Source: Bacteroidetes bacterium GWE2_42_24
GTDB lineage: Bacteria; Bacteroidota; Bacteroidia; Bacteroidales; TTA-H9
Direction: 5' to 3'
DNA: 64,000 nt
Assembly: GCA_001768515.1 (NCBI GenBank)
Contig: MEOA01000061.1
Location: 1 to 64,000 of the forward strand
This document shows positions 1-64,000 of the stretch, piece by piece; positions within the stretch are counted from its first letter, which is position 1; each line of letters begins with the position of its first letter. Both the position numbers and the translations under genes were made by a program. The notes beneath the pieces were generated by a model. The model did no database searches. It was not told where the DNA came from and saw only the letters and a program-made list of their open reading frames with translations.

Positions 1-393
1 GAATTTCCGTCTGATCTTTTTCATAGGTCATAAAATTAAAAATTTAATTTTTCTGTCCAGTTTTTTTAGACCACCTCAAAAGCACCATGCGTTTATCTGT
101 CTTGCGTTTCGTGAAACACGACTTATTATATTGACAATTCCTAAAGAGATTCACTGACGGAATAAAACCCTTTCACGCAACCTCTGCCGTCTCCGTACAC
201 AAATTGCTAACCAATGGGAATCGCTTCTATTTATACAGTGGCTTAGTCCCTCTCATCGCTCACCACTTAACTTTGCCTGCCAAACCCAATGCGGTTGAAA
301 ACCGTAACTTAACTTTGTTAAATAATTGACGAGACATATCAGAGCGGCTCAATAGTCGTCATATTTAATTCTTACTCTTGTATATGTTCTTAT
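1..393. other. Gene-free AT-rich stretch at window start
   Basis: No reading frame of convincing length or composition was found on either strand. The stretch is AT-rich like the cassette region that follows. It contains short motifs reminiscent of the array spacers (for example GCTAACCAATGG near 207) but no complete attC-like element could be recognised. Confidence 0.5.
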
Positions 394-975
394 TTAAAAT
401 TTCAGTCCTGCACTCAAAGAAAATCTGTCATAACCGCCAATTGCCATATCATATTTCAAATACCAACTATCAAAGTGAGCTAACGGAAATTCATATATAA
501 TACCAACTATTGGACTAACTAAGGTTTTGCTGCCTCTTTTATACGAACTTAAATTTGAGTATCCTTTCATTACTTCATATTCGCTGGAGAAGCAGACTCC
601 AACTCCACCTAATAATGATGTTCGGTTAAAAAGACTATAACCAATATATGCTTCTGTACAGATCGCTTGTCCATCCCATTTTTCATGTGAACTTCTACTT
701 CCATCTACCCCTGTGTCCTCATGTTTTTCTTTTGGCGAAAAGGAAAGGTCTAGTCCCATTAGAAATTTTTCTTTTAATTCATAAATTACCCCGAAATCAA
801 CGGCCGCTTTAAAATAGTTGTCATGTTCTCCTGAAAAGGAATTGACGCCAAGGCCAATGTCAACTCCCCAATGAGGTTGAAATATATTCGTGTCTTCTAC
901 AGCTTTAGATTGAGAGTAACCATTTTGCAAGCTGCAAAGTGCGAATAAAACTAAGATTAATATTTTCCTGTCCAT
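394..975 (-). CDS. Exported outer-membrane beta-barrel-like protein, unknown function
   Basis: A 193-residue protein with a clear Sec signal peptide (hydrophobic residues 5-15, likely cleavage after YSQ near residue 22). The mature part alternates polar and hydrophobic residues, is rich in Gly and aromatic residues, and ends in a C-terminal phenylalanine (SAGLKF), which fits a small outer-membrane beta-barrel of about eight strands. No catalytic motif is visible and no family name can be assigned. It starts at an ATG and lies on the same strand as the cassette genes. A half cassette-boundary repeat lies upstream of it (1037-1046), so it may or may not belong to the array. The barrel assignment is an inference from composition. 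Confidence 0.7.
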   Translation of the reverse strand: MDRKILILVLFALCSLQNGYSQSKAVEDTNIFQPHWGVDIGLGVNSFSGEHDNYFKAAVDFGVIYELKEKFLMGLDLSFSPKEKHEDTGVDGSRSSHEKWDGQAICTEAYIGYSLFNRTSLLGGVGVCFSSEYEVMKGYSNLSSYKRGSKTLVSPIVGIIYEFPLAHFDSWYLKYDMAIGGYDRFSLSAGLKF

Positions 976-1036
976 TTGTCTGTAGTTATGAGAATTTTAC
1001 TTGATTTTCAATCCACCCGGCTTGAGGGTATCTGAA

Positions 1037-1046
1037 GTTATAGGCC
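1037..1046 (-). repeat. Cassette-boundary half-site E
   Basis: GTTATAGGCC here is the exact reverse complement of GGCCTATAAC at 1709-1718, so the membrane-protein gene 1086-1691 is bracketed by a private 10-bp inverted repeat. No matching opposite arm of an attC-like element could be found to the left (toward 920), so this site looks truncated or joined to unrelated DNA. Confidence 0.6.
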
Positions 1047-1065
1047 GGTTTCCTTTTTATCATCG

Positions 1066-1105
1066 TTATTTAGTCAAATCATTCTTTATTTAGTCAAATC
1101 ATTCT
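1066..1105. repeat. Exact 20-bp tandem duplication spanning a stop codon
   Basis: TTATTTAGTCAAATCATTCT occurs twice in tandem at 1066-1085 and 1086-1105. The second copy contains the stop codon and last codons of the gene 1086-1691; the first copy lies just downstream. It looks like a recent replication-slippage duplication. Confidence 0.9.
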
Positions 1106-1691
1106 TTGTTATCCTGAGAAAGAATCCTGTTGTGTCATTATAATCTCTATACAATATGATGACTCCGGGATATTTCGTTTTCTCGCTGTCAGACTGTTGA
1201 ATAACCGCAAACTTATAATATTCACTCTCATGCCTGAGGAATCCAATATCTTTGAAAAAAACCGTATCTCCTTTTAACTCGTATTTACCTTTAACCTCCT
1301 TTACGCTAAAGCACACACTCCTTTCTGTAAATGTATAATTCTCTTTCAGTTTAAGAGTTGTCATACAATTTGCAACTCCCTCTCTTTCTGCAAACAACAA
1401 GTCCTTGCCTTGTAACTTGTCAAAGTTTATTAGTCCGCTTGGTTTTAAATATGTTGCTGTCAATACAACGACTAATATTCCGATAATTAACAGTCGTTGT
1501 TTGTCGATAAATTTCTCTCTAAAGGCAAAGAAAAGCTGCCTCAAAAGTAGAAATCCAAGTACCAAATAGACTATCATAAGTATGAAAAACACTGGGAATG
1601 CAAAAAATCCAAGTTTGCCTTCCCAATAGTAATTTGTGTTTATAATTATGAAGAATAGAATTGTCGTTATGAATAGTCCTTTTTGTTTCAT
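1086..1691 (-). CDS. Small membrane protein of unknown function (cassette gene)
   Basis: A 201-residue protein starting at an ATG. About three hydrophobic segments can be seen in residues 5-85 (one near 8-18, one near 28-53, one near 67-85). They are followed by a soluble domain whose beta-rich stretch contains KGKYELKGDTVFFKD, a pattern common in small Bacteroidota proteins that carry a lipocalin-like or beta-sandwich tail. No enzyme motif is visible. The gene occupies one unit of the cassette-like array: GTTATAGGCC on its 3' side and GGCCTATAAC on its 5' side form an inverted pair, and attC-like element A lies directly upstream of its start. The AT-rich composition matches the array. Function unknown. 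Confidence 0.7.
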   Translation of the reverse strand: MKQKGLFITTILFFIIINTNYYWEGKLGFFAFPVFFILMIVYLVLGFLLLRQLFFAFREKFIDKQRLLIIGILVVVLTATYLKPSGLINFDKLQGKDLLFAEREGVANCMTTLKLKENYTFTERSVCFSVKEVKGKYELKGDTVFFKDIGFLRHESEYYKFAVIQQSDSEKTKYPGVIILYRDYNDTTGFFLRITKNDLTK

Positions 1692-1708
1692 GGTATCACA
1701 CTTTAATT

Positions 1709-1842
1709 GGCCTATAACGGTAAGTGTATGGCGTCGTAAGGGAGTGCGGACTTCAAACCTGTCAATTTACCACCGAAAAATGATGCGGGTGATACTGATA
1801 GAAAACCTCTGAAATCCTTATGCACTATACACATTGTTGTGT
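1709..1842 (-). repeat. attC-like element A
   Basis: The outer arms pair imperfectly: 1724-1743 (GTGTATGGCGTCGTAAGGGA) against 1815-1832 (TCCTTATGCACTATACAC). The left core is GGCCTATAAC (1709-1718) and the right core GTTGTGT (1836-1842). The inner part shares TGCGGACTTCAAACCTGTCAA with element B (TGCGGGCTTCAAACTTATCAA) and TGATGCG...ACCTCTGAA with element C. It lies between the NO VEIN-like gene and the small membrane-protein gene. Confidence 0.7.
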
Positions 1843-1962
1843 CTTCGTGCTTTATTATCAGCCGTCTGTCCGTGCGTTGGGGCAGCCATACTCTTTGACA
1901 AGTTTTGGTTTGTGCGTCGACATTTTGAGCGACTTGGCAATGTGTATGGTTGCTTATTTGGG

Positions 1963-4900
1963 TCATACTTGTAATGTAATTGGATTAGGAAATATTTTAC
2001 CCTGTTGTAATAAACTACTTGGATTTTCTATTATTTCAATTCGAGCATCATTACCAGCATTATATACTCTATAAATAGAATAATTTTCAGCCTTATCAAA
2101 CATAAACACCCATTCGTTAGGAGAGAGGTATATTAAATCTTTACTGCCAGATGGTGTACCTTTTACGTCAATATACCTTATTCTCCCTTTATAAAAGTAC
2201 TCTATATCATATGGCTTTCCGCTTTCTTCTTGCATATTTACCCATACTATACTTGAGAAATTATTATCACTTTTAATTAAATATTCATAAACGAATTCTT
2301 CACACCATCTACCAACATCTTCTCGAACATCTTGACTTTCTATTTTAGAAAAATTTGCTTCTGCTTTTATATTAGAGCCTGTAAATATTTTGGTTTTTGC
2401 TGAAATATTTGAAATGTCCTGCGTTTTAGGGGATGAAGTAGGTGAAAAACGTTCAACAATATTTGTTTCATTGAAAGAGTCATATTCTATCTCTGGGTCG
2501 GCCATGACTGATTCTTCAGGTTGTGTTTCATATACAACAGGCTCTTCCTTATTAGAATCTTTTTCTTTGTGTTTAGAAAATTTTCTCGGTTGAAGTACTT
2601 TTGATAAGTCAATCCCCTGTTCTATTAACCATTCTTTGATTTCATTTTCATCTGATTCTAGTAAAAGAAAACGTAGCTCCTCATTTAAACCACTTATCCC
2701 TAACAAATTTGTAAGTTCTTTTATTAAACTAAGTAATGTTCTTTCGCTCTTCCATCTTCCTTTGAAATAGAAATTACCTTTCTCTTTATAAACAGTTAAC
2801 GTAGGTCCGTCAAAAGTTTCAGACAAATAATTAAATGATAATTTTATTTCAGTTGCAGTATAAAATACTGTACTCTCTAATATTGCATATAAGTTTTCAA
2901 ATAACACATTCTTTTCCTCGAAGTTTCTTTTTTCTACTAATGCAACATAATATGGAAGAATTTCTTCAAACTTCTTTTTCAAAGAATTGTCGACTATTGG
3001 AGCGTCAAATGTTGCGATAAACTCATCAATGGTTTGTATTTGTAATAGAGTTACAAATTCGCTAAATTTATCAGAATTTTTCTTGACGTTTTCAGGAATT
3101 TGGATTAGTTTAAGTTTATCTGAATCCAGTGAAAAGCCTTCTATTGTAATCCATTTTAATTCTGTTGCTGGTTCAAAACTATTATTTTCACTTAAAAGTT
3201 TATTCGTTAGTGCCCAATCAGATATAGTTTTTTTGCTTTCTGAAGGCATGTCTAGAAGTAGATTAGCAATTTTATTATAAATTAATCCAATCCTTTGAAT
3301 GGAAGGTTTGATTTTTGATTCTTCATCTTCTGCTTGCTCACATAGCTTTGTAAGAATGAGTAGATAGTCAGAAAGCTCCAACTTGTCTTTTAAATTAAGA
3401 AGTTCTTTCCATGTATCTGATAGCGGATTATCGTAGTCAAAAACAGGTATATAATTACTAGCTATTAACTTCACTTCTATTTCATTAATAAAAACTTTTT
3501 CAGGCTCTAAAATTTCTTTAGTTGATGTAGGGATACATTTTTGATTTTTAATAAACCACGGAAAATAATTCTTTACCGAATGAGCATAACTATTATGGCC
3601 ATAGCCTTGACCATACTTGTATCTAGCATTTTCTATTAATTCTGAAAGGTTGTGGTTAATTATAATATTATTCCAAAAAAGTTTCGAATATTCAAAACTA
3701 GTTGAGATTAAGTTAATAAATGATGGTAGTTTAACTAAACTAATTGCATTATGACTTCCGAAACCAAAACCACCCTGCCGTTCAGCATCTCTTCTACATT
3801 CATTAACCCAATCCTCATGAGTTATATTTTTTAAAGCGCTTAATGAATTGTTATTATTTATCGTTTTAATCTCAACTCTATCTTGTACGCCAATTGCTTT
3901 AAAGAAAAGATTCCATTCCAATTCGCTACTATCTGAAAATAAATATTCTTCTGATACATAAAATATGTCATCTTTTATTATTCCTTCAATTTTTAATTGG
4001 GGTTGATATTTATCAGATAAAAAACAATGTTGCGCTTCCCTAAATGTAACATCTGGGCTTTTAGTTTTAATCTTTAATTCTCTCAAAGATTCTAGCACTT
4101 CCTCATCAAGTTCATTTTGCTTATTCAAACGAAACAGATAGTGAGTAACTTGAAGAAAGTTATCATTTGTGATAAAATCTTTTTTTTCTAAATTCGGGAT
4201 TATAACATTGGTTACATATGCTAATAGAGAGGGTTCTCTAACTCCGATTTTTTTTAACCATTCAAAAATTAAATTGTTCTGTTGAATTTTTTCGAAAACA
4301 TTAGGATGAATTATTGGAATATCACCCAGTTCTGTAGAACTTATACCAGTAGGAAAACAAATGCCATTTGAAGGATTATAAAGCAAGTTATTTTCGTCAT
4401 AAATAAACGGAAGTGTCTTTAAAGTTTGAAACCAAATCCCTTTTTTATCATCATCTGACTTTTCTTTGAAATAACAGATTAAATCATAGTTGTGAGAAAC
4501 CGAATGCCTTGAAGTGAAAGATGTAGACTTGAAAAATCTATCAAAATTTTCGAGTTCAAATACTTCAACACCTATTGATTTTAATTTGCTCGATTCTTCA
4601 ACTTTCGAGCTGACAAAACAATCATCTGAGAAGGTCAAGCCTTTTTCAGTTTTCAGGTAATCAGTTATAGATTCATGGTCTATGAAAGTTTGGGTTGATA
4701 ATCCTGTTTTATCTAGAATAACTTCCTTTGAATTCTTAATATTTTCCTTATCAGTGACAATAAAGCTTTTATTAGAGCAATGAATATTAAAGCTTATATC
4801 AAAAGCTTGTTTTAATTCATTTTGCTGATTGTTGAATTTTCTCGGCAATAAATGTAATACCTGATATTTATATTGTGTTGTTGATAGAAGCTGTAACCAT

Positions 4901-5961
4901 TCAAATGTTTTTTCTGCAATTAGCTCAAAAAGCCACTGATTCCACACTTTGTCCTCATGAATTCCCTCTCTAGCAGCATTAGTTAAAAAACTACCATTTA
5001 TTAAAAAAGGAAGTTTAAAGTCTCTTACTTTTGTAGGTAGATATGTAAAAATCAAGCTATCTACTTCATTTAATGACCTTATTTTCCTGTTTTCAAGTTT
5101 TGCAGCAAAAGATATCTCTGTGAATTCAGCGTCCTTCAGTTTTTTGGGTGTTTTTTCATCTCTTTTGAGAGCATCTCTAGTGATTTGAGGTACTGATATT
5201 GTCTCATATGTTTTTGTTATCCAAGAACTAACTTCCTTACTATTTTTATGGATTGCGACTTCACTAAAGTTCTCGTTTGAATTACTCTTTTTCTTTTCAA
5301 TTAAAGTAATTGAATTACCTTCCTTAGAAATAGAAATTTTTGATACCCGTCTAAGGAATAAAAGGATTTGACCATTGCTTAACAATTCTTTCAAATCGTT
5401 TTCAAGAGATTGGGCGTCTTCAATTTTAATAATAGTAGAAACATTATATTTATTCTTAGCAATACTATTTTGTACTTGCTCTGATGGGAGGTCATTTTGC
5501 TCTGTCCAAATTGGAATTATTTGCCAAGGGAGGATTTTATCAAAATTAGATTTGTCAAAACGGAATTGAAATCCATCTGAGAAAATTGCTACATAATTTG
5601 ACTTTCCAAAAACTGATTTAAACCCAATTCCTTTATATCCTGTTTTCGTTGTGTCAGCCTTTTTTGTGCTTGAACCTGCGCTAGTTAGAGATTTTATATC
5701 GTCCTCATTAAATGGTTGTCCATTATGGGAAACTATCAAAAAATCTTTGAAAAACTCAAAATGAACTTCATTATCAATATCTTCAGCAGCATCGTCAGCA
5801 TTCTGGATTAGTTCAAAAACAAATCTTTGACTTTCAGAATAAATATCACTCGATACAGTATCTAAAAGATTCGACATTGTCTCTGCTTGGTCAGGGTCAT
5901 TAAAGTCTGAACGTTTGTTATATAAATCTTCAATAAATAATTTTTTTTCCATAAATCTCAT
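1963..5961 (-). CDS. NO VEIN-like giant protein: GHKL ATPase plus C-terminal DUF3883 nuclease-like domain
   Basis: A 1332-residue protein. The N-terminus is a Hsp90/sacsin-type GHKL ATP-binding domain: N-box ELIQNADDA (Asn54), a G1-like SHNGQPF near 78-84 and the glycine loop GYKGIGFKSVF at about 108-118. The long middle has no motif I recognise. The C-terminus (about 1214-1310) matches DUF3883, with EEFVYEYL, PYDIEY (Asp1252), RYIDVKG (Asp1265, Lys1267) and LSPNEW, which resembles a PD-(D/E)xK-like core. The same pairing is known from plant NO VEIN and from bacterial proteins often found in defence islands. Start is ATG at 5961; a second ATG three codons in is equally possible. The gene is AT-rich, lies between attC-like elements B and A, and has about 120 bp of leader and tail inside its cassette. 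A nucleic-acid-targeting defence role is inferred, not shown. Confidence 0.8.
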   Translation of the reverse strand: MRFMEKKLFIEDLYNKRSDFNDPDQAETMSNLLDTVSSDIYSESQRFVFELIQNADDAAEDIDNEVHFEFFKDFLIVSHNGQPFNEDDIKSLTSAGSSTKKADTTKTGYKGIGFKSVFGKSNYVAIFSDGFQFRFDKSNFDKILPWQIIPIWTEQNDLPSEQVQNSIAKNKYNVSTIIKIEDAQSLENDLKELLSNGQILLFLRRVSKISISKEGNSITLIEKKKSNSNENFSEVAIHKNSKEVSSWITKTYETISVPQITRDALKRDEKTPKKLKDAEFTEISFAAKLENRKIRSLNEVDSLIFTYLPTKVRDFKLPFLINGSFLTNAAREGIHEDKVWNQWLFELIAEKTFEWLQLLSTTQYKYQVLHLLPRKFNNQQNELKQAFDISFNIHCSNKSFIVTDKENIKNSKEVILDKTGLSTQTFIDHESITDYLKTEKGLTFSDDCFVSSKVEESSKLKSIGVEVFELENFDRFFKSTSFTSRHSVSHNYDLICYFKEKSDDDKKGIWFQTLKTLPFIYDENNLLYNPSNGICFPTGISSTELGDIPIIHPNVFEKIQQNNLIFEWLKKIGVREPSLLAYVTNVIIPNLEKKDFITNDNFLQVTHYLFRLNKQNELDEEVLESLRELKIKTKSPDVTFREAQHCFLSDKYQPQLKIEGIIKDDIFYVSEEYLFSDSSELEWNLFFKAIGVQDRVEIKTINNNNSLSALKNITHEDWVNECRRDAERQGGFGFGSHNAISLVKLPSFINLISTSFEYSKLFWNNIIINHNLSELIENARYKYGQGYGHNSYAHSVKNYFPWFIKNQKCIPTSTKEILEPEKVFINEIEVKLIASNYIPVFDYDNPLSDTWKELLNLKDKLELSDYLLILTKLCEQAEDEESKIKPSIQRIGLIYNKIANLLLDMPSESKKTISDWALTNKLLSENNSFEPATELKWITIEGFSLDSDKLKLIQIPENVKKNSDKFSEFVTLLQIQTIDEFIATFDAPIVDNSLKKKFEEILPYYVALVEKRNFEEKNVLFENLYAILESTVFYTATEIKLSFNYLSETFDGPTLTVYKEKGNFYFKGRWKSERTLLSLIKELTNLLGISGLNEELRFLLLESDENEIKEWLIEQGIDLSKVLQPRKFSKHKEKDSNKEEPVVYETQPEESVMADPEIEYDSFNETNIVERFSPTSSPKTQDISNISAKTKIFTGSNIKAEANFSKIESQDVREDVGRWCEEFVYEYLIKSDNNFSSIVWVNMQEESGKPYDIEYFYKGRIRYIDVKGTPSGSKDLIYLSPNEWVFMFDKAENYSIYRVYNAGNDARIEIIENPSSLLQQGKIFPNPITLQV

Positions 5962-6081
5962 TTATACTATCTGGACTGAGCGTCAGCAAAGATTTGGCTC
6001 TTTTGCAAGCTAAGTGTCAGCTTTTGAGTTGGGGCTTGCAAATGTGCCAAATGTGCGTTGGCGTTTTCTTTTTCAGCATGA
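5962..6081 (-). other. Non-coding leader of the NO VEIN-like cassette
   Basis: About 120 bp between the boundary core of element B and the ATG. It has internal short repeats (CACATTTGG followed by CACATTTGC on the minus strand; GCAAGC and CTTGCAAA stretches) and shares GCCCCAAC with the cassette tail at 1843-1962. The first bases after the core, TTCATGCT then an A-run, are shared with the start of the 7750-8562 cassette. A 78-codon open frame crosses it but looks non-coding. Confidence 0.5.
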
Positions 6082-6213
6082 ACACAACGGTGAGTATATG
6101 CAAAGTAGGCGATTGCGGGCTTCAAACTTATCAAACCGACACCATTTTGAAGCGGGCTACAACCGTTGAATTTACTACTGTCACGCCTATTTTGTATATA
6201 CATTGCTAGCCAT
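6082..6213 (-). repeat. attC-like element B
   Basis: The clearest of the three elements. Outer arms 6094-6111 and 6184-6201 pair at 16 of 18 positions (GTATATGCAAAGTAGGCG against the complement of CGCCTATTTTGTATATAC). A second inner stem pairs GCGGGCTTCAAA (6115-6126) with TTTGAAGCGGGC (6146-6157) at 10 of 12 positions. The left core ACACAAC (6082-6088) matches the right core of element A across the NO VEIN-like gene. The right core GCTAGCCAT (6205-6213) matches the left core of element C across the dGTPase gene. Confidence 0.75.
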
Positions 6214-6215
6214 AG

Positions 6216-7583
6216 TTAATCTACGCGATGTCCCATTAATTCTCTAAATAAATCAATAGCAAAGTTATCCGACATACCACACACATAGTCGGTTACTAGT
6301 TGAAGTTTATTATATTCTTTGTTTGGGTATCTTTCAAGTATTTCGTTCACAAATCTGTAACTTGGTGAAATCAAGGCATGTAATTTAGCCTCTTTTGATT
6401 TTTGGTTATCTAATCTTTGTGAGTTTGTTGTTGCATCTACAAGAATTTCTAGCAAGAAACTGATTACTCGCTCTCCAACAAGTTCTCGTTTTAGTACGCT
6501 TCTATGCTGAAAATTTGTAATACTTAATTTCTTAAATGTTTTACGCAAAGCTGCTGCCTTTGATTCTAATACTAAATCTTTATCAAAGGAGCCATTCATT
6601 ATATTATCATGTTTATCAATAAATGCTTTTGTAGCTTCTATTAGCATATATGAATGAACTTTTATCCGAAACTTTTGAACTAACAACTCTTCTCTAGCTG
6701 GATGGTTTTTGTCAATACTTTTATCAAGATTTTCTAAAATATCAATAAACTCAGAATTTTCAGTGTTAGTTAGATTCGTTTTGATGACATCATATAGTTT
6801 TTCCTTAGAGATAATTTTTTTTCTAAATCCATCTTCAATATCACAAACAGAATATGCTACATCGTCTGCAGCCTCTAGCAGAAACACAAGAGGATGACGT
6901 TTCCCATTTAGTCCTAATTCTGAATTGATTGTTTCATAATCAACTTTTTCTGATTGAAAATATCCAAACTTTTTTCTACTTATTTGTGAATCGTCATCTT
7001 TATTCCCTTCTACTGATGAACAAGGATACTTAATAATTGAAGCCAGAGTAGGAAAGGTCAGATTATAACCATATTCATCATCTGAAAGCCCTAATTTTCT
7101 TAATATTCTAAATCCCTGAACATTGCCGTCAAAATGCAAAAAATCATTTTTCTCTTCATCTGTAAATTCTGAGCATTTACCAGATTTAAAATACTTTGAA
7201 AAATAGTTTTGAATTGTATCTTCACCAAAATGTCCAAATGGAGGATTTCCAATATCATGAACAAGACCAGCGGTTTGAAGAATAGCAGGAATTGAACCTT
7301 TAAATGTAGAATCAAGTTTTTTAGATTCAATTAATTCTTTCTCAACTCCAATTCCCAGATTCTTTGCAAAACTCGAAACTTCAAGTGAATGAGTTAATCG
7401 AGTTCGAGTAAAATCACTTTTGTCAAGAGGAAAAACTTGAGCTTTATTTTGTAATCTTCTCACATGTGCTGATAAAATTATTCTTGAATAGTCGTTTTCA
7501 AATACATTACGACCATCTGAAATATCTTTAATTACGGAAGAATCTCTAAATCTTTTTTCTTTCAATAACTGATTCCAATTCAT
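6216..7583 (-). CDS. dgt: dGTPase-family deoxynucleoside triphosphate triphosphohydrolase
   Basis: A 455-residue HD-domain enzyme of the Dgt family, which cleaves a dNTP to the deoxynucleoside and tripolyphosphate in the cytoplasm. Metal and substrate motifs are intact: RTRLTHSLEVS (His65), LVHDIGNPPFGH (His109, Asp110, His118), FLHFDGNVQG near 148-157 and AADDVAYSVCDIEDG (Asp240/241). The N-terminal R-D-pattern and the length are normal for the family. Bacterial dGTPases are known both from housekeeping and from anti-phage nucleotide depletion. Placement in an AT-rich cassette next to a NO VEIN-like protein makes the second more likely here, but that is inference. It starts at ATG 7583, and its stop codon abuts attC-like element B. 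Confidence 0.88.
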   Translation of the reverse strand: MNWNQLLKEKRFRDSSVIKDISDGRNVFENDYSRIILSAHVRRLQNKAQVFPLDKSDFTRTRLTHSLEVSSFAKNLGIGVEKELIESKKLDSTFKGSIPAILQTAGLVHDIGNPPFGHFGEDTIQNYFSKYFKSGKCSEFTDEEKNDFLHFDGNVQGFRILRKLGLSDDEYGYNLTFPTLASIIKYPCSSVEGNKDDDSQISRKKFGYFQSEKVDYETINSELGLNGKRHPLVFLLEAADDVAYSVCDIEDGFRKKIISKEKLYDVIKTNLTNTENSEFIDILENLDKSIDKNHPAREELLVQKFRIKVHSYMLIEATKAFIDKHDNIMNGSFDKDLVLESKAAALRKTFKKLSITNFQHRSVLKRELVGERVISFLLEILVDATTNSQRLDNQKSKEAKLHALISPSYRFVNEILERYPNKEYNKLQLVTDYVCGMSDNFAIDLFRELMGHRVD

Positions 7584-7606
7584 ATGTAGGTTTTTTGTTT
7601 TTAATT

Positions 7607-7740
7607 ATGGCTAACGTTTAGTATATGCTACGTAGGGGATTTCGTGGACGCTTCCCTATCCACCGATAAGAACTTTGCCAGCGAGTGATGCGCTTGGCAT
7701 ACCTCTGAACCCCCTATGGAGTATTTACTGTGTTAGCGTT
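7607..7740 (-). repeat. attC-like element C
   Basis: Outer arms 7621-7638 (GTATATGCTACGTAGGGG) and 7711-7728 (CCCCTATGGAGTATTTAC) pair at 14 of 18 positions. An inner stem pairs GCCAGCG near 7674 with CGCTTGGC near 7691. The left core ATGGCTAAC (7607-7615) complements the right core of B at 8 of 9 positions. The right core GTTAGCGTT (7732-7740) is the exact complement of the half-site at 8595-8603. Confidence 0.75.
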
Positions 7741-7749
7741 TCGTGCTTT

Positions 7750-8562
7750 TTAATTTAATTGCATATTAGTATTCCTTTTCATTTCTTCTGCAATATCGAA
7801 TCTTTTTGCCTTGATAATATCGTCAAACGCCTTTTGAACAAAATTCGATACCCAATATTGCGAATCTTCTTCAGGTTGAATACCAACTTCTAAACTATCC
7901 ATATAATCACTTGCCATCATATAATGCTCATTAAGATAGAAAATATAAGCAAAATGTTGAATGAAAATAGCATCTATATCTTTTGAAAAAATACCTAAAT
8001 GTTTCACCCGATTAGGATTATAAATCACATTGTCGTTTAAAAGTAAATTACGATAAAAATTATAATGTGTATGGTCGTTACACCTATCACGTATTTTTTG
8101 ATATCTATCGTCCTTTTTTAGTAAATCAGTAATCGGCTTAAGTTTAGGTGAATCCTTAATATATTTAGATATTACTCGATACTCAGGAATAGTCTCAGAA
8201 CCTTGCCGCCAATTATCAATTTGAGTTACAATAAAATTATCAAGACTGAAATTATCTGATAAGTACAAATTTGCATAAATATTAATCATAGTAGAATCAT
8301 AATACTTTCGCAGTAGCGCATAGCTATCATTGATTCGTCCTTTTTGTAAAATTTCCTTAATAGAATCTATAGTGCCTTTTATTGAAGAAAATGTAAAAGT
8401 ATCAAGATTGAGAATAGCCTTAGTTCCCATAGAACTCCAATTCATAACCGCGAAGGATAAGGAATCATAGAAATCAGAATAATATTGCAACTGAACAAAA
8501 ATCGAATGTTCAGAATAATCTTTCCCTAATCTATCCTCTGGTTTATCGTTTTCTAATCGCAT
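7750..8562 (-). CDS. Unknown mainly alpha-helical protein in the cassette array, possible HEPN-like
   Basis: A 270-residue soluble protein rich in Tyr, Asp, Asn and Lys, predicted largely helical, without signal peptide or membrane segment. I do not recognise its family. Residues 160-166 read R-C-N-D-H-T-H, which fits the loose R-x(4-6)-H pattern of HEPN ribonucleases; a single such match is weak evidence. It starts at ATG 8562. It forms its own cassette between GTTAGCGTT (7732-7740) and its exact complement (8595-8603), beside the dGTPase and NO VEIN-like genes, so a defence or abortive-infection role is conceivable. Confidence 0.75.
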   Translation of the reverse strand: MRLENDKPEDRLGKDYSEHSIFVQLQYYSDFYDSLSFAVMNWSSMGTKAILNLDTFTFSSIKGTIDSIKEILQKGRINDSYALLRKYYDSTMINIYANLYLSDNFSLDNFIVTQIDNWRQGSETIPEYRVISKYIKDSPKLKPITDLLKKDDRYQKIRDRCNDHTHYNFYRNLLLNDNVIYNPNRVKHLGIFSKDIDAIFIQHFAYIFYLNEHYMMASDYMDSLEVGIQPEEDSQYWVSNFVQKAFDDIIKAKRFDIAEEMKRNTNMQLN

Positions 8563-8594
8563 ATCAATTGTCTGTGGTGTCGTTTTTTAGCATG

Positions 8595-8625
8595 AACGCT
8601 AACTTGTATATATATCCCCACAATT
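8595..8625 (-). repeat. Cassette-boundary half-site D, right end of the array
   Basis: AACGCTAAC (8595-8603) is the exact reverse complement of 7732-7740. The flanking AGCATGAAC resembles the sequence before the core of element B (CAGCATGAACACAAC), and the TTGTATATATAT that follows resembles the start of an attC-like left arm. The rest of the element is missing. GC content rises from here rightward, so this is probably the junction with older chromosomal DNA. Confidence 0.6.
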
Positions 8626-8928
8626 GCTGATATCCTTCCAATCCGACTTAATCTCATCATCTTCCGTAATCTTTCCTTCCGATATCAATACTTCTTCTGA
8701 AAAATTCAATGTAGCCTCACTGTCATTACTATACCACAGCCCCTCCGGACAGGGTAGCTCACCATATCCCCGCTTAAAATACCTCACCTCATCGTCTATG
8801 CCGTTGTGGTTCATTTTCACCATCCGCAACAGAGAAGAAATGGCACTGCCATGTTTTTTGCATGGCCTTTCAATCCGCATTGTCGGGCGGTTAAAACAGA
8901 GAGAAACTGTTGGGTTGTAAAATCTCAT
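8599..8928 (-). CDS. Possible truncated hypothetical protein at the array edge
   Basis: A 109-codon frame with an ATG start and another ATG at codon 39. The second half (KSDWKDISN and similar acidic/polar sequence) reads more like protein than the first. Its stop codon TAG falls inside GTTAGCG of half-site D, so the present C-terminus (GDIYTS) may be created by insertion of the array into a longer gene. A similar-length frame runs on the opposite strand. No family recognised; coding status uncertain. Confidence 0.35.
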   Translation of the reverse strand: MRFYNPTVSLCFNRPTMRIERPCKKHGSAISSLLRMVKMNHNGIDDEVRYFKRGYGELPCPEGLWYSNDSEATLNFSEEVLISEGKITEDDEIKSDWKDISNCGDIYTS

Positions 8929-9582
8929 AAAAGCTAAAATCGGGTTGTTGTCGCAAAAATAAACCTTTTTATAATCTATCCCGTTTTTTTTAAATTCTTT
9001 TTAGGGGAAAAATGACTCATTTTTAGACTCTAGAGATGTAACTTTATTGACCGTATTTTTCAATAGGTACTCTGTTTTTTTGCCTTTCCAAATAATAGAG
9101 TCGTTTTCCGAAATATGGGTGCGTTATTGCACACAAATCACTCTCCTCAACACGTGTTTTTAACCTTTTTTCAAATTTTTTCAGTAACAAATTGTCACAA
9201 AAGTAGGTTTTTTAATCCTTTGATTACGTGTATGATATAATCTAATTTTATAACTTACTCCTACCAAAAAGGGACCAAAGTTAGAGGAAAGATATATTTT
9301 TTCTATCTAAGGCCTATCTTTACTGCATCTATGGAATATATTTCATATGAAAGAATCGTAACTATATGAAAATCACGGCACGTTTTTTGTAATGCCCTCG
9401 CGGCAACAGATAACCGTGCAGTAAAAGCCGGGTGGAGATCCGGGATGGTCAGGGGATTGTTTATAGTGTTCCATCCTGCCGGGAAGCGTAGTTAGCTGAT
9501 AACGGCCTGGCCAGTATAGACGCGCAGGGTTGCAGCGCTGGCTGATACAGGAACCCTGGTTACGCAGTATAGGTGTAGATTT
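8929..9582. other. Long intergenic gap, no gene seen
   Basis: About 650 bp. The left two-thirds (to about 9350) are AT-rich with T-runs and carry no convincing frame. From about 9360 the composition becomes GC-richer like the chromosomal background. No tRNA, inverted repeat pair or attachment-site duplication was recognised. Confidence 0.5.
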
Positions 9583-10914
9583 TTACCGGTAGCCCCAGGC
9601 ATCTGATCTGCGCTCCCCGAGGAGATGGTAGTCGCGCTGTTCGATGGCCTGCTTTACCTTTTCACGGTCGCGATAGAGCGACCTGGTGTGATAACCGTTG
9701 AGGGCCATCCCGATATTGAAAGCGACCGTGCACAGCACGAGGGTCACCAGCAGCCTGTGCCAAACTGTACGCCTCTTCTTCAGCAACCACTCGTAGCAGT
9801 AAAATGAATAGAACATGGGAACCGGCATCATGATGATGAAGGTGTGCGACGAGGGGCCTTTGATGGAGAAGAAGAAGGAGAGATACACCAGTAAAAAGGC
9901 AGCAACGGTGATCCACTTTATCCTGACCCAGCCCTCGTCGGTGTTTTTCTGGAAGAAGGCTACCACGAACAGGATCACCTGGGCAAATCCTGCCACCAGC
10001 AGAAAGATTACGGCGGGTGCCATCCATAACTGATCTTTTACCACTGCCAGACGGCTGGCGGTATTGCCACCCAGCCAGTAGTTTACTTCTGCTGAAGCAA
10101 ATGCCAGGTATCGCATCAGCACTGTGAATATGTTTTTGATATTCTCCCGGTTCAACACCACATTTGATTCAACACCACGATTCACCGGCCAGGGTTGAAG
10201 CAGGGTAGGTACCATGGTCGCGGCACCTGCCAGCAACCCGATCACGAAAATCAGAACCGACGAAAGCAAACGGCTTCGGTCGTGGTGCCATTGAATAAGG
10301 AAGGCATAACCGGCGAAAGGAACCAGTAGCACCCACGACAGGTGAAGCTGCATGATGAGGGTAAGCATCAGACCCAGCACGAAAAACACCAGTTGCCGGG
10401 GGATAAGCCTGCACTTGTTGGTATATAGATCGATGAAACCAACGAAGAAGGGAATGGCAAAGATGATCACATAGGACGGATTCACCACCCTCGTTCCATA
10501 GTTAATGGTCCAGGGTGCCATCATCAGCCAGACATAGATCATCCATTTGGGGAAGGTGTGAAACCGGCGGCTGATGTACCATCCGAATAAACACAGGCTG
10601 CCAAACGAGAGGATGTTGACCAGCAGGATGGGTGATTCAGGTGCAGCCCATGCAATGAATGACCCTCCTGCCAGTAATCCCTGTAGGGCACCGGGGATCT
10701 GGGTCTGGGTATACACAACATCGGGTCCATAATAAGGCCATAGCCCGGTGGTGTAGTATTTCAGCCCGATGAGGTATATCTGTAACTCGTCTTCAAACCA
10801 AAACTCAGAACATAATCCATACACCACACGAAACAAAAACAAGCCCGACAGCATCAGAATCATGGGGAAGGAGCCCTGTTTGTTGAAATATTGAAAAAAC
10901 CGGTTCAGAGACAT
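9583..10914 (-). CDS. Integral membrane glycosyltransferase, GT39/ArnT-like (GT-C fold)
   Basis: A polytopic protein of about 443 residues with roughly ten hydrophobic segments. After the first transmembrane helix comes an acidic loop, EFWFEDELQIYLIGLKYY, with the Asp/Glu signature and the following WPYYGPDVVYTQ typical of GT39/PMT-like polyprenyl-phosphate-sugar transferases. It probably moves a sugar from a lipid carrier to a protein or lipid at the periplasmic face; the acceptor cannot be deduced. The open frame extends to a TTG at 10956, but the ATG at 10914 (MSLNRFF) places the first helix normally, so I chose it. It stands alone between a gene-free stretch and the Gfo/Idh/MocA gene. Confidence 0.7.
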   Translation of the reverse strand: MSLNRFFQYFNKQGSFPMILMLSGLFLFRVVYGLCSEFWFEDELQIYLIGLKYYTTGLWPYYGPDVVYTQTQIPGALQGLLAGGSFIAWAAPESPILLVNILSFGSLCLFGWYISRRFHTFPKWMIYVWLMMAPWTINYGTRVVNPSYVIIFAIPFFVGFIDLYTNKCRLIPRQLVFFVLGLMLTLIMQLHLSWVLLVPFAGYAFLIQWHHDRSRLLSSVLIFVIGLLAGAATMVPTLLQPWPVNRGVESNVVLNRENIKNIFTVLMRYLAFASAEVNYWLGGNTASRLAVVKDQLWMAPAVIFLLVAGFAQVILFVVAFFQKNTDEGWVRIKWITVAAFLLVYLSFFFSIKGPSSHTFIIMMPVPMFYSFYCYEWLLKKRRTVWHRLLVTLVLCTVAFNIGMALNGYHTRSLYRDREKVKQAIEQRDYHLLGERRSDAWGYR

Positions 10915-11257
10915 GTACCTGGGGTGTTTTGGCTTTGGATTATTCGGGGAACACAAATGTAGGGGTAAAATAAATCGGATGGATGAAAAATCTGAGACGT
11001 CGGCCTGCCGGTCAACAAGCCTTTGAAGTGCCTGAGGTACTTGTTGAGTTGTTTAATACCTGCTTTTTGTGCTCACCGGCAGCAGAGATGCCGGCCAATC
11101 GCGGGATGATTGATGTTTTTTTACCGGTAAGATGTAAATAGGTGGATGATACGGCTTTAACTACGGTCATGGCAATTTGGTTTTCTTGTAAAAGCGTCAC
11201 GCCAACGTGGTTGATAACATTGGCGTGGCAGTATTTCATGTGAAAAGATCCGGCGAA
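10915..11257. other. Intergenic region upstream of the GT39-like gene
   Basis: About 340 bp with no convincing gene. A 75-codon minus-strand frame at 11012-11239 has no recognisable features. No clear terminator was seen for the minus-strand gene that ends at 11258. Confidence 0.4.
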
Positions 11258-12649
11258 TTACATCCTGATATCCTCCACGGTTCCGCCCATCCGGCTTTTT
11301 TCGGCCATGAAGCCCATGACGTGGCTCTCAATGGAGGCTTCGATGGTAGAAGTGAGCAAGGAAGCATCGTGTTTGGAAACAGCATGTATCCAGTTGGCTG
11401 CCAAACGCCAGTCGCCTCCGCCATGACCTGAATTTTTATAGTTCTCGACGTTGATGGCATTGGCTTCAAGGGTCTCTGATTTATCGGTGCGGAAGTCATA
11501 GATTGTGAACCGATCCATGTCGCCTTCGATGTATCCCATGCTACCCATCACACGGGTACGACGGCCACCCCAGGGGGTAAAAGCTTCCATGCTGAAGGAT
11601 GCAGTAACCCCTCCCTCGAACTCGATGTTGGTTACATAATGATCACACTGGTCGTTGTCCATGTCGTAGACACAGCGGCCATAGTTGGTGGTCTTCAGGT
11701 AATTCATGATGGCATCGCCCTGTTTCTCCTTTTCATCGGGGAGGTCGAACACGTAGGTCCATCCCCTTTTGCGGTAATAGATGTTAAGGGCTGAATAGGG
11801 ACAGTTTGCTTCGGCCTGACAACCATCTGTGCAACGGTGTGTAGCGCCATGTGGTGCATTCTCTTTACGGAACCATTTCAGGTTGCCGAAGGCCTGAATC
11901 CGTTTGGCAGGTTTCCCGATCATCCAGCGCATGATGTCGAGGTCGTGACACGATTTGGCCAGGATGATCGGAGTAGTGGCTTTCGAGTTGTGCCAGTTGC
12001 CGCGAACATAGGAATGGCTCATGTGGATGTGATCGATCGGCTCCATGTGCTGCATGCTGATGATCTCCCCGATGGCGCCGCTTTGCATCAGTTCGCGCAT
12101 CTTCACGAAATAGGGGGCATAACGCAGTACATGGCACACGGCGACAATTCTGCCAGTCTTTTCAGCCAGGTTGAGTATGTCGCGGCACTCTTTCTCGGAG
12201 GGTGAAATGGGCTTTTCAAGCAATACGTCGTAACCAAGCCTCAGGGCCTCCATGCAGGGGCCGTAGTGAAGGTCATCGGGGGTGGTGATGATGATGGCAT
12301 CGGCAAATTTGGGCCGTTTAAAGACGTCTTCCCATGTTTTAAAACGGTTCTCTTCAGGGATGTTATGCTTCTTTGTATAGCGTTCATTCCTGATGGTGAT
12401 GGGTTCGGCTACCCCTATGATATCGAGTTGTTCAGGGAAGCTGAGGGCATAACCCCCATATACGTTACCACGTGATCCTGCCCCGCAGGTAATGGCGGTA
12501 ACAGGCTTTTCGGGTGTTTCGAAATTGTCGGGAAGGATGATGGGGAGCGCCTCGTGGTCACCGGCAAATGCCGACCAGGGGAGAAGGGAGCCGCCAAAGG
12601 CCAGCCCCATGAGCTTAAGCGCATCGCGTCTTGAGGTGTTTTTCGACAT
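11258..12649 (-). CDS. Tat-exported Gfo/Idh/MocA-family oxidoreductase
   Basis: A 463-residue protein. The N-terminus carries a twin-arginine signal (TSRRDALKLMG, then a hydrophobic stretch ending in SAFAGDH), so it is exported folded to the periplasm. A Rossmann NAD(P)-binding domain begins at VTAITCGAGSRG (about 52-63), followed by the family's EKPISPSEKEC near 150 and the second alpha/beta domain. Members oxidise or reduce sugars or inositols, or act in cofactor-retaining glycoside cleavage; the substrate here is unknown. A cysteine cluster near residues 270-290 (CTDGCQAEANC) is typical of a subgroup of exported members. ATG start; a TATATTTG box on the minus strand at 12672-12679 may be its -7 element. 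Confidence 0.85.
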   Translation of the reverse strand: MSKNTSRRDALKLMGLAFGGSLLPWSAFAGDHEALPIILPDNFETPEKPVTAITCGAGSRGNVYGGYALSFPEQLDIIGVAEPITIRNERYTKKHNIPEENRFKTWEDVFKRPKFADAIIITTPDDLHYGPCMEALRLGYDVLLEKPISPSEKECRDILNLAEKTGRIVAVCHVLRYAPYFVKMRELMQSGAIGEIISMQHMEPIDHIHMSHSYVRGNWHNSKATTPIILAKSCHDLDIMRWMIGKPAKRIQAFGNLKWFRKENAPHGATHRCTDGCQAEANCPYSALNIYYRKRGWTYVFDLPDEKEKQGDAIMNYLKTTNYGRCVYDMDNDQCDHYVTNIEFEGGVTASFSMEAFTPWGGRRTRVMGSMGYIEGDMDRFTIYDFRTDKSETLEANAINVENYKNSGHGGGDWRLAANWIHAVSKHDASLLTSTIEASIESHVMGFMAEKSRMGGTVEDIRM

Positions 12650-12998
12650 GGTTATCTTTGATTTTATGTCACAAATATAATAAAAAGAGGATTGGAAATA
12701 TTGGTGTTGGCTTTGACATTAACATTAACATTGACATTGACTGGCTGGCTCGAGATGTTGGCCGCGTGATTGTTTCACGGTGAGCCACAGAGCTAACGAA
12801 CAAACAAAAAGAATCACAATCCCGAAGGGATGAAATTATTATAGAAGAAATAAAAGGGCAGAAAGAAACCCCGAAGGGGTGACATGATCGTAGAACATTG
12901 ACATTGACATTGGCGTTGGCTATGGCATTGGCTATCGGGATGAAATCTGGAACTTTTTCATTCCTGCTTTCTGTGAAGCGCTGAATGAGTAAGGGGTG
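12650..12998. repeat. Intergenic dispersed repeats, left inverted copy flanking feoAB
   Basis: The gap contains (TTGACA/TTAACA)-type hexamer runs near 12713-12742 and 12895-12935. It also holds a composite repeat near 12745-12890 that includes ATGTTGGCCGCG, GAGCCACAGAGCTAACGAAC, CAATCCCGAAGGGATG and AACCCCGAAGGGGTGAC. The reverse complement of most of this is found at about 15825-16190, on the other side of feoAB. No gene. Confidence 0.75.
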
Positions 12999-15599
12999 TT
13001 AAAATCCCAGCAAAATGCCTGTCTGGTAAACGACAAATGAGGCTAGCCATGCGATGGCGGTGGTATAGATGATGACGAAGGCACCCCATTTCCAGTGGCC
13101 TGCTTCACGGGCGATTACTGAAACGGTTCCCATGCAGGGGAAATAGAGGAGCACGAATACCATAAACGAGATGGCCACGAGCGGACTGAAAACCTTTTGC
13201 CCGATCTTCACCCCCTGATGGTACGATTGCCCCTGAAGACGTTTGATCAGTGAAGTTTCTGATGCATCATCGGGCGAGTAGAGTACGCCCATGGTGCTTA
13301 CTACTACCTCTTTACCGGGGACACCTGCCAGAATGCTTACCCCCATCTTCCAGTCGAAACCAAGCGGTGCAATGACAGGCGTGATGAAGCGGCCAAGCCG
13401 TCCTATGTAGGAGTTTAATTGCTGCTCAGAGGCCAGCAGTCCATCGAAATGATGGGTGATGCTGTCAGTCATCGTGGTGGCTGATGCCAGGTCAAGACTG
13501 CCGGCAGCTTCCAGTTTCGTTACTTTGGTCAATGCTTCATTTTTCCGATGCTCCAGTTTGCTGCTGTCACCGGCATGCGTTGGAAAATATCCGAGTGCCC
13601 AGATAATGATGGAAGCTACCAGAATGATGCCTGCAATCTTTCGCAGGTATTGCACGGCTTTGTCCCACATGTGCACAACGATAGCCCGGCCTGTCGGAAC
13701 GCGATAGGGTGGGAGTTCCATTACAAAGGGTACCATGTCGATACGAAACAAGGTTTTCTTCAGGAGTAGTGCTATTCCAATGGCCACCAGCACGCCGAGG
13801 CTGTAAATGATAAAGAGAACGGTGCCGGAGTGGCTGGGGAAAAAGGCGGTGATAAGCAGAACATATACTGGCAGCCGGGCACTGCACGACATGAATGGAT
13901 TGATCAGCATCGTGATCATCCTGTCGTTGCGGTTTTCAAGGGTACGGGTGGCCATGATGGCCGGTACCGTACAGCCAAAGCCCATCAGCAGCGGGATAAC
14001 AGATTTGCCATGAAGGCCTATCCTGTGCATGGCTTTGTCCATGATGAATACTGCACGTGCCATGTAACCGGTATCTTCCATCAATGAAATGAACAGGAAC
14101 AGCAATACAATGTTGGGCAGAAAGACGATGACACCACCCACACCCCCGATGATTCCGTCGATGAGGAGGTCTTTCAGCATACCTTCGGCCATGTTACTTC
14201 CGATAAGTCCCGATATCCAGTGTACACTGCTGTCGATCCATGCCATGGGATAACTGCCAATGGTAAAAGTTGCCTGAAACATCAGCCACATCAGGGCAGC
14301 AAACACCGGAATGCCAAACAACCGATGGGTGAGAAAGGTATCTATGACTTCTGTATTCCTGCGGCTTTCGGTACTCCCGGGGGTGAGGGTTTCCTTCAGT
14401 GCCCCGTTGATAAATCCATATTTGGAGTCGGTAATGATGGTCTCGATGGGCTCACCATAGAACTCTTTAATCCAGCGTTGTTCCTGCTCCACTACCTTCA
14501 GGATGGCCGCGTTATTATGACACAAGGCAATCCGTTTTAGCTCTTCAGGGTCTTTTTCAAGGAGTTTGAGGGCCAGATAACGCGAGGATACCCGATCAGT
14601 CAGGGCGGCATTTCCCGGTGCCTTGATGGTTTTTTGAATCTCTTTGACCGATTTTTCGATTGCCTGCCCATAGTTGATGTGAATGTGACGTACATGTGGA
14701 CAGCGATCCTCGAAAACCTCGATAATCTTATCCAGCAAATCGTTCATGCCACGCCCCTTCGATGCGACAGTAGGTACCATCGGAATCCCGGTAAGGCTTC
14801 CGAGGGCATCGTAATCGAGATGGTCTTCTCTTTTCTGAAGTTCATCAAACATGTTCAGGGCCATCACCACCTTGATGTCCATGTCGATGAGCTGAGTTGT
14901 GAGGTAGAGATTGCGTTCGAGGCTTGATGAGTCTACAACATTAAGGACAACATCAGGCAATTTATCGATGATGAAATTTCTTACGAAAACCTCTTCGGGT
15001 GTATAGGCTGTAATGCTATAGGTTCCGGGAAGGTCTATCAGATTGATGGTATGCTTCCCATGCCTGAAATGAACCTCCTTGGCATCGACTGTTACACCGG
15101 AGTAGTTGCCAACCCTTTCGTGTGCCCCGGATAACATGTTGAAAAGAGATGTTTTCCCGGCATTGGGGTTGCCTACCACAGCCACAGTAACCACCGAAGG
15201 GGGATAGGCGGCATCGGGCCAGGAATGGTGTTCAAAGTGGTGCCGACGATGACGTCTCCGGTCAGGAGCCGGGTTCCCCAAATGAGGGGGCCGCTGATGC
15301 TGATGGCGTCCACGCGATCGTCCGGGTGTCTCAAATACGCCATTCCAGATTTGTTCTTCAAAGAAAGCCGCTTCTTCTTCAGAAACGATCTCGATGAGTG
15401 AGGCTTCACTGTTGCGAAGTGAAACATTGTAGCCCATCACGTTATATTCTACAGGATCGTTCATCGGGGCTTTGCGGATAACAGTCACACGCTTGCCGGC
15501 TACAAATCCCATCTCCATGATGCGTTTGCGGAAGGCTCCACGCCCTTTTACCTTGGCAATGATGGCAGACTCGCCCTGATTTAAGTCCTGTAAAACCAT
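12999..15599 (-). CDS. feoB: FeoA-FeoB fusion, ferrous iron transporter
   Basis: A protein of about 866 residues importing Fe(II) across the inner membrane. The first 75 residues are a FeoA SH3-like domain (LNQGESAIIAKVKG, MEMGF). A linker rich in Arg, His and Pro (about 93-130) follows, then the FeoB G domain with G1 GNPNAGKTS (about 143-151), DLPGTYS and the NMFD form of G4. The permease part carries both gate motifs, GFGCTVPA and GVPGKEVVVS. The FeoA-FeoB fusion is common in Bacteroidota. The frame continues upstream to a TTG at 15656, but that codon sits in the -33 box of a good promoter, so ATG 15599 is the start. Expression is probably iron-controlled, but no operator was recognised. 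The gene is flanked by inverted copies of a dispersed repeat. Confidence 0.95.
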   Translation of the reverse strand: MVLQDLNQGESAIIAKVKGRGAFRKRIMEMGFVAGKRVTVIRKAPMNDPVEYNVMGYNVSLRNSEASLIEIVSEEEAAFFEEQIWNGVFETPGRSRGRHQHQRPPHLGNPAPDRRRHRRHHFEHHSWPDAAYPPSVVTVAVVGNPNAGKTSLFNMLSGAHERVGNYSGVTVDAKEVHFRHGKHTINLIDLPGTYSITAYTPEEVFVRNFIIDKLPDVVLNVVDSSSLERNLYLTTQLIDMDIKVVMALNMFDELQKREDHLDYDALGSLTGIPMVPTVASKGRGMNDLLDKIIEVFEDRCPHVRHIHINYGQAIEKSVKEIQKTIKAPGNAALTDRVSSRYLALKLLEKDPEELKRIALCHNNAAILKVVEQEQRWIKEFYGEPIETIITDSKYGFINGALKETLTPGSTESRRNTEVIDTFLTHRLFGIPVFAALMWLMFQATFTIGSYPMAWIDSSVHWISGLIGSNMAEGMLKDLLIDGIIGGVGGVIVFLPNIVLLFLFISLMEDTGYMARAVFIMDKAMHRIGLHGKSVIPLLMGFGCTVPAIMATRTLENRNDRMITMLINPFMSCSARLPVYVLLITAFFPSHSGTVLFIIYSLGVLVAIGIALLLKKTLFRIDMVPFVMELPPYRVPTGRAIVVHMWDKAVQYLRKIAGIILVASIIIWALGYFPTHAGDSSKLEHRKNEALTKVTKLEAAGSLDLASATTMTDSITHHFDGLLASEQQLNSYIGRLGRFITPVIAPLGFDWKMGVSILAGVPGKEVVVSTMGVLYSPDDASETSLIKRLQGQSYHQGVKIGQKVFSPLVAISFMVFVLLYFPCMGTVSVIAREAGHWKWGAFVIIYTTAIAWLASFVVYQTGILLGF

Positions 15600-15626
15600 G
15601 AAGTTATTTAGAACCGGTTTAAATTG

Positions 15627-15657
15627 CAAAGGTATAGGATTTTTCTGTCGATACAAA
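15627..15657 (-). promoter_or_regulatory. Promoter of feoAB (TTTG-N19-TACCTTTG)
   Basis: On the minus strand, TTTG (15657-15654) is followed after exactly 19 bp by TACCTTTG (15634-15627), the Bacteroidota primary-sigma consensus. The start codon at 15599 lies 27 bp further on. This argues against the upstream TTG start. Confidence 0.8.
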
Positions 15658-16194
15658 GGGGAAACAGGAGAAGCCGGCAGTAATTAGTGCCTGTCTCTAA
15701 TGTATAAAATTCATGAAAACAGATATTTAAAGCAATAAATTGAGGATTTTTTTATATCTTTTAGAAAAAGATAAGTAGCCATGAATATCTTCAATGATTT
15801 AATTATAAAACAGTTATATAATAATGTCACCCCTTCGGGGTTTTTCGGTTGTGTCGATATTTTCTTTTCTATAATAATTACACTCCTTCAGGGTTGTGGC
15901 GCTATTTATAATTTTTGTTCTATCGCGAGCCAAAGCCAATGTCAATGTATTACGATAATGTCACCCCTTCAGGGTTTTTCGGCTGATCAGTAATTTATGT
16001 CTATGATAATTCCATCCCTTCGGGATTGTGGTTCTTTTTGTTTGTTCATTAGCTCTGTGGTTATCAGTAATTCTCTGTGGTTCTCTGTGAAACAATCGCG
16101 CGGCCAACATCTTGCGCCGGCCAGTCAAAGTCAACGTCAAAGCTAATGTTCTACGACAATGTCACCTCTTCGGGTTGTGGTCCTGATTTTTCCA
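15658..16194. repeat. Intergenic dispersed repeats, right inverted copy flanking feoAB
   Basis: Holds five CCCTTCGGG-type units (near 15827, 15887, 15961, 16008 and 16164). It also has CAATCGCGCGGCCAACATCTTGCG-like sequence near 16091 and TCAAAGTCAACGTCAAAGC hexamers near 16124. Positions about 16000-16120 match the reverse complement of about 12745-12850 with few mismatches. Short frames here (for example 15781-15993) are read through the repeat and are not genes. Confidence 0.75.
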
Positions 16195-16605
16195 TTAACC
16201 CGGCATGGCGCTGATATCGCTCCAGAGTACATTCCATCGGTGCCAGTCGGGATCAGCAAATCCGAATCCATACATCCAGCCCTGGTCCTCAGGTTCGGCG
16301 AAGATGGTTCCACCTGCCGCGACGACAAGGCTGTACATGGCATCTACTTCGGCACGTGAATCCATTTCAAAAGAGAGGAGCATCTCGGTTCCGGCACCGG
16401 TATCGGATGCATTATAGCGGGCAAATGTTTCGAAGGTGGCAACGGGTACCAGCATAACCATGAGTCCTTTGGAACCCATAACAAGGCCAGCCATGGAGTT
16501 GTCGGTTTCATGCCGCAGATGGAAGGTGAATCCGAGTCTTTTGAAAAATTCTTTCGACAGAGCCAGGTCTTTCACCGGTAAGCTTATCCAGAGTTCTTTG
16601 ATCAT
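16195..16605 (-). CDS. VOC-superfamily (glyoxalase/bleomycin-resistance-like) protein
   Basis: A protein of about 136 residues from ATG 16605 (MIKELWISLPVKDL). The open frame extends 17 codons further, but this ATG fits the family start. It has the single-domain VOC pattern: an N-terminal PVKDL..SKEFF..LGF module, a central strand-rich part and the C-terminal ADPDWHRWNVLW, close to the DPDGHxW motif of the COG3607-like group. Such proteins bind a divalent metal in a dimer; the substrate is unknown. It stands alone beside the dispersed repeats. Confidence 0.8.
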   Translation of the reverse strand: MIKELWISLPVKDLALSKEFFKRLGFTFHLRHETDNSMAGLVMGSKGLMVMLVPVATFETFARYNASDTGAGTEMLLSFEMDSRAEVDAMYSLVVAAGGTIFAEPEDQGWMYGFGFADPDWHRWNVLWSDISAMPG

Positions 16606-16830
16606 TGGGTGCAGGGTTGAATTGTATGACTGGGAATGGTATATATAACAACCCATTGAGCGAAAAGTTATGGAAGCCTGATGACTCTGTCAGGCAGTGA
16701 GTTTCGGCACCTGCAAGCATCATTGCCAGGTGAAATATAGGTTTTATAGAAGATTCTTCGATTCATTTCATTGCAGACAGAATCTGCGGAAATTTAACCG
16801 GACAACAATGTTTATCAATCGCGGATATTT

Positions 16831-16860
16831 CAAAGGCCGGGAGTTTCCTCCCGGCCTTTG
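16831..16860 (-). terminator. Terminator hairpin after the M14 carboxypeptidase gene
   Basis: A perfect 13-bp stem (CAAAGGCCGGGAG / CTCCCGGCCTTTG) with a 4-base loop, 25 bp past the stop of the minus-strand gene. The stem ends in an A/T block that supplies Us in either direction; the following tail is short. Confidence 0.7.
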
Positions 16861-16884
16861 CTTAGTAGGGGTATCGTAGTTGGA

Positions 16885-19197
16885 TTATTTCACAATGATT
16901 TTCCGAACGGTATTTACCAGATCGCTGCTGATGTGAATGAAGTATAAACCTGAAGAAAGGGAGGTAGTATTGAGGCTTGCACTACCCGACAGTTTCTCAG
17001 CAGTCAGCAGGCGCCGGCCATTGGCATCAGTGAGTTCGATGCGTGAATTTTGTGGCAGGTTGTTTACCATAAGCATGCCGCTAACAGGATTTGGTCCAAC
17101 TGTTATGTCATCGATGAAAAGTTCTGTGGTGCCAACGCCGGTATCGCAAAGCAGGGTGGCTTTCCATCCGCTCTGGGGAGTGGCATCTGAAGCGATAAAC
17201 CGTATGGTAAGGCTGCGGGTGTCATTTGAAGAGATAACACCTCCGGGGCTGTCGTTACCACACCAGCTTCCGATGAGCGGGGCTGACAGATTATCTCCAT
17301 TATAGATTTCCAGTCTTTCCTTGTCGCAATCGGTGTTAATGTTAAACTCGCTGAAAGTGACACGCATTTGTTTTTCTGTATCAGGGCTGGTAAAGGTGAC
17401 CACCTTCTGTGAGTTTGGTGTGTAAGGATGATTGGGGCCTCCGTCATCGTAAAACATGCCTCCACAGGTGTTTATGTTTCCTTCTGGCATCAGGTATTGT
17501 TCGCCGACAAGGATATAGTTCCATTTCTCTTCGGTATCGGTGTACGTGGTATTTGAAGCAACGAGTGTCACGTCGTAAACCCCTTCTTCAGCATAAACAA
17601 TGTTCGCCGGATTTTTGACAGTTGATTGCGAAGGATTTGCTCCGGTGAAGTTCCATAGCCAGTTGGTTGGCCCGCCTACAGACTTATCGGTAAAGCTTAC
17701 GTTTTGGCCTGCATTAATCTGTGTGGAAGAAGCGGTAAAGCCTGCAAAAACACCCAGGGGGCAAAGCTGCACATTCAGGATGGTTTTGTTGTAATCAGCA
17801 GTCGAAACATTGCTGAGAGTTTTTGTAACATAGCCGGGGGCAGAAACCTGCAATGTCCAGATGCCACCCTTTATCAAGCGGTAATATTGTCCGTCGGTTT
17901 GGGAGGAGAAGACCATACTCGAATCGATGTCATGGTTCTTGACAAATACCTGTGCCCTGACTGGTTGACCGGTAATGCTGTCGGTTACGATGCCGCTGAT
18001 GCCATAGGTTACCTGTTCCATGTAGTTAAGCAGCGAACGGTAGTTGTAGTTCCAGAAGTTGGGAAGCTGACTGGCGGGGGGCGTCTTGGTGTTGCTTATC
18101 TCGATGGTTACCTCTCTGCATTGCTGGAAGTAGTTCATATAATCCTGACGTCCGCCTGTAATGGTGTACCATGCGTAACCATTGGTAACACCAGTACCGA
18201 AATCATCGAAGTAACCTCCGGGGCTGTATGTCTGCGCGGTATCGGCAAATTCGTTGCTTACCAGTTCCCACCAGTTGGCATCAGCCGAAGCCCGGCTCCA
18301 TGTATCCCAGGGGTAATTCATCACTTCGGCACCACCATGAAAATTGGCTGACATAACGAAATGGTGGTTCTCGGCGAAGTTCATGAAGGCGATAGTCTCC
18401 TTTTGCCATGCATTGCCATCGGGGTGTGGTCCTGCGGCAGGATCATAATAGTTACGGTTCATGTCGACATAGTTGGCGTTGGCTCTGATGGCTCCGTTTA
18501 CGGTGTTGTTGCCTCCCTTGTAAGTACCATCCGGATTTGCCAGGGGGTTGATATAAATGTTGATGTTATCAACCAGTTGAGTAACCCGGGGAATGGAGCC
18601 ATAATTAGTCAGCAGGTAATCGATCAGGCGAAGCATCAGTATGTAGCCGGTGAGTTCGTCACCATGTATTGAACTGGTGTATAGAAATTCAGGTTTCTGG
18701 CTGTTGACCGAACTGGTGATATGGGCAGCGAGAAGTTTACGGTTCTGGACACTGGTGCCAAATTCCACAATGTTACAAATGCTGGGATAATTGGCTGCAT
18801 AGTCGTTCATCATCTGGATGTAGGCATCGTAGGTTGGGTAGAAGTCCCATGCTGTGATGTTTTTGACATCCACGCGGTCGAGCATCCGGGGATTGGTAAT
18901 CAAAGAACCGGGGTGTGGTAAGAGCGACCATGTGTAATTGTACTTGAGAAATTTCTCAAATTCGGCACGGTTGGCGTATGCAAACACCCGGCCATCGTGC
19001 ACATTATCGACAGATATAATCCGACTGAGGGCGTCGAGGGTAGGCCTGTCAGCGGGGGCTTCGAAGGTGAAGTAAATTTCATTAACAGGGCTAAACAGCG
19101 CCGTTAGTTCGACATCGTTTACCTGTTGTTGCTGAGCCCGGCCAATGAAGGCGAAGGTGAGCAGCAACATGAGCATGAAGGTAGTTTTACGAAACAT
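16885..19197 (-). CDS. Secreted M14 zinc carboxypeptidase with PKD, CUB and T9SS domains
   Basis: A 770-residue secreted peptidase. Residues 1-21 are a signal peptide (ending FIGRAQ). The M14 domain (about 115-390) has zinc ligands in SSIHGDE (His178, Glu181) and ANFHGGAE (His287), substrate-binding NRNY (Arg248) and catalytic TIEIS (Glu366). It is followed by a carboxypeptidase regulatory-like beta domain (about 398-470, GIVTDSITGQPV), a PKD domain (480-560, NWLWNF), a CUB-like domain (about 570-690, CGG...FYDDGG) and a type A T9SS sorting domain (GPNPVSG...SGLYFIHI...KIIVK). It is therefore exported by Sec, moved across the outer membrane by T9SS, and probably attached or released there to cut C-terminal residues of peptides. 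Confidence 0.92.
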   Translation of the reverse strand: MFRKTTFMLMLLLTFAFIGRAQQQQVNDVELTALFSPVNEIYFTFEAPADRPTLDALSRIISVDNVHDGRVFAYANRAEFEKFLKYNYTWSLLPHPGSLITNPRMLDRVDVKNITAWDFYPTYDAYIQMMNDYAANYPSICNIVEFGTSVQNRKLLAAHITSSVNSQKPEFLYTSSIHGDELTGYILMLRLIDYLLTNYGSIPRVTQLVDNINIYINPLANPDGTYKGGNNTVNGAIRANANYVDMNRNYYDPAAGPHPDGNAWQKETIAFMNFAENHHFVMSANFHGGAEVMNYPWDTWSRASADANWWELVSNEFADTAQTYSPGGYFDDFGTGVTNGYAWYTITGGRQDYMNYFQQCREVTIEISNTKTPPASQLPNFWNYNYRSLLNYMEQVTYGISGIVTDSITGQPVRAQVFVKNHDIDSSMVFSSQTDGQYYRLIKGGIWTLQVSAPGYVTKTLSNVSTADYNKTILNVQLCPLGVFAGFTASSTQINAGQNVSFTDKSVGGPTNWLWNFTGANPSQSTVKNPANIVYAEEGVYDVTLVASNTTYTDTEEKWNYILVGEQYLMPEGNINTCGGMFYDDGGPNHPYTPNSQKVVTFTSPDTEKQMRVTFSEFNINTDCDKERLEIYNGDNLSAPLIGSWCGNDSPGGVISSNDTRSLTIRFIASDATPQSGWKATLLCDTGVGTTELFIDDITVGPNPVSGMLMVNNLPQNSRIELTDANGRRLLTAEKLSGSASLNTTSLSSGLYFIHISSDLVNTVRKIIVK

Positions 19198-19280
19198 GGT
19201 TAGGGCAATGGTTATAGTTATTTGGATAAATTTGGCAATCTGTGTCTCTATTGACCCTGGCGTTGACTAACGTTTAAATC

Positions 19281-20168
19281 TTAAAATCTTGAAACCTTAA
19301 CAACTTCTTCCCTGATGGCTTTTTCGGTTTCCGCGTTGACGGGAACAAGAGGCAGACGTAAATAATATTTTACGATTCCCATCTGGTTCAAGGCTACTTT
19401 GATTCCTGCAGGGCTTCCATCGGCAAAGAGCAGGTTGGTGAAGTGGTATAGCCTGTAATGAAGAGGTAATGCTTTCTTAACGTCACCCGCCAGGGCATGG
19501 CGAACCATCTGGCTCATGACATCGGGGAACGCGTTGGCCGAAACGCTGATAACACCTGAAGCTCCCAGCATCATGAGTGGATAGGTGAGGTTATCGTCGC
19601 CAGAGATGAGGTCAAAGCCTTCGGGTTTCCCCATCAGGATGGCCGTGCATTGATCCAGGTTGCCGGAGGCTTCCTTGGTGGCAATAATATTTTTGAAGTC
19701 TTTAGCCAGACGCAGTGTTGTCGTGGCAGAGATGTTGATGCCTGTTCTGCCCGGAACGTTATAGATGATAACAGGAAGGGGTGAAGCTTCGGCTATCGCC
19801 TTGAAATGCTGGTAAATTCCTTCCTGATTTGGCTTGTTATAGTAGGGTGCAACCGAAAGGATGGCGGCAATACCTTCGAGAGGGAAAAGGGTAAGTTGTC
19901 TGATAACTTCCGCTGTATTATTGCCTCCGATGCCAAGCACCAACTGTGCACGTCCGTTGTTGGCTGCAACAATTGCTTCGATTACGGCGATTTTTTCATC
20001 ATGACTGAGCACTGCCGGTTCGCCGGTTGTTCCCAGAATAACAATAGTTTCGGCTTCGCCTGCCACGATATGGTGAACAAGCTTCTGCAAGGCGTCAAAG
20101 TCTATACTGCCATCAGTGTTGAACGGGGTGATGATGGCTACTCCGGTTCCTTTAGTGTTGAACGGCAT
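19281..20168 (-). CDS. dapA: 4-hydroxy-tetrahydrodipicolinate synthase
   Basis: A 295-residue TIM-barrel lyase condensing pyruvate with aspartate semialdehyde, the first committed step of lysine and meso-diaminopimelate synthesis. GTTGEP (46-51), YNVPGRTG (Tyr136) and ATKEASGN, containing the Schiff-base lysine (Lys165), are all present. The length is normal. Its ATG lies just past the stop of the DUF6913-like gene (3-bp gap), so the two are co-transcribed with dapA second. Confidence 0.96.
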   Translation of the reverse strand: MPFNTKGTGVAIITPFNTDGSIDFDALQKLVHHIVAGEAETIVILGTTGEPAVLSHDEKIAVIEAIVAANNGRAQLVLGIGGNNTAEVIRQLTLFPLEGIAAILSVAPYYNKPNQEGIYQHFKAIAEASPLPVIIYNVPGRTGINISATTTLRLAKDFKNIIATKEASGNLDQCTAILMGKPEGFDLISGDDNLTYPLMMLGASGVISVSANAFPDVMSQMVRHALAGDVKKALPLHYRLYHFTNLLFADGSPAGIKVALNQMGIVKYYLRLPLVPVNAETEKAIREEVVKVSRF

Positions 20169-20171
20169 GGT

Positions 20172-20720
20172 TTAGGAATGATTTATTTGATTAAGGATGT
20201 GGATCAGTGTTTCGGGGTTCTGTTTTTTCTCAGAAGTAGTGTCGGGCATGAGGGTGAAATCGTGCAGGAAGTTATCCCCGAAAGAAAACCCTGCCCTGAA
20301 GGTGGATGCAGAAGCAACGGCAATGTATAACAGGGGTAGGGAATTAGTAGCATCTAAGTTAAGGAGCACCTGAAAAGGGTGCTCTTCAAATTCGGTAATT
20401 TCGTTTGATGAGGGTGTAAAGAAGAGTCTTATATCACGCCGGCAGAAGGTGATAACACCGGGCGCGATGACTGATGCCCATTCGGGTATTTTATGGTTGT
20501 TGAACCAGACAACGAGCATCACTTCTTTCCCTTTGGCTTGCCACGTCTGGACCGTTTTCAGCAATTCATTATAGCTTTCTTCCGAATCAGGTGCTGCCAG
20601 CAAGCCGATGCTTTTTGCCACAAGAGGACGGCACACCTTTACGGGGGTTGTGCGGTGTTTCTCTGTCTTGACCAGCCTTTTAAGGGCGATATTGGTACGG
20701 AATTTCTCGAATAGTATCAA
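20172..20720 (-). CDS. DUF6913-like Bacteroidota protein, unknown function
   Basis: A cytosolic protein of about 182 residues. The N-terminal FEKFRTNIALKRLVK, the central FCRRDIRLF and the C-terminal LPLLYIAVASASTFRAGFSFGDN..HDFTL fit a conserved Bacteroidota family (DUF6913) often found beside dapA. No catalytic residues are apparent. No ATG exists in the first 100 codons: the frame opens at a TTG (20741), while a second TTG at 20720 (just before ILFEKFRT) fits the family's usual beginning better, so I used it; the start is uncertain. It is the first gene of a two-gene unit with dapA. Confidence 0.7.
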   Translation of the reverse strand: MILFEKFRTNIALKRLVKTEKHRTTPVKVCRPLVAKSIGLLAAPDSEESYNELLKTVQTWQAKGKEVMLVVWFNNHKIPEWASVIAPGVITFCRRDIRLFFTPSSNEITEFEEHPFQVLLNLDATNSLPLLYIAVASASTFRAGFSFGDNFLHDFTLMPDTTSEKKQNPETLIHILNQINHS

Positions 20721-20995
20721 GGTGGCAGAATTAGATAACAAGAATTGCAGATCATGCAGATATTAAACCGTAAAATTAGTAAAAACTATAAGGTAATGCC
20801 AACAGGGAATTGGCTTCTGCTATCAATTGAGTCAACGTTGTATCGTGTTTCCGACGGGTTGATAATTTGTTTATGGTTAATTATGTGTGAATACCAATAT
20901 ATTAACAGATCAAAGCTGAAGTATACAGACCGTTAAATAGTTGTCGCGATCGCGGGGAACTGGTTGCTCAGATGCCGGAAACCGGAACCTTTCAC

Positions 20996-21003
20996 TACTT
21001 TTG
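20996..21003 (+). promoter_or_regulatory. -7 box TACTTTTG of the PhnP-like gene
   Basis: TACTTTTG fits TAnnTTTG and lies 22 bp before the TTG start. No good -33 TTTG was found at the expected distance. Confidence 0.5.
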
Positions 21004-21025
21004 AGCCGTAAAACCGAAATAGAAC

Positions 21026-21796
21026 TTGAAAATAACGTTTCTTGGAACCGGGACCTCGAATGGTGTTCCTGTCATTGGCTGCCAGTGTGAAGTTTGCAGT
21101 TCATGGGATTATCGCGACAAGCGGTTACGCAGTTCCGTCATGATTGAACATGAAGGCGGGACAGTAGTCATTGATGCCGGTCCCGATTTCAGACAGCAGA
21201 TGTTGCGGGTAGAAGCCACGAGGCTTGATGCAGTTGTAATTACCCATGGTCATAAAGATCATATCGGGGGCATGGATGATTTGAGGGCTTTTAATTACCT
21301 GAATCGTGCTCCCATGACTGTGTGGTCAGCCGAAGAAGTACAAACTGATATCAGGCGCGATTTCTTCTACGCTTTCAGTGATGCAAAATATCCCGGAGTG
21401 CCTGATATGAACCTGATGACGATTCATGGAGAACCATTTGTTGCCGGGGGACTGACCTTTATTCCCATCCCGGTAATGCATCATTTGCTGCCAGTATTTG
21501 GTTTTCGGGTGGGGAAGATGGCCTACATCACCGACTGTAACTTTATCCCTGAATCATCTTTTTCACTACTTGAAGGGGTTGAGGTCTTTATTGTGAACGC
21601 CCTCAGGATAAAGCCTCATGTCTCGCACTTTGGTCTTGATCAGGCGTTGGAAGCCATTGCAAGGGTAGCACCGCGGGAAGCCTGGCTTACTCACATCAGT
21701 CATGGTCTTGGTGTTCATGCCGATGTAGCGCTTACATTACCGAACGGTGTACAACTGGCATGGGACGGTCTTACACTCGATGTCAGTCAGGAATAG
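21026..21796 (+). CDS. PhnP-like metallo-beta-lactamase-fold phosphodiesterase
   Basis: A 256-residue MBL-fold hydrolase. It begins KITFLGTGTSNGVP, has a Cys pair (CQCEVC, about 20-25), DAGPDF and the metal motif THGHKDHIGGMDDLR (about 74-88), with further His ligands in VMHHLL and LTHISHG. This matches the PhnP-type group that opens cyclic phosphoribosyl phosphates or related phosphodiesters; the true substrate here is not known. The start is TTG: an in-frame TAG lies two codons upstream and the next ATG would remove the first strand. Confidence 0.85.
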   Translation: MKITFLGTGTSNGVPVIGCQCEVCSSWDYRDKRLRSSVMIEHEGGTVVIDAGPDFRQQMLRVEATRLDAVVITHGHKDHIGGMDDLRAFNYLNRAPMTVWSAEEVQTDIRRDFFYAFSDAKYPGVPDMNLMTIHGEPFVAGGLTFIPIPVMHHLLPVFGFRVGKMAYITDCNFIPESSFSLLEGVEVFIVNALRIKPHVSHFGLDQALEAIARVAPREAWLTHISHGLGVHADVALTLPNGVQLAWDGLTLDVSQE

Positions 21797-21948
21797 GTTT
21801 AATGTTTTAATATTAAGCTCTTAACGTTTGGTTCTTTGTTGTCAGCCTCTTGTTGATGCCTGATTTGCGCCGTGCCACCAGAAGCCGTAGTACCTTAGAG
21901 ACACTATCCGGGGTGTTTTTTCGTTAAAAGTGTGAACCCTGTTAATCG

Positions 21949-22740
21949 ATGATTACCCAGATTCCCATTTCCTCTCTTTTGTCAAAGTATATTCATGATG
22001 CTGCTGTCTTCAATTTCCCGACGGCTGTAAGCATGACACGTACCATTATTCCTGACGGGAGAGCAACATTGGTCATTAACCTGAACGATTCGGAGGGGAC
22101 ACTGGGCGGATTTGCCCCACCGATGAAAAAATACAGGCCGCTGGTCATGGGTAGCCAGACACACCCTGTAGTATACACCCTCAGCCCTTCAGCCCGGTTT
22201 GTTTTTATCAGGTTTTACCCTTTTGGATTCAACACCTTGTTGGGAATAAGTGGGCATGAGTTGTTAAACCGTACAGTTGAACTTGAGGAATTAACAGGCT
22301 ATCGGAGTACAATACTGGAAAATGCCATGCACAGGGAGCAATCTGACGAAGGAAAGATCGGGCAGATCATCGTCTGGCTGGAACAACGTGCCCGGAAGGT
22401 TTCATTGCCTCATGAATTGGTGCTCAATGTATGCCAGTCGATCCATAAGAAGGAAGGCCGTATTCATTTAGCCGACTTTTGCGGAGGGTCATACAATACT
22501 TATAAGCAACTGCAACGACACTTTGAGTCAGCTACAGGATTGAATGCCAAACTTTATGCGCGTATGGTGCGTTTCGAAGCGATTGTGGAGTGGATGCGCA
22601 AGAACCCACAAAGTGATTGGTTTGATTTGGTAGCCCGTTTTGACCTTTTCGATCAGAGTCACCTGATTAAAGAGTTTAAGTGTTTCTCGGATTTTACCCC
22701 GACAAGATTTCTGGCTAAAGGGATTGAGCAGTTTGTTTGA
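21949..22740 (+). CDS. AraC-family transcriptional regulator
   Basis: A 263-residue protein. The N-terminal half (about 1-150) resembles the DUF6597-type sensor domain seen in many Bacteroidota AraC regulators (LVINLND, PLVMGSQTHP). The C-terminal third carries two helix-turn-helix motifs, with the pattern LADFCGGSYNTYKQLQRHFESATG and WFDLVARFDLFDQSHLIKEFKCFSDFTPTRF. It likely activates or represses a nearby gene; the TonB-dependent receptor downstream on the same strand is one candidate, but the gap of about 480 bp leaves this open. ATG start. Confidence 0.85.
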   Translation: MITQIPISSLLSKYIHDAAVFNFPTAVSMTRTIIPDGRATLVINLNDSEGTLGGFAPPMKKYRPLVMGSQTHPVVYTLSPSARFVFIRFYPFGFNTLLGISGHELLNRTVELEELTGYRSTILENAMHREQSDEGKIGQIIVWLEQRARKVSLPHELVLNVCQSIHKKEGRIHLADFCGGSYNTYKQLQRHFESATGLNAKLYARMVRFEAIVEWMRKNPQSDWFDLVARFDLFDQSHLIKEFKCFSDFTPTRFLAKGIEQFV

Positions 22741-23221
22741 TGTATCGGGATGATACGTTAATTGCCCCCTGACCGGGCTTCACATCGAAAAAGGGTTATC
22801 GTGTCTGAAACGATTTTTAAAGTATATACAGATTTGATCAGATGCAATGACTCCCGTATCCTCTAAGACCATTTCCTATCTGTATTTTTTACCGGGTAAA
22901 CTTCTTAATGATGAGTTCAAATGGTTGTAAAGTACAATCTGTTTTGCGATTAATTATACCCGTGCCGGTGTATGGAATGCCACTGGTGAATTTGCAGTTC
23001 ATGTTTTATTTAGGTTTGTCATCCGAAGGGGTGATTTGTAAATAGCCCTGACCGGATCATTTGCGTTGCCTTATACAATATCAAGCAAGCGATTATTTAA
23101 TTTAATTAGTTGGCCTAATGATGTTTGAATACACAGGGATAGCTCAAATGTCCTTTTTTTACAATGTCACATCCTGTACCCTGTTGCATCTTTGCCACTG
23201 ATTTAAATTACATTGAAATAC
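22741..23221. other. Intergenic region before the TonB-dependent receptor
   Basis: About 480 bp, no gene seen. Near the right end GCATCTTTG at about 23188 resembles the TAnnTTTG box, suggesting the receptor's promoter lies within about 40 bp of its start. No terminator for the AraC gene was recognised. Confidence 0.4.
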
Positions 23222-25558
23222 ATGAAAAAACCAGTAGTCATTATTTTGTTGTTCTTTTTTGTTTCGCTCGGCATGAAGGGACAGGAGATGCGTCAAACCA
23301 TAAAAGGTTCTGTTGTTGATATCGACACGCGTCAGCCATTGCCGGGTGTAAATATCATCGTACTGCAGTCTGATCCATTGACAGGAGCCACCTCAGATGC
23401 CGATGGAAAGTTTCGTTTGCCGGCTGTTCCTCCCGGCAGGTATTCACTGCAGATTTCCTTTATTGGTTACCAAAGCCGGTTGTTGTCAGATATTGACGTC
23501 TCTTCGGGTAAAGAGGTCGTTCTGAACCTTGAGATGAAAGAGAAGGTGATGGAGGCAAAAGAAGTAGTCATTACAGCAAGGGCTGAGAAAGAGAAACCAA
23601 TTAACAGTATGACGGCAATCAGTGCCCGTTCTTTCAGCGTTGAAGAAACACGTCGTTATGCAGGTAGTGCCGACGATCCTCTGCGGGCGGCCTCTGCTTT
23701 TGCAGGGGTGGCTGCTTCGGCTTCATCCGAACGCAACGATATTGTGGTGAGGGGTAATAATCCCAAAGGGCTTCTCTGGCGGCTCGATGGTGTTGATATT
23801 CCCAATCCCAACCATTTTGCCCGTATCGGGAATTCGGGCGGTGGCCTTACCCTGTTCAGCAGTCAGGTGCTTTCAAATTCAGATTTTCTTACCTCTGCTT
23901 TCCCTGCAGAGTATGGTGAAGCGCTGGCCGGTGTTTTCGATATCAGGTTCAGGAATGGGAACTCCGATAAACATGAATACACGCTTCAACTGGGGACACT
24001 GGGCATCGATGTTGCAGCCGAAGGACCCTTTATCAAAGGCAGGCCCGCTACTTTTGTGTTCAATTACCGATACTCCACCCTTGCCTTGCTGGCTAAGGTC
24101 GACAAGGAGTTTGAAAGGACGATTCCCGATTATCAGGATATCAGTTTCAGGGTGAACATACCTACACGGCGTGCCGGAACCTTTTCTTTTACAGGAATCG
24201 GAGGTATAGATCACTCCCGCCTTGATCCGGAAGAGGATACCCTCGACTGGAAAGAGTATGAAGACCGGGAGCGGACCCGCTTGAATACCTCCACCGGTGC
24301 TTTCATTGCATCGCATCAATTGTTGCTAAGCCGTAAAACATGGATGAAAACAACCCTTGCCTTATCCGGAAGCTCAATCGACTACAGTGATGGTTATTGG
24401 ACTGATACTGAAAATTTCAGGCAAAAGGATGAATCGGAGATGACCAGTACAAAAATGACGGCCGGATGGATAATCAACTACAAACCCTTCCAGCGGTTGA
24501 CTACCCGTACAGGTATTACTTATAACCGTTTAGGTTATGACATGAAAATACGATCAGAGAATCCTTTTTCCGGCGTGTTTGAATCCATAGCCGATGATGA
24601 TGGTTCTGCCGCTACGCTGCAAGCCTTTGCGCAGGCCCGGTTTGATATCACCGATAAACTCTCGCTGAATGCCGGGGTTCATAGCAGGTGGCTTGAGGTG
24701 AACGATAAAACTTCTTTAGAGCCCCGTGCTGCTCTCAGGTGGGAGTTTGTAACAGGGCAGACATTCAGTGTGGGATATGGTAGGCACACGCAGATGGAAA
24801 ATCTGGCGGTGTATCTCACCTCCATACCTGTGACTGGTGCTAAGCCAAACAACAAGCTTGACTATGCTACTGCCGATCATTTTGTAGCTGGCTATGATTT
24901 GATGCTTAATGAATATACCCGGATTAAAGCGGAGGCCTATTATCAGCATCTGACGCAGTTGCCTGTGGTGCCCGGTTCTTCGTACGCGCTCATCAATGTT
25001 ACTGATCAGTGGGTTACCGATTCGCTTGCCAATACCGGTAAGGGGATGAATTACGGGATTGAACTCACCCTTGAAAGGTTTATGCACAACCGTTTTTATT
25101 ATCTTCTGACCACCTCACTTTACCGTTCACGCTATACGGGAGGTGATGGCATTGAACGGAATTCCCGGTTTGATGGGCGTTTTATTATCAACGGGCTGGT
25201 AGGTAAGGAGTTTGTGATTAACCAAAAACATTCTTTGGGAGTAAACTTTAAAGTAACCTGGAGTGGGGGAGAGTGGTACACTCCCATCGATCTTGCCGCT
25301 TCTCAGGCCGCCAACAGACAGGTCGATGATTTAAACCATGCCTGGAGTGAACAGTTGCCCTCGTTTTTATACACCGATCTGACCATCACACTTAAGCGGA
25401 ATCACCGGAGGTTTACTGGTTCATGGGCAGTTCAAATCAAGAATATGCTGAATCATCGGCCTGTTGTGGGTTACAGGTTTGATTCCTACAGCAGACAAAT
25501 CGCAGAAATCATTCCGATGGGTATTGTGCCATCTATCGGCTATAAAATTGAGTTTTAG
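23222..25558 (+). CDS. TonB-dependent outer-membrane receptor
   Basis: A protein of about 778 residues. It has a signal peptide (KKPVVIILLFFFVSLGMKGQ), a carboxypeptidase-regulatory-like N-terminal domain (about 24-110; GSVVDIDTRQPLPGVNI and GRYSLQISFIGYQ), a plug domain (about 125-230; ERNDIVVRGNNPKG, LDGVDIPNPNHF) and a beta-barrel to the C-terminal aromatic residue (IEF). It imports an unknown ligand across the outer membrane using TonB. No SusD partner follows, so it is not a classical polysaccharide-utilisation pair. The frame opens at a TTG (23213), but ATG 23222 gives a proper signal peptide. Together with the AraC gene it may form a small regulated locus. Confidence 0.9.
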   Translation: MKKPVVIILLFFFVSLGMKGQEMRQTIKGSVVDIDTRQPLPGVNIIVLQSDPLTGATSDADGKFRLPAVPPGRYSLQISFIGYQSRLLSDIDVSSGKEVVLNLEMKEKVMEAKEVVITARAEKEKPINSMTAISARSFSVEETRRYAGSADDPLRAASAFAGVAASASSERNDIVVRGNNPKGLLWRLDGVDIPNPNHFARIGNSGGGLTLFSSQVLSNSDFLTSAFPAEYGEALAGVFDIRFRNGNSDKHEYTLQLGTLGIDVAAEGPFIKGRPATFVFNYRYSTLALLAKVDKEFERTIPDYQDISFRVNIPTRRAGTFSFTGIGGIDHSRLDPEEDTLDWKEYEDRERTRLNTSTGAFIASHQLLLSRKTWMKTTLALSGSSIDYSDGYWTDTENFRQKDESEMTSTKMTAGWIINYKPFQRLTTRTGITYNRLGYDMKIRSENPFSGVFESIADDDGSAATLQAFAQARFDITDKLSLNAGVHSRWLEVNDKTSLEPRAALRWEFVTGQTFSVGYGRHTQMENLAVYLTSIPVTGAKPNNKLDYATADHFVAGYDLMLNEYTRIKAEAYYQHLTQLPVVPGSSYALINVTDQWVTDSLANTGKGMNYGIELTLERFMHNRFYYLLTTSLYRSRYTGGDGIERNSRFDGRFIINGLVGKEFVINQKHSLGVNFKVTWSGGEWYTPIDLAASQAANRQVDDLNHAWSEQLPSFLYTDLTITLKRNHRRFTGSWAVQIKNMLNHRPVVGYRFDSYSRQIAEIIPMGIVPSIGYKIEF

Positions 25559-25622
25559 TAAAAGAAGAAGCCATCATCCGACTGCTGACAGTTTTGACCA
25601 GGCAAGGATAGTAGCCGGTAAC

Positions 25623-25660
25623 AAAAAAGCCCCCACTGACATTATCAGCGGGGGCTTTAG
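25623..25660. terminator. Bidirectional terminator between the receptor gene and trxB
   Basis: An 11-bp stem with one mismatch (GCCCCCACTGA / TCAGCGGGGGC). On the minus strand it is followed by TTTTTT, so it ends trxB well. On the plus strand only TTT follows, giving a weaker stop for the receptor gene. Confidence 0.88.
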
Positions 25661-25684
25661 GCATAAGTTTAATCGAAATGAATG

Positions 25685-26638
25685 TTACTGAATCGACGAC
25701 AGGAACCTTTCAGCTTCAATGGCAGCCATGCAGCCTGAGCCTGCAGCTGTAATAGCCTGGCGGTAGTGATGATCCTGCACGTCACCGGCGGCAAAAACAC
25801 CCTCTACACTTGTTTGGGTGGTGCCGGGTTTTGTTACAATATAACCGGTCTTATCGAGATCGATGTGTCCTTTGAAGATGTCAGCATTTGGAGAATGTCC
25901 AATGGCAATAAATAAGCCGTCGATATTGATTTGTTTGGTTTGTTGGTTAGTTACGTCTTCGACGATGATGCCGTTGGCGCTTTTCATAAAACCCTGTTTC
26001 TCGCCAATAATCTCTTTTATACTACTATTCCAGATGACTTCGATGTTTGGCGTGTTGAATACCTTTGCCTGCATGGCTTTTGAAGCACGAAATTCATCGC
26101 GGCGGTGAATCATGTATACTTTAGATGCCAGTTTGGCAAGATAGGTCGCCTCTTCGCAGGCTGTATCGCCACCACCGACGATTGCAACTACCTTACCGCG
26201 GTAAAAGTAACCGTCGCAGGTAGCGCAGGCCGATACACCTGAACCCATGAATTCCTGTTCCGAGGGGATACCCAGCCAACGGGCAGAGGCGCCTGTTGCA
26301 ATGATGACACTTTCGGCCTCAATTGTTTTGCCGTCATCAGCCTTGCAGATAAATGGGCGTTTCGAGAAATCAACTTCAGTGATGCTGCCCCAGCGGGTTT
26401 CTGCTCCAAAACGTTCTGCCTGGGCTTTCAGGTCTTCCATCAACTCAGGGCCGGTAATTCCTTTGGGATAGCCTGGAAAGTTGTCAACTTCAGTAGTGAT
26501 GGTGAGTTGCCCGCCTGGTTGAATGCCCTGATAAATGAGCGGCTTGAGGTCTGCACGTCCGGTATAGATAGCAGCAGTATAGCCGGCGGGACCGGAGCCA
26601 ATGATCAGGCATCTCTGTTTTTCAATGTTTTCATTCAT
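25685..26638 (-). CDS. trxB: Thioredoxin-disulfide reductase
   Basis: A 317-residue flavoenzyme using NADPH to reduce thioredoxin. The FAD-binding GSGPAGYTAAIY (15-26), the redox-active CATC (Cys138, Cys141), the NADPH-binding GGGDTACEEA (about 155-164) and the C-terminal AAGDVQDHHYRQ are all intact. Normal length. ATG start; single gene ended by a strong hairpin terminator. Confidence 0.96.
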   Translation of the reverse strand: MNENIEKQRCLIIGSGPAGYTAAIYTGRADLKPLIYQGIQPGGQLTITTEVDNFPGYPKGITGPELMEDLKAQAERFGAETRWGSITEVDFSKRPFICKADDGKTIEAESVIIATGASARWLGIPSEQEFMGSGVSACATCDGYFYRGKVVAIVGGGDTACEEATYLAKLASKVYMIHRRDEFRASKAMQAKVFNTPNIEVIWNSSIKEIIGEKQGFMKSANGIIVEDVTNQQTKQINIDGLFIAIGHSPNADIFKGHIDLDKTGYIVTKPGTTQTSVEGVFAAGDVQDHHYRQAITAAGSGCMAAIEAERFLSSIQ

Positions 26639-27141
26639 GGGTCTGTGGATTTAATATGTAATTTTTTGTATGTTTGGGTAAAGTATGGCAAAAATTATTC
26701 CTCATGAATGCCATCCTTCTCAAATGGACAGAATGGCAGAATACTTTCCTGCAAAAGTAAACAATCCCGTCGACACGTTAGCAGGTGGCAGGCAACAAGG
26801 TTCATCCCGCGGGGTTGAATGGCCGGTGTTGTTATCCGCAAATGATTTGGATGGCCATAAAGTCGTTTTGTTGTTGAGCCGATAAAATACGCGTTGGCCA
26901 CCCGATCACCGGAAACCTGAGATTATTCCGCTTTTATGCTATCAGATGCATTTTCCGGTTGTCTGCCTAATAGTTACCATGTGCCATTGCATTAATATTT
27001 TATGTACCTTGCGCCGCTTTTATAGGTTGTTTTGCACACAAATATACCTGATCATTCCTTCGGTAGGATTGATCACCAATGAGACCGGCTGTCATATAGA
27101 TTGAACTATGTAACCTATTGAACTTTGACCTAATACTTCAC
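26639..27141. other. Divergent intergenic region between trxB and a T9SS cargo gene
   Basis: About 500 bp, no gene. Short frames on both strands lack any protein-like features. It should hold the promoters of trxB (minus) and of the secreted protein gene (plus), but no full TTTG-N19-TAnnTTTG site was found. Confidence 0.4.
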
Positions 27142-29529
27142 ATGAAACGTTTACCCATTTTAACCATTTTTGCCATCTTACTATTGGCACCTATTTCGGC
27201 CTTCACTCAGGAACGTTCTGTTCGCAAGGCTGTTTATTTCAGAGAAACCGGGCCTTTGCGTGAGATGCCGCCTGTTCTTCCGGGTCAGCGCGACAGAACA
27301 TGGAAGGACAAGATGATCCAGAACCGAACACTCGAGGATTTTCGTAAAAACTTTGTCAGGCACTCTCCTGCTGCTGAAGATCAGGTTTGGCAGCAAAAGA
27401 TGGGTGCCGATCAGAGTCGCGGGCCATTAGTGAACTTCGATGGTGTTGGAAATGTGAATGGAGTGTTACCTCCAGACACACAGGGTGATGTTGGTCCAAA
27501 TCATTATTTCCAGATGGTTAACCTCTCCTTCGCCATCTGGGACAAACAGGGCAATCTGCTCTATGGACCAGTTGACAACAGTACCCTTTGGCAGGGATTC
27601 ATAGGTGCATGGACCGGAACAAATGACGGTGACCCCATCGTGCTGTATGATGAAATGGCCGATCGCTGGATGGCCAGTCAGTTTGCCGTGAATACAAATG
27701 ATGGCACTTACTGGGAATTGGTTGCAGTTTCGAAGACGGCAGATCCTTTGGGTGAATGGTATCAATATGCTTACCAGTTCCCCTCATTCAACGACTATCC
27801 CAAGGCTGGTATCTGGCCCGATGCTTATTACTTTAGCTTTAACATGTTTGGATACTATAACAGGGTAGCGGCCTGTGCTCTCGACCGTAATGCCATGCTT
27901 GCAGGGGATCCGGAAGCACAGATGGTGCTTTTTGATTTACCACAGGGTGCAGGAGCATGGAGTATGCTCCCTTCCGATGTTGATGGTACACCTCCGCCAA
28001 CCGGAACTCCTTGTTATTTTGCCTATGCAAGTGACAATAGCGGGAGTGGTAGTCAGGATCAGATCGTCTTCTGGACCTTTTCGGTTGATTGGACCAACAC
28101 GGCTAACTCGGTGTTTCAGCAGGCCTTTGCCGTCAATGTGGCACCCTTCGACATGTATTTCTGTTCAGCTCCCCGGGGAGCTTGCCTGCCGCAGAAAGGG
28201 ACAACGCAAGGACTTGAGACACTGTCCGACAGATTGATGTTCAGACTCCAATACCGTAACATGGAAACGTATGAGGTGATGTTAACCTGCCATACCGTCA
28301 ATGTTGACGGACAAGGGCATGCCGGTGTACGCTGGTACGAATTCCGTCGTCAGAATGCTTCTTCCGACTGGGTAGTTTATCAGCAGGGGACTTATGCACC
28401 TGATAGTCTGCATCGCTGGATGGGTTCAATTGCAATGAATGCCAATGGCACTATTGCGCTTGGCTTCTCGGTAACAGGTGATGACAAATACCCTTCGATG
28501 CGTTATACAGGCCGTTCGGTGAATGCCCCGCTAGGTGAAATGAATTTTCAGGAGATCGAGGTAGCCTCCGGAACGGGCAATCAGAGTTCTTATGGAAGGT
28601 GGGGCGATTATGCCATGATGTCGGTTGATCCGGTTGATGATACCACTTTTTGGTACACCAATGAATATATTAAAGCGGGATGGAAGACCCGTATTGTGTC
28701 TCTGGACTTTGGGTCTTTACCGATACCTATGGCCAACGCAGGACCTGATACTACAGTGTGTAAAGGGCAGCCTTATGTTACTGAACCTGCCAGTGCACAG
28801 AATTACAGGTTACTTGAATGGCATACCACCGGTGATGGCTATTTTGTAAAACCGAATGATCTTAAGGCCAGCTATATCAGTGGTCCCGGTGATCGCGAGG
28901 CAGGGCAAGTATCGTTATGGCTTACTTCACTTGGCTATGCATCCGGAGCCGAAGCCAGCGATACAATGGAACTCCATTATGCTCCGGCTCCTTTATGCAA
29001 CGCAGGTCCCGACACATCTATTAAATACAATTCCTATGCCCTGCTGCACGGGTCAACTACTTACAGCGATTCATTGCTGTGGACTACCCCGGGTGATGGA
29101 ACCTTCCTTGATCCCAGGGCTGCTGTTACGGCCTATTCTCCTGGAGCTGCAGATGTTGCTGCCGGTGCTGTCAGGCTTAAACTAAGTGCTTATCCTCAAG
29201 CATATTGCCCAAGCCCTGCTAACGATCAGGTGAAAATTACCATCGATGGACCGGTGGCTTTACCCGAAAGTGTTGAAGGACTGCAGCTTGAAATATCGCC
29301 CAACCCTGCCAGTGATAGGGTAGCTTTAAAGGTTGTCAACAACCGTGAATGGCCACTAAAACTTACTATACAGAATGCTTCCGGTGAAGTGGTATTTGCC
29401 CAGGTGTTTACAAATCAGGTAGCGAAATTAATCCGCGAGATTAATGTTTCGAATCTGGCTGCCGGTACCTATTTCGTCAGGCTTCAGGCTGGGAAAACAC
29501 TGATCAGTCAAAAACTGGTGGTGAATTAG
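27142..29529 (+). CDS. Large secreted T9SS cargo protein of unknown function
   Basis: A protein of about 795 residues. It has a signal peptide (KRLPILTIFAILLLAPISAFTQ), a large central domain (about 80-540) with repeated Trp/Tyr-rich segments such as PPDTQGDVGPNHYFQMVNLSFAIWDKQG, two immunoglobulin/PKD-like stretches beginning ANAGPDTT and CNAGPDTS (about 535-690), and a type A T9SS sorting domain (LEISPNPASDRVAL ... LAAGTYFVRLQAG). The central domain looks like the propeller-like secreted domain known in other Bacteroidota; no catalytic residues were recognised. The frame opens at a TTG (27118), but ATG 27142 starts the signal peptide. An intrinsic terminator follows 39 bp after the stop. 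Confidence 0.82.
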   Translation: MKRLPILTIFAILLLAPISAFTQERSVRKAVYFRETGPLREMPPVLPGQRDRTWKDKMIQNRTLEDFRKNFVRHSPAAEDQVWQQKMGADQSRGPLVNFDGVGNVNGVLPPDTQGDVGPNHYFQMVNLSFAIWDKQGNLLYGPVDNSTLWQGFIGAWTGTNDGDPIVLYDEMADRWMASQFAVNTNDGTYWELVAVSKTADPLGEWYQYAYQFPSFNDYPKAGIWPDAYYFSFNMFGYYNRVAACALDRNAMLAGDPEAQMVLFDLPQGAGAWSMLPSDVDGTPPPTGTPCYFAYASDNSGSGSQDQIVFWTFSVDWTNTANSVFQQAFAVNVAPFDMYFCSAPRGACLPQKGTTQGLETLSDRLMFRLQYRNMETYEVMLTCHTVNVDGQGHAGVRWYEFRRQNASSDWVVYQQGTYAPDSLHRWMGSIAMNANGTIALGFSVTGDDKYPSMRYTGRSVNAPLGEMNFQEIEVASGTGNQSSYGRWGDYAMMSVDPVDDTTFWYTNEYIKAGWKTRIVSLDFGSLPIPMANAGPDTTVCKGQPYVTEPASAQNYRLLEWHTTGDGYFVKPNDLKASYISGPGDREAGQVSLWLTSLGYASGAEASDTMELHYAPAPLCNAGPDTSIKYNSYALLHGSTTYSDSLLWTTPGDGTFLDPRAAVTAYSPGAADVAAGAVRLKLSAYPQAYCPSPANDQVKITIDGPVALPESVEGLQLEISPNPASDRVALKVVNNREWPLKLTIQNASGEVVFAQVFTNQVAKLIREINVSNLAAGTYFVRLQAGKTLISQKLVVN

Positions 29530-29567
29530 ACATAGATAATTATTGATACCGTGCGTTTTGCACGAAT

Positions 29568-29602
29568 AGCCCCACTAATGATAAATCAGTGGGGCTTTTT
29601 TT
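29568..29602 (+). terminator. Intrinsic terminator after the T9SS cargo gene
   Basis: A 9-bp perfect stem (AGCCCCACT / AGTGGGGCT) with an 11-base loop, followed by seven Ts. Confidence 0.92.
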
Positions 29603-29613
29603 AGCTCCACTGA

Positions 29614-29644
29614 TTTGCGGATTCAGATAAACCTTGTATCTTTG
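29614..29644 (+). promoter_or_regulatory. Promoter of tRNA-Pro (TTTG-N19-TATCTTTG)
   Basis: TTTG (29614-29617), exactly 19 bp, then TATCTTTG (29637-29644), 39 bp before the tRNA. A textbook Bacteroidota vegetative promoter. Confidence 0.88.
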
Positions 29645-29682
29645 CACCCGCTCTCAACAATTTTCTTGTTGATGTTTATGAT

Positions 29683-29756
29683 CGGGGTGTGGCGCAGTTG
29701 GCTAGCGTACTTGCATGGGGTGCAAGGGGTCGTGAGTTCGAGTCTCACCACTCCGA
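29683..29756 (+). tRNA. tRNA-Pro, anticodon GGG
   Basis: A 74-nt cloverleaf. The acceptor CGGGGTG pairs with CACTCCG (one G-T pair), the D arm contains GCGCAGTTGGCTAGCG, the anticodon stem is CTTGC/GCAAG around loop ATGGGGT (anticodon GGG, reading CCC and CCU), and the T arm is GTGAG-TTCGAGT-CTCAC. The discriminator base is A; CCA is not encoded and must be added. It has its own promoter and terminator, so it forms a single-gene unit. Confidence 0.96.
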
Positions 29757-29766
29757 CAAACGATAA

Positions 29767-29802
29767 AACAGACTATCTGATATACAGGTGGTCTGTTTTT
29801 TT
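29767..29802 (+). terminator. Intrinsic terminator after tRNA-Pro
   Basis: Stem AACAGACTATCTG / CAGGTGGTCTGTT (with two G-T pairs) and a 5-base loop, followed by Ts. Confidence 0.88.
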
Positions 29803-30280
29803 GCTATATGTATTGCCTACTTCCAGACGGCTTAGCTCTTACCAATGAGATGGTACTGAAAGCATAAAAAATATCTGCTCAACAATAACCTTCGGTGAGG
29901 TCGCTTTGAATAACAGCCTTCGGCGATCTTTCTTGTACTGGTTCATTATTATCTTCGGGGTGTTTCAAAAGATAGGCCTTTCATAAGCTGTAATGAGTTG
30001 TCTTCAGCCGTTTCTGGGCTTTCCTGTGGCCATCAGGGTGTATGGTCCCTGAGATTTTTATTATGCAAATCACCAGTCTGAAACCTGGATGTTTCAAAAA
30101 CGGTAAAAATAGAGCGGCTGTGATGGTTTTCTTTGTATTTGATTGGAATCTACTGTTTTGTCCGAATACTTGTTACACAAGCTTCAATCTATAATCTTGG
30201 TTTAGTGGTGTTTGTGTTTGGCGAATTGTTTAGTTTGCTTTTTACTCTGATTTTTACTAATTTGCGCAAAAATTTGGGCT
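29803..30280. other. Intergenic region before the LruC lipoprotein gene
   Basis: About 480 bp with no gene. Three spaced CCTTCGG/TCTTCGGGG motifs near 29890, 29920 and 29953 resemble degenerate units of the dispersed CCCTTCGGG repeat seen around feoAB. Confidence 0.4.
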
Positions 30281-32182
30281 ATGCGATTTAATACGTCAGT
30301 AGTTTTCCTGATCACATGTATCCTCATCATTAGCTCGTGCAGGAAATCTTATGATAATTACGGTATTCAGGAAGTTGTTATAAAGAATATGTCGGACCTC
30401 AAAGTAAGTCCAACGTTTGATTACAAGGTCACAAAACAAGTGACTGTCACCGTGCAGTTACCATATACGGTTGATTATTCATCGATCAATGGCAGACTTG
30501 ATTTCTATTATCTGGATGCCGATCTTCAGGAGGTCATTGTATATACTTCCATGGCCGATAACAACGGTTTCTTTAATGGCTTGATTGATGTGCCGGCCTA
30601 CCTTGAAGGGATTTTTGTAAGAAATCTGGCCGGCGATCATTACCTGGCGTTTTCGGGAAGCTTGAAAGCCACACTTGAAGGGGGTGTTCTCAATTATGGG
30701 TCATTTCTTGATACCATTCCACCTCTGGATACCACTGTCACCAAAAAGGCAGTCTTCTATTCCGGAATGGAGGGAACGGTTCAGCCTGGGGTTTCCTTTG
30801 GCCGGCGACAAAAAAGTACAACAGAAAACCTGATTCAGAATGGTGACTTTAGTATTAACGATTTCGGTTCAATTCCTGACTGGGATTATCCGATGGTTGT
30901 TGATGGCCGTTGGTATGAAACAAGTTATATCAGTAATAAGATCGGAAGGGTATCACTTGCAGGCAATCCAGTTCTGCGATTCTCGTCCACCAACTATTGG
31001 GAGTATGGCGGTGTTGCCCAGCTTATTGAGGCAACCCCCGGAAATCTGATAACATTGTCAGCAGAAGCTAAGTCAGCCAATAACAATGGTGTGTCATGGA
31101 TTTATCTCATCCCACGGGATGCATCGGGTAATGCCCTTGCTTTTTATACCAGAGAAGTGCCTGTGGTGACAAGTATTTGGACTACCTACACTATATCTGC
31201 CACCATGCCTGCCGGAACTGTGAATTGTCAGGTACTGCTATGGAATGAATTTTACACTGGTCGTACAGTCTATTTTGATAATGTTGTAGTTACGGGTCCT
31301 TCAACCGATGATGATGGCGATGGAGTTATCAATGAGGAAGATGATTATCCCAACGATCCTCTGCGTGCTTATGATCTGTATTATCCCGACAATATCCAGT
31401 TTGGAAACTTTGCCTTTGAGGATAACTGGCCACAAACCGCTGATTATGATTTGAATGACCTGGTAGTTGGTTACCAGTTTAAACAGGTACTCAATGCCAA
31501 TACAGCACTGGTGGAATTGTATGCCGATTTTTCAATCAGAGCTATTGGCGCTTCCTATCTCAATGCATTTGGGTTTGAAATGCCGATTCCGGCATCATCT
31601 GTACAATCGGTTACCGGGAATGCGCTGTCGGGTAATTTCATTATGACTTCTGCCAATGGAACTGAATCGGGGCAAAGCAATGCTGTCGTATTTGTAACCG
31701 ACGATCCACGAAATCAGTTGCCTTATCCCGGGACAGGGGAGTTTGTGAATACCTCAGCCGGTGCCCCCTGGGTAGAGCCTGATACATTACACCTGCACAT
31801 AACACTGAATTCTTCCATAGCCTTGTCGGTGATTGGATATGCCCCATACAACCCGTTTATTATCGTTAACAGGCTTCGCGGCCGCGAGATTCATCTGGTT
31901 GATCAGATGCCAACGGCATTGGCTGATCCTGCATTATTCGGAACTGGTAACGATGATTCGGATCCTGCGACGGGACGTTATTACAAGACTGTACAAAACC
32001 TTCCCTGGGCTTTGAACATTCCCGGCCATTTTGACTATCCGCTTGAGCAAAATGAGATTATCGGCGGCTATCTGAAATTTGCACCATGGGCCATGAGTTC
32101 CGGGGCTGAGTATAGCGACTGGTACCTGCCCAATATATCAGGATATCGCGATGAACAATACCTCTACCCAACTCCGGAATGA
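30281..32182 (+). CDS. LruC-domain lipoprotein
   Basis: A 633-residue exported lipoprotein. A signal peptide ends in the lipobox LIISSC (Cys20). The middle (about 185-345) holds a carbohydrate-binding-like beta-sandwich (NLIQNGDFSINDFGSIPDW). A calcium-type DDDGDGVINEEDDYP repeat (about 347-361) leads into the C-terminal LruC domain (about 365-630), recognised by FGNFAFEDNWPQTADYDLNDLVV, FEMPIPAS and WALNIPGHFDYP. LruC-type proteins are surface or periplasmic proteins of unknown function in Bacteroidota and Leptospira. ATG start; a terminator follows. Confidence 0.88.
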   Translation: MRFNTSVVFLITCILIISSCRKSYDNYGIQEVVIKNMSDLKVSPTFDYKVTKQVTVTVQLPYTVDYSSINGRLDFYYLDADLQEVIVYTSMADNNGFFNGLIDVPAYLEGIFVRNLAGDHYLAFSGSLKATLEGGVLNYGSFLDTIPPLDTTVTKKAVFYSGMEGTVQPGVSFGRRQKSTTENLIQNGDFSINDFGSIPDWDYPMVVDGRWYETSYISNKIGRVSLAGNPVLRFSSTNYWEYGGVAQLIEATPGNLITLSAEAKSANNNGVSWIYLIPRDASGNALAFYTREVPVVTSIWTTYTISATMPAGTVNCQVLLWNEFYTGRTVYFDNVVVTGPSTDDDGDGVINEEDDYPNDPLRAYDLYYPDNIQFGNFAFEDNWPQTADYDLNDLVVGYQFKQVLNANTALVELYADFSIRAIGASYLNAFGFEMPIPASSVQSVTGNALSGNFIMTSANGTESGQSNAVVFVTDDPRNQLPYPGTGEFVNTSAGAPWVEPDTLHLHITLNSSIALSVIGYAPYNPFIIVNRLRGREIHLVDQMPTALADPALFGTGNDDSDPATGRYYKTVQNLPWALNIPGHFDYPLEQNEIIGGYLKFAPWAMSSGAEYSDWYLPNISGYRDEQYLYPTPE

Positions 32183-32202
32183 TATTTTGATTAACAATAT
32201 TT

Positions 32203-33324
32203 TCACCCATTGTTTTGCAGAACAATGGGTGTTTTTTTAAAGTAGGGGAAGTATTTCTTCAGGTTGTTGACAGGAGTCTCGATAAGTTTCCATGAAAGGT
32301 GCGAGAGCACGAAGGTGAGGAAGAAGAATGCTACGAAGGCTGTGTACTTGTTAGTGATTAACAGGCCGATACGGGGAGCCAGATAATAGTATAAATCGGG
32401 AATGAATAGGTGGTAAACATACATGCCATAGGATACCTTGCCGAAGTAAAGAATCCATGGATGTTGCAGGAAGCCTCCTGCAAACAGACGGAAGCGGCCT
32501 GCAACTGCATAATTAATGATGATGGCCGACATCATCACAAACAACAATTCGTCAATCAGTGCTTTATACCAGGCTATTTTGATGAACAGAAACAACATGA
32601 GGGTGTATGCCGCGACCGATCCCCATACTATTTTCGCGTTGAGCAACTTTTTTACTAAAGGCTTACCTTCACTGTGCATCCATGCCAACAGGGCACCGAG
32701 ACCCAAGGCATACATGCAGGAAATGATTAGGTAAGAGCCTGCCATCCAGTTGTTTGGAAAATAAAAATGTATGTATATTTTTGAAGCCACTGAAATGAGG
32801 ATGGTGGCCAGAATGACCCTGAGCAGGTATTTCCGGTTGACAAACAACATCAGCCAGGGCCAGAAAAGATAGAATTGCTCCTCAACTGCCAGCGACCAGA
32901 AGTGGTTAAAGTTGCCTATGTACAGGTTGTGGATAGACTGATAAACATTTGAGGTGTAAGAGATCAGCCATGGAAAATAAGTCCTGGCTCCCGGATAATT
33001 GATAATGACCAGAAAAAAGATTGCCAGATAATAGATGGGGAAAATTCGCAGAAACCGGCGTATGTAGAACTGTCTGATCAGCATGGCCTTTCCGCGTCCT
33101 GCATGGTCGTATTTCTTGCGGTTATCGAGTAGGATTCTGGTGATGAGAAAGCCCGAAAGAACAAAAAACAGTGTTACCCCATGAACAAATTGTATGCTGG
33201 TGGCGATGATGTTGGTCATTTGCCATTGTAGCCAGTGAGCAACCATTACCATGAAGATGGCGATGAAACGGATGCCGTCAAGTTGTAGCTGATAATCGGC
33301 GTGCTGTTCCTTTTGAATAGTCAT
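32203..33324 (-). CDS. Acyltransferase family 3 (OafA/YrhL-type) membrane protein
   Basis: A 373-residue membrane protein with about ten transmembrane segments. The catalytic-type motif near the start, QLDGIRFIAIFMVMVAHW (His about 41), and FYIRRFLRIFPIYY, SLAVEEQFYLFWP and YGMYVYHLFIP are characteristic of the acyltransferase-3 family, which O-acylates surface polysaccharides or lipids. The target is unknown. The ATG lies 3 bp past the stop of the sirtuin gene, so the two are co-transcribed. Its last codons overlap the terminator of the convergent gene. Confidence 0.9.
   Translation of the reverse strand: MTIQKEQHADYQLQLDGIRFIAIFMVMVAHWLQWQMTNIIATSIQFVHGVTLFFVLSGFLITRILLDNRKKYDHAGRGKAMLIRQFYIRRFLRIFPIYYLAIFFLVIINYPGARTYFPWLISYTSNVYQSIHNLYIGNFNHFWSLAVEEQFYLFWPWLMLFVNRKYLLRVILATILISVASKIYIHFYFPNNWMAGSYLIISCMYALGLGALLAWMHSEGKPLVKKLLNAKIVWGSVAAYTLMLFLFIKIAWYKALIDELLFVMMSAIIINYAVAGRFRLFAGGFLQHPWILYFGKVSYGMYVYHLFIPDLYYYLAPRIGLLITNKYTAFVAFFFLTFVLSHLSWKLIETPVNNLKKYFPYFKKTPIVLQNNG
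32204..32238 (+). terminator. Intrinsic terminator of the LruC gene, inside the end of the acyltransferase gene
   Basis: A perfect 11-bp stem (CACCCATTGTT / AACAATGGGTG) with a 6-base loop, then seven Ts. The hairpin DNA also encodes the last residues (IVLQNNG) of the convergent acyltransferase gene. Confidence 0.9.
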
Positions 33325-33327
33325 GTG

Positions 33328-34095
33328 TCAGTCTATTTTAAGCTTAAGCCGGGCAGCAAGTGCCTGAGCTGCTTCGCCTGCTTTCATCGGTAATTGAAGC
33401 AGTGTTGTCTGGTGGCTGAAATGGCTTTGCAATGGGTTGATCTCGATGATAAATGCCCCATTGGCTTTTGCCTCCTGTGGGATTAAGGCGGCTGGATATA
33501 CTTCGCCTGTTGTTCCAATGACAAGCATCACATCGCATTGCCTGGCTGCATCGAAAGAGGCACGGTAAGCATCATCAGGAATGGCTTCGCCGAAGAAGAT
33601 AAAATCGGGTTTGAGCAGTCCGCCACAATGAGTGCAATGAGGAATAACCTGAGCTAGAATATCATTACTGGCAGGATAATAATTGCCGCATTTCAGACAG
33701 GTTAATCGGGCGCTATTTCCATGAAAACAGTGTACGATCCTGTTCCCTGCCTGCTGATGAAGGCTGTCAATGTTTTGGGTGATGGTAGCTTTAAGCATCC
33801 CTACATCTTCCAGACGAGCCAGAAATCGGTGGGCAGCATTTGGCAGGGCTTTGTTAAAATGGGTGTAGAAAATTTCCTTTACAACAGGCCAGCATATTTC
33901 GGGATGTTGAATGAAGTAATCAATTTCAAGGGTTTTAGGGTTGTACCGACTCCATAAACCATCCTCTCCCCTGAAGGATGGTATGCCACTTTCAACTGAA
34001 ATACCAGCACCCGTAAAGGCAACCAGATGTCTGGCAAGTTTTATCTTTTCTGCGGCTTCGGCTATCAGTTCCGCGAGATTCGGATTAGATGACAT
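33328..34095 (-). CDS. cobB: NAD-dependent protein deacylase, sirtuin family
   Basis: A 255-residue Sir2-family enzyme removing acyl groups from lysines with NAD consumption. It has FTGAGIS..SGIPSFRG (27-43), TQNIDSLHQQAGN (106-118), catalytic His125 in CFHGN and a four-cysteine zinc site (Cys133, Cys136, Cys154, Cys157), followed by KPDFIFFGE and VIGTTGEVYPA. All key residues are present. First gene of a two-gene unit with the acyltransferase; the link may be coincidental. ATG start. Confidence 0.93.
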   Translation of the reverse strand: MSSNPNLAELIAEAAEKIKLARHLVAFTGAGISVESGIPSFRGEDGLWSRYNPKTLEIDYFIQHPEICWPVVKEIFYTHFNKALPNAAHRFLARLEDVGMLKATITQNIDSLHQQAGNRIVHCFHGNSARLTCLKCGNYYPASNDILAQVIPHCTHCGGLLKPDFIFFGEAIPDDAYRASFDAARQCDVMLVIGTTGEVYPAALIPQEAKANGAFIIEINPLQSHFSHQTTLLQLPMKAGEAAQALAARLKLKID

Positions 34096-34217
34096 AGGGT
34101 GTCGTTTTTTGTGCGAAGGTAATCATTTTCGGTTTTTGAGTCCGGCAACAGCCGGTTGTAAAAGCTGTTTCCCTTAGAATTGGTTTAAATGCCACTTTTA
34201 GAAAACCGCTAAATGGT

Positions 34218-34225
34218 TATCTTTG
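34218..34225 (+). promoter_or_regulatory. -7 box TATCTTTG of the DPP-IV-like gene
   Basis: TATCTTTG lies 30 bp before the ATG; a TTTT at 34196-34199 sits close to the expected -33 position. Confidence 0.6.
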
Positions 34226-34255
34226 CCCTCCCGGATTATCCTTTAATTTAACCAC

Positions 34256-36433
34256 ATGCTGCAATTTCCAAAAACCAGTCTGACGGCAATTTTTATGGTT
34301 GCTGTAACCATCCTCAGTGCGCAATCACAAAAACTTTCTGTTGAATCAATTTTTAAAACCAGAGCCTTTTCCACAAAAGGAGTATCAGGAATCAGTCCTT
34401 TGACTGATGGTACGCATTACGCCCGACTGCAAAATGATACTCTGGTGGCCTATTCATACAAAACAGGCCAGAGAAACGGCTGGCTGGCCACCGGAAAGGA
34501 GATGATTACATCGTCGGGCGATACCCTGCCCCTCCATTCATATATCCTTAGCTCCGACGAGAAGAAGATGCTCATACCTGCCGAAACCGAAAGCATCTAT
34601 CGGCATTCAACTCAATCGGAGTTCTACATCTGGGATCGTACCACCCGAAAGCTAAGCCGTTTGACTGAGAACGGCAAACAGCGTCTCGCTGATTTCTCTC
34701 CTGATGGAAGCAAGGTCGCATTCGTTCGCCATAACAATCTTTTTATCAGAGATCTGTTCTCGAATACCGAAAAGGCCATCACAACCGATGGGCTTGAGAA
34801 TTCTATCATCAATGGTACAACTGATTGGGTGTATGAAGAAGAGTTCGGCTTTACCAAAGGATTCCACTGGTCGCCAGATGGCTCGAAGATTGCCTGGCTT
34901 CGTTTCGATGAATCCGCTGTACCGGAGTATTGGCTTACGATGTATGGCGACCTCTATCCTTCAAACCAGAAATATAAGTATCCCAAAGCAGGGGAGGCCA
35001 ATAGCATAGTAACCGTTCATGTGTTTGATCTTGCTTCGGGTAAAACAACGAAGATTGATGCAGGTGATATTTCTGATCAATACATCCCACGGATGCAATG
35101 GACTAACCAAAAAGGACAGTTGGCCATTCAACGGCTTAACAGGTTGCAGAACAAGCTGGAGCTTTTATTGGCCGATGCATCCACCGGTATTTCAAAAGTG
35201 GTTTATACAGATGAGAACAAGGCCTATGTGCAGATAACCGACGACCTGACCTTCCTCTCAGGAACCGATCAATTTGTTATCACCAGTGAACGTGACGGAT
35301 TCAATCACATTTACCTGTGCGATTCCAAAGGAAGCGTTCAACAGCTTACCAGAGGTGAATGGGACGTCGTTTCGGTGAAGGGATTTGACCCAGTCAGGCA
35401 GCTAATCTGGTTCGATGCTGCTATCAACGGGGCTGTAAACCGTGATATCTGCCATGTGAATCTGAAAGGTAAAACGACAACAGTTACCGATCACCGGGGA
35501 TGGAATATTGCTGATTTCAATAGTGATTTCTCCTTTTTTATTCTCAACTGGAGCGATATAAACAATCCTCCTGTGATCTCGGTAAAGGACTGGAAAGGTA
35601 AAACCATCAGGATACTCGAAGATAATGCCAGACTCAGGGAACAAATGAAGGTTTACGCGCTCAGAAAACGGGAACTGTTTACCATGAAAACCACCGGGGG
35701 TACGGAATTGAACGGCTGGATGATTAAACCTGAAGGGTATGATGCGACAAAACAATACCCGGTGTTGATGTATGTGTATGGAGGACCGGGTTCGCAAACT
35801 GTGAAGAACAGTTGGGATCGGGGACAGTTATGGTATCAGTATTTGGCTCAGGAAGGTATTCTTGTGGTATCGGTCGACAACCGGGGAACAGGGTTCAGGG
35901 GAAATGATTTTAAAAAGATGACATATCTCCAACTTGGAAAATATGAGACCGAAGACCAGATTGAAGCAGCAAACTGGCTTCTCAGGGAGGGCTTTGCACA
36001 ACCAGGCAGGATAGGTATCTTCGGATGGAGCTACGGCGGGTATATGTCGGCGCTTTGCATGACCAGAGGGGCTGATGTTTTCAATACGGGCATTGCTGTT
36101 GCACCGGTAACCACATGGCGCTATTACGACAATATCTACACCGAACGTTTCATGCGTACACCGAAGGAAAATCCTTCCGGCTATGATGATAATTCTCCTA
36201 TCGGCCATGTTGGTAAATTAAAAGGCAACTTCCTGCTGGTTCATGGTATGGCCGATGATAATGTTCACTTCCAGAATTCTGTCGATCTGGTAACAGCTCT
36301 TGTTAATGCTGATAAAGATTTTGATTCTGAGTTTTATCCCAATTCAAACCATGGCATCTACACTGGCCCAAATACGACATTTCATCTCTACAGACGAATG
36401 ACAGATTTTCTGCTTCGGCATCTGAAGAACTGA
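34256..36433 (+). CDS. Secreted S9 dipeptidyl-peptidase IV-like serine peptidase
   Basis: A 725-residue exported peptidase removing dipeptides (often X-Pro) from peptide N-termini. It has a signal peptide (hydrophobic residues 10-20, ending SAQS), a DPP-IV N-terminal beta-propeller (about 80-440, with DWVYEEEF carrying the Glu pair that binds the substrate amino terminus) and an alpha/beta-hydrolase domain (about 480-725). The catalytic triad is Ser592 in GWSYGGY, Asp667/668 in GMADDNVHF and His699 in NSNHGIY. It probably acts in the periplasm with other peptidases such as the M14 protein in this window. ATG start; single gene. Confidence 0.94.
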   Translation: MLQFPKTSLTAIFMVAVTILSAQSQKLSVESIFKTRAFSTKGVSGISPLTDGTHYARLQNDTLVAYSYKTGQRNGWLATGKEMITSSGDTLPLHSYILSSDEKKMLIPAETESIYRHSTQSEFYIWDRTTRKLSRLTENGKQRLADFSPDGSKVAFVRHNNLFIRDLFSNTEKAITTDGLENSIINGTTDWVYEEEFGFTKGFHWSPDGSKIAWLRFDESAVPEYWLTMYGDLYPSNQKYKYPKAGEANSIVTVHVFDLASGKTTKIDAGDISDQYIPRMQWTNQKGQLAIQRLNRLQNKLELLLADASTGISKVVYTDENKAYVQITDDLTFLSGTDQFVITSERDGFNHIYLCDSKGSVQQLTRGEWDVVSVKGFDPVRQLIWFDAAINGAVNRDICHVNLKGKTTTVTDHRGWNIADFNSDFSFFILNWSDINNPPVISVKDWKGKTIRILEDNARLREQMKVYALRKRELFTMKTTGGTELNGWMIKPEGYDATKQYPVLMYVYGGPGSQTVKNSWDRGQLWYQYLAQEGILVVSVDNRGTGFRGNDFKKMTYLQLGKYETEDQIEAANWLLREGFAQPGRIGIFGWSYGGYMSALCMTRGADVFNTGIAVAPVTTWRYYDNIYTERFMRTPKENPSGYDDNSPIGHVGKLKGNFLLVHGMADDNVHFQNSVDLVTALVNADKDFDSEFYPNSNHGIYTGPNTTFHLYRRMTDFLLRHLKN

Positions 36434-36516
36434 TTTTATGTGTGCTTATCGTTGTCTGTCAGAAGCTATCCCCATGATGTTTTCCGATCATTTATTATTA
36501 AAACCAGGTGGTTTTA

Positions 36517-36546
36517 TTTGCCACTAACAAGAAAAAGATAACTTTG
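36517..36546 (+). promoter_or_regulatory. Promoter of the GH109-like gene (TTTG-N18-TAACTTTG)
   Basis: TTTG at 36517-36520, 18 bp, then TAACTTTG at 36539-36546, 23 bp before the ATG. Confidence 0.75.
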
Positions 36547-36569
36547 TAAAAAATATTAAAAACATCGTT

Positions 36570-37958
36570 ATGAATATTACTTTCTTAAGATTATCGAAGG
36601 TGAACTTGTTGCTTATCAGTAGTGTTATCTGTATTTTTCTTTCAACTTCAGTTGCAGCTCAGGAGGGCAGGAGGATTGAATTTCCCATACCACCACGGGT
36701 ACAAGGTCAGACTGATGTGCTGCAACTCGCATGTGAGCCATTGGATACTGTCAGGATTGCTTTTATCGGGCTTGGGATGCGGGGCAGCGATGCCGTGGAG
36801 CGGTACATGAACATTGAAGGGGTGAAGGTGGTAGTCTTATGTGATCCAGACTTCTGGAAAGTCGATGCCTGTCAGAAGGTCTTGTTGAAGAATGGCCGTC
36901 CAGCAGCTGCGACCTATAAGAATGCAAGTGACTGGAAGGAGGTTTGCCGCCGGAAAGATGTGGATCTCGTTTATGTGTGTACTCATTGGCAACTTCATAC
37001 TCCCATTGCAGTCTACGCGATGCAACACGGAAAGCATGTCGCCATTGAAGTACCTGCTGCTTTGACGGTTGAAGATTGCTGGAAGTTGGTCAATACTGCT
37101 GAACAGACCCGCCGTCACTGCATGATGCTCGAGAACTGCTGCTATGATTTTTTCGAAATGGCCACCCTGAACATGGCACAGAAGGGCTTTTTCGGCGAAG
37201 TGGTTCATTGTGAAGCAGCCTATATTCATGATCTCCGTTGGTTGCAATTCGATGAAAAAGATGGCTATTGGGATATGTGGCGTCTCCGTTACAATACATC
37301 CCATACAGGCAACCCTTATCCAACGCACGGTCTGGGGCCTGTTTGCCAGATTCTGAATATTCACCGTGGTGATAAGATGGATTATCTTGTTTCAATGTCA
37401 ACCAATCAGGTCGGAATGTCGGCCTATGCGAAGGAAAAGTTCGGAGGGAACTCACCTCAGGCCAAAGTTGATTATAAGCTGGGCGACATGAACACGACCC
37501 TTATTCGTACGGCTAAAGGAAAAACCATCATGCTTCAGCACGATATTACCAGCCCGCGTCCCTACAACCGCATTCACATGGTGAGTGGTACAAAAGCCTT
37601 TGCGCAGAAATATCCGGTTCAGGGTATTGCCATGGAGCCCAAGGCTCATTCGTTCGTGAAAAAAGAGGTCATGGATTCATTGCTTGCCGTATATGAACAC
37701 CCTTTTGCTCGCGAAATCGGTGAACTGGCCCGCAAGGTTGGTGGACATGGTGGCATGGATTTCATCATGGATTACCGCCTGATTTATTGCCTGCGCCATG
37801 GATTACCGCTCGATGAGGATGTGTATGACGCCGCCGAATGGTCATGCATTACCGAGCTGTCGGAGCAATCGGTTCTGAATGGCTCTGCTCCTGTTCAGAT
37901 TCCCGATTTTACCCGTGGTGACTGGAACAAGCTGAAAGGATTAGAATTTAAGAAGTAA
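36570..37958 (+). CDS. Exported GH109-like (Gfo/Idh/MocA fold) glycosidase
   Basis: A 462-residue protein with a Sec-type signal peptide (residues about 1-31, ending VAAQ). An NAD-binding Rossmann domain starts at VRIAFIGLGMRGSDAV (about 61-76). Motifs shared with GH109, which cleave alpha-N-acetylgalactosamine by an NAD-retaining redox mechanism, are THWQLHTP, AIEVPAA, ENCCYDFFEM, AYIHDLRW and YPTHGLGP. The substrate is predicted, not shown. It is distinct from the Tat-exported family member at 11258-12649. ATG start, good promoter. Confidence 0.85.
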   Translation: MNITFLRLSKVNLLLISSVICIFLSTSVAAQEGRRIEFPIPPRVQGQTDVLQLACEPLDTVRIAFIGLGMRGSDAVERYMNIEGVKVVVLCDPDFWKVDACQKVLLKNGRPAAATYKNASDWKEVCRRKDVDLVYVCTHWQLHTPIAVYAMQHGKHVAIEVPAALTVEDCWKLVNTAEQTRRHCMMLENCCYDFFEMATLNMAQKGFFGEVVHCEAAYIHDLRWLQFDEKDGYWDMWRLRYNTSHTGNPYPTHGLGPVCQILNIHRGDKMDYLVSMSTNQVGMSAYAKEKFGGNSPQAKVDYKLGDMNTTLIRTAKGKTIMLQHDITSPRPYNRIHMVSGTKAFAQKYPVQGIAMEPKAHSFVKKEVMDSLLAVYEHPFAREIGELARKVGGHGGMDFIMDYRLIYCLRHGLPLDEDVYDAAEWSCITELSEQSVLNGSAPVQIPDFTRGDWNKLKGLEFKK

Positions 37959-38022
37959 GGGTCGCCCCGTAGCGATCATAACCGTTGCAAATTTGAATGC
38001 AGCGATTTTTTTATCAGTAAGT

Positions 38023-40089
38023 TTACCCCGGATACTCGATACGGATATGGTAAATGTGCATTAACTGGTTCTTCAATATCTTTTTGGCCAGTGTAATATC
38101 TTTCAGTGTGATGGCTGCATTGTCAAACTGACCGGCCTGAGCCTGTCCGTTGATTACGCTTTCAACGAGGGCTGAAATCTTTTCTTCATCTGGTTTAACG
38201 AGACTCCTTGAAGCGGCTTCCACCGAGTCGGCCATCATCAGTACACAGGTCTCTTTGTTGAAAGGGATAGGCCCGTGGTATGTGAAAACAGATTCATCAA
38301 TCTCTTCATCCGGATAATCCCGCTTTTGCAGTTGATAGAAATACTCGGTCTTCCGTGTGCCATGGTGGGTGCGGATAAAATCAATGACCTGATCGGGTAT
38401 ATGCGACTTCTTTGCTTTTTTAATTCCTCTGATTACATGGCTCGTGATAATGGCAGCGCTTTCCTCGTAGGTGAGCTCTGAGTGTGGATTGAAACCAGTG
38501 ACCTGGTTCTCAATAAAATAAATTGGCATTTCCATTTTTCCAACATCATGGTATAAGGCACCCGCCCTGACTAGTTGAGGGTTCCCTCCAATCACCTGAA
38601 TTACCTCCTCGGCAAGGTTGGCAACCTGCAGGGAGTGCTGAAAGGTTCCGGGAGCACGGCGGGCCAGTTCACGAAGAAGTCCTGTATTGGTGTCGGAGAG
38701 CTCGAGAAGCGTTACGTCGGTTACGTAGCCAAACGTCTTTTCAAAGATGTAGATCAGGGGGTAGGCAAGCAGAATCATGAATGCACTGGCTCCAAACATG
38801 GCAAATTTTCCGGTTTGCATTCCCTGAATTGTCCCTTCCTGTATAAGAAAATTGCCAATGTAAACGAGCGAGTATACTATGAAAACCATCATGGACGAAA
38901 ACACGAACTGTGATCTGCGCTGGAAATTTACAACACTGAAAATTGAAATAATACCGGCAATAAACTGGAGGAAGACGAATTCAAACCCGTTGGGGACCAT
39001 AAATCCAATCAGAATGATGGTGATGATGTGAACGTACAGGGCTAGCCTGGAGTCGAAGAAAACCCTCATGATGATTGGTACCAGACAGATTGGAACAACG
39101 TAAATATAGTCGGGATTTGAACGGAGTAAAAAGGAGGTTGAGCCTACCATCATGAAGATCAACAGCAGGATCAGACTCGTTCGCTTGGAGTCTTCAAACA
39201 CATCGCGCCGGAAGAAAAAGAGAAAGAAAATCAGGACGGAGATGCTAATGGCCACAAGCAGTATCTGGCCTGCCAGAATAAATGCGAATCGTGATGATTC
39301 ACCCAACTGCGATTCATAATCACGCCGCAGGGATTCTAAAACCATAAATGATTCGTTGTTGACAACTTCTCCCTGGTTGATTATCTTTTCCCCGGCCTGA
39401 ACCATCCCCCTTGTCCCGGAGATTGTGGCCAGTTGTCCGTCAAGGTCACGCTTACTGAATTCTGCATCATACAACAGGTTGGGTTCCGGAAGGTTTTCAA
39501 GAATTTTGACAAGCTTTTCTTCGCCATCGAGGTTGTTAGCCTGCAATTGTTTATTGATATAATCGAACGACTGGGGTATAGTCATGACATCTCCGAGGCT
39601 CTTTCTGCTGGCTGTATTGTGTCTGATGACAATGATCTGACCCTGATGCTCCGGGTCTTTATTGGAATTAACCAGGCTGATGATTCCTTTCCCGAAGATC
39701 GAATCGGCCAATTCAAATGCTACCTTATGGATCAGTTTATTCTGGGTTTCTACAAGGCTGTTCTCTTGCTCAAGCGGATAGAGTTGGTCGAGTTGTTGAC
39801 CCAGTGTTTGTTGCTTGGTATACCTGATTGTTGTATCGAGTCTGTAGTAGGGAAGGGCTGCCATTTTTACTGCTGCCTTTTCTTTTTCAACCTCTTCGGG
39901 GTTTTTTAGAATGGCGAAATCAAAGGGTGCTACCAGATTTTCGTGCATCCAGGGTTTCCCCTTCCTGAATTCATACTGGAATTTTCCCTCACGAGGGAAA
40001 ACTGACACGATGAGAACCATCATCAGCAGATACATGAGTACTCTGGTATAGAGCGGCGTCTGGTTTCGAAGTGTTTCTCCCAGTTTCAT
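38023..40089 (-). CDS. 7TM-HD family cyclic-dinucleotide phosphodiesterase (PgpH-like)
   Basis: A 688-residue membrane protein. After one N-terminal transmembrane helix (about 17-30) comes an extracytoplasmic 7TMR-HDED domain (about 45-255), then a block of about seven transmembrane segments (262-465) and a cytoplasmic HD domain with HSLQVANLAEE and LYHDVGK (His514, Asp515). This layout matches PgpH-type enzymes that hydrolyse cyclic di-AMP, so it likely helps set the level of that messenger. Cyclic di-AMP is assumed from the family. The YbbR-like protein at 59901 may belong to the same signalling circuit. ATG start; single gene. Confidence 0.9.
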   Translation of the reverse strand: MKLGETLRNQTPLYTRVLMYLLMMVLIVSVFPREGKFQYEFRKGKPWMHENLVAPFDFAILKNPEEVEKEKAAVKMAALPYYRLDTTIRYTKQQTLGQQLDQLYPLEQENSLVETQNKLIHKVAFELADSIFGKGIISLVNSNKDPEHQGQIIVIRHNTASRKSLGDVMTIPQSFDYINKQLQANNLDGEEKLVKILENLPEPNLLYDAEFSKRDLDGQLATISGTRGMVQAGEKIINQGEVVNNESFMVLESLRRDYESQLGESSRFAFILAGQILLVAISISVLIFFLFFFRRDVFEDSKRTSLILLLIFMMVGSTSFLLRSNPDYIYVVPICLVPIIMRVFFDSRLALYVHIITIILIGFMVPNGFEFVFLQFIAGIISIFSVVNFQRRSQFVFSSMMVFIVYSLVYIGNFLIQEGTIQGMQTGKFAMFGASAFMILLAYPLIYIFEKTFGYVTDVTLLELSDTNTGLLRELARRAPGTFQHSLQVANLAEEVIQVIGGNPQLVRAGALYHDVGKMEMPIYFIENQVTGFNPHSELTYEESAAIITSHVIRGIKKAKKSHIPDQVIDFIRTHHGTRKTEYFYQLQKRDYPDEEIDESVFTYHGPIPFNKETCVLMMADSVEAASRSLVKPDEEKISALVESVINGQAQAGQFDNAAITLKDITLAKKILKNQLMHIYHIRIEYPG

Positions 40090-40210
40090 AATCGGTTATT
40101 TGCAGCTAAGATACAGATTTTGGCTTATTGATTCATGTTTATTCCGTGATTCTTCAGAGGAAGTGGGTCAATGGGTCTTATCAAAGAGACGAGACTGAAG
40201 AGGTAGCTGG

Positions 40211-41242
40211 TTAACTTTCCGATTCGAAAAGCAACTGATAATAGCGCAGTCCCGTTTCTTCATCTACGCCCCTTTTAATGCGGGCACGATCACCATGAAT
40301 GTAAATGTGGAAGTTCTTGTCGAGTTTTACGACACTTTTCATCCCGCGGGCTTCTTTTTTAACGGCCTGATCGGACACGTTGAACTCATCCGGAATCTCA
40401 ACTGAATACTCCTCCGAGAACTTATCACAGTAATTGTTGAAGGTTTGCATCACTTCAGGCTGTAACATAACCTTCTGGTTGAAATCATCGAGCGAGAAGG
40501 TCTCTTCTTCTTTAAAATAGCTGAGCGACCGGTTGAGCATGTCGGCCTGATCGGCTTTCGATACTTCAAAGGATTGCGGGAGTTCTTCACTGATGAATTT
40601 CTTGCACATGTTCATGGTATGACTGGTGTGGCTGTAATCATCGCTACGCAGCCGCAGCCCCAGGAATCCGTCAATCCAGTAGAGTGCATCGGCTCCACGG
40701 TTGGTATTGTCGACCACCGAAACCACGTAGCCATCCTCACGCTCATGGTTGAAGATCATACATCCTTTGTCAAGCTTGTTGATGTTGAACCCGTCGTCGC
40801 TTTCAACAGCCATCTGGTTGCCGTTGGCATAGACTTTCAGGTAGGTGTCCTTGTTCTCGGATTTGAACAGCCCGATGGCATCGACCACTTCACCCTCGAT
40901 GTGGCAATCGCGAAAAAGCGCTACGTAGAACTCCCCGTCTTTGATCTTTGGATGGGTCGATTGCTCGTACAACCGTTCTGCCAGTTTCTTTGATTGCTCC
41001 ACAAAAGTATCCGGGTCGTCGAAAATAGCTGATACCGACCCGAACACCTCATTTTGTTCCTGATGATCTTCATGCCAGAGGTTGTAGTACTGTTCGTTCT
41101 TAAAGGGGGAAAGAAAATAGGTCTGAAGGAGACTCTTGATGGCTTCGCCGGGCGAGAGTACTTTATTGGTGAGGAGCAGGCTTTCGCCATTGGCTTTGTT
41201 TCCAACGTGATGTACTGTAAGCAGATCGAGTAGGGCTTGCAT
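40211..41242 (-). CDS. Nucleoid-associated protein, NdpA/YejK-like
   Basis: A 343-residue cytosolic protein of the 37-kDa nucleoid-associated family as found in Bacteroidota (HHVGNK near the start, YFKEEETFSLDDF, and the C-terminal KLDKNFHIYIHGDRARIKRGVDEETG). It is thought to bind DNA and affect chromosome organisation; its exact role is not known. ATG start, with TATTTTTG on the minus strand (41273-41266) as a likely -7 box. Confidence 0.88.
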   Translation of the reverse strand: MQALLDLLTVHHVGNKANGESLLLTNKVLSPGEAIKSLLQTYFLSPFKNEQYYNLWHEDHQEQNEVFGSVSAIFDDPDTFVEQSKKLAERLYEQSTHPKIKDGEFYVALFRDCHIEGEVVDAIGLFKSENKDTYLKVYANGNQMAVESDDGFNINKLDKGCMIFNHEREDGYVVSVVDNTNRGADALYWIDGFLGLRLRSDDYSHTSHTMNMCKKFISEELPQSFEVSKADQADMLNRSLSYFKEEETFSLDDFNQKVMLQPEVMQTFNNYCDKFSEEYSVEIPDEFNVSDQAVKKEARGMKSVVKLDKNFHIYIHGDRARIKRGVDEETGLRYYQLLFESES

Positions 41243-41532
41243 GGGCGGTGTAAGGTTTAGGTTGGCAAAAATAGGCGATTTAACTGAAGGATTTCCCTTT
41301 AGTGGTTGTTTTGATTAATACTTTGACTTGAACCTTAACCTTGACTTGAACCTTAACAATGACCTTGCCACTGGCATCTCAGGCGGCATTGCCCTGGGGA
41401 AAAACAACTCTCTCCTGCCCATCAAAAGAAAGCAGTCTGCTCTGGTACAATTGTTGTCCAAAATCAGTATGCATTTAAAAGAACATAGGGCGGAAATCAA
41501 GCGAAAATCAATCATGGATCGACCCTGATTGT

Positions 41533-41580
41533 ACGGTTAATCTACGGTTAATCTACGGTTAATCTACGGTTGATCTACGG
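41533..41580. repeat. Four 11-bp tandem repeats (ACGGTTAATCT)
   Basis: Three identical copies and one with a single change (ACGGTTGATCT), followed by a partial ACGG. Possible slippage locus. Confidence 0.92.
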
Positions 41581-41693
41581 TCCAACTAAAAAAATGGCGC
41601 ATTTTTCACAGCCCAATAAAAGCTGGAATGCATTGCCTCCGGCTGATGGAATATTCTCTGATAGCGAATAGAATTTAAGATTCGGGGACGATA

Positions 41694-41737
41694 TCATTTT
41701 AATAGAGACAGGGCATGCCTCGTCTCTACTAAAATGA
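41694..41737. repeat. 44-bp near-perfect palindrome (REP-like)
   Basis: TCATTTTAATAGAGACA ... TCTCTACTAAAATGA with central GGCATGCC. Arms differ at very few positions. It resembles mobile palindromic repeats seen in many Bacteroidota genomes, and sits in the middle of an intergenic gap. Confidence 0.85.
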
Positions 41738-41889
41738 TTCCCTGCAAATAATAGCTGATAGCTATCAGGACGCGTGCTTACTTCGTTCATGTCATATCTG
41801 TATTGAAATTTAGAAATATCTTTGCTGTTTAATTATGTAAGCCAGATTCCAATCAGACAGTACGCAGTTCTTTTAATCCGTATAATATC

Positions 41890-42747
41890 ATGATCACCAT
41901 TCAGTCACTTTCTGACACACCAGTTGCCGATATTCATAGCTGTTTTGAAAAGGCATTTATTGATTATGCAGAGCCTTTCGACCTTACAATTCCACAATTG
42001 CAATATATGATCGGGCGCAGAGGTTATGCGCCGGACCTTTCTTTCGGAGCTTTTAACAATGGAACACTTGTAGGTTTTACACTTAATGGGCTCGGAACAT
42101 GGAACGGTCAGAAAACTGTTTATGATACAGGTACAGGCATGATAAAGGAATTCAGAAAACAGGGGCTCGCGACAAGGTTGTTTAATGATTCGCTCCCTGT
42201 TCTCAGGGCTGCCGGTGTTAAACAGTACCTGCTCGAAGTGATCAGGACTAACCAAAATGCTTATGATCTGTACCTGAAGGCAGGGTTTACGGTAACCCGG
42301 CAATTTGAGTATTATGTTATGCCGGTTGCTCAACTAGAGCTAAATAATTACCAGATGGATGGTCTTGTTATCGCGGAAACAGATAACCCCGACCCGGTTG
42401 TTTTCAGCTCTTTTCAGGACTTCGTGCCCTCATGGCAGAATTCTGTTGCTGCTATCAGCAGAAAGTCAGATTACTTTAAGATATTTGGTGCCTTTTTTGA
42501 TAACAAGCTGGTCGGGTATGGTATCATAGAAACTCATACAGGTGATATCCCTCAGTTGGCGGTTGCAAAGGAGTTCCGTCGCCGGAAGGTAGCCACGATT
42601 CTGTTTAACCACCTCATTCGGGAGGTTAATCCACCGGCTGTAAGGTTTATCAACGTTCAGCACGATTATGAGCCGTTCAATCGTTGGGTTGAACACCTGG
42701 GATTGAAAGCCGGTTATGGGCAGTATGAGATGATGATGAAACTTTAG
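41890..42747 (+). CDS. GNAT-type N-acetyltransferase with two tandem GNAT folds
   Basis: A 285-residue protein. The first GNAT domain (about 1-145) has DTGTGMIKEFRKQGLATRLF (about 77-97), the acetyl-CoA-binding Q/R-x-x-G-x-A loop, then NQNAYDLYLKAGF. The second (about 155-285) has LAVAKEFRRRKVATILFNHL and WVEHLGLKAGYGQ. It probably acetylates a small molecule or amine; the substrate is unknown. ATG start; the methyltransferase gene follows closely on the same strand. Confidence 0.85.
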   Translation: MITIQSLSDTPVADIHSCFEKAFIDYAEPFDLTIPQLQYMIGRRGYAPDLSFGAFNNGTLVGFTLNGLGTWNGQKTVYDTGTGMIKEFRKQGLATRLFNDSLPVLRAAGVKQYLLEVIRTNQNAYDLYLKAGFTVTRQFEYYVMPVAQLELNNYQMDGLVIAETDNPDPVVFSSFQDFVPSWQNSVAAISRKSDYFKIFGAFFDNKLVGYGIIETHTGDIPQLAVAKEFRRRKVATILFNHLIREVNPPAVRFINVQHDYEPFNRWVEHLGLKAGYGQYEMMMKL

Positions 42748-42801
42748 TCGCTTTTCTCCGTTGTTTTTGTGTTTTTGACACTATTCGAAAAAAGACCCAA
42801 T

Positions 42802-43782
42802 ATGACTGAAAGAACATGGCTCTCGAAGGGCGATTTTATTGATTTATATCACAAGATCAGGTTAAAAGGCTATTTTAATCTGTTGAGTCACTTTAGTTTT
42901 TCGGGTCAGGCACGGGTCAGAGCAAAATGGAACCATGTGGAGGGTGAATCGGATTTCTGGAGTATCGCGGAGGTTCGTCAGCGTTGGAACGAGAAGTGTA
43001 CCGGTCACCCTGATCTGGGCTATGAAGCCTATCTCTGCGCGAAATATTTCGACAACCTTTCCGGTTTAAGCCTCTTGTCGGTTGGTTGTGGTTCAGGTTC
43101 ACGTGAACAACGTTTTGCGGGGCACAAAGCCTTCAGTAGGGTAGTGGGGATCGATGTAGCCGAAAATCAGGTTAATGAGGCCCGTAAAAAGGCACGTGAC
43201 CTGAACAATGTTAGTTATTTGACAGGTGATTTTCGTACCGCTCTCTTCGATAAGGGTAGTTTCGATGTCATTCTTTTCAATTCCAGTCTGCACCATTTCA
43301 AGGCCATTGATCAGCTTTTGGAGAAGCGGGTCAAGCCCTTGCTGAAGGAGGGTGGTTTTCTCGTCATCTTCGAGTATGTCGGTCCCGACAGGTTGCAATG
43401 GACATCTGAACAACTGCGTTTTGCCAATAAACTTTTAGCCTCCATCCCTTCAGATTACCGTCGCCGTTGGGGAACGCGAATCGTCAAAAAACGAATCTAT
43501 CGCCCCGGGTGGCTACGGATGCATTTGATCGATCCATCCGAAGCAGTAGATTCGGCTTCCATCCTGCCAGCCATTCACAAGCATTTTAAAATTATTGAGG
43601 AACGAAAGGCCGGCTCCGATATTCTCCATATTCTGTTAAAGGATATTGCGCATCATTTTACCTCTGACGATCCCGAAAGTCAACGCATCCTCCAACGCCT
43701 CTTCGATGAAGAGGATCGATACATGGCTGAAACCGGACGAAGTGACTATATTTTTGGTCTTTATCAAACCCAGCCCGTGTAG
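42802..43782 (+). CDS. Class I SAM-dependent methyltransferase
   Basis: A protein of about 326 residues. The SAM-binding motif is LLSVGCGSGSREQRFA (about 93-108), followed by VVGIDVAENQ, the acidic-loop TGDFRT and the motif IV region FDVILFNSSLHHF, then LKEGGFLVIFEYVG. The C-terminal third is less typical. Target unknown. The frame opens at a GTG (42769), but ATG 42802 (MTERTW) is the more likely start. It lies 54 bp after the GNAT gene and may be co-transcribed. Confidence 0.85.
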   Translation: MTERTWLSKGDFIDLYHKIRLKGYFNLLSHFSFSGQARVRAKWNHVEGESDFWSIAEVRQRWNEKCTGHPDLGYEAYLCAKYFDNLSGLSLLSVGCGSGSREQRFAGHKAFSRVVGIDVAENQVNEARKKARDLNNVSYLTGDFRTALFDKGSFDVILFNSSLHHFKAIDQLLEKRVKPLLKEGGFLVIFEYVGPDRLQWTSEQLRFANKLLASIPSDYRRRWGTRIVKKRIYRPGWLRMHLIDPSEAVDSASILPAIHKHFKIIEERKAGSDILHILLKDIAHHFTSDDPESQRILQRLFDEEDRYMAETGRSDYIFGLYQTQPV

Positions 43783-43822
43783 TCCTGTAGGGGCAATCGG
43801 CTAAAGAGAGCCAAAATCGCCG

Positions 43823-43830
43823 TATCTTTG
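43823..43830 (+). promoter_or_regulatory. -7 box TATCTTTG before the DEAD-box helicase gene
   Basis: TATCTTTG lies 17 bp before the GTG start; no clear -33 TTTG at the right distance. Confidence 0.5.
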
Positions 43831-43847
43831 CCGAAAATATTACATAC

Positions 43848-45038
43848 GTGCATTTTTCAGCATTTAATTTTCATGAGGCGTTGAACGAAAGCCTCGAAAC
43901 CATGGGCTTCGAATCGGCTACTCCCATTCAGGAACAGGCTATTCCCATCATACTTAATAACAAAGATCTGATCGCCTGTGCCCAGACAGGTACCGGGAAA
44001 ACAGCGGCATTTCTGTTACCTGTTCTGAACAAGCTGTGCGAGTGTCCGGTAGAAACTACCAATACCCTCATAATTGTCCCCACCCGTGAGCTGGCACTTC
44101 AGATCGATCAGGTGCTTCAGGGATTTTCCTATTATACGCCTGTGAGTTCTATCGCGATCTATGGTGGCAGCGATGGTGCTGTATTCGACATTGAACGCCG
44201 GGCCCTGGAAACACAGGCCAACATCATCGTGGCAACACCCGGCCGCCTGATGGCTCATCTGAATATGGGCTATGTGAAATTCGACAGCATAAGACACTTT
44301 ATTCTCGATGAAGCCGATCGTATGCTCGATATGGGTTTTGTCGACGACATCATCCGTATCAGTAGTTACCTGCCAAAAGTTAGGCAAACGCTGATGTTTT
44401 CGGCCACCATGCCTCCTAAAATCAGGGAGCTGGCCAAGAAATTACTCGTCGACCCGCAACAGATTAACATAGCCATGTCGAAACCGGCTGAAGGGGTGCT
44501 TCAGGCATGTTACCTGGCTGAAGACAACCAGAAGAATACTCTTATCCGCAACCTGCTGACCGGGAAAGATTACCTGAGCGTGTTGATTTTTAGCGGAACT
44601 AAACTAAGGGTCAAGGAGCTTGTTAGGGAACTTAAACATGCAAGGTTATCGGTTGGGGCCATCCATTCTGATCTTGAGCAGGCCGAAAGGGAGGATGTTC
44701 TGCGTCAGTTCAGGAATCACGACATCAAAATACTGGTAGCTACCGATATCCTCTCTCGTGGAATCGACATTGAGGACATTGGTCTGGTGATTAATTACGA
44801 TGTGCCTGGCGATGCCGAAGATTACGTTCACAGGGTAGGGCGTACAGCGCGTGCCGAAGCCACCGGAGTGGCCATCACCTTTATCAATCATCGTGACCGG
44901 CAAAAATTCAAACGTATTGAGGAACTCATCGAGATGAAGGTGCACAGGTTGCCTTTGCCTGTCGATATCGAAGCGCCTCGTGTAGTTGAACCACCACGTA
45001 ACGACAGCCGGCGGCCCAGACCTAAAGGGCGCAGGTAG
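43848..45038 (+). CDS. DEAD-box ATP-dependent RNA helicase, RhlE-like
   Basis: A 396-residue helicase. It has Q motif PTPIQEQ-like ATPIQEQ (24-30), Walker A AQTGTGKT (45-52), PTRELALQ, TPGR, LDEADRMLDMGF, SATMPP, LVATDILSRGIDI and HRVGRTAR, then a short basic tail (RRPRPKGRR). It unwinds RNA duplexes in RNA decay or ribosome assembly; the exact role is unknown. The start is GTG: the family begins directly with the F-x-x-F-N-F pattern encoded here and no ATG is available upstream. Confidence 0.93.
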   Translation: MHFSAFNFHEALNESLETMGFESATPIQEQAIPIILNNKDLIACAQTGTGKTAAFLLPVLNKLCECPVETTNTLIIVPTRELALQIDQVLQGFSYYTPVSSIAIYGGSDGAVFDIERRALETQANIIVATPGRLMAHLNMGYVKFDSIRHFILDEADRMLDMGFVDDIIRISSYLPKVRQTLMFSATMPPKIRELAKKLLVDPQQINIAMSKPAEGVLQACYLAEDNQKNTLIRNLLTGKDYLSVLIFSGTKLRVKELVRELKHARLSVGAIHSDLEQAEREDVLRQFRNHDIKILVATDILSRGIDIEDIGLVINYDVPGDAEDYVHRVGRTARAEATGVAITFINHRDRQKFKRIEELIEMKVHRLPLPVDIEAPRVVEPPRNDSRRPRPKGRR

Positions 45039-45159
45039 CATAAAATCGTTTTTCATTGTTGCCAATACACGTTATGTCTCCCTTTTTCGTTTAACAATAG
45101 CGTAACGGAACCCGCAAATAAGTTTAATCCCAACATATTTTTCTTCTCAACTAAACACT

Positions 45160-46416
45160 ATGAAAATCCTGATTCGAAACATAGGCCTGCTGGTCAATAC
45201 CGAAACAGTTCCCGTTGCTTTCAGGGCAGGCAGGGAGATGTCAACCCTTCACAATATTGAAAATGCCTGGTTGCTGACAGACGAAGACCGGATTGCAGGA
45301 TTCGGCCCCATGAGCACCATTGAAACCATTTTACCCGGCCTCGATGAGGAGGATAACTTTATTGAGATTGATGCCACCGGAAGACTGGTTTTCCCGTCGT
45401 TTTGTGATTCACATACGCATCTGGTATATGCCGGAAGTCGTGAAATTGAGTATGTCGACAAGATCAAAGGATTGTCGTATGAAGAGATATTTGAGCGTGG
45501 GGGAGGTATTTTGAATTCTGCCAGACTGTTGCACGAGGCTTCGGAAGAGGAACTTGTTGAGCAGGCTCTTGACCGGCTCAATGAAATGCTGATGTATGGT
45601 ACCGGTGCCGTTGAGATTAAGAGTGGTTACGGACTGTCGACTGAGGATGAGTTGAAGATGCTCAGGGTGATCAAAAAGCTGAAGGATATCTCACCCCTCA
45701 GTATTAAGGCGACCTTCCTGGGTGCACATGCTGTTCCCGATGAGTACAAAGGACGCAGGCAGGAGTATGTCAATATGATCATTAATGAGATGATTCCAAT
45801 GGTTGCTGCCGAAGAGCTGGCTGATTACATTGATGTGTTTTGCGATAAAGGTTTTTTTACCCCTGAGGATACCGACCGCATCCTGATGGCTGGAATGAAG
45901 TATGGCCTCAGGCCAAAAATACATGCCAATGAACTGGATTACAGTGGTGGCATTCAGGTAGGGGTGAAGTATAATGCCCTTTCGGTCGATCACCTTGAAT
46001 TCACAGGTGATGAAGAAATTGCAGCATTGAAAGATACCGAAACGATGCCCACCATATTACCCGGCGCGGCTTTCTTTCTCAACATGGTTCATGCCCCTGC
46101 AAGGAAGATGATTGAGGCCGGATTACCGGTGGCCTTTGCCAGTGACTTTAATCCAGGTTCTTCACCTTCCGGCAACATGCAGCTCATCGTATCTATGGCA
46201 TGCATTCAGTATCGTCTGCTTCCCGAAGAAGCCATCAATGCTACCACGCTAAATACTGCTTATGCCATGGGGTTGAGCGATGAACTGGGGTCGGTTGCTG
46301 TCGGTAAAAGGGCTAACCTTTTCATTACAATCCCTGTTCCAAATATTGAGTTTATACCTTATGCTTTCGGAAGCAACAAAATTGAACGGGTCATCCTGAA
46401 CGGAGAACTCTATTAA
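45160..46416 (+). CDS. hutI: Imidazolonepropionase
   Basis: A 418-residue amidohydrolase converting 4-imidazolone-5-propanoate to N-formimino-glutamate, the third step of histidine breakdown. Metal ligands and motifs are DSHTHLVYAG (His85, His87), EIKSGYGL, FLGAHAVP, HANELDYSGG and SDFNPGSSPS. No other hut gene lies in the window, so the pathway genes are dispersed. ATG start, 121 bp after the helicase gene. Confidence 0.94.
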   Translation: MKILIRNIGLLVNTETVPVAFRAGREMSTLHNIENAWLLTDEDRIAGFGPMSTIETILPGLDEEDNFIEIDATGRLVFPSFCDSHTHLVYAGSREIEYVDKIKGLSYEEIFERGGGILNSARLLHEASEEELVEQALDRLNEMLMYGTGAVEIKSGYGLSTEDELKMLRVIKKLKDISPLSIKATFLGAHAVPDEYKGRRQEYVNMIINEMIPMVAAEELADYIDVFCDKGFFTPEDTDRILMAGMKYGLRPKIHANELDYSGGIQVGVKYNALSVDHLEFTGDEEIAALKDTETMPTILPGAAFFLNMVHAPARKMIEAGLPVAFASDFNPGSSPSGNMQLIVSMACIQYRLLPEEAINATTLNTAYAMGLSDELGSVAVGKRANLFITIPVPNIEFIPYAFGSNKIERVILNGELY

Positions 46417-46441
46417 CAAGCCGCTGATAAGTTTAAATTCA

Positions 46442-46471
46442 GGCCGGTAATTCTTAGTTGAGTTACCGGCC
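46442..46471 (+). terminator. Hairpin after hutI
   Basis: A perfect 9-bp stem (GGCCGGTAA / TTACCGGCC) with a 12-base loop. There is no T-run, so the termination strength is uncertain. Confidence 0.55.
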
Positions 46472-46569
46472 GCGTATTACAATCGTTTTCGGAAAATAAA
46501 TTTTCAAAACGCGTTGATTTAAATGCAATAGCTGTCTTTTTTTAAGATGGATGGTCTTAGCCTTTGGGT

Positions 46570-46577
46570 TATCTTTG
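46570..46577 (+). promoter_or_regulatory. -7 box TATCTTTG of the branching-enzyme gene
   Basis: TATCTTTG lies 27 bp before ATG 46604 and inside the longer open frame that begins at 46547. It therefore argues for the downstream start. Confidence 0.6.
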
Positions 46578-46603
46578 CATTAATTAATCTTAAGTGTACT
46601 ATC

Positions 46604-48640
46604 ATGGCCTCAACTTACCGAAACCTTAAGCTGGTAAAAGATGACCCCTGGCTTGAACCTGTTGCAAAGGATGTATGGGATCGATACGAGCGTTACCGGG
46701 ACCGATTGAAGCAGATCGAATCAGAGTTCGGATCGCTTACCCGGTTTGCTACTGCTCATGAATACTTCGGGATTCATTTTAATAAAGAAACTGATACATG
46801 GGTGTACCGGGAGTGGGCCCCTCGTGCCCGCGATCTGTATTTCTTTGGTGATTTTAATAATTGGCACCGGCATGGCAACCGCATGAACCGCCTTGATAAC
46901 GGGGTTTGGGAAATTATCCTTCCGCGCGAACAATACCCCGGCTTTAAACATGGTAGCCTGGTAAAGGTATTAGTCCATGGGGTGAATGGGTGGAATGAAC
47001 GAATCCCGGTGTACATCCGCCGCGTCGTTCAGGATGCTGAGACCTCTAATTTCACAGGTCAGGTATGGGCTCCACCTGTTCCGTTTGATTGGGGTGGCCG
47101 TGATCGTTTTGACTTGAAAGCACTCGGTGAACTCTACATCTATGAGGCTCATGTCGGCATGTCGGGCGAAACGCCCGAGGTGAGCACCTATGAGTTTTTT
47201 ACCCGTGAAATTCTGCCGCGCATCAAGGCTGGTGGCTACAACGCCATCCAGTTGATGGCCGTTGCCGAACATCCTTATTATGGCTCATTCGGTTATCATG
47301 TAGCTAATTATTTCGCTCCGTCATCAAAATTCGGTACTCCTGAAGATCTTAAATGCCTTATCATGGCAGCCCATAACATGGGAATAGCCGTTATCATGGA
47401 TGTAGTTCATTCTCACACCGTGAAAAACTACAATGAGGGGTTGAATGATTTTGATGGTAGTGATGGGCTCTATACCCATTCCGGTGCCCGTGGTGACCAT
47501 CCTCATTGGGGAAGTCGTGTGTTTGATTACGGAAAGCTGGATGTTATCCGTTTTCTGCTGTCGAACCTTCGCTATTGGATGCAGGAATTCCATTTTGATG
47601 GCTTCCGTTTCGATGGTGTCACTTCGATGCTTTACCATCATCATGGATTTGTAGACTCAAGCTTCTGGAATCAGCAAACTTACTTTTCCGATGGGGTGGA
47701 ATGGGATGCCCAGACTTATTTGCAACTGGCCAACCGGCTTGTGCACCGTATTCGCCCTGATGCGGTGACCATCGCCGAAGATGTAAGCGGAATGCCGGGG
47801 ATCGGAGCCCCGCTGAAGGATGGCGGGCTTGGCTTTGATTTCCGCCTTGGCATGGGTCTGCCCGATTACTGGATACACCAACTCACCCAGGTAAGGGATG
47901 AGAATTGGAGCATGGATGGAATGTTTAACGCGCTTACCAACCGTAAGTGGGATGTAGGAACCGTGGCCTACTGCGAATCGCATGATCAGGCAATGGTAGG
48001 CGACAAAACAATTGCTTTCAGGCTGATGGACCAGGAGATGTACTGGAAAATGGGTGAACATGATCAGAGTGCAATTGTTGAGCGGGGCGTTGCCCTTCAC
48101 AAGATGATCCGCCTGGTTACACTCTCCCTTGGCGGGGATGCCTGGCTCAATTTCATGGGCAATGAATTTGGCCATCCTGAATGGCTTGATTTTCCGCGTG
48201 AAGGCAATGGATGGAGTTACTGGTATGCCCGCCGCCAATGGTCGCTTATCGATAAACCCGGACTGAAATATCGCCACCTGCTGGAATTTGACAGAGCCAT
48301 GATAGACTTGTCGGCCAAACATCAACTCCTCCATGCAGGCTTCCCGACCTTGCTGAATGTCGATGAAGAGAGCAAAACACTGGTTTTTGAACGTGCCGGT
48401 CTAGTCTTTATCTTTAATTGGCACCCAACTACTTCGTTCCCTGATTATGAGTTCACTGTCCCCGTCGGAGGCGATTACCGGCTGCTGCTCTCCAGCGATG
48501 AAAAGCGTTTCGGAGGCTGGAACCGGCAGGACGGCTCGTTATTGTACCCCACCGTTCAGACAAAAGAGGGCTTGCACAGGATGCGGATATATAACACCAA
48601 CCGCACAGTCGCTGTTTTTAAAATTGCCCGAAACGCGTAA
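46604..48640 (+). CDS. glgB: 1,4-alpha-glucan branching enzyme (GH13, eukaryotic-like subfamily)
   Basis: A protein of about 678 residues making alpha-1,6 branches in glycogen. It has an N-terminal CBM48-like domain (EYFGIHFN, YREWAPRARDLYFFGDFNNW; about 40-160), a GH13 barrel with nucleophile Asp337 (FRFDGVTSM), acid/base Glu392 (IAEDVSG) and Asp461 (ESHDQAM), and a C-terminal beta domain. MLYHHHG and GNEFGHPEWLDFPREGN are typical of the GH13_8 group shared with eukaryotic branching enzymes. The upstream extension to 46547 includes the -7 box, so ATG 46604 is chosen. No other glg gene is adjacent. Confidence 0.93.
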   Translation: MASTYRNLKLVKDDPWLEPVAKDVWDRYERYRDRLKQIESEFGSLTRFATAHEYFGIHFNKETDTWVYREWAPRARDLYFFGDFNNWHRHGNRMNRLDNGVWEIILPREQYPGFKHGSLVKVLVHGVNGWNERIPVYIRRVVQDAETSNFTGQVWAPPVPFDWGGRDRFDLKALGELYIYEAHVGMSGETPEVSTYEFFTREILPRIKAGGYNAIQLMAVAEHPYYGSFGYHVANYFAPSSKFGTPEDLKCLIMAAHNMGIAVIMDVVHSHTVKNYNEGLNDFDGSDGLYTHSGARGDHPHWGSRVFDYGKLDVIRFLLSNLRYWMQEFHFDGFRFDGVTSMLYHHHGFVDSSFWNQQTYFSDGVEWDAQTYLQLANRLVHRIRPDAVTIAEDVSGMPGIGAPLKDGGLGFDFRLGMGLPDYWIHQLTQVRDENWSMDGMFNALTNRKWDVGTVAYCESHDQAMVGDKTIAFRLMDQEMYWKMGEHDQSAIVERGVALHKMIRLVTLSLGGDAWLNFMGNEFGHPEWLDFPREGNGWSYWYARRQWSLIDKPGLKYRHLLEFDRAMIDLSAKHQLLHAGFPTLLNVDEESKTLVFERAGLVFIFNWHPTTSFPDYEFTVPVGGDYRLLLSSDEKRFGGWNRQDGSLLYPTVQTKEGLHRMRIYNTNRTVAVFKIARNA

Positions 48641-48664
48641 TGGCTGGTTCTCTCTAAAGTGCAT

Positions 48665-48692
48665 ACACCCGGACGAACATCCGGGTGTTTTT
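48665..48692 (+). terminator. Intrinsic terminator after the branching-enzyme gene
   Basis: A perfect 9-bp stem (ACACCCGGA / TCCGGGTGT) with a 6-base loop, followed by Ts. Confidence 0.88.
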
Positions 48693-48818
48693 ATTCAATC
48701 TCCCCTGGCCATTTCCTGAAGTCCTGCGCCACTCTACAACCATTGTCAAAATATTATGTCTCGACGACGACATCATGTTTAAAACATTTGTTAAATTGCG
48801 CGGACTTTGCCAAACTGA

Positions 48819-50486
48819 ATGTTGCATCGACACAGGTTACTGATATTTACAACGACGATATTTATAATCAGTTCGTTGATACTTTCTGCAGTTACGCTTC
48901 CTCCGGTTTCCCGGGGAGGTTTGTTCTATATGGCTGCTACACCCGATACCTCCAAACCTGGTGGTGACTGGTTTTCGATTTATAAAAAAAAGGGCGGAAG
49001 CAAGGAGGGCAAAGGCCCCTGTCAGGAAATTATCTGTTTGATTGATACCGCTGCCTGTTACCCTATACCCGATACCGATCTGTTTCTATACTTCAGAAGT
49101 TGCCTTGGCGACAGTGTGATGTTTGTGGCTAAAGGTCTCTATCCTGAAGCAGGACTTCCTGGTGCATACACGCAGCACGATACCATGCACACCTTCTATT
49201 GGTCGTTTGGCGATGGAACAGATGCTGTCACCGATACCAGTGTGGTGTGGCATAAATACGACTCGGCAAAAGGTTATGACGTCAGTATGTATATTGTCGA
49301 TACAAATAATTGTTCCGGAATACCTGTCGTGTGCAGGGTGACGGTCACTCAGAATCCGATAAATTATATTAAGCCATTGCCTCAGAAGTGTTTGGGTGAT
49401 ACATCACAAATCAGTTCAGCGACTTTTATAACCTATACGCCTTATTCGTACAGTCAGGTCAGTAGCCAGAAATTTGACAGCACCCTCTTTATTCCTGACG
49501 GGCTGACCTGTAATCCAGATAATCCGTGTTACTTAACCGATGTTATCTTTACTTCTTTCCTGCCAAGCCAGGTGATTACGTCTGGTGACGATGTGCTTTC
49601 GGTTTGCGTTGAAATGGAGCATTCCTATATCGGGGATCTCAGCATTGTGTTGAGGTGTCCCAACGGACAGACGGATACTTTGAAAGCATACATACATCTG
49701 GGAAATTCATTTTTCGGAATTCCCATGGGTGGGGTAAATCATCACAATTTCGATAACGATCAGAAAGCCTGTGATGCTGACGAGAATCCTTTCGGGACCC
49801 CCTGGCCTTACTGCTGGAGCGATATTTACCCGAACTCGGGCTACCTGAACGATCCGGGAAATTGTCAACAGGGCAATGTTTCGATCGATTCTACCGACCG
49901 GATTAATCAAACAGGTTTTTATCTTGCCGATAATCCGTTTTCATCGCTGATAGGGTGTCCTTTAAATGGTCGGTGGACTATTGAGATTTGTGATACATGG
50001 CAGAGTGATAATGGCTATATCTTCAACTGGACGCTGGATCTGGCCCCTTCTTTGCTTCCGCAGGTATGGGGCTATGAGGCTGCAATTGACAGCACATGGG
50101 TCGAGGGCCCCTTTATCATAGGTTTCCAGAACGGCTCAACCCTGATATGCCCTACCGATACGGGAACTTTCCAATACGATCTTTTTTTTGCCGATGATTT
50201 CGGCTGTGTATGGGATACTAATGTCATGATGCATGTTAATCCTCTGCCCATTGTTGATCTCGGCCCCGATACCGCCTTTTGTTCAGGCCCCGTGATGACG
50301 CTTACTGCCGGAACGCCACCTGATACCTTTCTCTGGAATACTAACCAGACTACCTCCACCATCCAGGTAACCAGCGGTGGTGTCTATTCTGTTGAGGTTA
50401 CAACTCCCCTCAACTGCCTCAGTACCGATTCAATTCAGGTTACCGTCCGACCCCGGCCCGTTCCGATGATTATTCGCCATGATTAA
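48819..50486 (+). CDS. Exported protein with PKD and P-domain-like modules, no T9SS tail
   Basis: A 555-residue protein. Residues 1-30 are an N-terminal hydrophobic signal segment. A PKD domain (about 95-170, YWSFGDGTDAVTDTSVVWHKY) is followed by a proprotein-convertase P-domain-like module (about 215-410; EMEHSYIGDLSIVLRCPNGQTD and GRWTIEICDTWQSDNG) and a last immunoglobulin-like stretch (VDLGPDTAFCSG, FLWNTNQTTSTIQV). Proteins of this make-up usually end in a T9SS or gliding-type C-terminal domain; here the frame ends at VPMIIRHD. No downstream continuation in another frame was recognised. It may be a truncated relic or be secreted otherwise. ATG start. Confidence 0.75.
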   Translation: MLHRHRLLIFTTTIFIISSLILSAVTLPPVSRGGLFYMAATPDTSKPGGDWFSIYKKKGGSKEGKGPCQEIICLIDTAACYPIPDTDLFLYFRSCLGDSVMFVAKGLYPEAGLPGAYTQHDTMHTFYWSFGDGTDAVTDTSVVWHKYDSAKGYDVSMYIVDTNNCSGIPVVCRVTVTQNPINYIKPLPQKCLGDTSQISSATFITYTPYSYSQVSSQKFDSTLFIPDGLTCNPDNPCYLTDVIFTSFLPSQVITSGDDVLSVCVEMEHSYIGDLSIVLRCPNGQTDTLKAYIHLGNSFFGIPMGGVNHHNFDNDQKACDADENPFGTPWPYCWSDIYPNSGYLNDPGNCQQGNVSIDSTDRINQTGFYLADNPFSSLIGCPLNGRWTIEICDTWQSDNGYIFNWTLDLAPSLLPQVWGYEAAIDSTWVEGPFIIGFQNGSTLICPTDTGTFQYDLFFADDFGCVWDTNVMMHVNPLPIVDLGPDTAFCSGPVMTLTAGTPPDTFLWNTNQTTSTIQVTSGGVYSVEVTTPLNCLSTDSIQVTVRPRPVPMIIRHD

Positions 50487-51291
50487 ACGATCGGGGCGGG
50501 TTCATCATGGATGATAATTACCAACCAATCAATGGTCTCTTGCGATACCAAGTTTTTTCGGGGCGGGGCAGACTATGTTTCAATTACTGATGCTTTAATC
50601 GTTGTGTCATTAATCTGTTCAGTCTGTGTTTTTCGGGTTTGTAGCACGCCAATGGAGGCCTGTCCGGGTACAACGAACTACAGCCTGTCCGGAGACCGGC
50701 ATCCCCGGCAATCCGGAGGTACATTCCACCCGGGAAATTTAAGACAATGTGAAGTTAAACAGAGTTACACAATGAAGAAATTTTTAACTCTGTGGTTCTT
50801 TATGAAACTATCGCACCACCAACATCTCGCGTCAGCTAAAGCCATCCGGGTTAAATATTTTCTTCTGTAACTGATGTTGCGAAGCCGCAGAGAGGGAAGA
50901 ATATTTGAAGTTTAACGTATAGAAAACAAACATTTTTTTCATTTACATAAATCAATACGCATTCCACACGAGATATGACCGACAACCGATGACGACCAAC
51001 CGGCAATCGAAATATTTAACACGTGAAATTCAGTGGTGTTGCCCGGATATCTTCCCGGAATAAACATGAAACGATTAAAACAAAAACGTAGCCCTGACAT
51101 TTCGTAGAATTAATATTTGTTCACACAACTTAATTCCTTATGCTTTTTATATCTTTGTGTTAAAGCATCTTTGGATAATTTGGATTTTCATTGCTAAATG
51201 GATTATTTTATGATTAATTCTGAGAAACTGATATTAATCATAAAACGAAGCGGATTCCGAAAAGCTTTTTGAGTAGAGAAAAATATAAAAT
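50487..51291. other. Long intergenic region with a third copy of the dispersed repeat
   Basis: About 800 bp. The stretch 50755-50830 (AACTCTGTGGTTCTTTATG, CACCAACATCTCGCGTC) is a degenerate copy of the repeat near 16070-16120. A 119-codon frame at 50511-50870 runs through it and is not convincing. TATCTTTG at 51150-51157 may be the -7 box for the next gene, giving a long leader. The right half is AT-rich. Confidence 0.55.
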
Positions 51292-51300
51292 ATGTGTTCC

Positions 51301-52623
51301 ATGAAAACAATTCTGAGATTATTAAGTGCATTTTTTGTGATTGTATTCTTAAGTGTATTTACATCATGCGATAAGTCCGATTCAACTTATACTGTAATCA
51401 ACCCATTTAGCAATGGCTTGAATGAGCGGAATATGATAGTTGTTATCAGTGATTTGCATCTAGGTGCTGACCTTGATTATGCCGAATGCAAGGATAATCT
51501 TCCATCTCTCGAAAAATTGCTTAAACAGATAAAAGCAGCTCCTGATGTTAAAGAACTTGTTATCGCGGGAGATCTGGTTGATGAATGGTTCGTTCCTGCC
51601 ACAACAGATACTTATCAGGGAAAAGATCAGGCTGATTTTGTACAGCGTATCGCTACAACCAACAAAGAGGTGTTTGATGCAATAAACAGTATCATCCAGG
51701 AAGGGAAAATTCGGGTTACCTACGTGCCCGGAAATCATGATTTAACAATAATGGCAGCAAGTATAGAAAGTATCCTCCCGGGAATAAACCAGGCACGGGA
51801 TGCTGTATTGGGTTTAGGTACATACTCCCCGGTTGACTATCCTGAAATAGCTATTGAGCACGGTCACCGCTACAACTTCTTCTGTGCACCCGATCCGATT
51901 TCAAATCAGGATATTGCTCCGGGTACGATATTGCCTCCCGGTTACTTTTTTACAAGAATAGCTGCACTTTATGTAATACAAAATTTCCCATTACCAGGGG
52001 ATACCCTGCCAGTTATTTCACAAAATATATCAGGAGGTGAAAGCCAGGATTTATTATTCCGTTATTGGAAGAAATGGGCAATGACAGTGAAAATGTTCCC
52101 TATTACTAACAGATTTGATGAGGCGATTATTCATACAAATGTTAATGGATTCACTGGTATTTATTCAGTTAACGATCTTGTTCCTTATCAATTATCTCCT
52201 GGCGGATTGATAAATGTGAGTCTCTATAATGGAATTCAGGATAATTGGGAGGCACGGCAAACCCTCAATAATGTACCAATTCATATTTCATCTGCTGAAG
52301 CAATTGATTCTGTAATTTCAAATACCGAGACCGACCATCAGGCAATTTTGCAATACTTCATGAACTCAGCCTCAGATAAGAGAATTGTTGTGTTTGGTCA
52401 TACCCACGAACCTAAAATTGTTACGTCTGAAAATTTGGATAGTAAGAAGTGTGTTTATGTGAATTCAGGTACATGGATTGATCATAATCCGGATAAAACC
52501 ACTATGAATTTTGTAGTAATCACACCACAGAGTGTTGAAGTTTCTTCTAAAACATTGGTAAAACTTTACAACTTTGAAAATGAAGTGGTAACTATAATGG
52601 CTGAAGAATCTTTGCACTATTAG
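51301..52623 (+). CDS. Metallophosphoesterase lipoprotein
   Basis: A protein of about 440 residues. A signal peptide ends in the lipobox FTSC (Cys23), so it is a lipoprotein. A calcineurin-like phosphoesterase domain follows: VVISDLHLG (about 45-53), IAGDLVDEW, PGNHDLTIM, EHGHRYNF and the final VFGHTHEP, giving the five metal-binding blocks of the family. A long insertion between EHGHRY and GHTH (about 200-360) is unusual and of unknown role. The substrate is unknown. Either ATG 51292 or ATG 51301 could start the protein; the second gives the standard signal peptide. It is the first gene of the AT-richer stretch. Confidence 0.85.
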   Translation: MKTILRLLSAFFVIVFLSVFTSCDKSDSTYTVINPFSNGLNERNMIVVISDLHLGADLDYAECKDNLPSLEKLLKQIKAAPDVKELVIAGDLVDEWFVPATTDTYQGKDQADFVQRIATTNKEVFDAINSIIQEGKIRVTYVPGNHDLTIMAASIESILPGINQARDAVLGLGTYSPVDYPEIAIEHGHRYNFFCAPDPISNQDIAPGTILPPGYFFTRIAALYVIQNFPLPGDTLPVISQNISGGESQDLLFRYWKKWAMTVKMFPITNRFDEAIIHTNVNGFTGIYSVNDLVPYQLSPGGLINVSLYNGIQDNWEARQTLNNVPIHISSAEAIDSVISNTETDHQAILQYFMNSASDKRIVVFGHTHEPKIVTSENLDSKKCVYVNSGTWIDHNPDKTTMNFVVITPQSVEVSSKTLVKLYNFENEVVTIMAEESLHY

Positions 52624-52709
52624 TAGTAACCGATTGTATGATGATGTTTGAAATTTGTATGGGAATCCTTCTGGATTTGGAATAAATAGAATTAAAAGGA
52701 TCAATTATG

Positions 52710-52782
52710 TTGGGTAACAAAGTGTGGCAGTAATAAGCGATTTAGACCATCATGCATGGCCCGGTCACACATTGTTACCCAA
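52710..52782. repeat. Long-armed inverted repeat in an intergenic gap
   Basis: TTGGGTAACAAAGTGTG (52710-52726) and CACACATTGTTACCCAA (52766-52782) are reverse complements with one mismatch, separated by 39 bp. There is no T-run after it, so it is not a standard terminator; it could be a small transposable-element relic or a protein-binding site. Confidence 0.9.
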
Positions 52783-52913
52783 AAGCAATAACAAGAACTT
52801 GTGAGAAGATTTTTGGCATTAATAAAAGGTCTATTTGCCGTTTCTGCTTTTTGACAGAATAGTGTTGTATAATTTTGCATAGGCCGGTTCGTTAATTTGT
52901 AAATTGTGCAAAA

Positions 52914-53663
52914 ATGGATAATGTGAATAAAGTAGCCAGGATAACCTTGATTTTCTGGGTTATGAAGATTGTGGCTACTACACTGGGAGAAACTTTGGGC
53001 GATTTTATTTCAATGACGTTAAATTTAGGCTATTTAGCAGGCATTGGAATTACACTATTGTTTTTTCTTGTAGTTCTGTCAGCACAACTATCAGTAAAAA
53101 AATATTTCCCCATTATATATTGGTTGGTAATTATTGGAACTACTACCCTGGGGACTGAAATTTCAGATTTCATGGATAGGAGTTTAAATTTGGGTTATGC
53201 AATGGGGAGTTTTTTATTAGTTTCAGGTCTTGCTGCTACTTTATTTTTTTGGTTTAAGCGGTATAGAAATCTTGAGGTTTTTCCGATTTTTGGAAAATCC
53301 AAAGAGTTATATTATTGGATTGCAATACTTCTTTCAAATAGTCTAGGTACTGCTTTTGGGGATTTATTAAGCGATAATATTGGTTTAAGTTATTTAGTTG
53401 GAGCAATTGTTACTGGGGCAATAATTTTAATCGTAGTATTGTTACATTATTTTACTAAAATCAACCATATCCTTTTGTTTTGGATAGCATTTGTTTTTAC
53501 AAGACCTTTTGGTGCAACTTTTGGAGATTTTCTTACGAAACCCTTATCAAACGGGGGATTGGAATTAGGCACACTTCCGTCTTCTTTAATCTCGATAGGA
53601 TTTATGGGTGTTCTGATTTATATTGCACATGTACAGAATTATAAGAAACTGATACGGGGATAA
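52914..53663 (+). CDS. DUF347-repeat integral membrane protein
   Basis: A 249-residue membrane protein with about eight transmembrane segments arranged as four repeats. Each repeat carries a similar motif: TLGETLGDFIS (about 22-32), TLGTEISDFMDRS (about 77), SLGTAFGDLLSD (about 142) and PFGATFGDFLTK (about 202). The repeated Gly-x-x-x-Gly-Asp-Phe pattern matches the DUF347 (COG4705-like) family, annotated only as a membrane-anchored protein. The conserved acidic residues inside the membrane suggest ion or metal transport, which is a guess. ATG start. Confidence 0.85.
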   Translation: MDNVNKVARITLIFWVMKIVATTLGETLGDFISMTLNLGYLAGIGITLLFFLVVLSAQLSVKKYFPIIYWLVIIGTTTLGTEISDFMDRSLNLGYAMGSFLLVSGLAATLFFWFKRYRNLEVFPIFGKSKELYYWIAILLSNSLGTAFGDLLSDNIGLSYLVGAIVTGAIILIVVLLHYFTKINHILLFWIAFVFTRPFGATFGDFLTKPLSNGGLELGTLPSSLISIGFMGVLIYIAHVQNYKKLIRG

Positions 53664-53960
53664 ACACAGCCTTTCTTGCAATGGTTTCTGAGACATGTCA
53701 AACATTTTCACCCGCTTCAAAATCAACAGCGGTTAAAGCGAATGCAATCTGGGTTGCCCATCTCCTGACACACCGTAAAGAAGTTATACTGCATGTGACA
53801 ATATGTTTCATTCATAACAAATTTTCGCAATATCTATATCTGACAGGTATCAGGGTCAGGAAAGAAACCAGCCTTTTTTACATTAATATAGTTTAGTGCT
53901 TCAATAATAATTTAGAAGAATCGAGTAGCTAGTAAGATTATTAATCTAAGATAATTTTAT
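53664..53960. other. Intergenic region, no gene supported
   Basis: About 300 bp. A 71-codon frame at 53681-53896 has no recognisable features and lies in AT-rich sequence. No terminator or promoter was recognised with confidence. Confidence 0.4.
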
Positions 53961-54548
53961 ATGAATTTTAACGAACGAATTGATTTGTTGAGTGACGATG
54001 AAGTTGTTGTAATTATACAGTCAAAAGAGGATTACCAGAATGAATTTTGGGAATTATGCGTTATTGAAGCAGAAAAGCGCAAAATTCGCGGTGTAACGCA
54101 AATAATAGATGACTTAAATACTAAGATAAAGGAAAAAGAAATAGCAAAAAAAGAAAAAGCTGATAAGGAAGCTGCTTTACTTGAACTTTACTCAGAAAAA
54201 ACAATAATAATTTTTTCATCTATATTCACTCCATTGGCTGGTTCAATATTATTTGCCATGAACCTTAAAAGACTACATTGCAAAGGAATTGATTATGTTA
54301 TAGGGATTGGATATTTTTATACAATTGCTGTCGGTATAATTTGTTTTGTAATGCCATTTGGAAGCATGAGTGCAACTGGATATTTAATAAATGTTGTTGC
54401 CGGATTCATAATGGTTTACCAATTTACCAATAAATATTATCCGGGGGATATGGAATATAAAAAACGAAATCCTCTTCCCGCCTATTTAGTTGGTTTTTCA
54501 ATTGTTATGCTTGTTTTGCTAATAATTTTCAGGAATATTATTTATTAA
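53961..54548 (+). CDS. Unknown membrane protein with N-terminal coiled coil
   Basis: A 195-residue protein. Residues about 1-65 are soluble and charged, with a coiled-coil-like Lys/Glu-rich stretch (about 44-65, KIKEKEIAKKEKADKE). Four hydrophobic segments follow (about 76-95, 103-122, 130-148 and 170-190). No family recognised. It is in the AT-rich stretch beside other small membrane proteins. ATG start. Confidence 0.7.
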   Translation: MNFNERIDLLSDDEVVVIIQSKEDYQNEFWELCVIEAEKRKIRGVTQIIDDLNTKIKEKEIAKKEKADKEAALLELYSEKTIIIFSSIFTPLAGSILFAMNLKRLHCKGIDYVIGIGYFYTIAVGIICFVMPFGSMSATGYLINVVAGFIMVYQFTNKYYPGDMEYKKRNPLPAYLVGFSIVMLVLLIIFRNIIY

Positions 54549-55077
54549 TACTTTACCGGTTTTGGTGTGAATCAAATTGAATAGATGAAGAGCAGTACCT
54601 TTGCCTGAAAAGTTGCTGAATGGGGCCAGTTACCTGATTGATTATTTTGTTCCCCGTGGCTTAGTTGTCTCGCTGATCAATACTGTAAATAAATTGTATA
54701 CGATCTGAGTATCCTGACAACAAGATCAGGCTATGAACCTTCCCGATTTTGATATTACGCTGTTAAGCAATAAATTGATCATCCTATTTTGCACTATTGC
54801 CGAACCTGTCTCTGTGCGATATTTTTATATTCTTTATCAGGTTTGTGATTGTTTTGAGATCAATAAATATACCTCTCAGCCAGTCATCATTGTTCTTGGA
54901 TTTTACTTTTTTGCCGGAATCTTCTCTGAGTGCAGATTTGGAGTATCCATGTATATATTTTCTGGATTGTCGATTAATATACCTCTGTAATCTCCACAGG
55001 GTAATAAAACGCATAATTTTTCTCTTACTTTTGTGTTCGAAATACATTAAGATTAATCTATTGAACATGAATTTGAT
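54549..55077. other. AT-rich intergenic region, no gene supported
   Basis: About 530 bp. Frames of 80-95 codons overlap on both strands near 54733-55081, but none has protein-like features. TACTTTTG at 55026-55033 fits a -7 box for the small gene downstream. Confidence 0.45.
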
Positions 55078-55335
55078 ATGAAAAAATTATCTGGATGGAT
55101 TATCATCGTCTTATGCGCGATACCTTTATTGATTTTATCATTGTCGTTGGTTCTGATAGTTATCGGGCTGATGACAGGCAACATAAACCTTCGTATGCCA
55201 ATTATCGAGTGGTTTGGATTTGGACTTGGGCTTCTGGTTGTTTTGGGGTTGTTTTTGACCGGATTTAGAAAGGGGCTTAAAATGGTCCGGAGCAAGAATA
55301 TGGCAGTGGATGAGGATATTGAAAATCTGCTTTGA
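55078..55335 (+). CDS. Small two-helix membrane protein
   Basis: An 85-residue protein with two transmembrane helices (about 6-31 and 45-63) and a short charged C-terminal tail (KMVRSKNMAVDEDIENLL). No family recognised. It has an ATG start and a likely -7 box TACTTTTG 44 bp upstream. The overlapping minus-strand frame is less plausible. Confidence 0.6.
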   Translation: MKKLSGWIIIVLCAIPLLILSLSLVLIVIGLMTGNINLRMPIIEWFGFGLGLLVVLGLFLTGFRKGLKMVRSKNMAVDEDIENLL

Positions 55336-55398
55336 TCAGTGTTAAAAAGCTTTTTCAGATAAAAGGTGTCGTATAGGTTACCGATAATATTTCTGGTA

Positions 55399-56271
55399 GT
55401 GAAAAAGGTTTATTTGGTTTTGGGCGTTTTTCTTTTACTTGTTTCAAATTTCAGGATTCATGCACAAATGAATATGACTTCAATTGAAAATGATAATGTT
55501 AAGATAGCCTATAATGCTATAGGCAAAGGTGACACAACTCTACTGTTTGTTCATGGCGCATTCATTGATATGAGCTATTGGACTTCTCAAATTGATTTCT
55601 TTAAGCAGCATTATCAGGTCATTATTGTTGATCTGGCGGGGCATGGGAAATCGGGTAAAAATAGGTCATCATGGTCGATACAGGAATTTGGTAATGATGT
55701 TTGTGCCCTGATAACGACATTACACCTTAAAAATGTTATATTGATCGGACATTCAATGGGTGGAGATGTCATCCTTGAGGTGGCAGTCAGATGTAAAGGC
55801 GTGGTGATAGGATTTGTTGGTATTGATACTTTTAAGAATGCCGGGACACCTATGCCGGCAGTTATTCAAAGTCAGATAGATCAGGTTATGGTGATGTTGA
55901 AAACTGATTTTGCTGCTACATCTGAGAATTATGTGAGACAGGCGCTAACATCACCTTTAACCGACAAGTCAATTGTTGACAGAGTTGTGTCAGATTACAG
56001 GAATATGGATAAGAATATTGGTATTGATGTAATCTCCTCCTCTTTTGCATTTTACGATCGGGAACGCGAACTGATGAATCAAATGAAGTTTAAAATGTAT
56101 CTTATTAATGTTGATAATGTTCCTACAAACGACGCGTATCTTAAAAAGTATGCCCTCTCGGGTTATGAAGTTGTTACGATTAGTGGGACTTGCCATTTTC
56201 CAATGATTGAAGATCCAGATGAGTTTAACCGGTTACTTCAACAAACGATTGGGAAGATAAAGGCAGATTAG
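55399..56271 (+). CDS. Exported alpha/beta hydrolase
   Basis: A protein of about 290 residues. It has a signal peptide (KKVYLVLGVFLLLVSNFRIHAQ) and then a single alpha/beta-hydrolase domain with oxyanion motif LLFVHGAFIDMS, LAGHGKSG, the nucleophile elbow GHSMGGD and the catalytic-type His in GTCHFPMIEDPDEF. Ester or amide substrate unknown. The frame opens at a GTG (55366), but the GTG at 55399 begins the signal peptide exactly, so I chose it; no ATG fits. It lies 63 bp after the small membrane-protein gene. Confidence 0.83.
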   Translation: MKKVYLVLGVFLLLVSNFRIHAQMNMTSIENDNVKIAYNAIGKGDTTLLFVHGAFIDMSYWTSQIDFFKQHYQVIIVDLAGHGKSGKNRSSWSIQEFGNDVCALITTLHLKNVILIGHSMGGDVILEVAVRCKGVVIGFVGIDTFKNAGTPMPAVIQSQIDQVMVMLKTDFAATSENYVRQALTSPLTDKSIVDRVVSDYRNMDKNIGIDVISSSFAFYDRERELMNQMKFKMYLINVDNVPTNDAYLKKYALSGYEVVTISGTCHFPMIEDPDEFNRLLQQTIGKIKAD

Positions 56272-56630
56272 GCGCATACAGTTAAATAGAGGTATCTTAT
56301 TAGGGTTTATTTCGGTTTGTTTGAGCGTTTTTACCTGTTAATTACAGAGGGGTTAGTATTCCATGAGCTTGAATCCCATGACCTGTATAACAGGGTCAGT
56401 ATGTTTCTAAATCGGGCCTGCTCAAAACATGATCTGTTGGGGGTATCTGCCGTTGTTACACGACTAATGATTTAGAAAAGTGTAATTTTCGTTATAATAC
56501 CTGATACAGCATTCATTGACTCAGTATAGTGCGAAAGGCCTTTCGGGGAGTGGGGACGCAATGTTAATAATTGTGAAAACTAATTAAGTTTTTGCAAAAT
56601 AGCTTACTTTTGTGCTCTTATAGCAAGTGA
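56272..56630. other. Intergenic region before the acyl-CoA synthetase gene
   Basis: About 360 bp with no gene. Near the right end TACTTTTG (56605-56612) fits TAnnTTTG and lies 18 bp before the start codon. Confidence 0.45.
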
Positions 56631-58277
56631 ATGAGCCAAAAAACTCCTTTCACCTTTCCGAACCTTATCGCGGAGACGGTGAAAAAGCATGGTACTTTGC
56701 CGTCGATGGGATTTGCCGGGGAAGAACCGATTACATACAATCAGCTAAACGACCGGATACTGTCAGTTAGCGCGTTTCTTGAGCAATTAGGTGTAAGCCC
56801 GGGAACCCGTGTTGCCATTCTAAGTGTCAACATGCCCAACTGGGCGATTACTTATCTTGCCATTGTTAATATAGGGGCAGTAGTGGTGCCGATTCTTCCT
56901 GATTTTAGTATTGCAGAGATAGATAATGTGTTGAACCATAGCGGCGTCAATTCGATATTTGTCTCAGCGAACCTGATGCATAAACTTGAGGGGGTATCAG
57001 TCGAGGGGTTACGATATCAGGTACGGATTGAGGACTTTACCATCATTCATCCACCTAAGTCGCTGGTAGAGTACCGTCAGACCGCACGTCCTGTTCATAA
57101 GTACCAGATCAGCGAGAATCAGCTTGCAGCCATCATATACACCTCCGGGACAACAGGGAAGTCTAAGGGGGTGATGCTATCGCACAAGAACATCTGTTTT
57201 ACGGCCTATAAATGTCGGTCGGTGGAGCCCCTTAATACAACCGACAGGTTGCTTTCGGTGCTTCCGCTTTCTCATACCTATGAAAATACTATAGGCCTAA
57301 TGCTACCGCTGGTGGGTGGATCATCGGTCTATTACCTTTCGAGGCCGCCAACACCTACGATATTGCTCCCTGCGCTTAAGGCAGTCCGCCCCACTTGTAT
57401 GCTGACTGTTCCGCTGATCATCGAGAAGATTTATCACTCCAGGATTAAGCCAGCTTTTCACAAAAACAGGTTCACCCGGATGCTGTATGCCTTTCCGCCG
57501 ACCCGTACCCTGATGAACAGGCTTGCTGGTAAGAAGTTGATGCAAATTTTCGGGGGTGAGTTGAAGTTTTTTGGTATTGGTGGAGCCAAGCTCAGTGAAA
57601 CTGTAGAGAAGTTCCTGATTGATGCCCGATTTCCCATCGCCATAGGGTATGGGCTGACAGAAACCTCTCCACTGTTGGCGGGAAGCAATCCCCGGAACCA
57701 TAGGTTGCAATCTACAGGACCTATACTTGAAGGGGTTTCTGTAAAAATTCACCAACCCGATCCGGTTACAGGGGAAGGAGAGATATGGGCAAAAGGAGCC
57801 AATGTGATGAAAGGTTATTACCGTGAACCCGAACTGACAAAGCAGATCATCACTGATGATGGATGGCTTAAGACAGGCGACCTTGGTGTATTAAGCGATG
57901 ACGGTTTCCTTAGTATCAGAGGACGAAAAAAAAATGTAATTATCGGGGCGAATGGTGAGAATATCTATCCAGAAGAGATAGAGTCGGTGATTAATAACTT
58001 TAGATTTGTAAACGAATCGCTCGTAATTGAAAAGAAGGGACAACTTGTGGCGCTCGTGTATTTTAATCAGGAGGATATTGAATCATTTTACCAACTTATG
58101 CGTGATGAGTTTAAGGGACTTGAGGAGCGGTGTGAGGAGGTTCGGAAAGAACTTCATCAGTATATAAATTCAAAGATGGGCCGGAATTCGCAGATCAAAC
58201 TGGTGGTTAATCATCTTCAGCCATTCCAGAAAACAGCAACTCAGAAGATTAAGCGATTTTTATATCAGGAAGTTTGA
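56631..58277 (+). CDS. AMP-forming acyl-CoA synthetase (long-chain fatty acid CoA ligase type)
   Basis: A 548-residue adenylate-forming enzyme. It has AMP-binding P-loop YTSGTTGKSKG (170-180), LPLSHTYENTIG, the adenine-binding GYGLTETSPLL, TGDLG and the hinge GRKKNVI, then the C-terminal lid with Lys539 in TATQKIKRF. The length and the FFGIGGAKLS segment fit the long-chain acyl-CoA ligase group, although it is shorter than FadD-like proteins; the exact fatty acid is unknown. ATG start. A hairpin terminator follows. Confidence 0.9.
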   Translation: MSQKTPFTFPNLIAETVKKHGTLPSMGFAGEEPITYNQLNDRILSVSAFLEQLGVSPGTRVAILSVNMPNWAITYLAIVNIGAVVVPILPDFSIAEIDNVLNHSGVNSIFVSANLMHKLEGVSVEGLRYQVRIEDFTIIHPPKSLVEYRQTARPVHKYQISENQLAAIIYTSGTTGKSKGVMLSHKNICFTAYKCRSVEPLNTTDRLLSVLPLSHTYENTIGLMLPLVGGSSVYYLSRPPTPTILLPALKAVRPTCMLTVPLIIEKIYHSRIKPAFHKNRFTRMLYAFPPTRTLMNRLAGKKLMQIFGGELKFFGIGGAKLSETVEKFLIDARFPIAIGYGLTETSPLLAGSNPRNHRLQSTGPILEGVSVKIHQPDPVTGEGEIWAKGANVMKGYYREPELTKQIITDDGWLKTGDLGVLSDDGFLSIRGRKKNVIIGANGENIYPEEIESVINNFRFVNESLVIEKKGQLVALVYFNQEDIESFYQLMRDEFKGLEERCEEVRKELHQYINSKMGRNSQIKLVVNHLQPFQKTATQKIKRFLYQEV

Positions 58278-58333
58278 AGGGAATAGCCCTTTTGGTATCT
58301 GATTGATATCATTGTTTTCTCTTAGATCATTTG

Positions 58334-58370
58334 CGGAGAAGTCAACAATTGGCTTCTCCGATTGTTTTTT
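58334..58370 (+). terminator. Intrinsic terminator after the acyl-CoA synthetase gene
   Basis: Stem CGGAGAAGTC / GGCTTCTCCG with one G-T pair and a 7-base loop, then ATTGTTTTTT. Confidence 0.85.
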
Positions 58371-58426
58371 AGGCCCATGCTGGTCATGGTTCCTTAAACA
58401 TCTAACTTTAAAATTTTATAAGACGA

Positions 58427-58786
58427 ATGTATAATTCCATAGCAGACAAAATCTTTAAGTCCGTTGACAGGATGGACGCCGCTGAATTGACTGCCTGTAT
58501 CACCAAAGATGGTCTTTTCCGCTTCTCGAACATGGAACCGGTTGTTGGATCTGAAAATATTCAGGCTTTCCTCAAGGGGTTTTTCGAGAGCATAAAGGCT
58601 ATCAGTCATTCCGAACAGGAAGTGTATGAAACAGGCAATGTGATCATCACTAATGGTGTTGTAACATATACGCGACATTCAGGAAGCAGGTATCGCTGCA
58701 ATTTCTCCAATACTTTTAAAATGGAAGGTGATTTGGTAGCCGAATACCTGATTTTTGTCGACAATTCCCAGCTTTACAACGAATAA
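58427..58786 (+). CDS. NTF2-like/SnoaL-like small protein
   Basis: A 119-residue cytosolic protein with the NTF2-like fold pattern: helix DKIFKSVDRMDA near the start, then FRFSNMEPVVG, helix IQAFLKGFFESIKA, and strands VIITNGVVTYTRHSG and FSNTFKMEGDLVAEYLIFVD. Members are often polyketide-cyclase-like or bind small molecules; no function can be assigned. ATG start, terminator after it. Confidence 0.75.
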   Translation: MYNSIADKIFKSVDRMDAAELTACITKDGLFRFSNMEPVVGSENIQAFLKGFFESIKAISHSEQEVYETGNVIITNGVVTYTRHSGSRYRCNFSNTFKMEGDLVAEYLIFVDNSQLYNE

Positions 58787-58847
58787 AAATGTGTAAAATC
58801 CCGGTTTTCCACCAAAATTGAAGGATGTCAGTAAAGGATTAACTACC

Positions 58848-58882
58848 GGAATGATCTGATTTATACCAGATCATTCCCTTTT
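58848..58882 (+). terminator. Intrinsic terminator after the NTF2-like gene
   Basis: A perfect 11-bp stem (GGAATGATCTG / CAGATCATTCC) with an 8-base loop, followed by CTTTTT. Confidence 0.9.
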
Positions 58883-59301
58883 TAGTCAGTTTTGCTTTGG
58901 ATTCATGAGGGTTTGATTATCAGCCTGTTTTAAATGTAATAATTGGTTCCTTAACAATTTACGCCCGACTATTGCCTGACTTTACGTTTTTGGCATGGGA
59001 ATTTCTATGTTCCCGGCCTTTAAAACAAGCCATTTATTGCTCATTGCCTGATGGGTATGCGCATAACCGATTTACTTTCTGGAAAATATACCTGACCCGT
59101 TTGTTCCACTGTTGCTGACTATTATATTGCTGTTCTTTCTTTTCCCTACGGGCTGGAAGAAAGTGCTAAAGAAAGTGTCTTTTTGCTCTGCTGTGTATAA
59201 TTTTACCGGAATTGCTGCCTCTGCTGTTGGCTGTATAACCTGAGAAGTGATTTACTATTCAGGTTTTTGAAGCTTGTGCGATGGGTACTCTGGTTTCGAT
59301 A
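58883..59301. other. Intergenic region with a possible decayed membrane-protein remnant
   Basis: About 420 bp, no intact gene. The plus-strand frame 59068-59241 has no start codon but reads like the end of a membrane protein (PLLLTIILLFFLFPTGWKK); it may be a relic. Nothing else was seen. Confidence 0.35.
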
Positions 59302-59892
59302 TTAGTTCGCCTTACCGGTAATCTTCTGCCAGATTTCGGTTACCTGAGAGATTAGTAGCTGTTGTCCGTCGTTATGAATAATGAAATCGGCAAGCTCAGT
59401 TTTTTTCGATTCCGGCCATTGAACGGCGGCTCTTTTGTAGAATTCATCGCGGCTGATACCGTCGCGTTTAATAACACGCTCAAGTCGTACCTCCTCGGGA
59501 GCGGAAACAACGATTATCAGATCGAAATCTTTGGCCATACCGGTTTCGAAAAGGATGGCTGCTTCTTCGATGACGAAAGGATGTGATTCGTTTGCTTTAC
59601 ACCAGTCTGAAAAGGCAAGGCGTACGGCAGGATGAATGATAGCGTTTAGTTTTTCTAGCTTTTCTTCATCGCCGAAAACGATCTGGGCCATCTTTTTGCG
59701 GTCGATGAGTCCATCTCCGCCAATTACTTCAGTTCCAAAAGTTTTTAGAATTGTTCCAATGATATGGGGTTCGAGCATAACCAGATGAGCTTCCATATCA
59801 GCGGCAAACACCGGAACTCCAAGTGTTTGAAAGATTTTGGCAACAGTGCTTTTGCCACAACCGATGTTGCCAGTGATACCAACTTTAAGCAT
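59302..59892 (-). CDS. coaE: Dephospho-CoA kinase
   Basis: A 196-residue P-loop kinase catalysing the last step of coenzyme A synthesis. It has VGITGNIGCGKSTVAKIF (3-20), PVFAADMEAH carrying the substrate Asp, EEAAILFETGM and VVSAPEEVRLERVIKRDG. Normal length. Last gene of the DUF1573-yajC-ybbR-coaE operon; its ATG lies 8 bp after the ybbR stop. Confidence 0.95.
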   Translation of the reverse strand: MLKVGITGNIGCGKSTVAKIFQTLGVPVFAADMEAHLVMLEPHIIGTILKTFGTEVIGGDGLIDRKKMAQIVFGDEEKLEKLNAIIHPAVRLAFSDWCKANESHPFVIEEAAILFETGMAKDFDLIIVVSAPEEVRLERVIKRDGISRDEFYKRAAVQWPESKKTELADFIIHNDGQQLLISQVTEIWQKITGKAN

Positions 59893-59900
59893 AATTTTGA

Positions 59901-60905
59901 TTATTGAAGGATGATATATTCAACTTGAGCAGGTTCCATTCTAATTACTTTAATATAATCGGGACTGATGATTAGAAGGGGGGAGATAAAGCGGGAATTG
60001 CTGTTTAGGGCTGCCTTACAGTCGACACTCAATCTGAAAAGAGAAGGTTCGAGGCGTTTGTAGTCGCGCATGGCGACCTGACAAATAAGGCTGATTTTTT
60101 CGGGAAAGAATCTCATCCGGCAGCTGTCGTTTGCAGGAACGAGAGGAACAGTAACCGTAGCTTCTGTATATTTCTCAATGGGGATGGTTACGTCGAAGGT
60201 CCTTTGGTTGAAAGTAAGAGGAAGTTTGTTGTATCCGGCAGAAAGGCTTGTTTTAATAATTGTTGTTGCATCAAGTGCATCAAGTTTGATGCTTCTTGCT
60301 GTGGCAAACCGAATGGTATCGATGATGGCAGCAGGCCCTTCAACCCTGATGGTATCGGGTTTGATTTCAATTCTACCATACAGGCCAAATGAAGGAACCG
60401 TAGTATAGTCGACCGGAACAAGCACTGGTATTCGTTTTGAGCGCATAGCGGTCAGTTGGAAAAACAAGGTATCAGGTTTGATGCTGATAAGACCTTCGTC
60501 AAGTTTTAACTGGCTGGCCAGTATTGCTTTAATGTCGTATGTTGGCAGGTAAGCGTTACGAATTTTTCCTTTATCGCGCAGAAAACGAAGTTTCGAGAGA
60601 TCCACTGTAACTCGCTGTGAAGGGCCATTGAAATAGGTATGCAACAAATCGAATCCTTTTCCCTTGATTTGAAAGAGGAGTGTTGTATCGCTCTTGAGTG
60701 CCAGCACCTTTCCTGCAGGGACATTCTGGTATGATACAGGCCAGTTGATGGTCAGGGAGTATTCTTTAGATAGCTTGATTACCAGCCATACAAGTGAGGC
60801 AACAGATAAGCAGACGAAAAAAACAGAAAGTTGGTTCCGGTATTTCTTATCCCGGAGCCTTGACCCTGGCAGAGAAAAAATACGCACGAAACCAACTTTC
60901 ACCAT
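59901..60905 (-). CDS. YbbR-like protein, putative cyclic-di-AMP cyclase regulator (CdaR-like)
   Basis: A 334-residue protein with one N-terminal transmembrane helix (about 27-43) followed by an extracytoplasmic part of several YbbR-type beta domains (PVSYQNVPAGKVL, VDLSKL, VPVDYTTVPSFGLYGRIEIKPDTIRVEGP). In other bacteria YbbR proteins control the diadenylate cyclase; no cyclase is in the window, but the PgpH-like protein at 38023 could act on the same messenger. Third gene of the operon. The ATG lies 10 bp past the yajC stop. Confidence 0.82.
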   Translation of the reverse strand: MVKVGFVRIFSLPGSRLRDKKYRNQLSVFFVCLSVASLVWLVIKLSKEYSLTINWPVSYQNVPAGKVLALKSDTTLLFQIKGKGFDLLHTYFNGPSQRVTVDLSKLRFLRDKGKIRNAYLPTYDIKAILASQLKLDEGLISIKPDTLFFQLTAMRSKRIPVLVPVDYTTVPSFGLYGRIEIKPDTIRVEGPAAIIDTIRFATARSIKLDALDATTIIKTSLSAGYNKLPLTFNQRTFDVTIPIEKYTEATVTVPLVPANDSCRMRFFPEKISLICQVAMRDYKRLEPSLFRLSVDCKAALNSNSRFISPLLIISPDYIKVIRMEPAQVEYIILQ

Positions 60906-60915
60906 TTAGACAAGC

Positions 60916-61251
60916 TTATTTTTTATCGAGAGGCTGTCCGCTAATCGAACCAAGAGCTACTGCGCTTTTTTCGATTCTCAGACGATTTTGACCTTCAACT
61001 TCAATGATGATGGTGGTTTCTGCCATTTCGATTACTTTTCCGTGAATTCCCCCGATAGTGATAACTTTATCACCTTTTTTCAGGTTTTCACGAAATTTCC
61101 GTTCTTCCTTGGTTTTCTTCATTTGAGGGCGAATGAAGAAAAAATAGAAGACGACAATTATTAATAACAGCGGAAGCAGGGAGGTTAAACCACTTCCGGT
61201 GCTGTTTCCCGCCGGGGGAGACATTAAAAGGATGTTTAAGAGATTCATCAT
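60916..61251 (-). CDS. yajC: Preprotein translocase subunit YajC
   Basis: A 111-residue protein with one transmembrane helix (about 24-40) and the typical [17 protein letters not shown] right after it, then [14 protein letters not shown]. It works with SecDF and YidC at the Sec translocon. Second gene of the operon; two adjacent ATGs are possible starts. Confidence 0.93.
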
Positions 61252-61300
61252 AAATATAATTGCTTAAAAGATTATTTCAAAGATTGGTGTAGTAGTGAGC

Positions 61301-61762
61301 TTAAATGTCTTCAGGCCTCATCACCCTGGCTTTTATTCTGAGTTGGGTGGAGTTAGGAATAGAATTAGTGAGTACAGTGATTGTTTTGTTTTGAAATCCG
61401 CTTCTGTTTTCACTGTTGAATGAAACGCTGACCACACCTTCTTTGCCTGGAGCAATGGGTGTTGTGGGAAAGGAAGGTGCCGTACAGCCGCAACTGGCGC
61501 TTACTTTAGTAAGAAGCAGATCAGCATTGCCAGTGTTTCTAAATTTAAAATTGAAGGTCACCTTTTCTCCTGCGATGATCTTCCCGAAATCATGTTCCTC
61601 GACCTCGAATTTTATGGCAGGTGACGGATTGTTATTATTGCCGTCAGCCGACATTGGATTGTCTACAACATTATTCGAAAGTTCTGAGTTACGTGATTTG
61701 CAGCCGAACATGAGGGTTATTCCTATGAGGGCTACGACTGCGAAATAAAGAAATCGGTTCAT
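61301..61762 (-). CDS. DUF1573 lipoprotein
   Basis: A 153-residue lipoprotein with a signal peptide ending in the lipobox LMFGC (Cys21). A DUF1573 beta-sandwich follows (FEVEEHDFGKIIAGEKVTFNF and SASCGCTAPSFPTTPIAPG, with the paired cysteines CGC). The family is widespread in Bacteroidota and of unknown role; conserved cysteines may bind a metal. First gene of the operon with yajC, ybbR and coaE. ATG start. Confidence 0.88.
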   Translation of the reverse strand: MNRFLYFAVVALIGITLMFGCKSRNSELSNNVVDNPMSADGNNNNPSPAIKFEVEEHDFGKIIAGEKVTFNFKFRNTGNADLLLTKVSASCGCTAPSFPTTPIAPGKEGVVSVSFNSENRSGFQNKTITVLTNSIPNSTQLRIKARVMRPEDI

Positions 61763-61808
61763 TCTTTCTGGAAAAATTTATTGATCAACAAAACTTATAT
61801 GTCAGATG

Positions 61809-61816
61809 CAAAGGTA
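61809..61816 (-). promoter_or_regulatory. -7 box TACCTTTG of the DUF1573-yajC-ybbR-coaE operon
   Basis: On the minus strand TACCTTTG lies 46 bp before the start of the first gene. No -33 TTTG was found at the ideal distance. Confidence 0.6.
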
Positions 61817-61858
61817 TCATTTTTTTGGGCGAAGGTTATCAAGTTGTTGGTAATAGAC

Positions 61859-61866
61859 TATTTTTG
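61859..61866 (+). promoter_or_regulatory. -7 box TATTTTTG of aroK
   Basis: Fits TAnnTTTG, 27 bp before ATG 61894. It lies inside the open frame that extends upstream to a TTG at 61825, which supports the ATG as the real start. Confidence 0.5.
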
Positions 61867-61893
61867 ACATCTGAAAAAGCAAATTGGCCATTA

Positions 61894-62421
61894 ATGCGTA
61901 TTTATCTCGTCGGATTTATGGGTTGTGGAAAGAGCTTTTCGGGCAGAAACCTGTCACGGAAGCTTGGGTTTGGTTTTTCTGACCTTGATGTTTTGTTTGA
62001 AAATAGGTATCGGGTTAACATTCAGGAGTTTTTTAGGAAATACGGTGAAGCAACCTTCCGCGTGGTCGAACAACAGATTCTTTATGAAACAGAATCCTTT
62101 CATAAAGTGGTCATCAGTACCGGGGGGGGGACGCCCTGCTATGCCGACAACATGGATTGGATGAATCAGCATGGTATCTCAATCTATTTGAAGATGAGTC
62201 CTTCATCTCTTTATCACCGGCTTAGTCATAGCCGTAAACCAAGACCGTTGATTAAGGATTACGAACCGGAAGCCTTACGGCAGTTTATCAGGGAACGGCT
62301 GGCCATAAGGGAGCCATATTACAACAAAGCCTCGCTCATTGTTCCCGGAGAAAACCTGAACCTGAATCAACTGACCGAAACACTTACCGGGATTATAGAA
62401 CCGTCAACTTTTCCGGAGTAA
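61894..62421 (+). CDS. aroK: Shikimate kinase
   Basis: A protein of about 175 residues phosphorylating shikimate in the aromatic amino-acid pathway. It has Walker A GFMGCGKSFSGRNLS (7-21), substrate-binding DLDVLFENR and FRKYGEATFRVVE, STGGGTP and the lid RKPRPLI. The length is normal from ATG 61894; the extension to 61825 would add residues that do not fit the family. The last 18 bp overlap the end of rlmD. Confidence 0.94.
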   Translation: MRIYLVGFMGCGKSFSGRNLSRKLGFGFSDLDVLFENRYRVNIQEFFRKYGEATFRVVEQQILYETESFHKVVISTGGGTPCYADNMDWMNQHGISIYLKMSPSSLYHRLSHSRKPRPLIKDYEPEALRQFIRERLAIREPYYNKASLIVPGENLNLNQLTETLTGIIEPSTFPE

Positions 62422-63816
62422 TAGTACCACGTTCTCTACATGGTGTGTTTGAGGAAACATATCAACCGGTTGCACTTTGGCGATTGAGTATTGGTCGGCC
62501 ATCTGGGCAATGTCGCGGGCTTGCGTGGCTGGGTTGCAACTGATGTAAACCACACGTTCGGGCGACATTTCAACGATACGTTTTACTACATCGGGATGCA
62601 TCCCTGCACGGGGAGGATCGGTGATAACTACCTGTGGGCGGCCATGTTTAAGTATAAACCTTTCGTCGAGGGTTTTAGCCATGTCACCTGCTATGAAATC
62701 GGTGTTTTCAATTCGGTTGACCGACGAATTGATCCTGGCATCACGTACAGCTGAATCGACATATTCAATGCCTACAACCCTGTGACATCTTCGGGCTACA
62801 AAGTTGGCTATGGTGCCTGTCCCGGTATACAGATCGTACACTAGTTCATTGCCAGTGAGGGCGGCAAACTCTCTTGCATATTTGTACAGGGTAAGTGCCT
62901 GACGGGCATTAGTCTGGAAGAAAGATACCGGTCCCACCCTGAAAGTGAGGTCTTCCATTTTTTCCCTGATGTATGATTCTCCTTTAAAGAGCTGGATGTC
63001 AAGATCGGCAAATACATCGTTGCGTTTGGTGTTGACAACCCACATGGCCGAAGTGATGGTGGGGAACTGCAGTGTCAGGTTTTCCATAACCTGATGGATA
63101 GCTTCAGGCTGATCTTCTCCGAAGACGATGATGACCATCAGATCGCCTGAATTGGAGGTACGGATGACGAAGTTACGCAGGAGACCTTGCCATATTTTAA
63201 CATCCCAGAAGGTTAGTTCGTTTTCAATGGCGAAGTCACGCATCCATAAGCGCAATTGATTCGATGGTTCTGGCTGCAACATACAGTCTTCCACGTCGAA
63301 TACCCTGTCAAACATACCTGGCAGATGATATCCCAGAGCATTCATGTTGCGGTCGCCGGGGGCTATGTCATCGGGGCCACCTGTGAGCCATTTTCTGTTG
63401 CTGAAGGTGTATTCAAGTTTGTTCCGGTAATAATAGGTTGCGGGTGCGCCGGCGATGGGACTTATTTCAGGTAATTCAAGATGCCCGATACGGGTGAGGG
63501 CATCGGTTACCTGTTTTTGCTTATATTGAAGCTGGGCTTTATAATCAAGGTGTTGCCATCTGCAGCCTCCACACAATCCGTAATGACGACAGGCCGGTTT
63601 GGTACGCACTGTAGACTCTTCATGGATTTTGATGATTTTGGCTTCCATGAAAGTGCTTTTCCGTAAAGTAACCTGAACATCGACAACATCACCTGGGGCT
63701 GCAAAAGGAATAAACACCACACGGTTTTCGAATCGGGCTATGGCTTTACCCTCTGCCCCGGCGTCAATCACCGATAGTTTTTCAAGAATAGGCAGTTCTT
63801 TGTCTTTTCTTCGCAT
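62404..63816 (-). CDS. rlmD: 23S rRNA (uracil-5)-methyltransferase RlmD-like
   Basis: A 470-residue SAM-dependent RNA m5U methyltransferase. It has an N-terminal TRAM domain (about 8-68), an iron-sulfur cluster site (CRHYGLCGGCRWQH, with an additional Cys in the central part), the SAM motif LVYDLYTGTGTIANFVA, DPPRAGMHPDVV and the catalytic cysteine in YISCNPATQARD. Such enzymes act on 23S rRNA U1939 or U747 or on tRNA; the exact site cannot be told from sequence. Convergent with aroK with an 18-bp overlap. ATG start. Confidence 0.9.
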   Translation of the reverse strand: MRRKDKELPILEKLSVIDAGAEGKAIARFENRVVFIPFAAPGDVVDVQVTLRKSTFMEAKIIKIHEESTVRTKPACRHYGLCGGCRWQHLDYKAQLQYKQKQVTDALTRIGHLELPEISPIAGAPATYYYRNKLEYTFSNRKWLTGGPDDIAPGDRNMNALGYHLPGMFDRVFDVEDCMLQPEPSNQLRLWMRDFAIENELTFWDVKIWQGLLRNFVIRTSNSGDLMVIIVFGEDQPEAIHQVMENLTLQFPTITSAMWVVNTKRNDVFADLDIQLFKGESYIREKMEDLTFRVGPVSFFQTNARQALTLYKYAREFAALTGNELVYDLYTGTGTIANFVARRCHRVVGIEYVDSAVRDARINSSVNRIENTDFIAGDMAKTLDERFILKHGRPQVVITDPPRAGMHPDVVKRIVEMSPERVVYISCNPATQARDIAQMADQYSIAKVQPVDMFPQTHHVENVVLLLRKS

Positions 63817-63982
63817 AATATTTTAATGGAACTGCAAAAATACCGATATCCGTCCAAAGGAGACGAATAATTCAACAAATCATACTAATCCTTTGAAAAG
63901 GGCGTTAAAATGATGCCGGTTAAGTCCCATCCGGAGGTATTTTATACCTTTATGCTTTAAATTGAACTTAGATATTTAACCC

Positions 63983-64000
63983 GTGAGAAAAAGTCTATAC
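63983..64000 (+). CDS. Possible start of another gene, cut by the window edge
   Basis: GTG-AGA-AAA-AGT-CTA-TAC opens a plus-strand frame typical of a signal-peptide start (MRKSLY). Too short to identify. Confidence 0.2.

Follow-up and report, generated by a model that had tools for sequence, protein, structure and literature searches.

The features collected in Table 1, all on the minus strand of the 64-kb stretch of Bacteroidetes bacterium GWE2_42_24 DNA analysed here (the window), very likely (probability about 0.9) constitute a short cassette array of an integron-like system of Bacteroidota that has been separated from its integrase, with recombination itself being inferred. Such arrays are in turn read here as a distinct integron family, which follows the same logic as the previously known ones, i.e. 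the platforms on which bacteria gather foreign genes, with a different integrase and a different class of attC, recombination itself being inferred. Both the sites and the recombinase are unlike every integron family found described in the literature searched. A sequence-only reading of the window had proposed a cassette array, leaving undecided whether it was an unusual integron family or a separate cassette system; the proposal is supported by the results of a covariance model, which recovers numerous copies lying between genes that are unrelated, by the pairing of their arms and by a recombinase nearby in some genomes, and with respect to its nature we favor the distinct integron family.

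Architecture of the array and its cassettes

Each of the three elements in the window displays the order R'', body and R' over ~130 bp, a length that is nearly constant (127-133 bp) in 21 copies from the host genome and its relatives. The sequence-only reading had placed them at 1709-1842, 6082-6213 and 7607-7740, separating four minus-strand genes; the covariance model upholds these coordinates to within 2-3 nt and the list of ORFs upholds the arrangement. Two further half-sites belong to the array, namely its start at 8603 and the last R'' at 1037-1046, after which no attC body was recognised and the scan with the R1 model gives no site. The array is built of units, each a gene with its downstream site. 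No Rfam family was recovered at the three sites, and a fixed-arm pattern search gave only a chance match because the arm sequence varies.

Table 1. Components of the cassette array, in array order
Feature	Position	Strand	Evidence or remark
attI-like array start, GGGGATATATATACAA directly before GTT, predicted crossover point of cassette A	8601-8619	-	motif ranking
Cassette A gene, 270 aa, function unknown	7750-8562	-	ORF; cassette spans about 8603-7615
attC-like site 3, R'' CGCTAAC (7732-7738), R' GTTAGCC (7609-7615)	7609-7738	-	R1 covariance model 125.5 bits, E 1.9e-27; covariation
Cassette B gene, 455 aa, dGTP triphosphohydrolase (HD family)	6216-7583	-	TIGR01353, PADLOC
attC-like site 2, R'' GGCTAGC, R' GTTGTGT	6082-6211	-	R1 113.3 bits, E 1.6e-24
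Cassette C gene, 1332 aa, sacsin/NO VEIN-type protein	1963-5961	-	PADLOC, NOV_C, SACS, P_loop_sacsin
attC-like site 1, R'' ACACAAC, R' GTTATAG	1712-1842	-	R1 96.1 bits, E 2.3e-20
Cassette D gene, 201 aa, probable membrane protein, function unknown	1086-1691	-	ORF
Last R'' core GGCCTATAAC of cassette D	1037-1046	-	10-nt perfect match to own start GTTATAGGCC

The cassette B protein scores 327.8 bits against TIGR01353 (cut-off 152.35) and matches the PADLOC dGTPase (E 3.2e-68), and with 193 bits it stays under the cut-off of 400 for the anti-phage dGTPase NF041026. That of cassette C shows a full-length match to TmtA (PADLOC PDLC03972, 1678.5 bits) along with NOV_C, SACS and P_loop_sacsin domains, and might possibly function in anti-phage defence. 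The cassette A protein has no match in Pfam, PADLOC or NCBIfam, and that of cassette D none in Pfam or PADLOC. Across arrays, 124 cassette proteins map to 150 Pfam families, none of which occurs in more than four proteins; among the genes carried are ones for defence, for restriction-modification and of the beta-lactamase family.

Matching of cores and the attI junction

The cores do not pair within an element; rather, they pair across each gene, each cassette opening with the reverse complement of the sequence that closes it. This is seen in cassette A (GTTAGCG...CGCTAAC, with matching ends GTTAGCGTT and AACGCTAAC), cassette B (GTTAGCC...GGCTAGC, with one mismatch), cassette C (GTTGTGT...ACACAAC) and cassette D (GTTATAGGCC...GGCCTATAAC), the agreement extending over at least 7 nt in A, C and D. 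Among 48 cassettes of a first set, 58% agree over 4 nt, as against 4.2% within elements; for the 51 cassettes of a second set the corresponding values over 6 nt are 57% and 2.9%. When both sets are combined, 53/99 agree over 6 nt (shuffled mean 1.7, maximum 8 in 5000). The remaining 46/99 adjacent pairs lack such agreement; many of these are long gaps with probably missed sites, or adjoin IS91-type insertions. Matching of cores cassette by cassette is the behavior of integron cassettes. The classical attC cores RYYYAAC and GTTRRRY are not met by the Bacteroidota sites, so that the earlier remark that the cores break this rule is literally true; the actual rule is a general core of only GTTR and YAAC, the remainder of which differs from cassette to cassette, combined with self-complementarity inside one cassette. 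Further, a 94% identical cassette is common to two families, and the similarity stops exactly at CAACCGTT, i.e. at the GTT boundary.

The junction between attI and the first cassette, as predicted from the first attC, is present between the integrase and the array in 14/15 named loci, whereas the same prediction matched the starts of other loci in only 3/210 cases. This junction, also seen in the first loci examined, is that of relatives and not of the window itself. Nevertheless, with a motif derived from 14 integrase-proximal junctions of relatives, the array start of the window ranks first among 2353 GTT sites; GGATATATATACAA directly before GTT, as found at this start, also begins a cassette at G000:C3 in the host genome. 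An R'' of the form GTTCAAC beside a 334-aa recombinase was considered as an attI and dropped, that recombinase being part of an IS91-type element.

Fold and covariation of the sites

The sites form an imperfect hairpin of ~130 bp, which falls within the 57-141 bp range of attC sites. Rather than the two nested imperfect stems proposed in the sequence-only reading, there is a single long imperfect arm with an outer core, laid out as 6 bp, A.C, 4 bp, A.C and 6 bp. Its two arms are equal in length, with the 1x1 A.C mismatches present in 16/17 and 15/17 copies. Across 17 copies 93% of arm cells are paired (35-43% in slid controls), with 63 compensatory cells versus 18 in shuffled ones; across 90 copies 87.1% are paired, with 476 compensatory cells versus 149 in the control. 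For the inner helix the 90 copies give 95% of cells paired and compensatory changes at 16/16 pairs. The conserved A.C mismatches, which are G.T on the bottom strand, occupy the place of the extrahelical bases of classical attC sites. Their conservation therefore makes the bottom strand fold better, and by folding energy the bottom strand of the arms is the more stable one in 82/85 sites.

A very unlikely alternative is that these are interspersed palindromes of the REP or MITE kind, or RNA hairpins such as terminators, lying between genes by chance. In its favor the elements are palindromic, intergenic and dispersed (34 covariance-model matches in the host genome). Against it, the start of each gene unit matches its own end and not the same element, the sites are one-directional inside arrays and lie downstream of one recombinase, and shared segments stop exactly at GTT.

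The associated recombinase

Relatives encode, upstream of the array, a tyrosine recombinase that bears HARP-like domains at its N terminus. At the integrase loci 36/37 sites share its strand and follow it downstream; the order of integrase, junction and array is shown in these relatives. The 64-kb window has no integrase. The earlier description of an array without integrase holds for the window only: a HARP-type recombinase is also encoded on another host contig (G000:C52), and because it sits at a contig end its own array is not fully linked. Sites were found in 19/20 relatives with the integrase and in 21/40 of those without it (Fisher p 7e-4); their presence in about half of the integrase-free relatives could reflect action in trans, missed integrases or dead arrays.

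Against the IntI profile TIGR02249 eight HARP-type recombinases score 201.7-226.1 bits, below the curated cut-off of 265, and the matches come as two stretches that skip model positions of about 180-239. The spacing from the catalytic K to HxxR is 57-63 in HARP-type rows versus 99-100 in IntI rows (counting only measurable HARP-type rows; L129 is misread by the pattern), and these enzymes lack the IntI-specific insertion. Phylogenetic analysis recovers an IntI clade (100/100) that excludes the HARP-type recombinases and a Bacteroidota clade (91/97). Grouping them with IntI in one clade is not rejected by the AU test (p 0.456), and a single origin with IntI cannot be excluded. Among solved structures, Foldseek places the V. 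cholerae integron integrase closest (2a3v, E 1.6e-17). As to the N-terminal domains, 5/22 match HARP (PF07443) at sub-threshold to modest levels (best E 7e-7), and their best PDB profile match is the HARP structure 4o66 (E 0.002); HARP was not obtained by fold alone, 4o66 being a weak Foldseek match at rank 4 (E 1.1). VIA-align on the full model covered the recombinase part only.

That the sites are canonical attC elements served by an ordinary IntI is very unlikely. Such a view draws on the same R''/R' polarity, the size within the classical range and canonical IntI genes in two genomes (G015 and G064). However, canonical IntI scores above cut-off in just 1/60 relatives and both inspected copies look broken; no such site is present in the 12.5 kb read around that of G015, and in G064 the copy lies behind an array at whose head stands the remnant of another recombinase. 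Moreover, the adjoining recombinases lack the IntI insertion (spacing 58-59 versus 99-100) and the sites lack classical cores and extrahelical bases. Canonical IntI was dropped as owner of the sites.

Similarly, it is very unlikely that IS91-type elements carrying their own tyrosine recombinase target the sites, with the arrays as by-products of their rolling-circle capture. At three loci (L073, L074 and L075) a recombinase does adjoin a site whose R'' abuts fixed sequence, with an IS91 transposase adjoining it in L073 and an ORF resembling such a transposase in L075. But those recombinases group in a clade of their own (100/99), the pattern is confined to few sites, and the core matching and attI junctions are unrelated to IS91 ends. 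IS91 insertion at a site is probably secondary.

Relationship to known systems

Like the classical integrons (IntI, attI and attC cassettes, as in class 1 and the Vibrio superintegron), the arrays with their distinct integrase combine an integrase and attI with gene-attC cassettes that all point the same way, share the inferred crossover before the TT of GTT and cassettes whose two ends are mutually complementary, and have sites that fold into an imperfect hairpin, the first Foldseek match being VchIntIA on the VCR hairpin. They differ in that classical IntI has an insertion contacting the extrahelical base (alpha-I2, PMC3053210), for which the Bacteroidota recombinase has no counterpart while bearing HARP-like domains, and in that classical sites have extrahelical bases where the Bacteroidota sites have A.C (bottom G.T) mismatches and cores of only GTTR/YAAC. 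Unlike in classical integrons the integrase usually points toward the array, an orientation toward attI and array shared with the Treponema integrons, in which intI lies in cassette direction (PMC3607928); the Treponema IntI, however, groups with other intI (PMC3607928), whereas the Bacteroidota recombinase falls outside the IntI clade. The window resembles CALIN, i.e. attC clusters lacking integrases, in its clustered sites without an integrase; the window sites, however, are not of the classical attC class, from which they depart in cores and extrahelical bases. By profile the closest generic family is that of the XerA/Xer simple tyrosine recombinases (NF040815), with scores near or over the cut-off of 220 bits, from which the Bacteroidota recombinase is set apart by its N-terminal HARP-like extension, array association and attI junction.

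Sites occur in 104/247 Bacteroidota genomes sampled (roughly 40%), from several classes, and in 0/36 genomes outside the phylum that served as negative control. Integrons are regarded as rare in Bacteroidetes, for which the IntegronFinder 2 survey reported In0 elements together with a single complete integron, that of Salinibacter (PMC9024848). No description of a HARP-integrase pairing, of attC-like sites in Bacteroidota or of such integron-like hairpins was found in the full texts searched, though preprints and most subscription papers were outside their scope and absence is no proof.

Proposed mechanism and implications

The proposed mobile unit would be one gene, sometimes two, with its downstream ~130-bp attC-like site, on which a HARP-type tyrosine recombinase would act in trans in the window and in cis in relatives. 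The enzyme would most likely bind the site as a folded bottom strand and cleave in R' between C and GTT; the cassette would be excised as a circle, its start and end rejoining into one fully paired hairpin. The circle would then be inserted at an attI, a region next to the integrase gene that ends like ATATAAACNA directly before GTT and in many cases contains inverted repeats. No recombination has been observed, and excision and insertion are only inferred; the reaction, the use of the bottom strand, hairpin binding by the HARP-like domains and regulation are inferred from sequence alone. A bolder reading, against which the balance tips slightly, is that folded-site gene capture arose a second time: a Xer-like recombinase would have gained HARP-like fork/hairpin-binding domains, mismatch recognition would have replaced that of extrahelical bases, and the outcome would be an IntI-independent kind of integron, now present across much of a single phylum.

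Provided that the arrays are active, a gene-capture platform exists in many Bacteroidota of several classes, which tools that rely on IntI and on classical attC sites would probably overlook, as inferred from the published IntegronFinder results. The arrays also offer a natural comparison as to which part of the enzyme reads the folded attC, and bear on the question of whether integrons arose once.

Architecture of the cassette array

The cargo of the window's array comprises one dGTPase, one TmtA-like sacsin protein and two genes of unknown function, separated by three attC-like sites of 130-131 bp and framed by half-sites (table). Core partners span each gene rather than each site: GTTAGCG/CGCTAAC for cassette A, GTTAGCC/GGCTAGC with one mismatch for B, GTTGTGT/ACACAAC for C and GTTATAGGCC/GGCCTATAAC for D. 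A circular integron cassette possesses a single attC, the core halves of which become its start and end once inserted; hence such matching across genes is expected in integrons. Just beyond the end of gene D lies an imperfect 20-bp tandem duplication (1063-1102; TCGTTATTTAGTCAAATCAT/TCTTTATTTAGTCAAATCAT).

Features of the window array
Feature	Position	Strand
Half-site, start side (GTTAGCG)	8603	-
Gene A, 270 aa	first in array	-
attC-like site between genes A and B	7738-7609	-
Gene B, 455 aa, dGTPase	between sites 7738-7609 and 6211-6082	-
attC-like site between genes B and C	6211-6082	-
Gene C, 1332 aa, TmtA-like sacsin protein	between sites 6211-6082 and 1842-1712	-
attC-like site between genes C and D	1842-1712	-
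Gene D, 201 aa	last in array, after site 1842-1712	-
Half-site, far end (GGCCTATAAC)	1046-1037	-

Structure and distribution of the sites

A covariance model (R1) built from 17 copies of the site had 93% of arm cells paired, versus 35-43% with the arms slid, and 63 compensatory cells versus 18 in shuffles. Across 90 matches, pairing reached 95.2% in the inner helix, where each of the 16 pairs showed changes in both arms, but only 61% in the outer core helix; the lower value is what one would expect of a core that is part of the cassette and not of the site. Matches were recovered in 40 of 60 relatives, in the host genome (34 matches) and in 104 of 247 genomes sampled from the phylum, while none was found in 36 genomes of other phyla. 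These counts depend on the training of R1 on one clade and on the strict filters of the large searches, and the genomes surveyed are partly metagenome bins. In 20 further loci all 82 sites occupy a single strand per locus, the longest arrays containing ten sites or more. The sequence-only reading had proposed a possible cassette system, to be judged by arm covariation and by many copies in Bacteroidota genomes, and on both points it held. Short versions of about 68 nt with the same ends (L090 13948-14015 and 18249-18317, L091 15955-16023, L177 8907-8973) indicate that the site body is of variable length, a property shared with classical attC sites.

Cassette boundaries

In a first set, of 48 pairs of adjacent sites, the 4 nt following the GTT of a cassette start were the reverse complement of those preceding the AAC of its end in 58%; comparisons inside one site gave 4.2%, and shuffled cassettes 5.3% (maximum 19% in 10000). 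A second set (n=51) gave 57% over 6 nt versus 2.9% within sites; pooled, 53 of 99 cassettes match over 6 nt, with shuffles averaging 1.7 and never exceeding 8. Both sets include related loci; since R1 itself assumes that the two halves of a core pair inside one site, any bias would run counter to the matching across genes. In many cassettes a 10-nt match is interrupted by a single A/C mismatch and then resumes. Genomes G023 and G031 belong to different families and have in common 1.47 kb at 94% identity; the similarity stops exactly at CAACCGTT, with the sequences differing past that point. Among the 124 cassette proteins analyzed, 150 Pfam families were represented, each in at most 4 proteins; thus, the sites are not confined to a single gene family. 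Such confinement would have refuted the cassette reading.

Some arrays contain repeats of unknown function beside cassette genes (235-580 bp, 87-97% identical; L067 8380-8715, 11284-11519, 12319-12573, 16394-16727; L073 3337-3898, 7840-8416, 11249-11826). A distinct element of about 290 bp (GATGATATAGCATTCGCC...CACTGC) occurs in three copies in one genome (L083 11039-11325 and 18068-18352, in G023; L077 661-977), each ending directly before the next cassette's GTT, the presumed crossover point; it might be a gene-less cassette or a site-targeting insertion element. Other elements, with their own tyrosine recombinase (L073 11810-14130, L075 1-2122, L074 7562-9171), end directly at the R'' half of attC-like sites (GTTCAAC/GTGCAAC), accompanied in L073 by an IS91 transposase and in L075 by a similar-looking ORF. 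They recall the IS1111-attC elements and group IIC-attC introns of classical integrons.

Association with a recombinase and an attI-like junction

Scanning 80 loci fetched by recombinase alignment with R1 recovered 37 sites, all in Bacteroidota loci; 36 share the strand of the recombinase and lie downstream of it. The nearby recombinase anticipated for some genomes was thus found. Among the 60 relatives, with presence defined as at least 299 bits to the recombinase profile A3, sites occur in 19 of 20 recombinase-bearing genomes versus 21 of the other 40 (Fisher p 7e-4), with mean site counts of 8.9 versus 3.2.

The R'' of the first site predicts how the first cassette should begin. Of 15 loci, 14 contained these 9-10 nt in the interval separating the recombinase from that site, whereas starts taken from other loci turned up in 3 of 210 trials. 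The sequence before the junction often has inverted repeats and its end resembles ATATAAACNA|GTT. Scored with a motif derived from 14 such junctions, the start of the array outranked all other GTT sites of the window (2353 in total), and the same GGATATATATACAA|GTT also opens a cassette on contig C3 of the host genome (G000). The host genome encodes its recombinase at the end of contig C52. On contig C16, the final part of an almost identical recombinase gene precedes a predicted junction and an array. The array in the window very likely belongs to this family, inserted at an attI-like place with no integrase nearby. Frames ahead of two attI-like junctions (window 8599-8928; L195 just before 5358) both run into GATATATATACAAGTTA, which encodes DIYTS or similar, and these junctions might represent insertions into the 3' ends of genes.

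Domains and affinities of the recombinase

An IntI family search exceeded its cut-off in only 1 of 60 relatives; weaker tyrosine recombinases adjoin the arrays, with IntI model positions about 180-239 skipped. Their N-terminus contains one to several repeats characterized by the motif W(S/N/D)x5-6W; a SAM-like core-binding domain follows, and then a catalytic domain in which the R, K, HxxR, H and Y residues are present. The repeats gave weak to modest matches to Pfam HARP (best E 7e-7), and their best PDB profile match was the SMARCAL1 HARP domain (4o66, E 0.002). Their AlphaFold2 model is beta-beta-alpha-beta-beta-alpha, for which the fold search gave no clear HARP match; the homology to HARP is modest. 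The catalytic K to HxxR spacing is 58-59 residues in most HARP-type recombinases versus 99-100 in IntI. Foldseek recovered the V. cholerae integron integrase (2a3v) first; VIA-align placed archaeal Xer and XerA slightly ahead of it. In a tree of 90 recombinases, IntI forms its own clade (100/100) and 48 Bacteroidota proteins another (91/97); a clade uniting them is not rejected (AU p 0.456), leaving a single versus double origin undecided.

Tyrosine recombinases with HARP-like N-terminal domains were also observed outside Bacteroidota, in an Undinarchaeales MAG (L114 9929-12498; two in tandem, placed weakly as sister to IntI), a Spirochaetota MAG (L120 9962-11029) and a Firmicutes MAG (L111 9974-11125), which could reflect contaminated bins or a family that is broader and older. 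Genome G064 (L171 5724-5996 and 14232-15332) has a truncated recombinase start just before an array and, downstream, a canonical IntI whose C-terminus is disrupted; this genome has contained two kinds of integrase.

Proposed mechanism and relationship to integrons

Two constant positions in the arms are occupied by 1x1 A.C mismatches (16/17 and 15/17). The bottom strand has G.T there instead, so its arms form the more stable fold for 82 of the 85 sites (Wilcoxon p 4e-15). Classical integrases read a folded bottom strand via extrahelical bases, one of them via the IntI-specific helix alpha-I2 (PMC3053210). In contrast, the Bacteroidota system lacks both extrahelical bases and the IntI insertion; its recombinase would read the mismatched hairpin in another way, though strand use is inferred and not shown. 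The HARP domain of SMARCAL1 recognizes fork-like DNA, and the HARP-like domains are possibly what reads the hairpin. Cleavage would occur at C|GTT, a position supported by the termination of cassette homology and insertions there, although the reaction itself is not shown.

For Bacteroidetes, the literature searched records In0 elements and one complete integron, in Salinibacter (PMC9024848), and reviews count Bacteroidota among phyla with integrons (PMC8618304). HARP is not mentioned in the searched text of a large tyrosine recombinase survey (PMC8138268). As our search excluded preprints and most subscription papers, priority is not established. With activity, strand use and expression remaining inferences, the recombinase, attI, one-directional gene-attC cassettes and per-cassette cores follow integron-like logic, yet the recombinase fails three tested features of the IntI family and the sites two of classical attC; hence this system is very likely (about 0.9) a distinct integron family or a sister system, rather than a classical integron.
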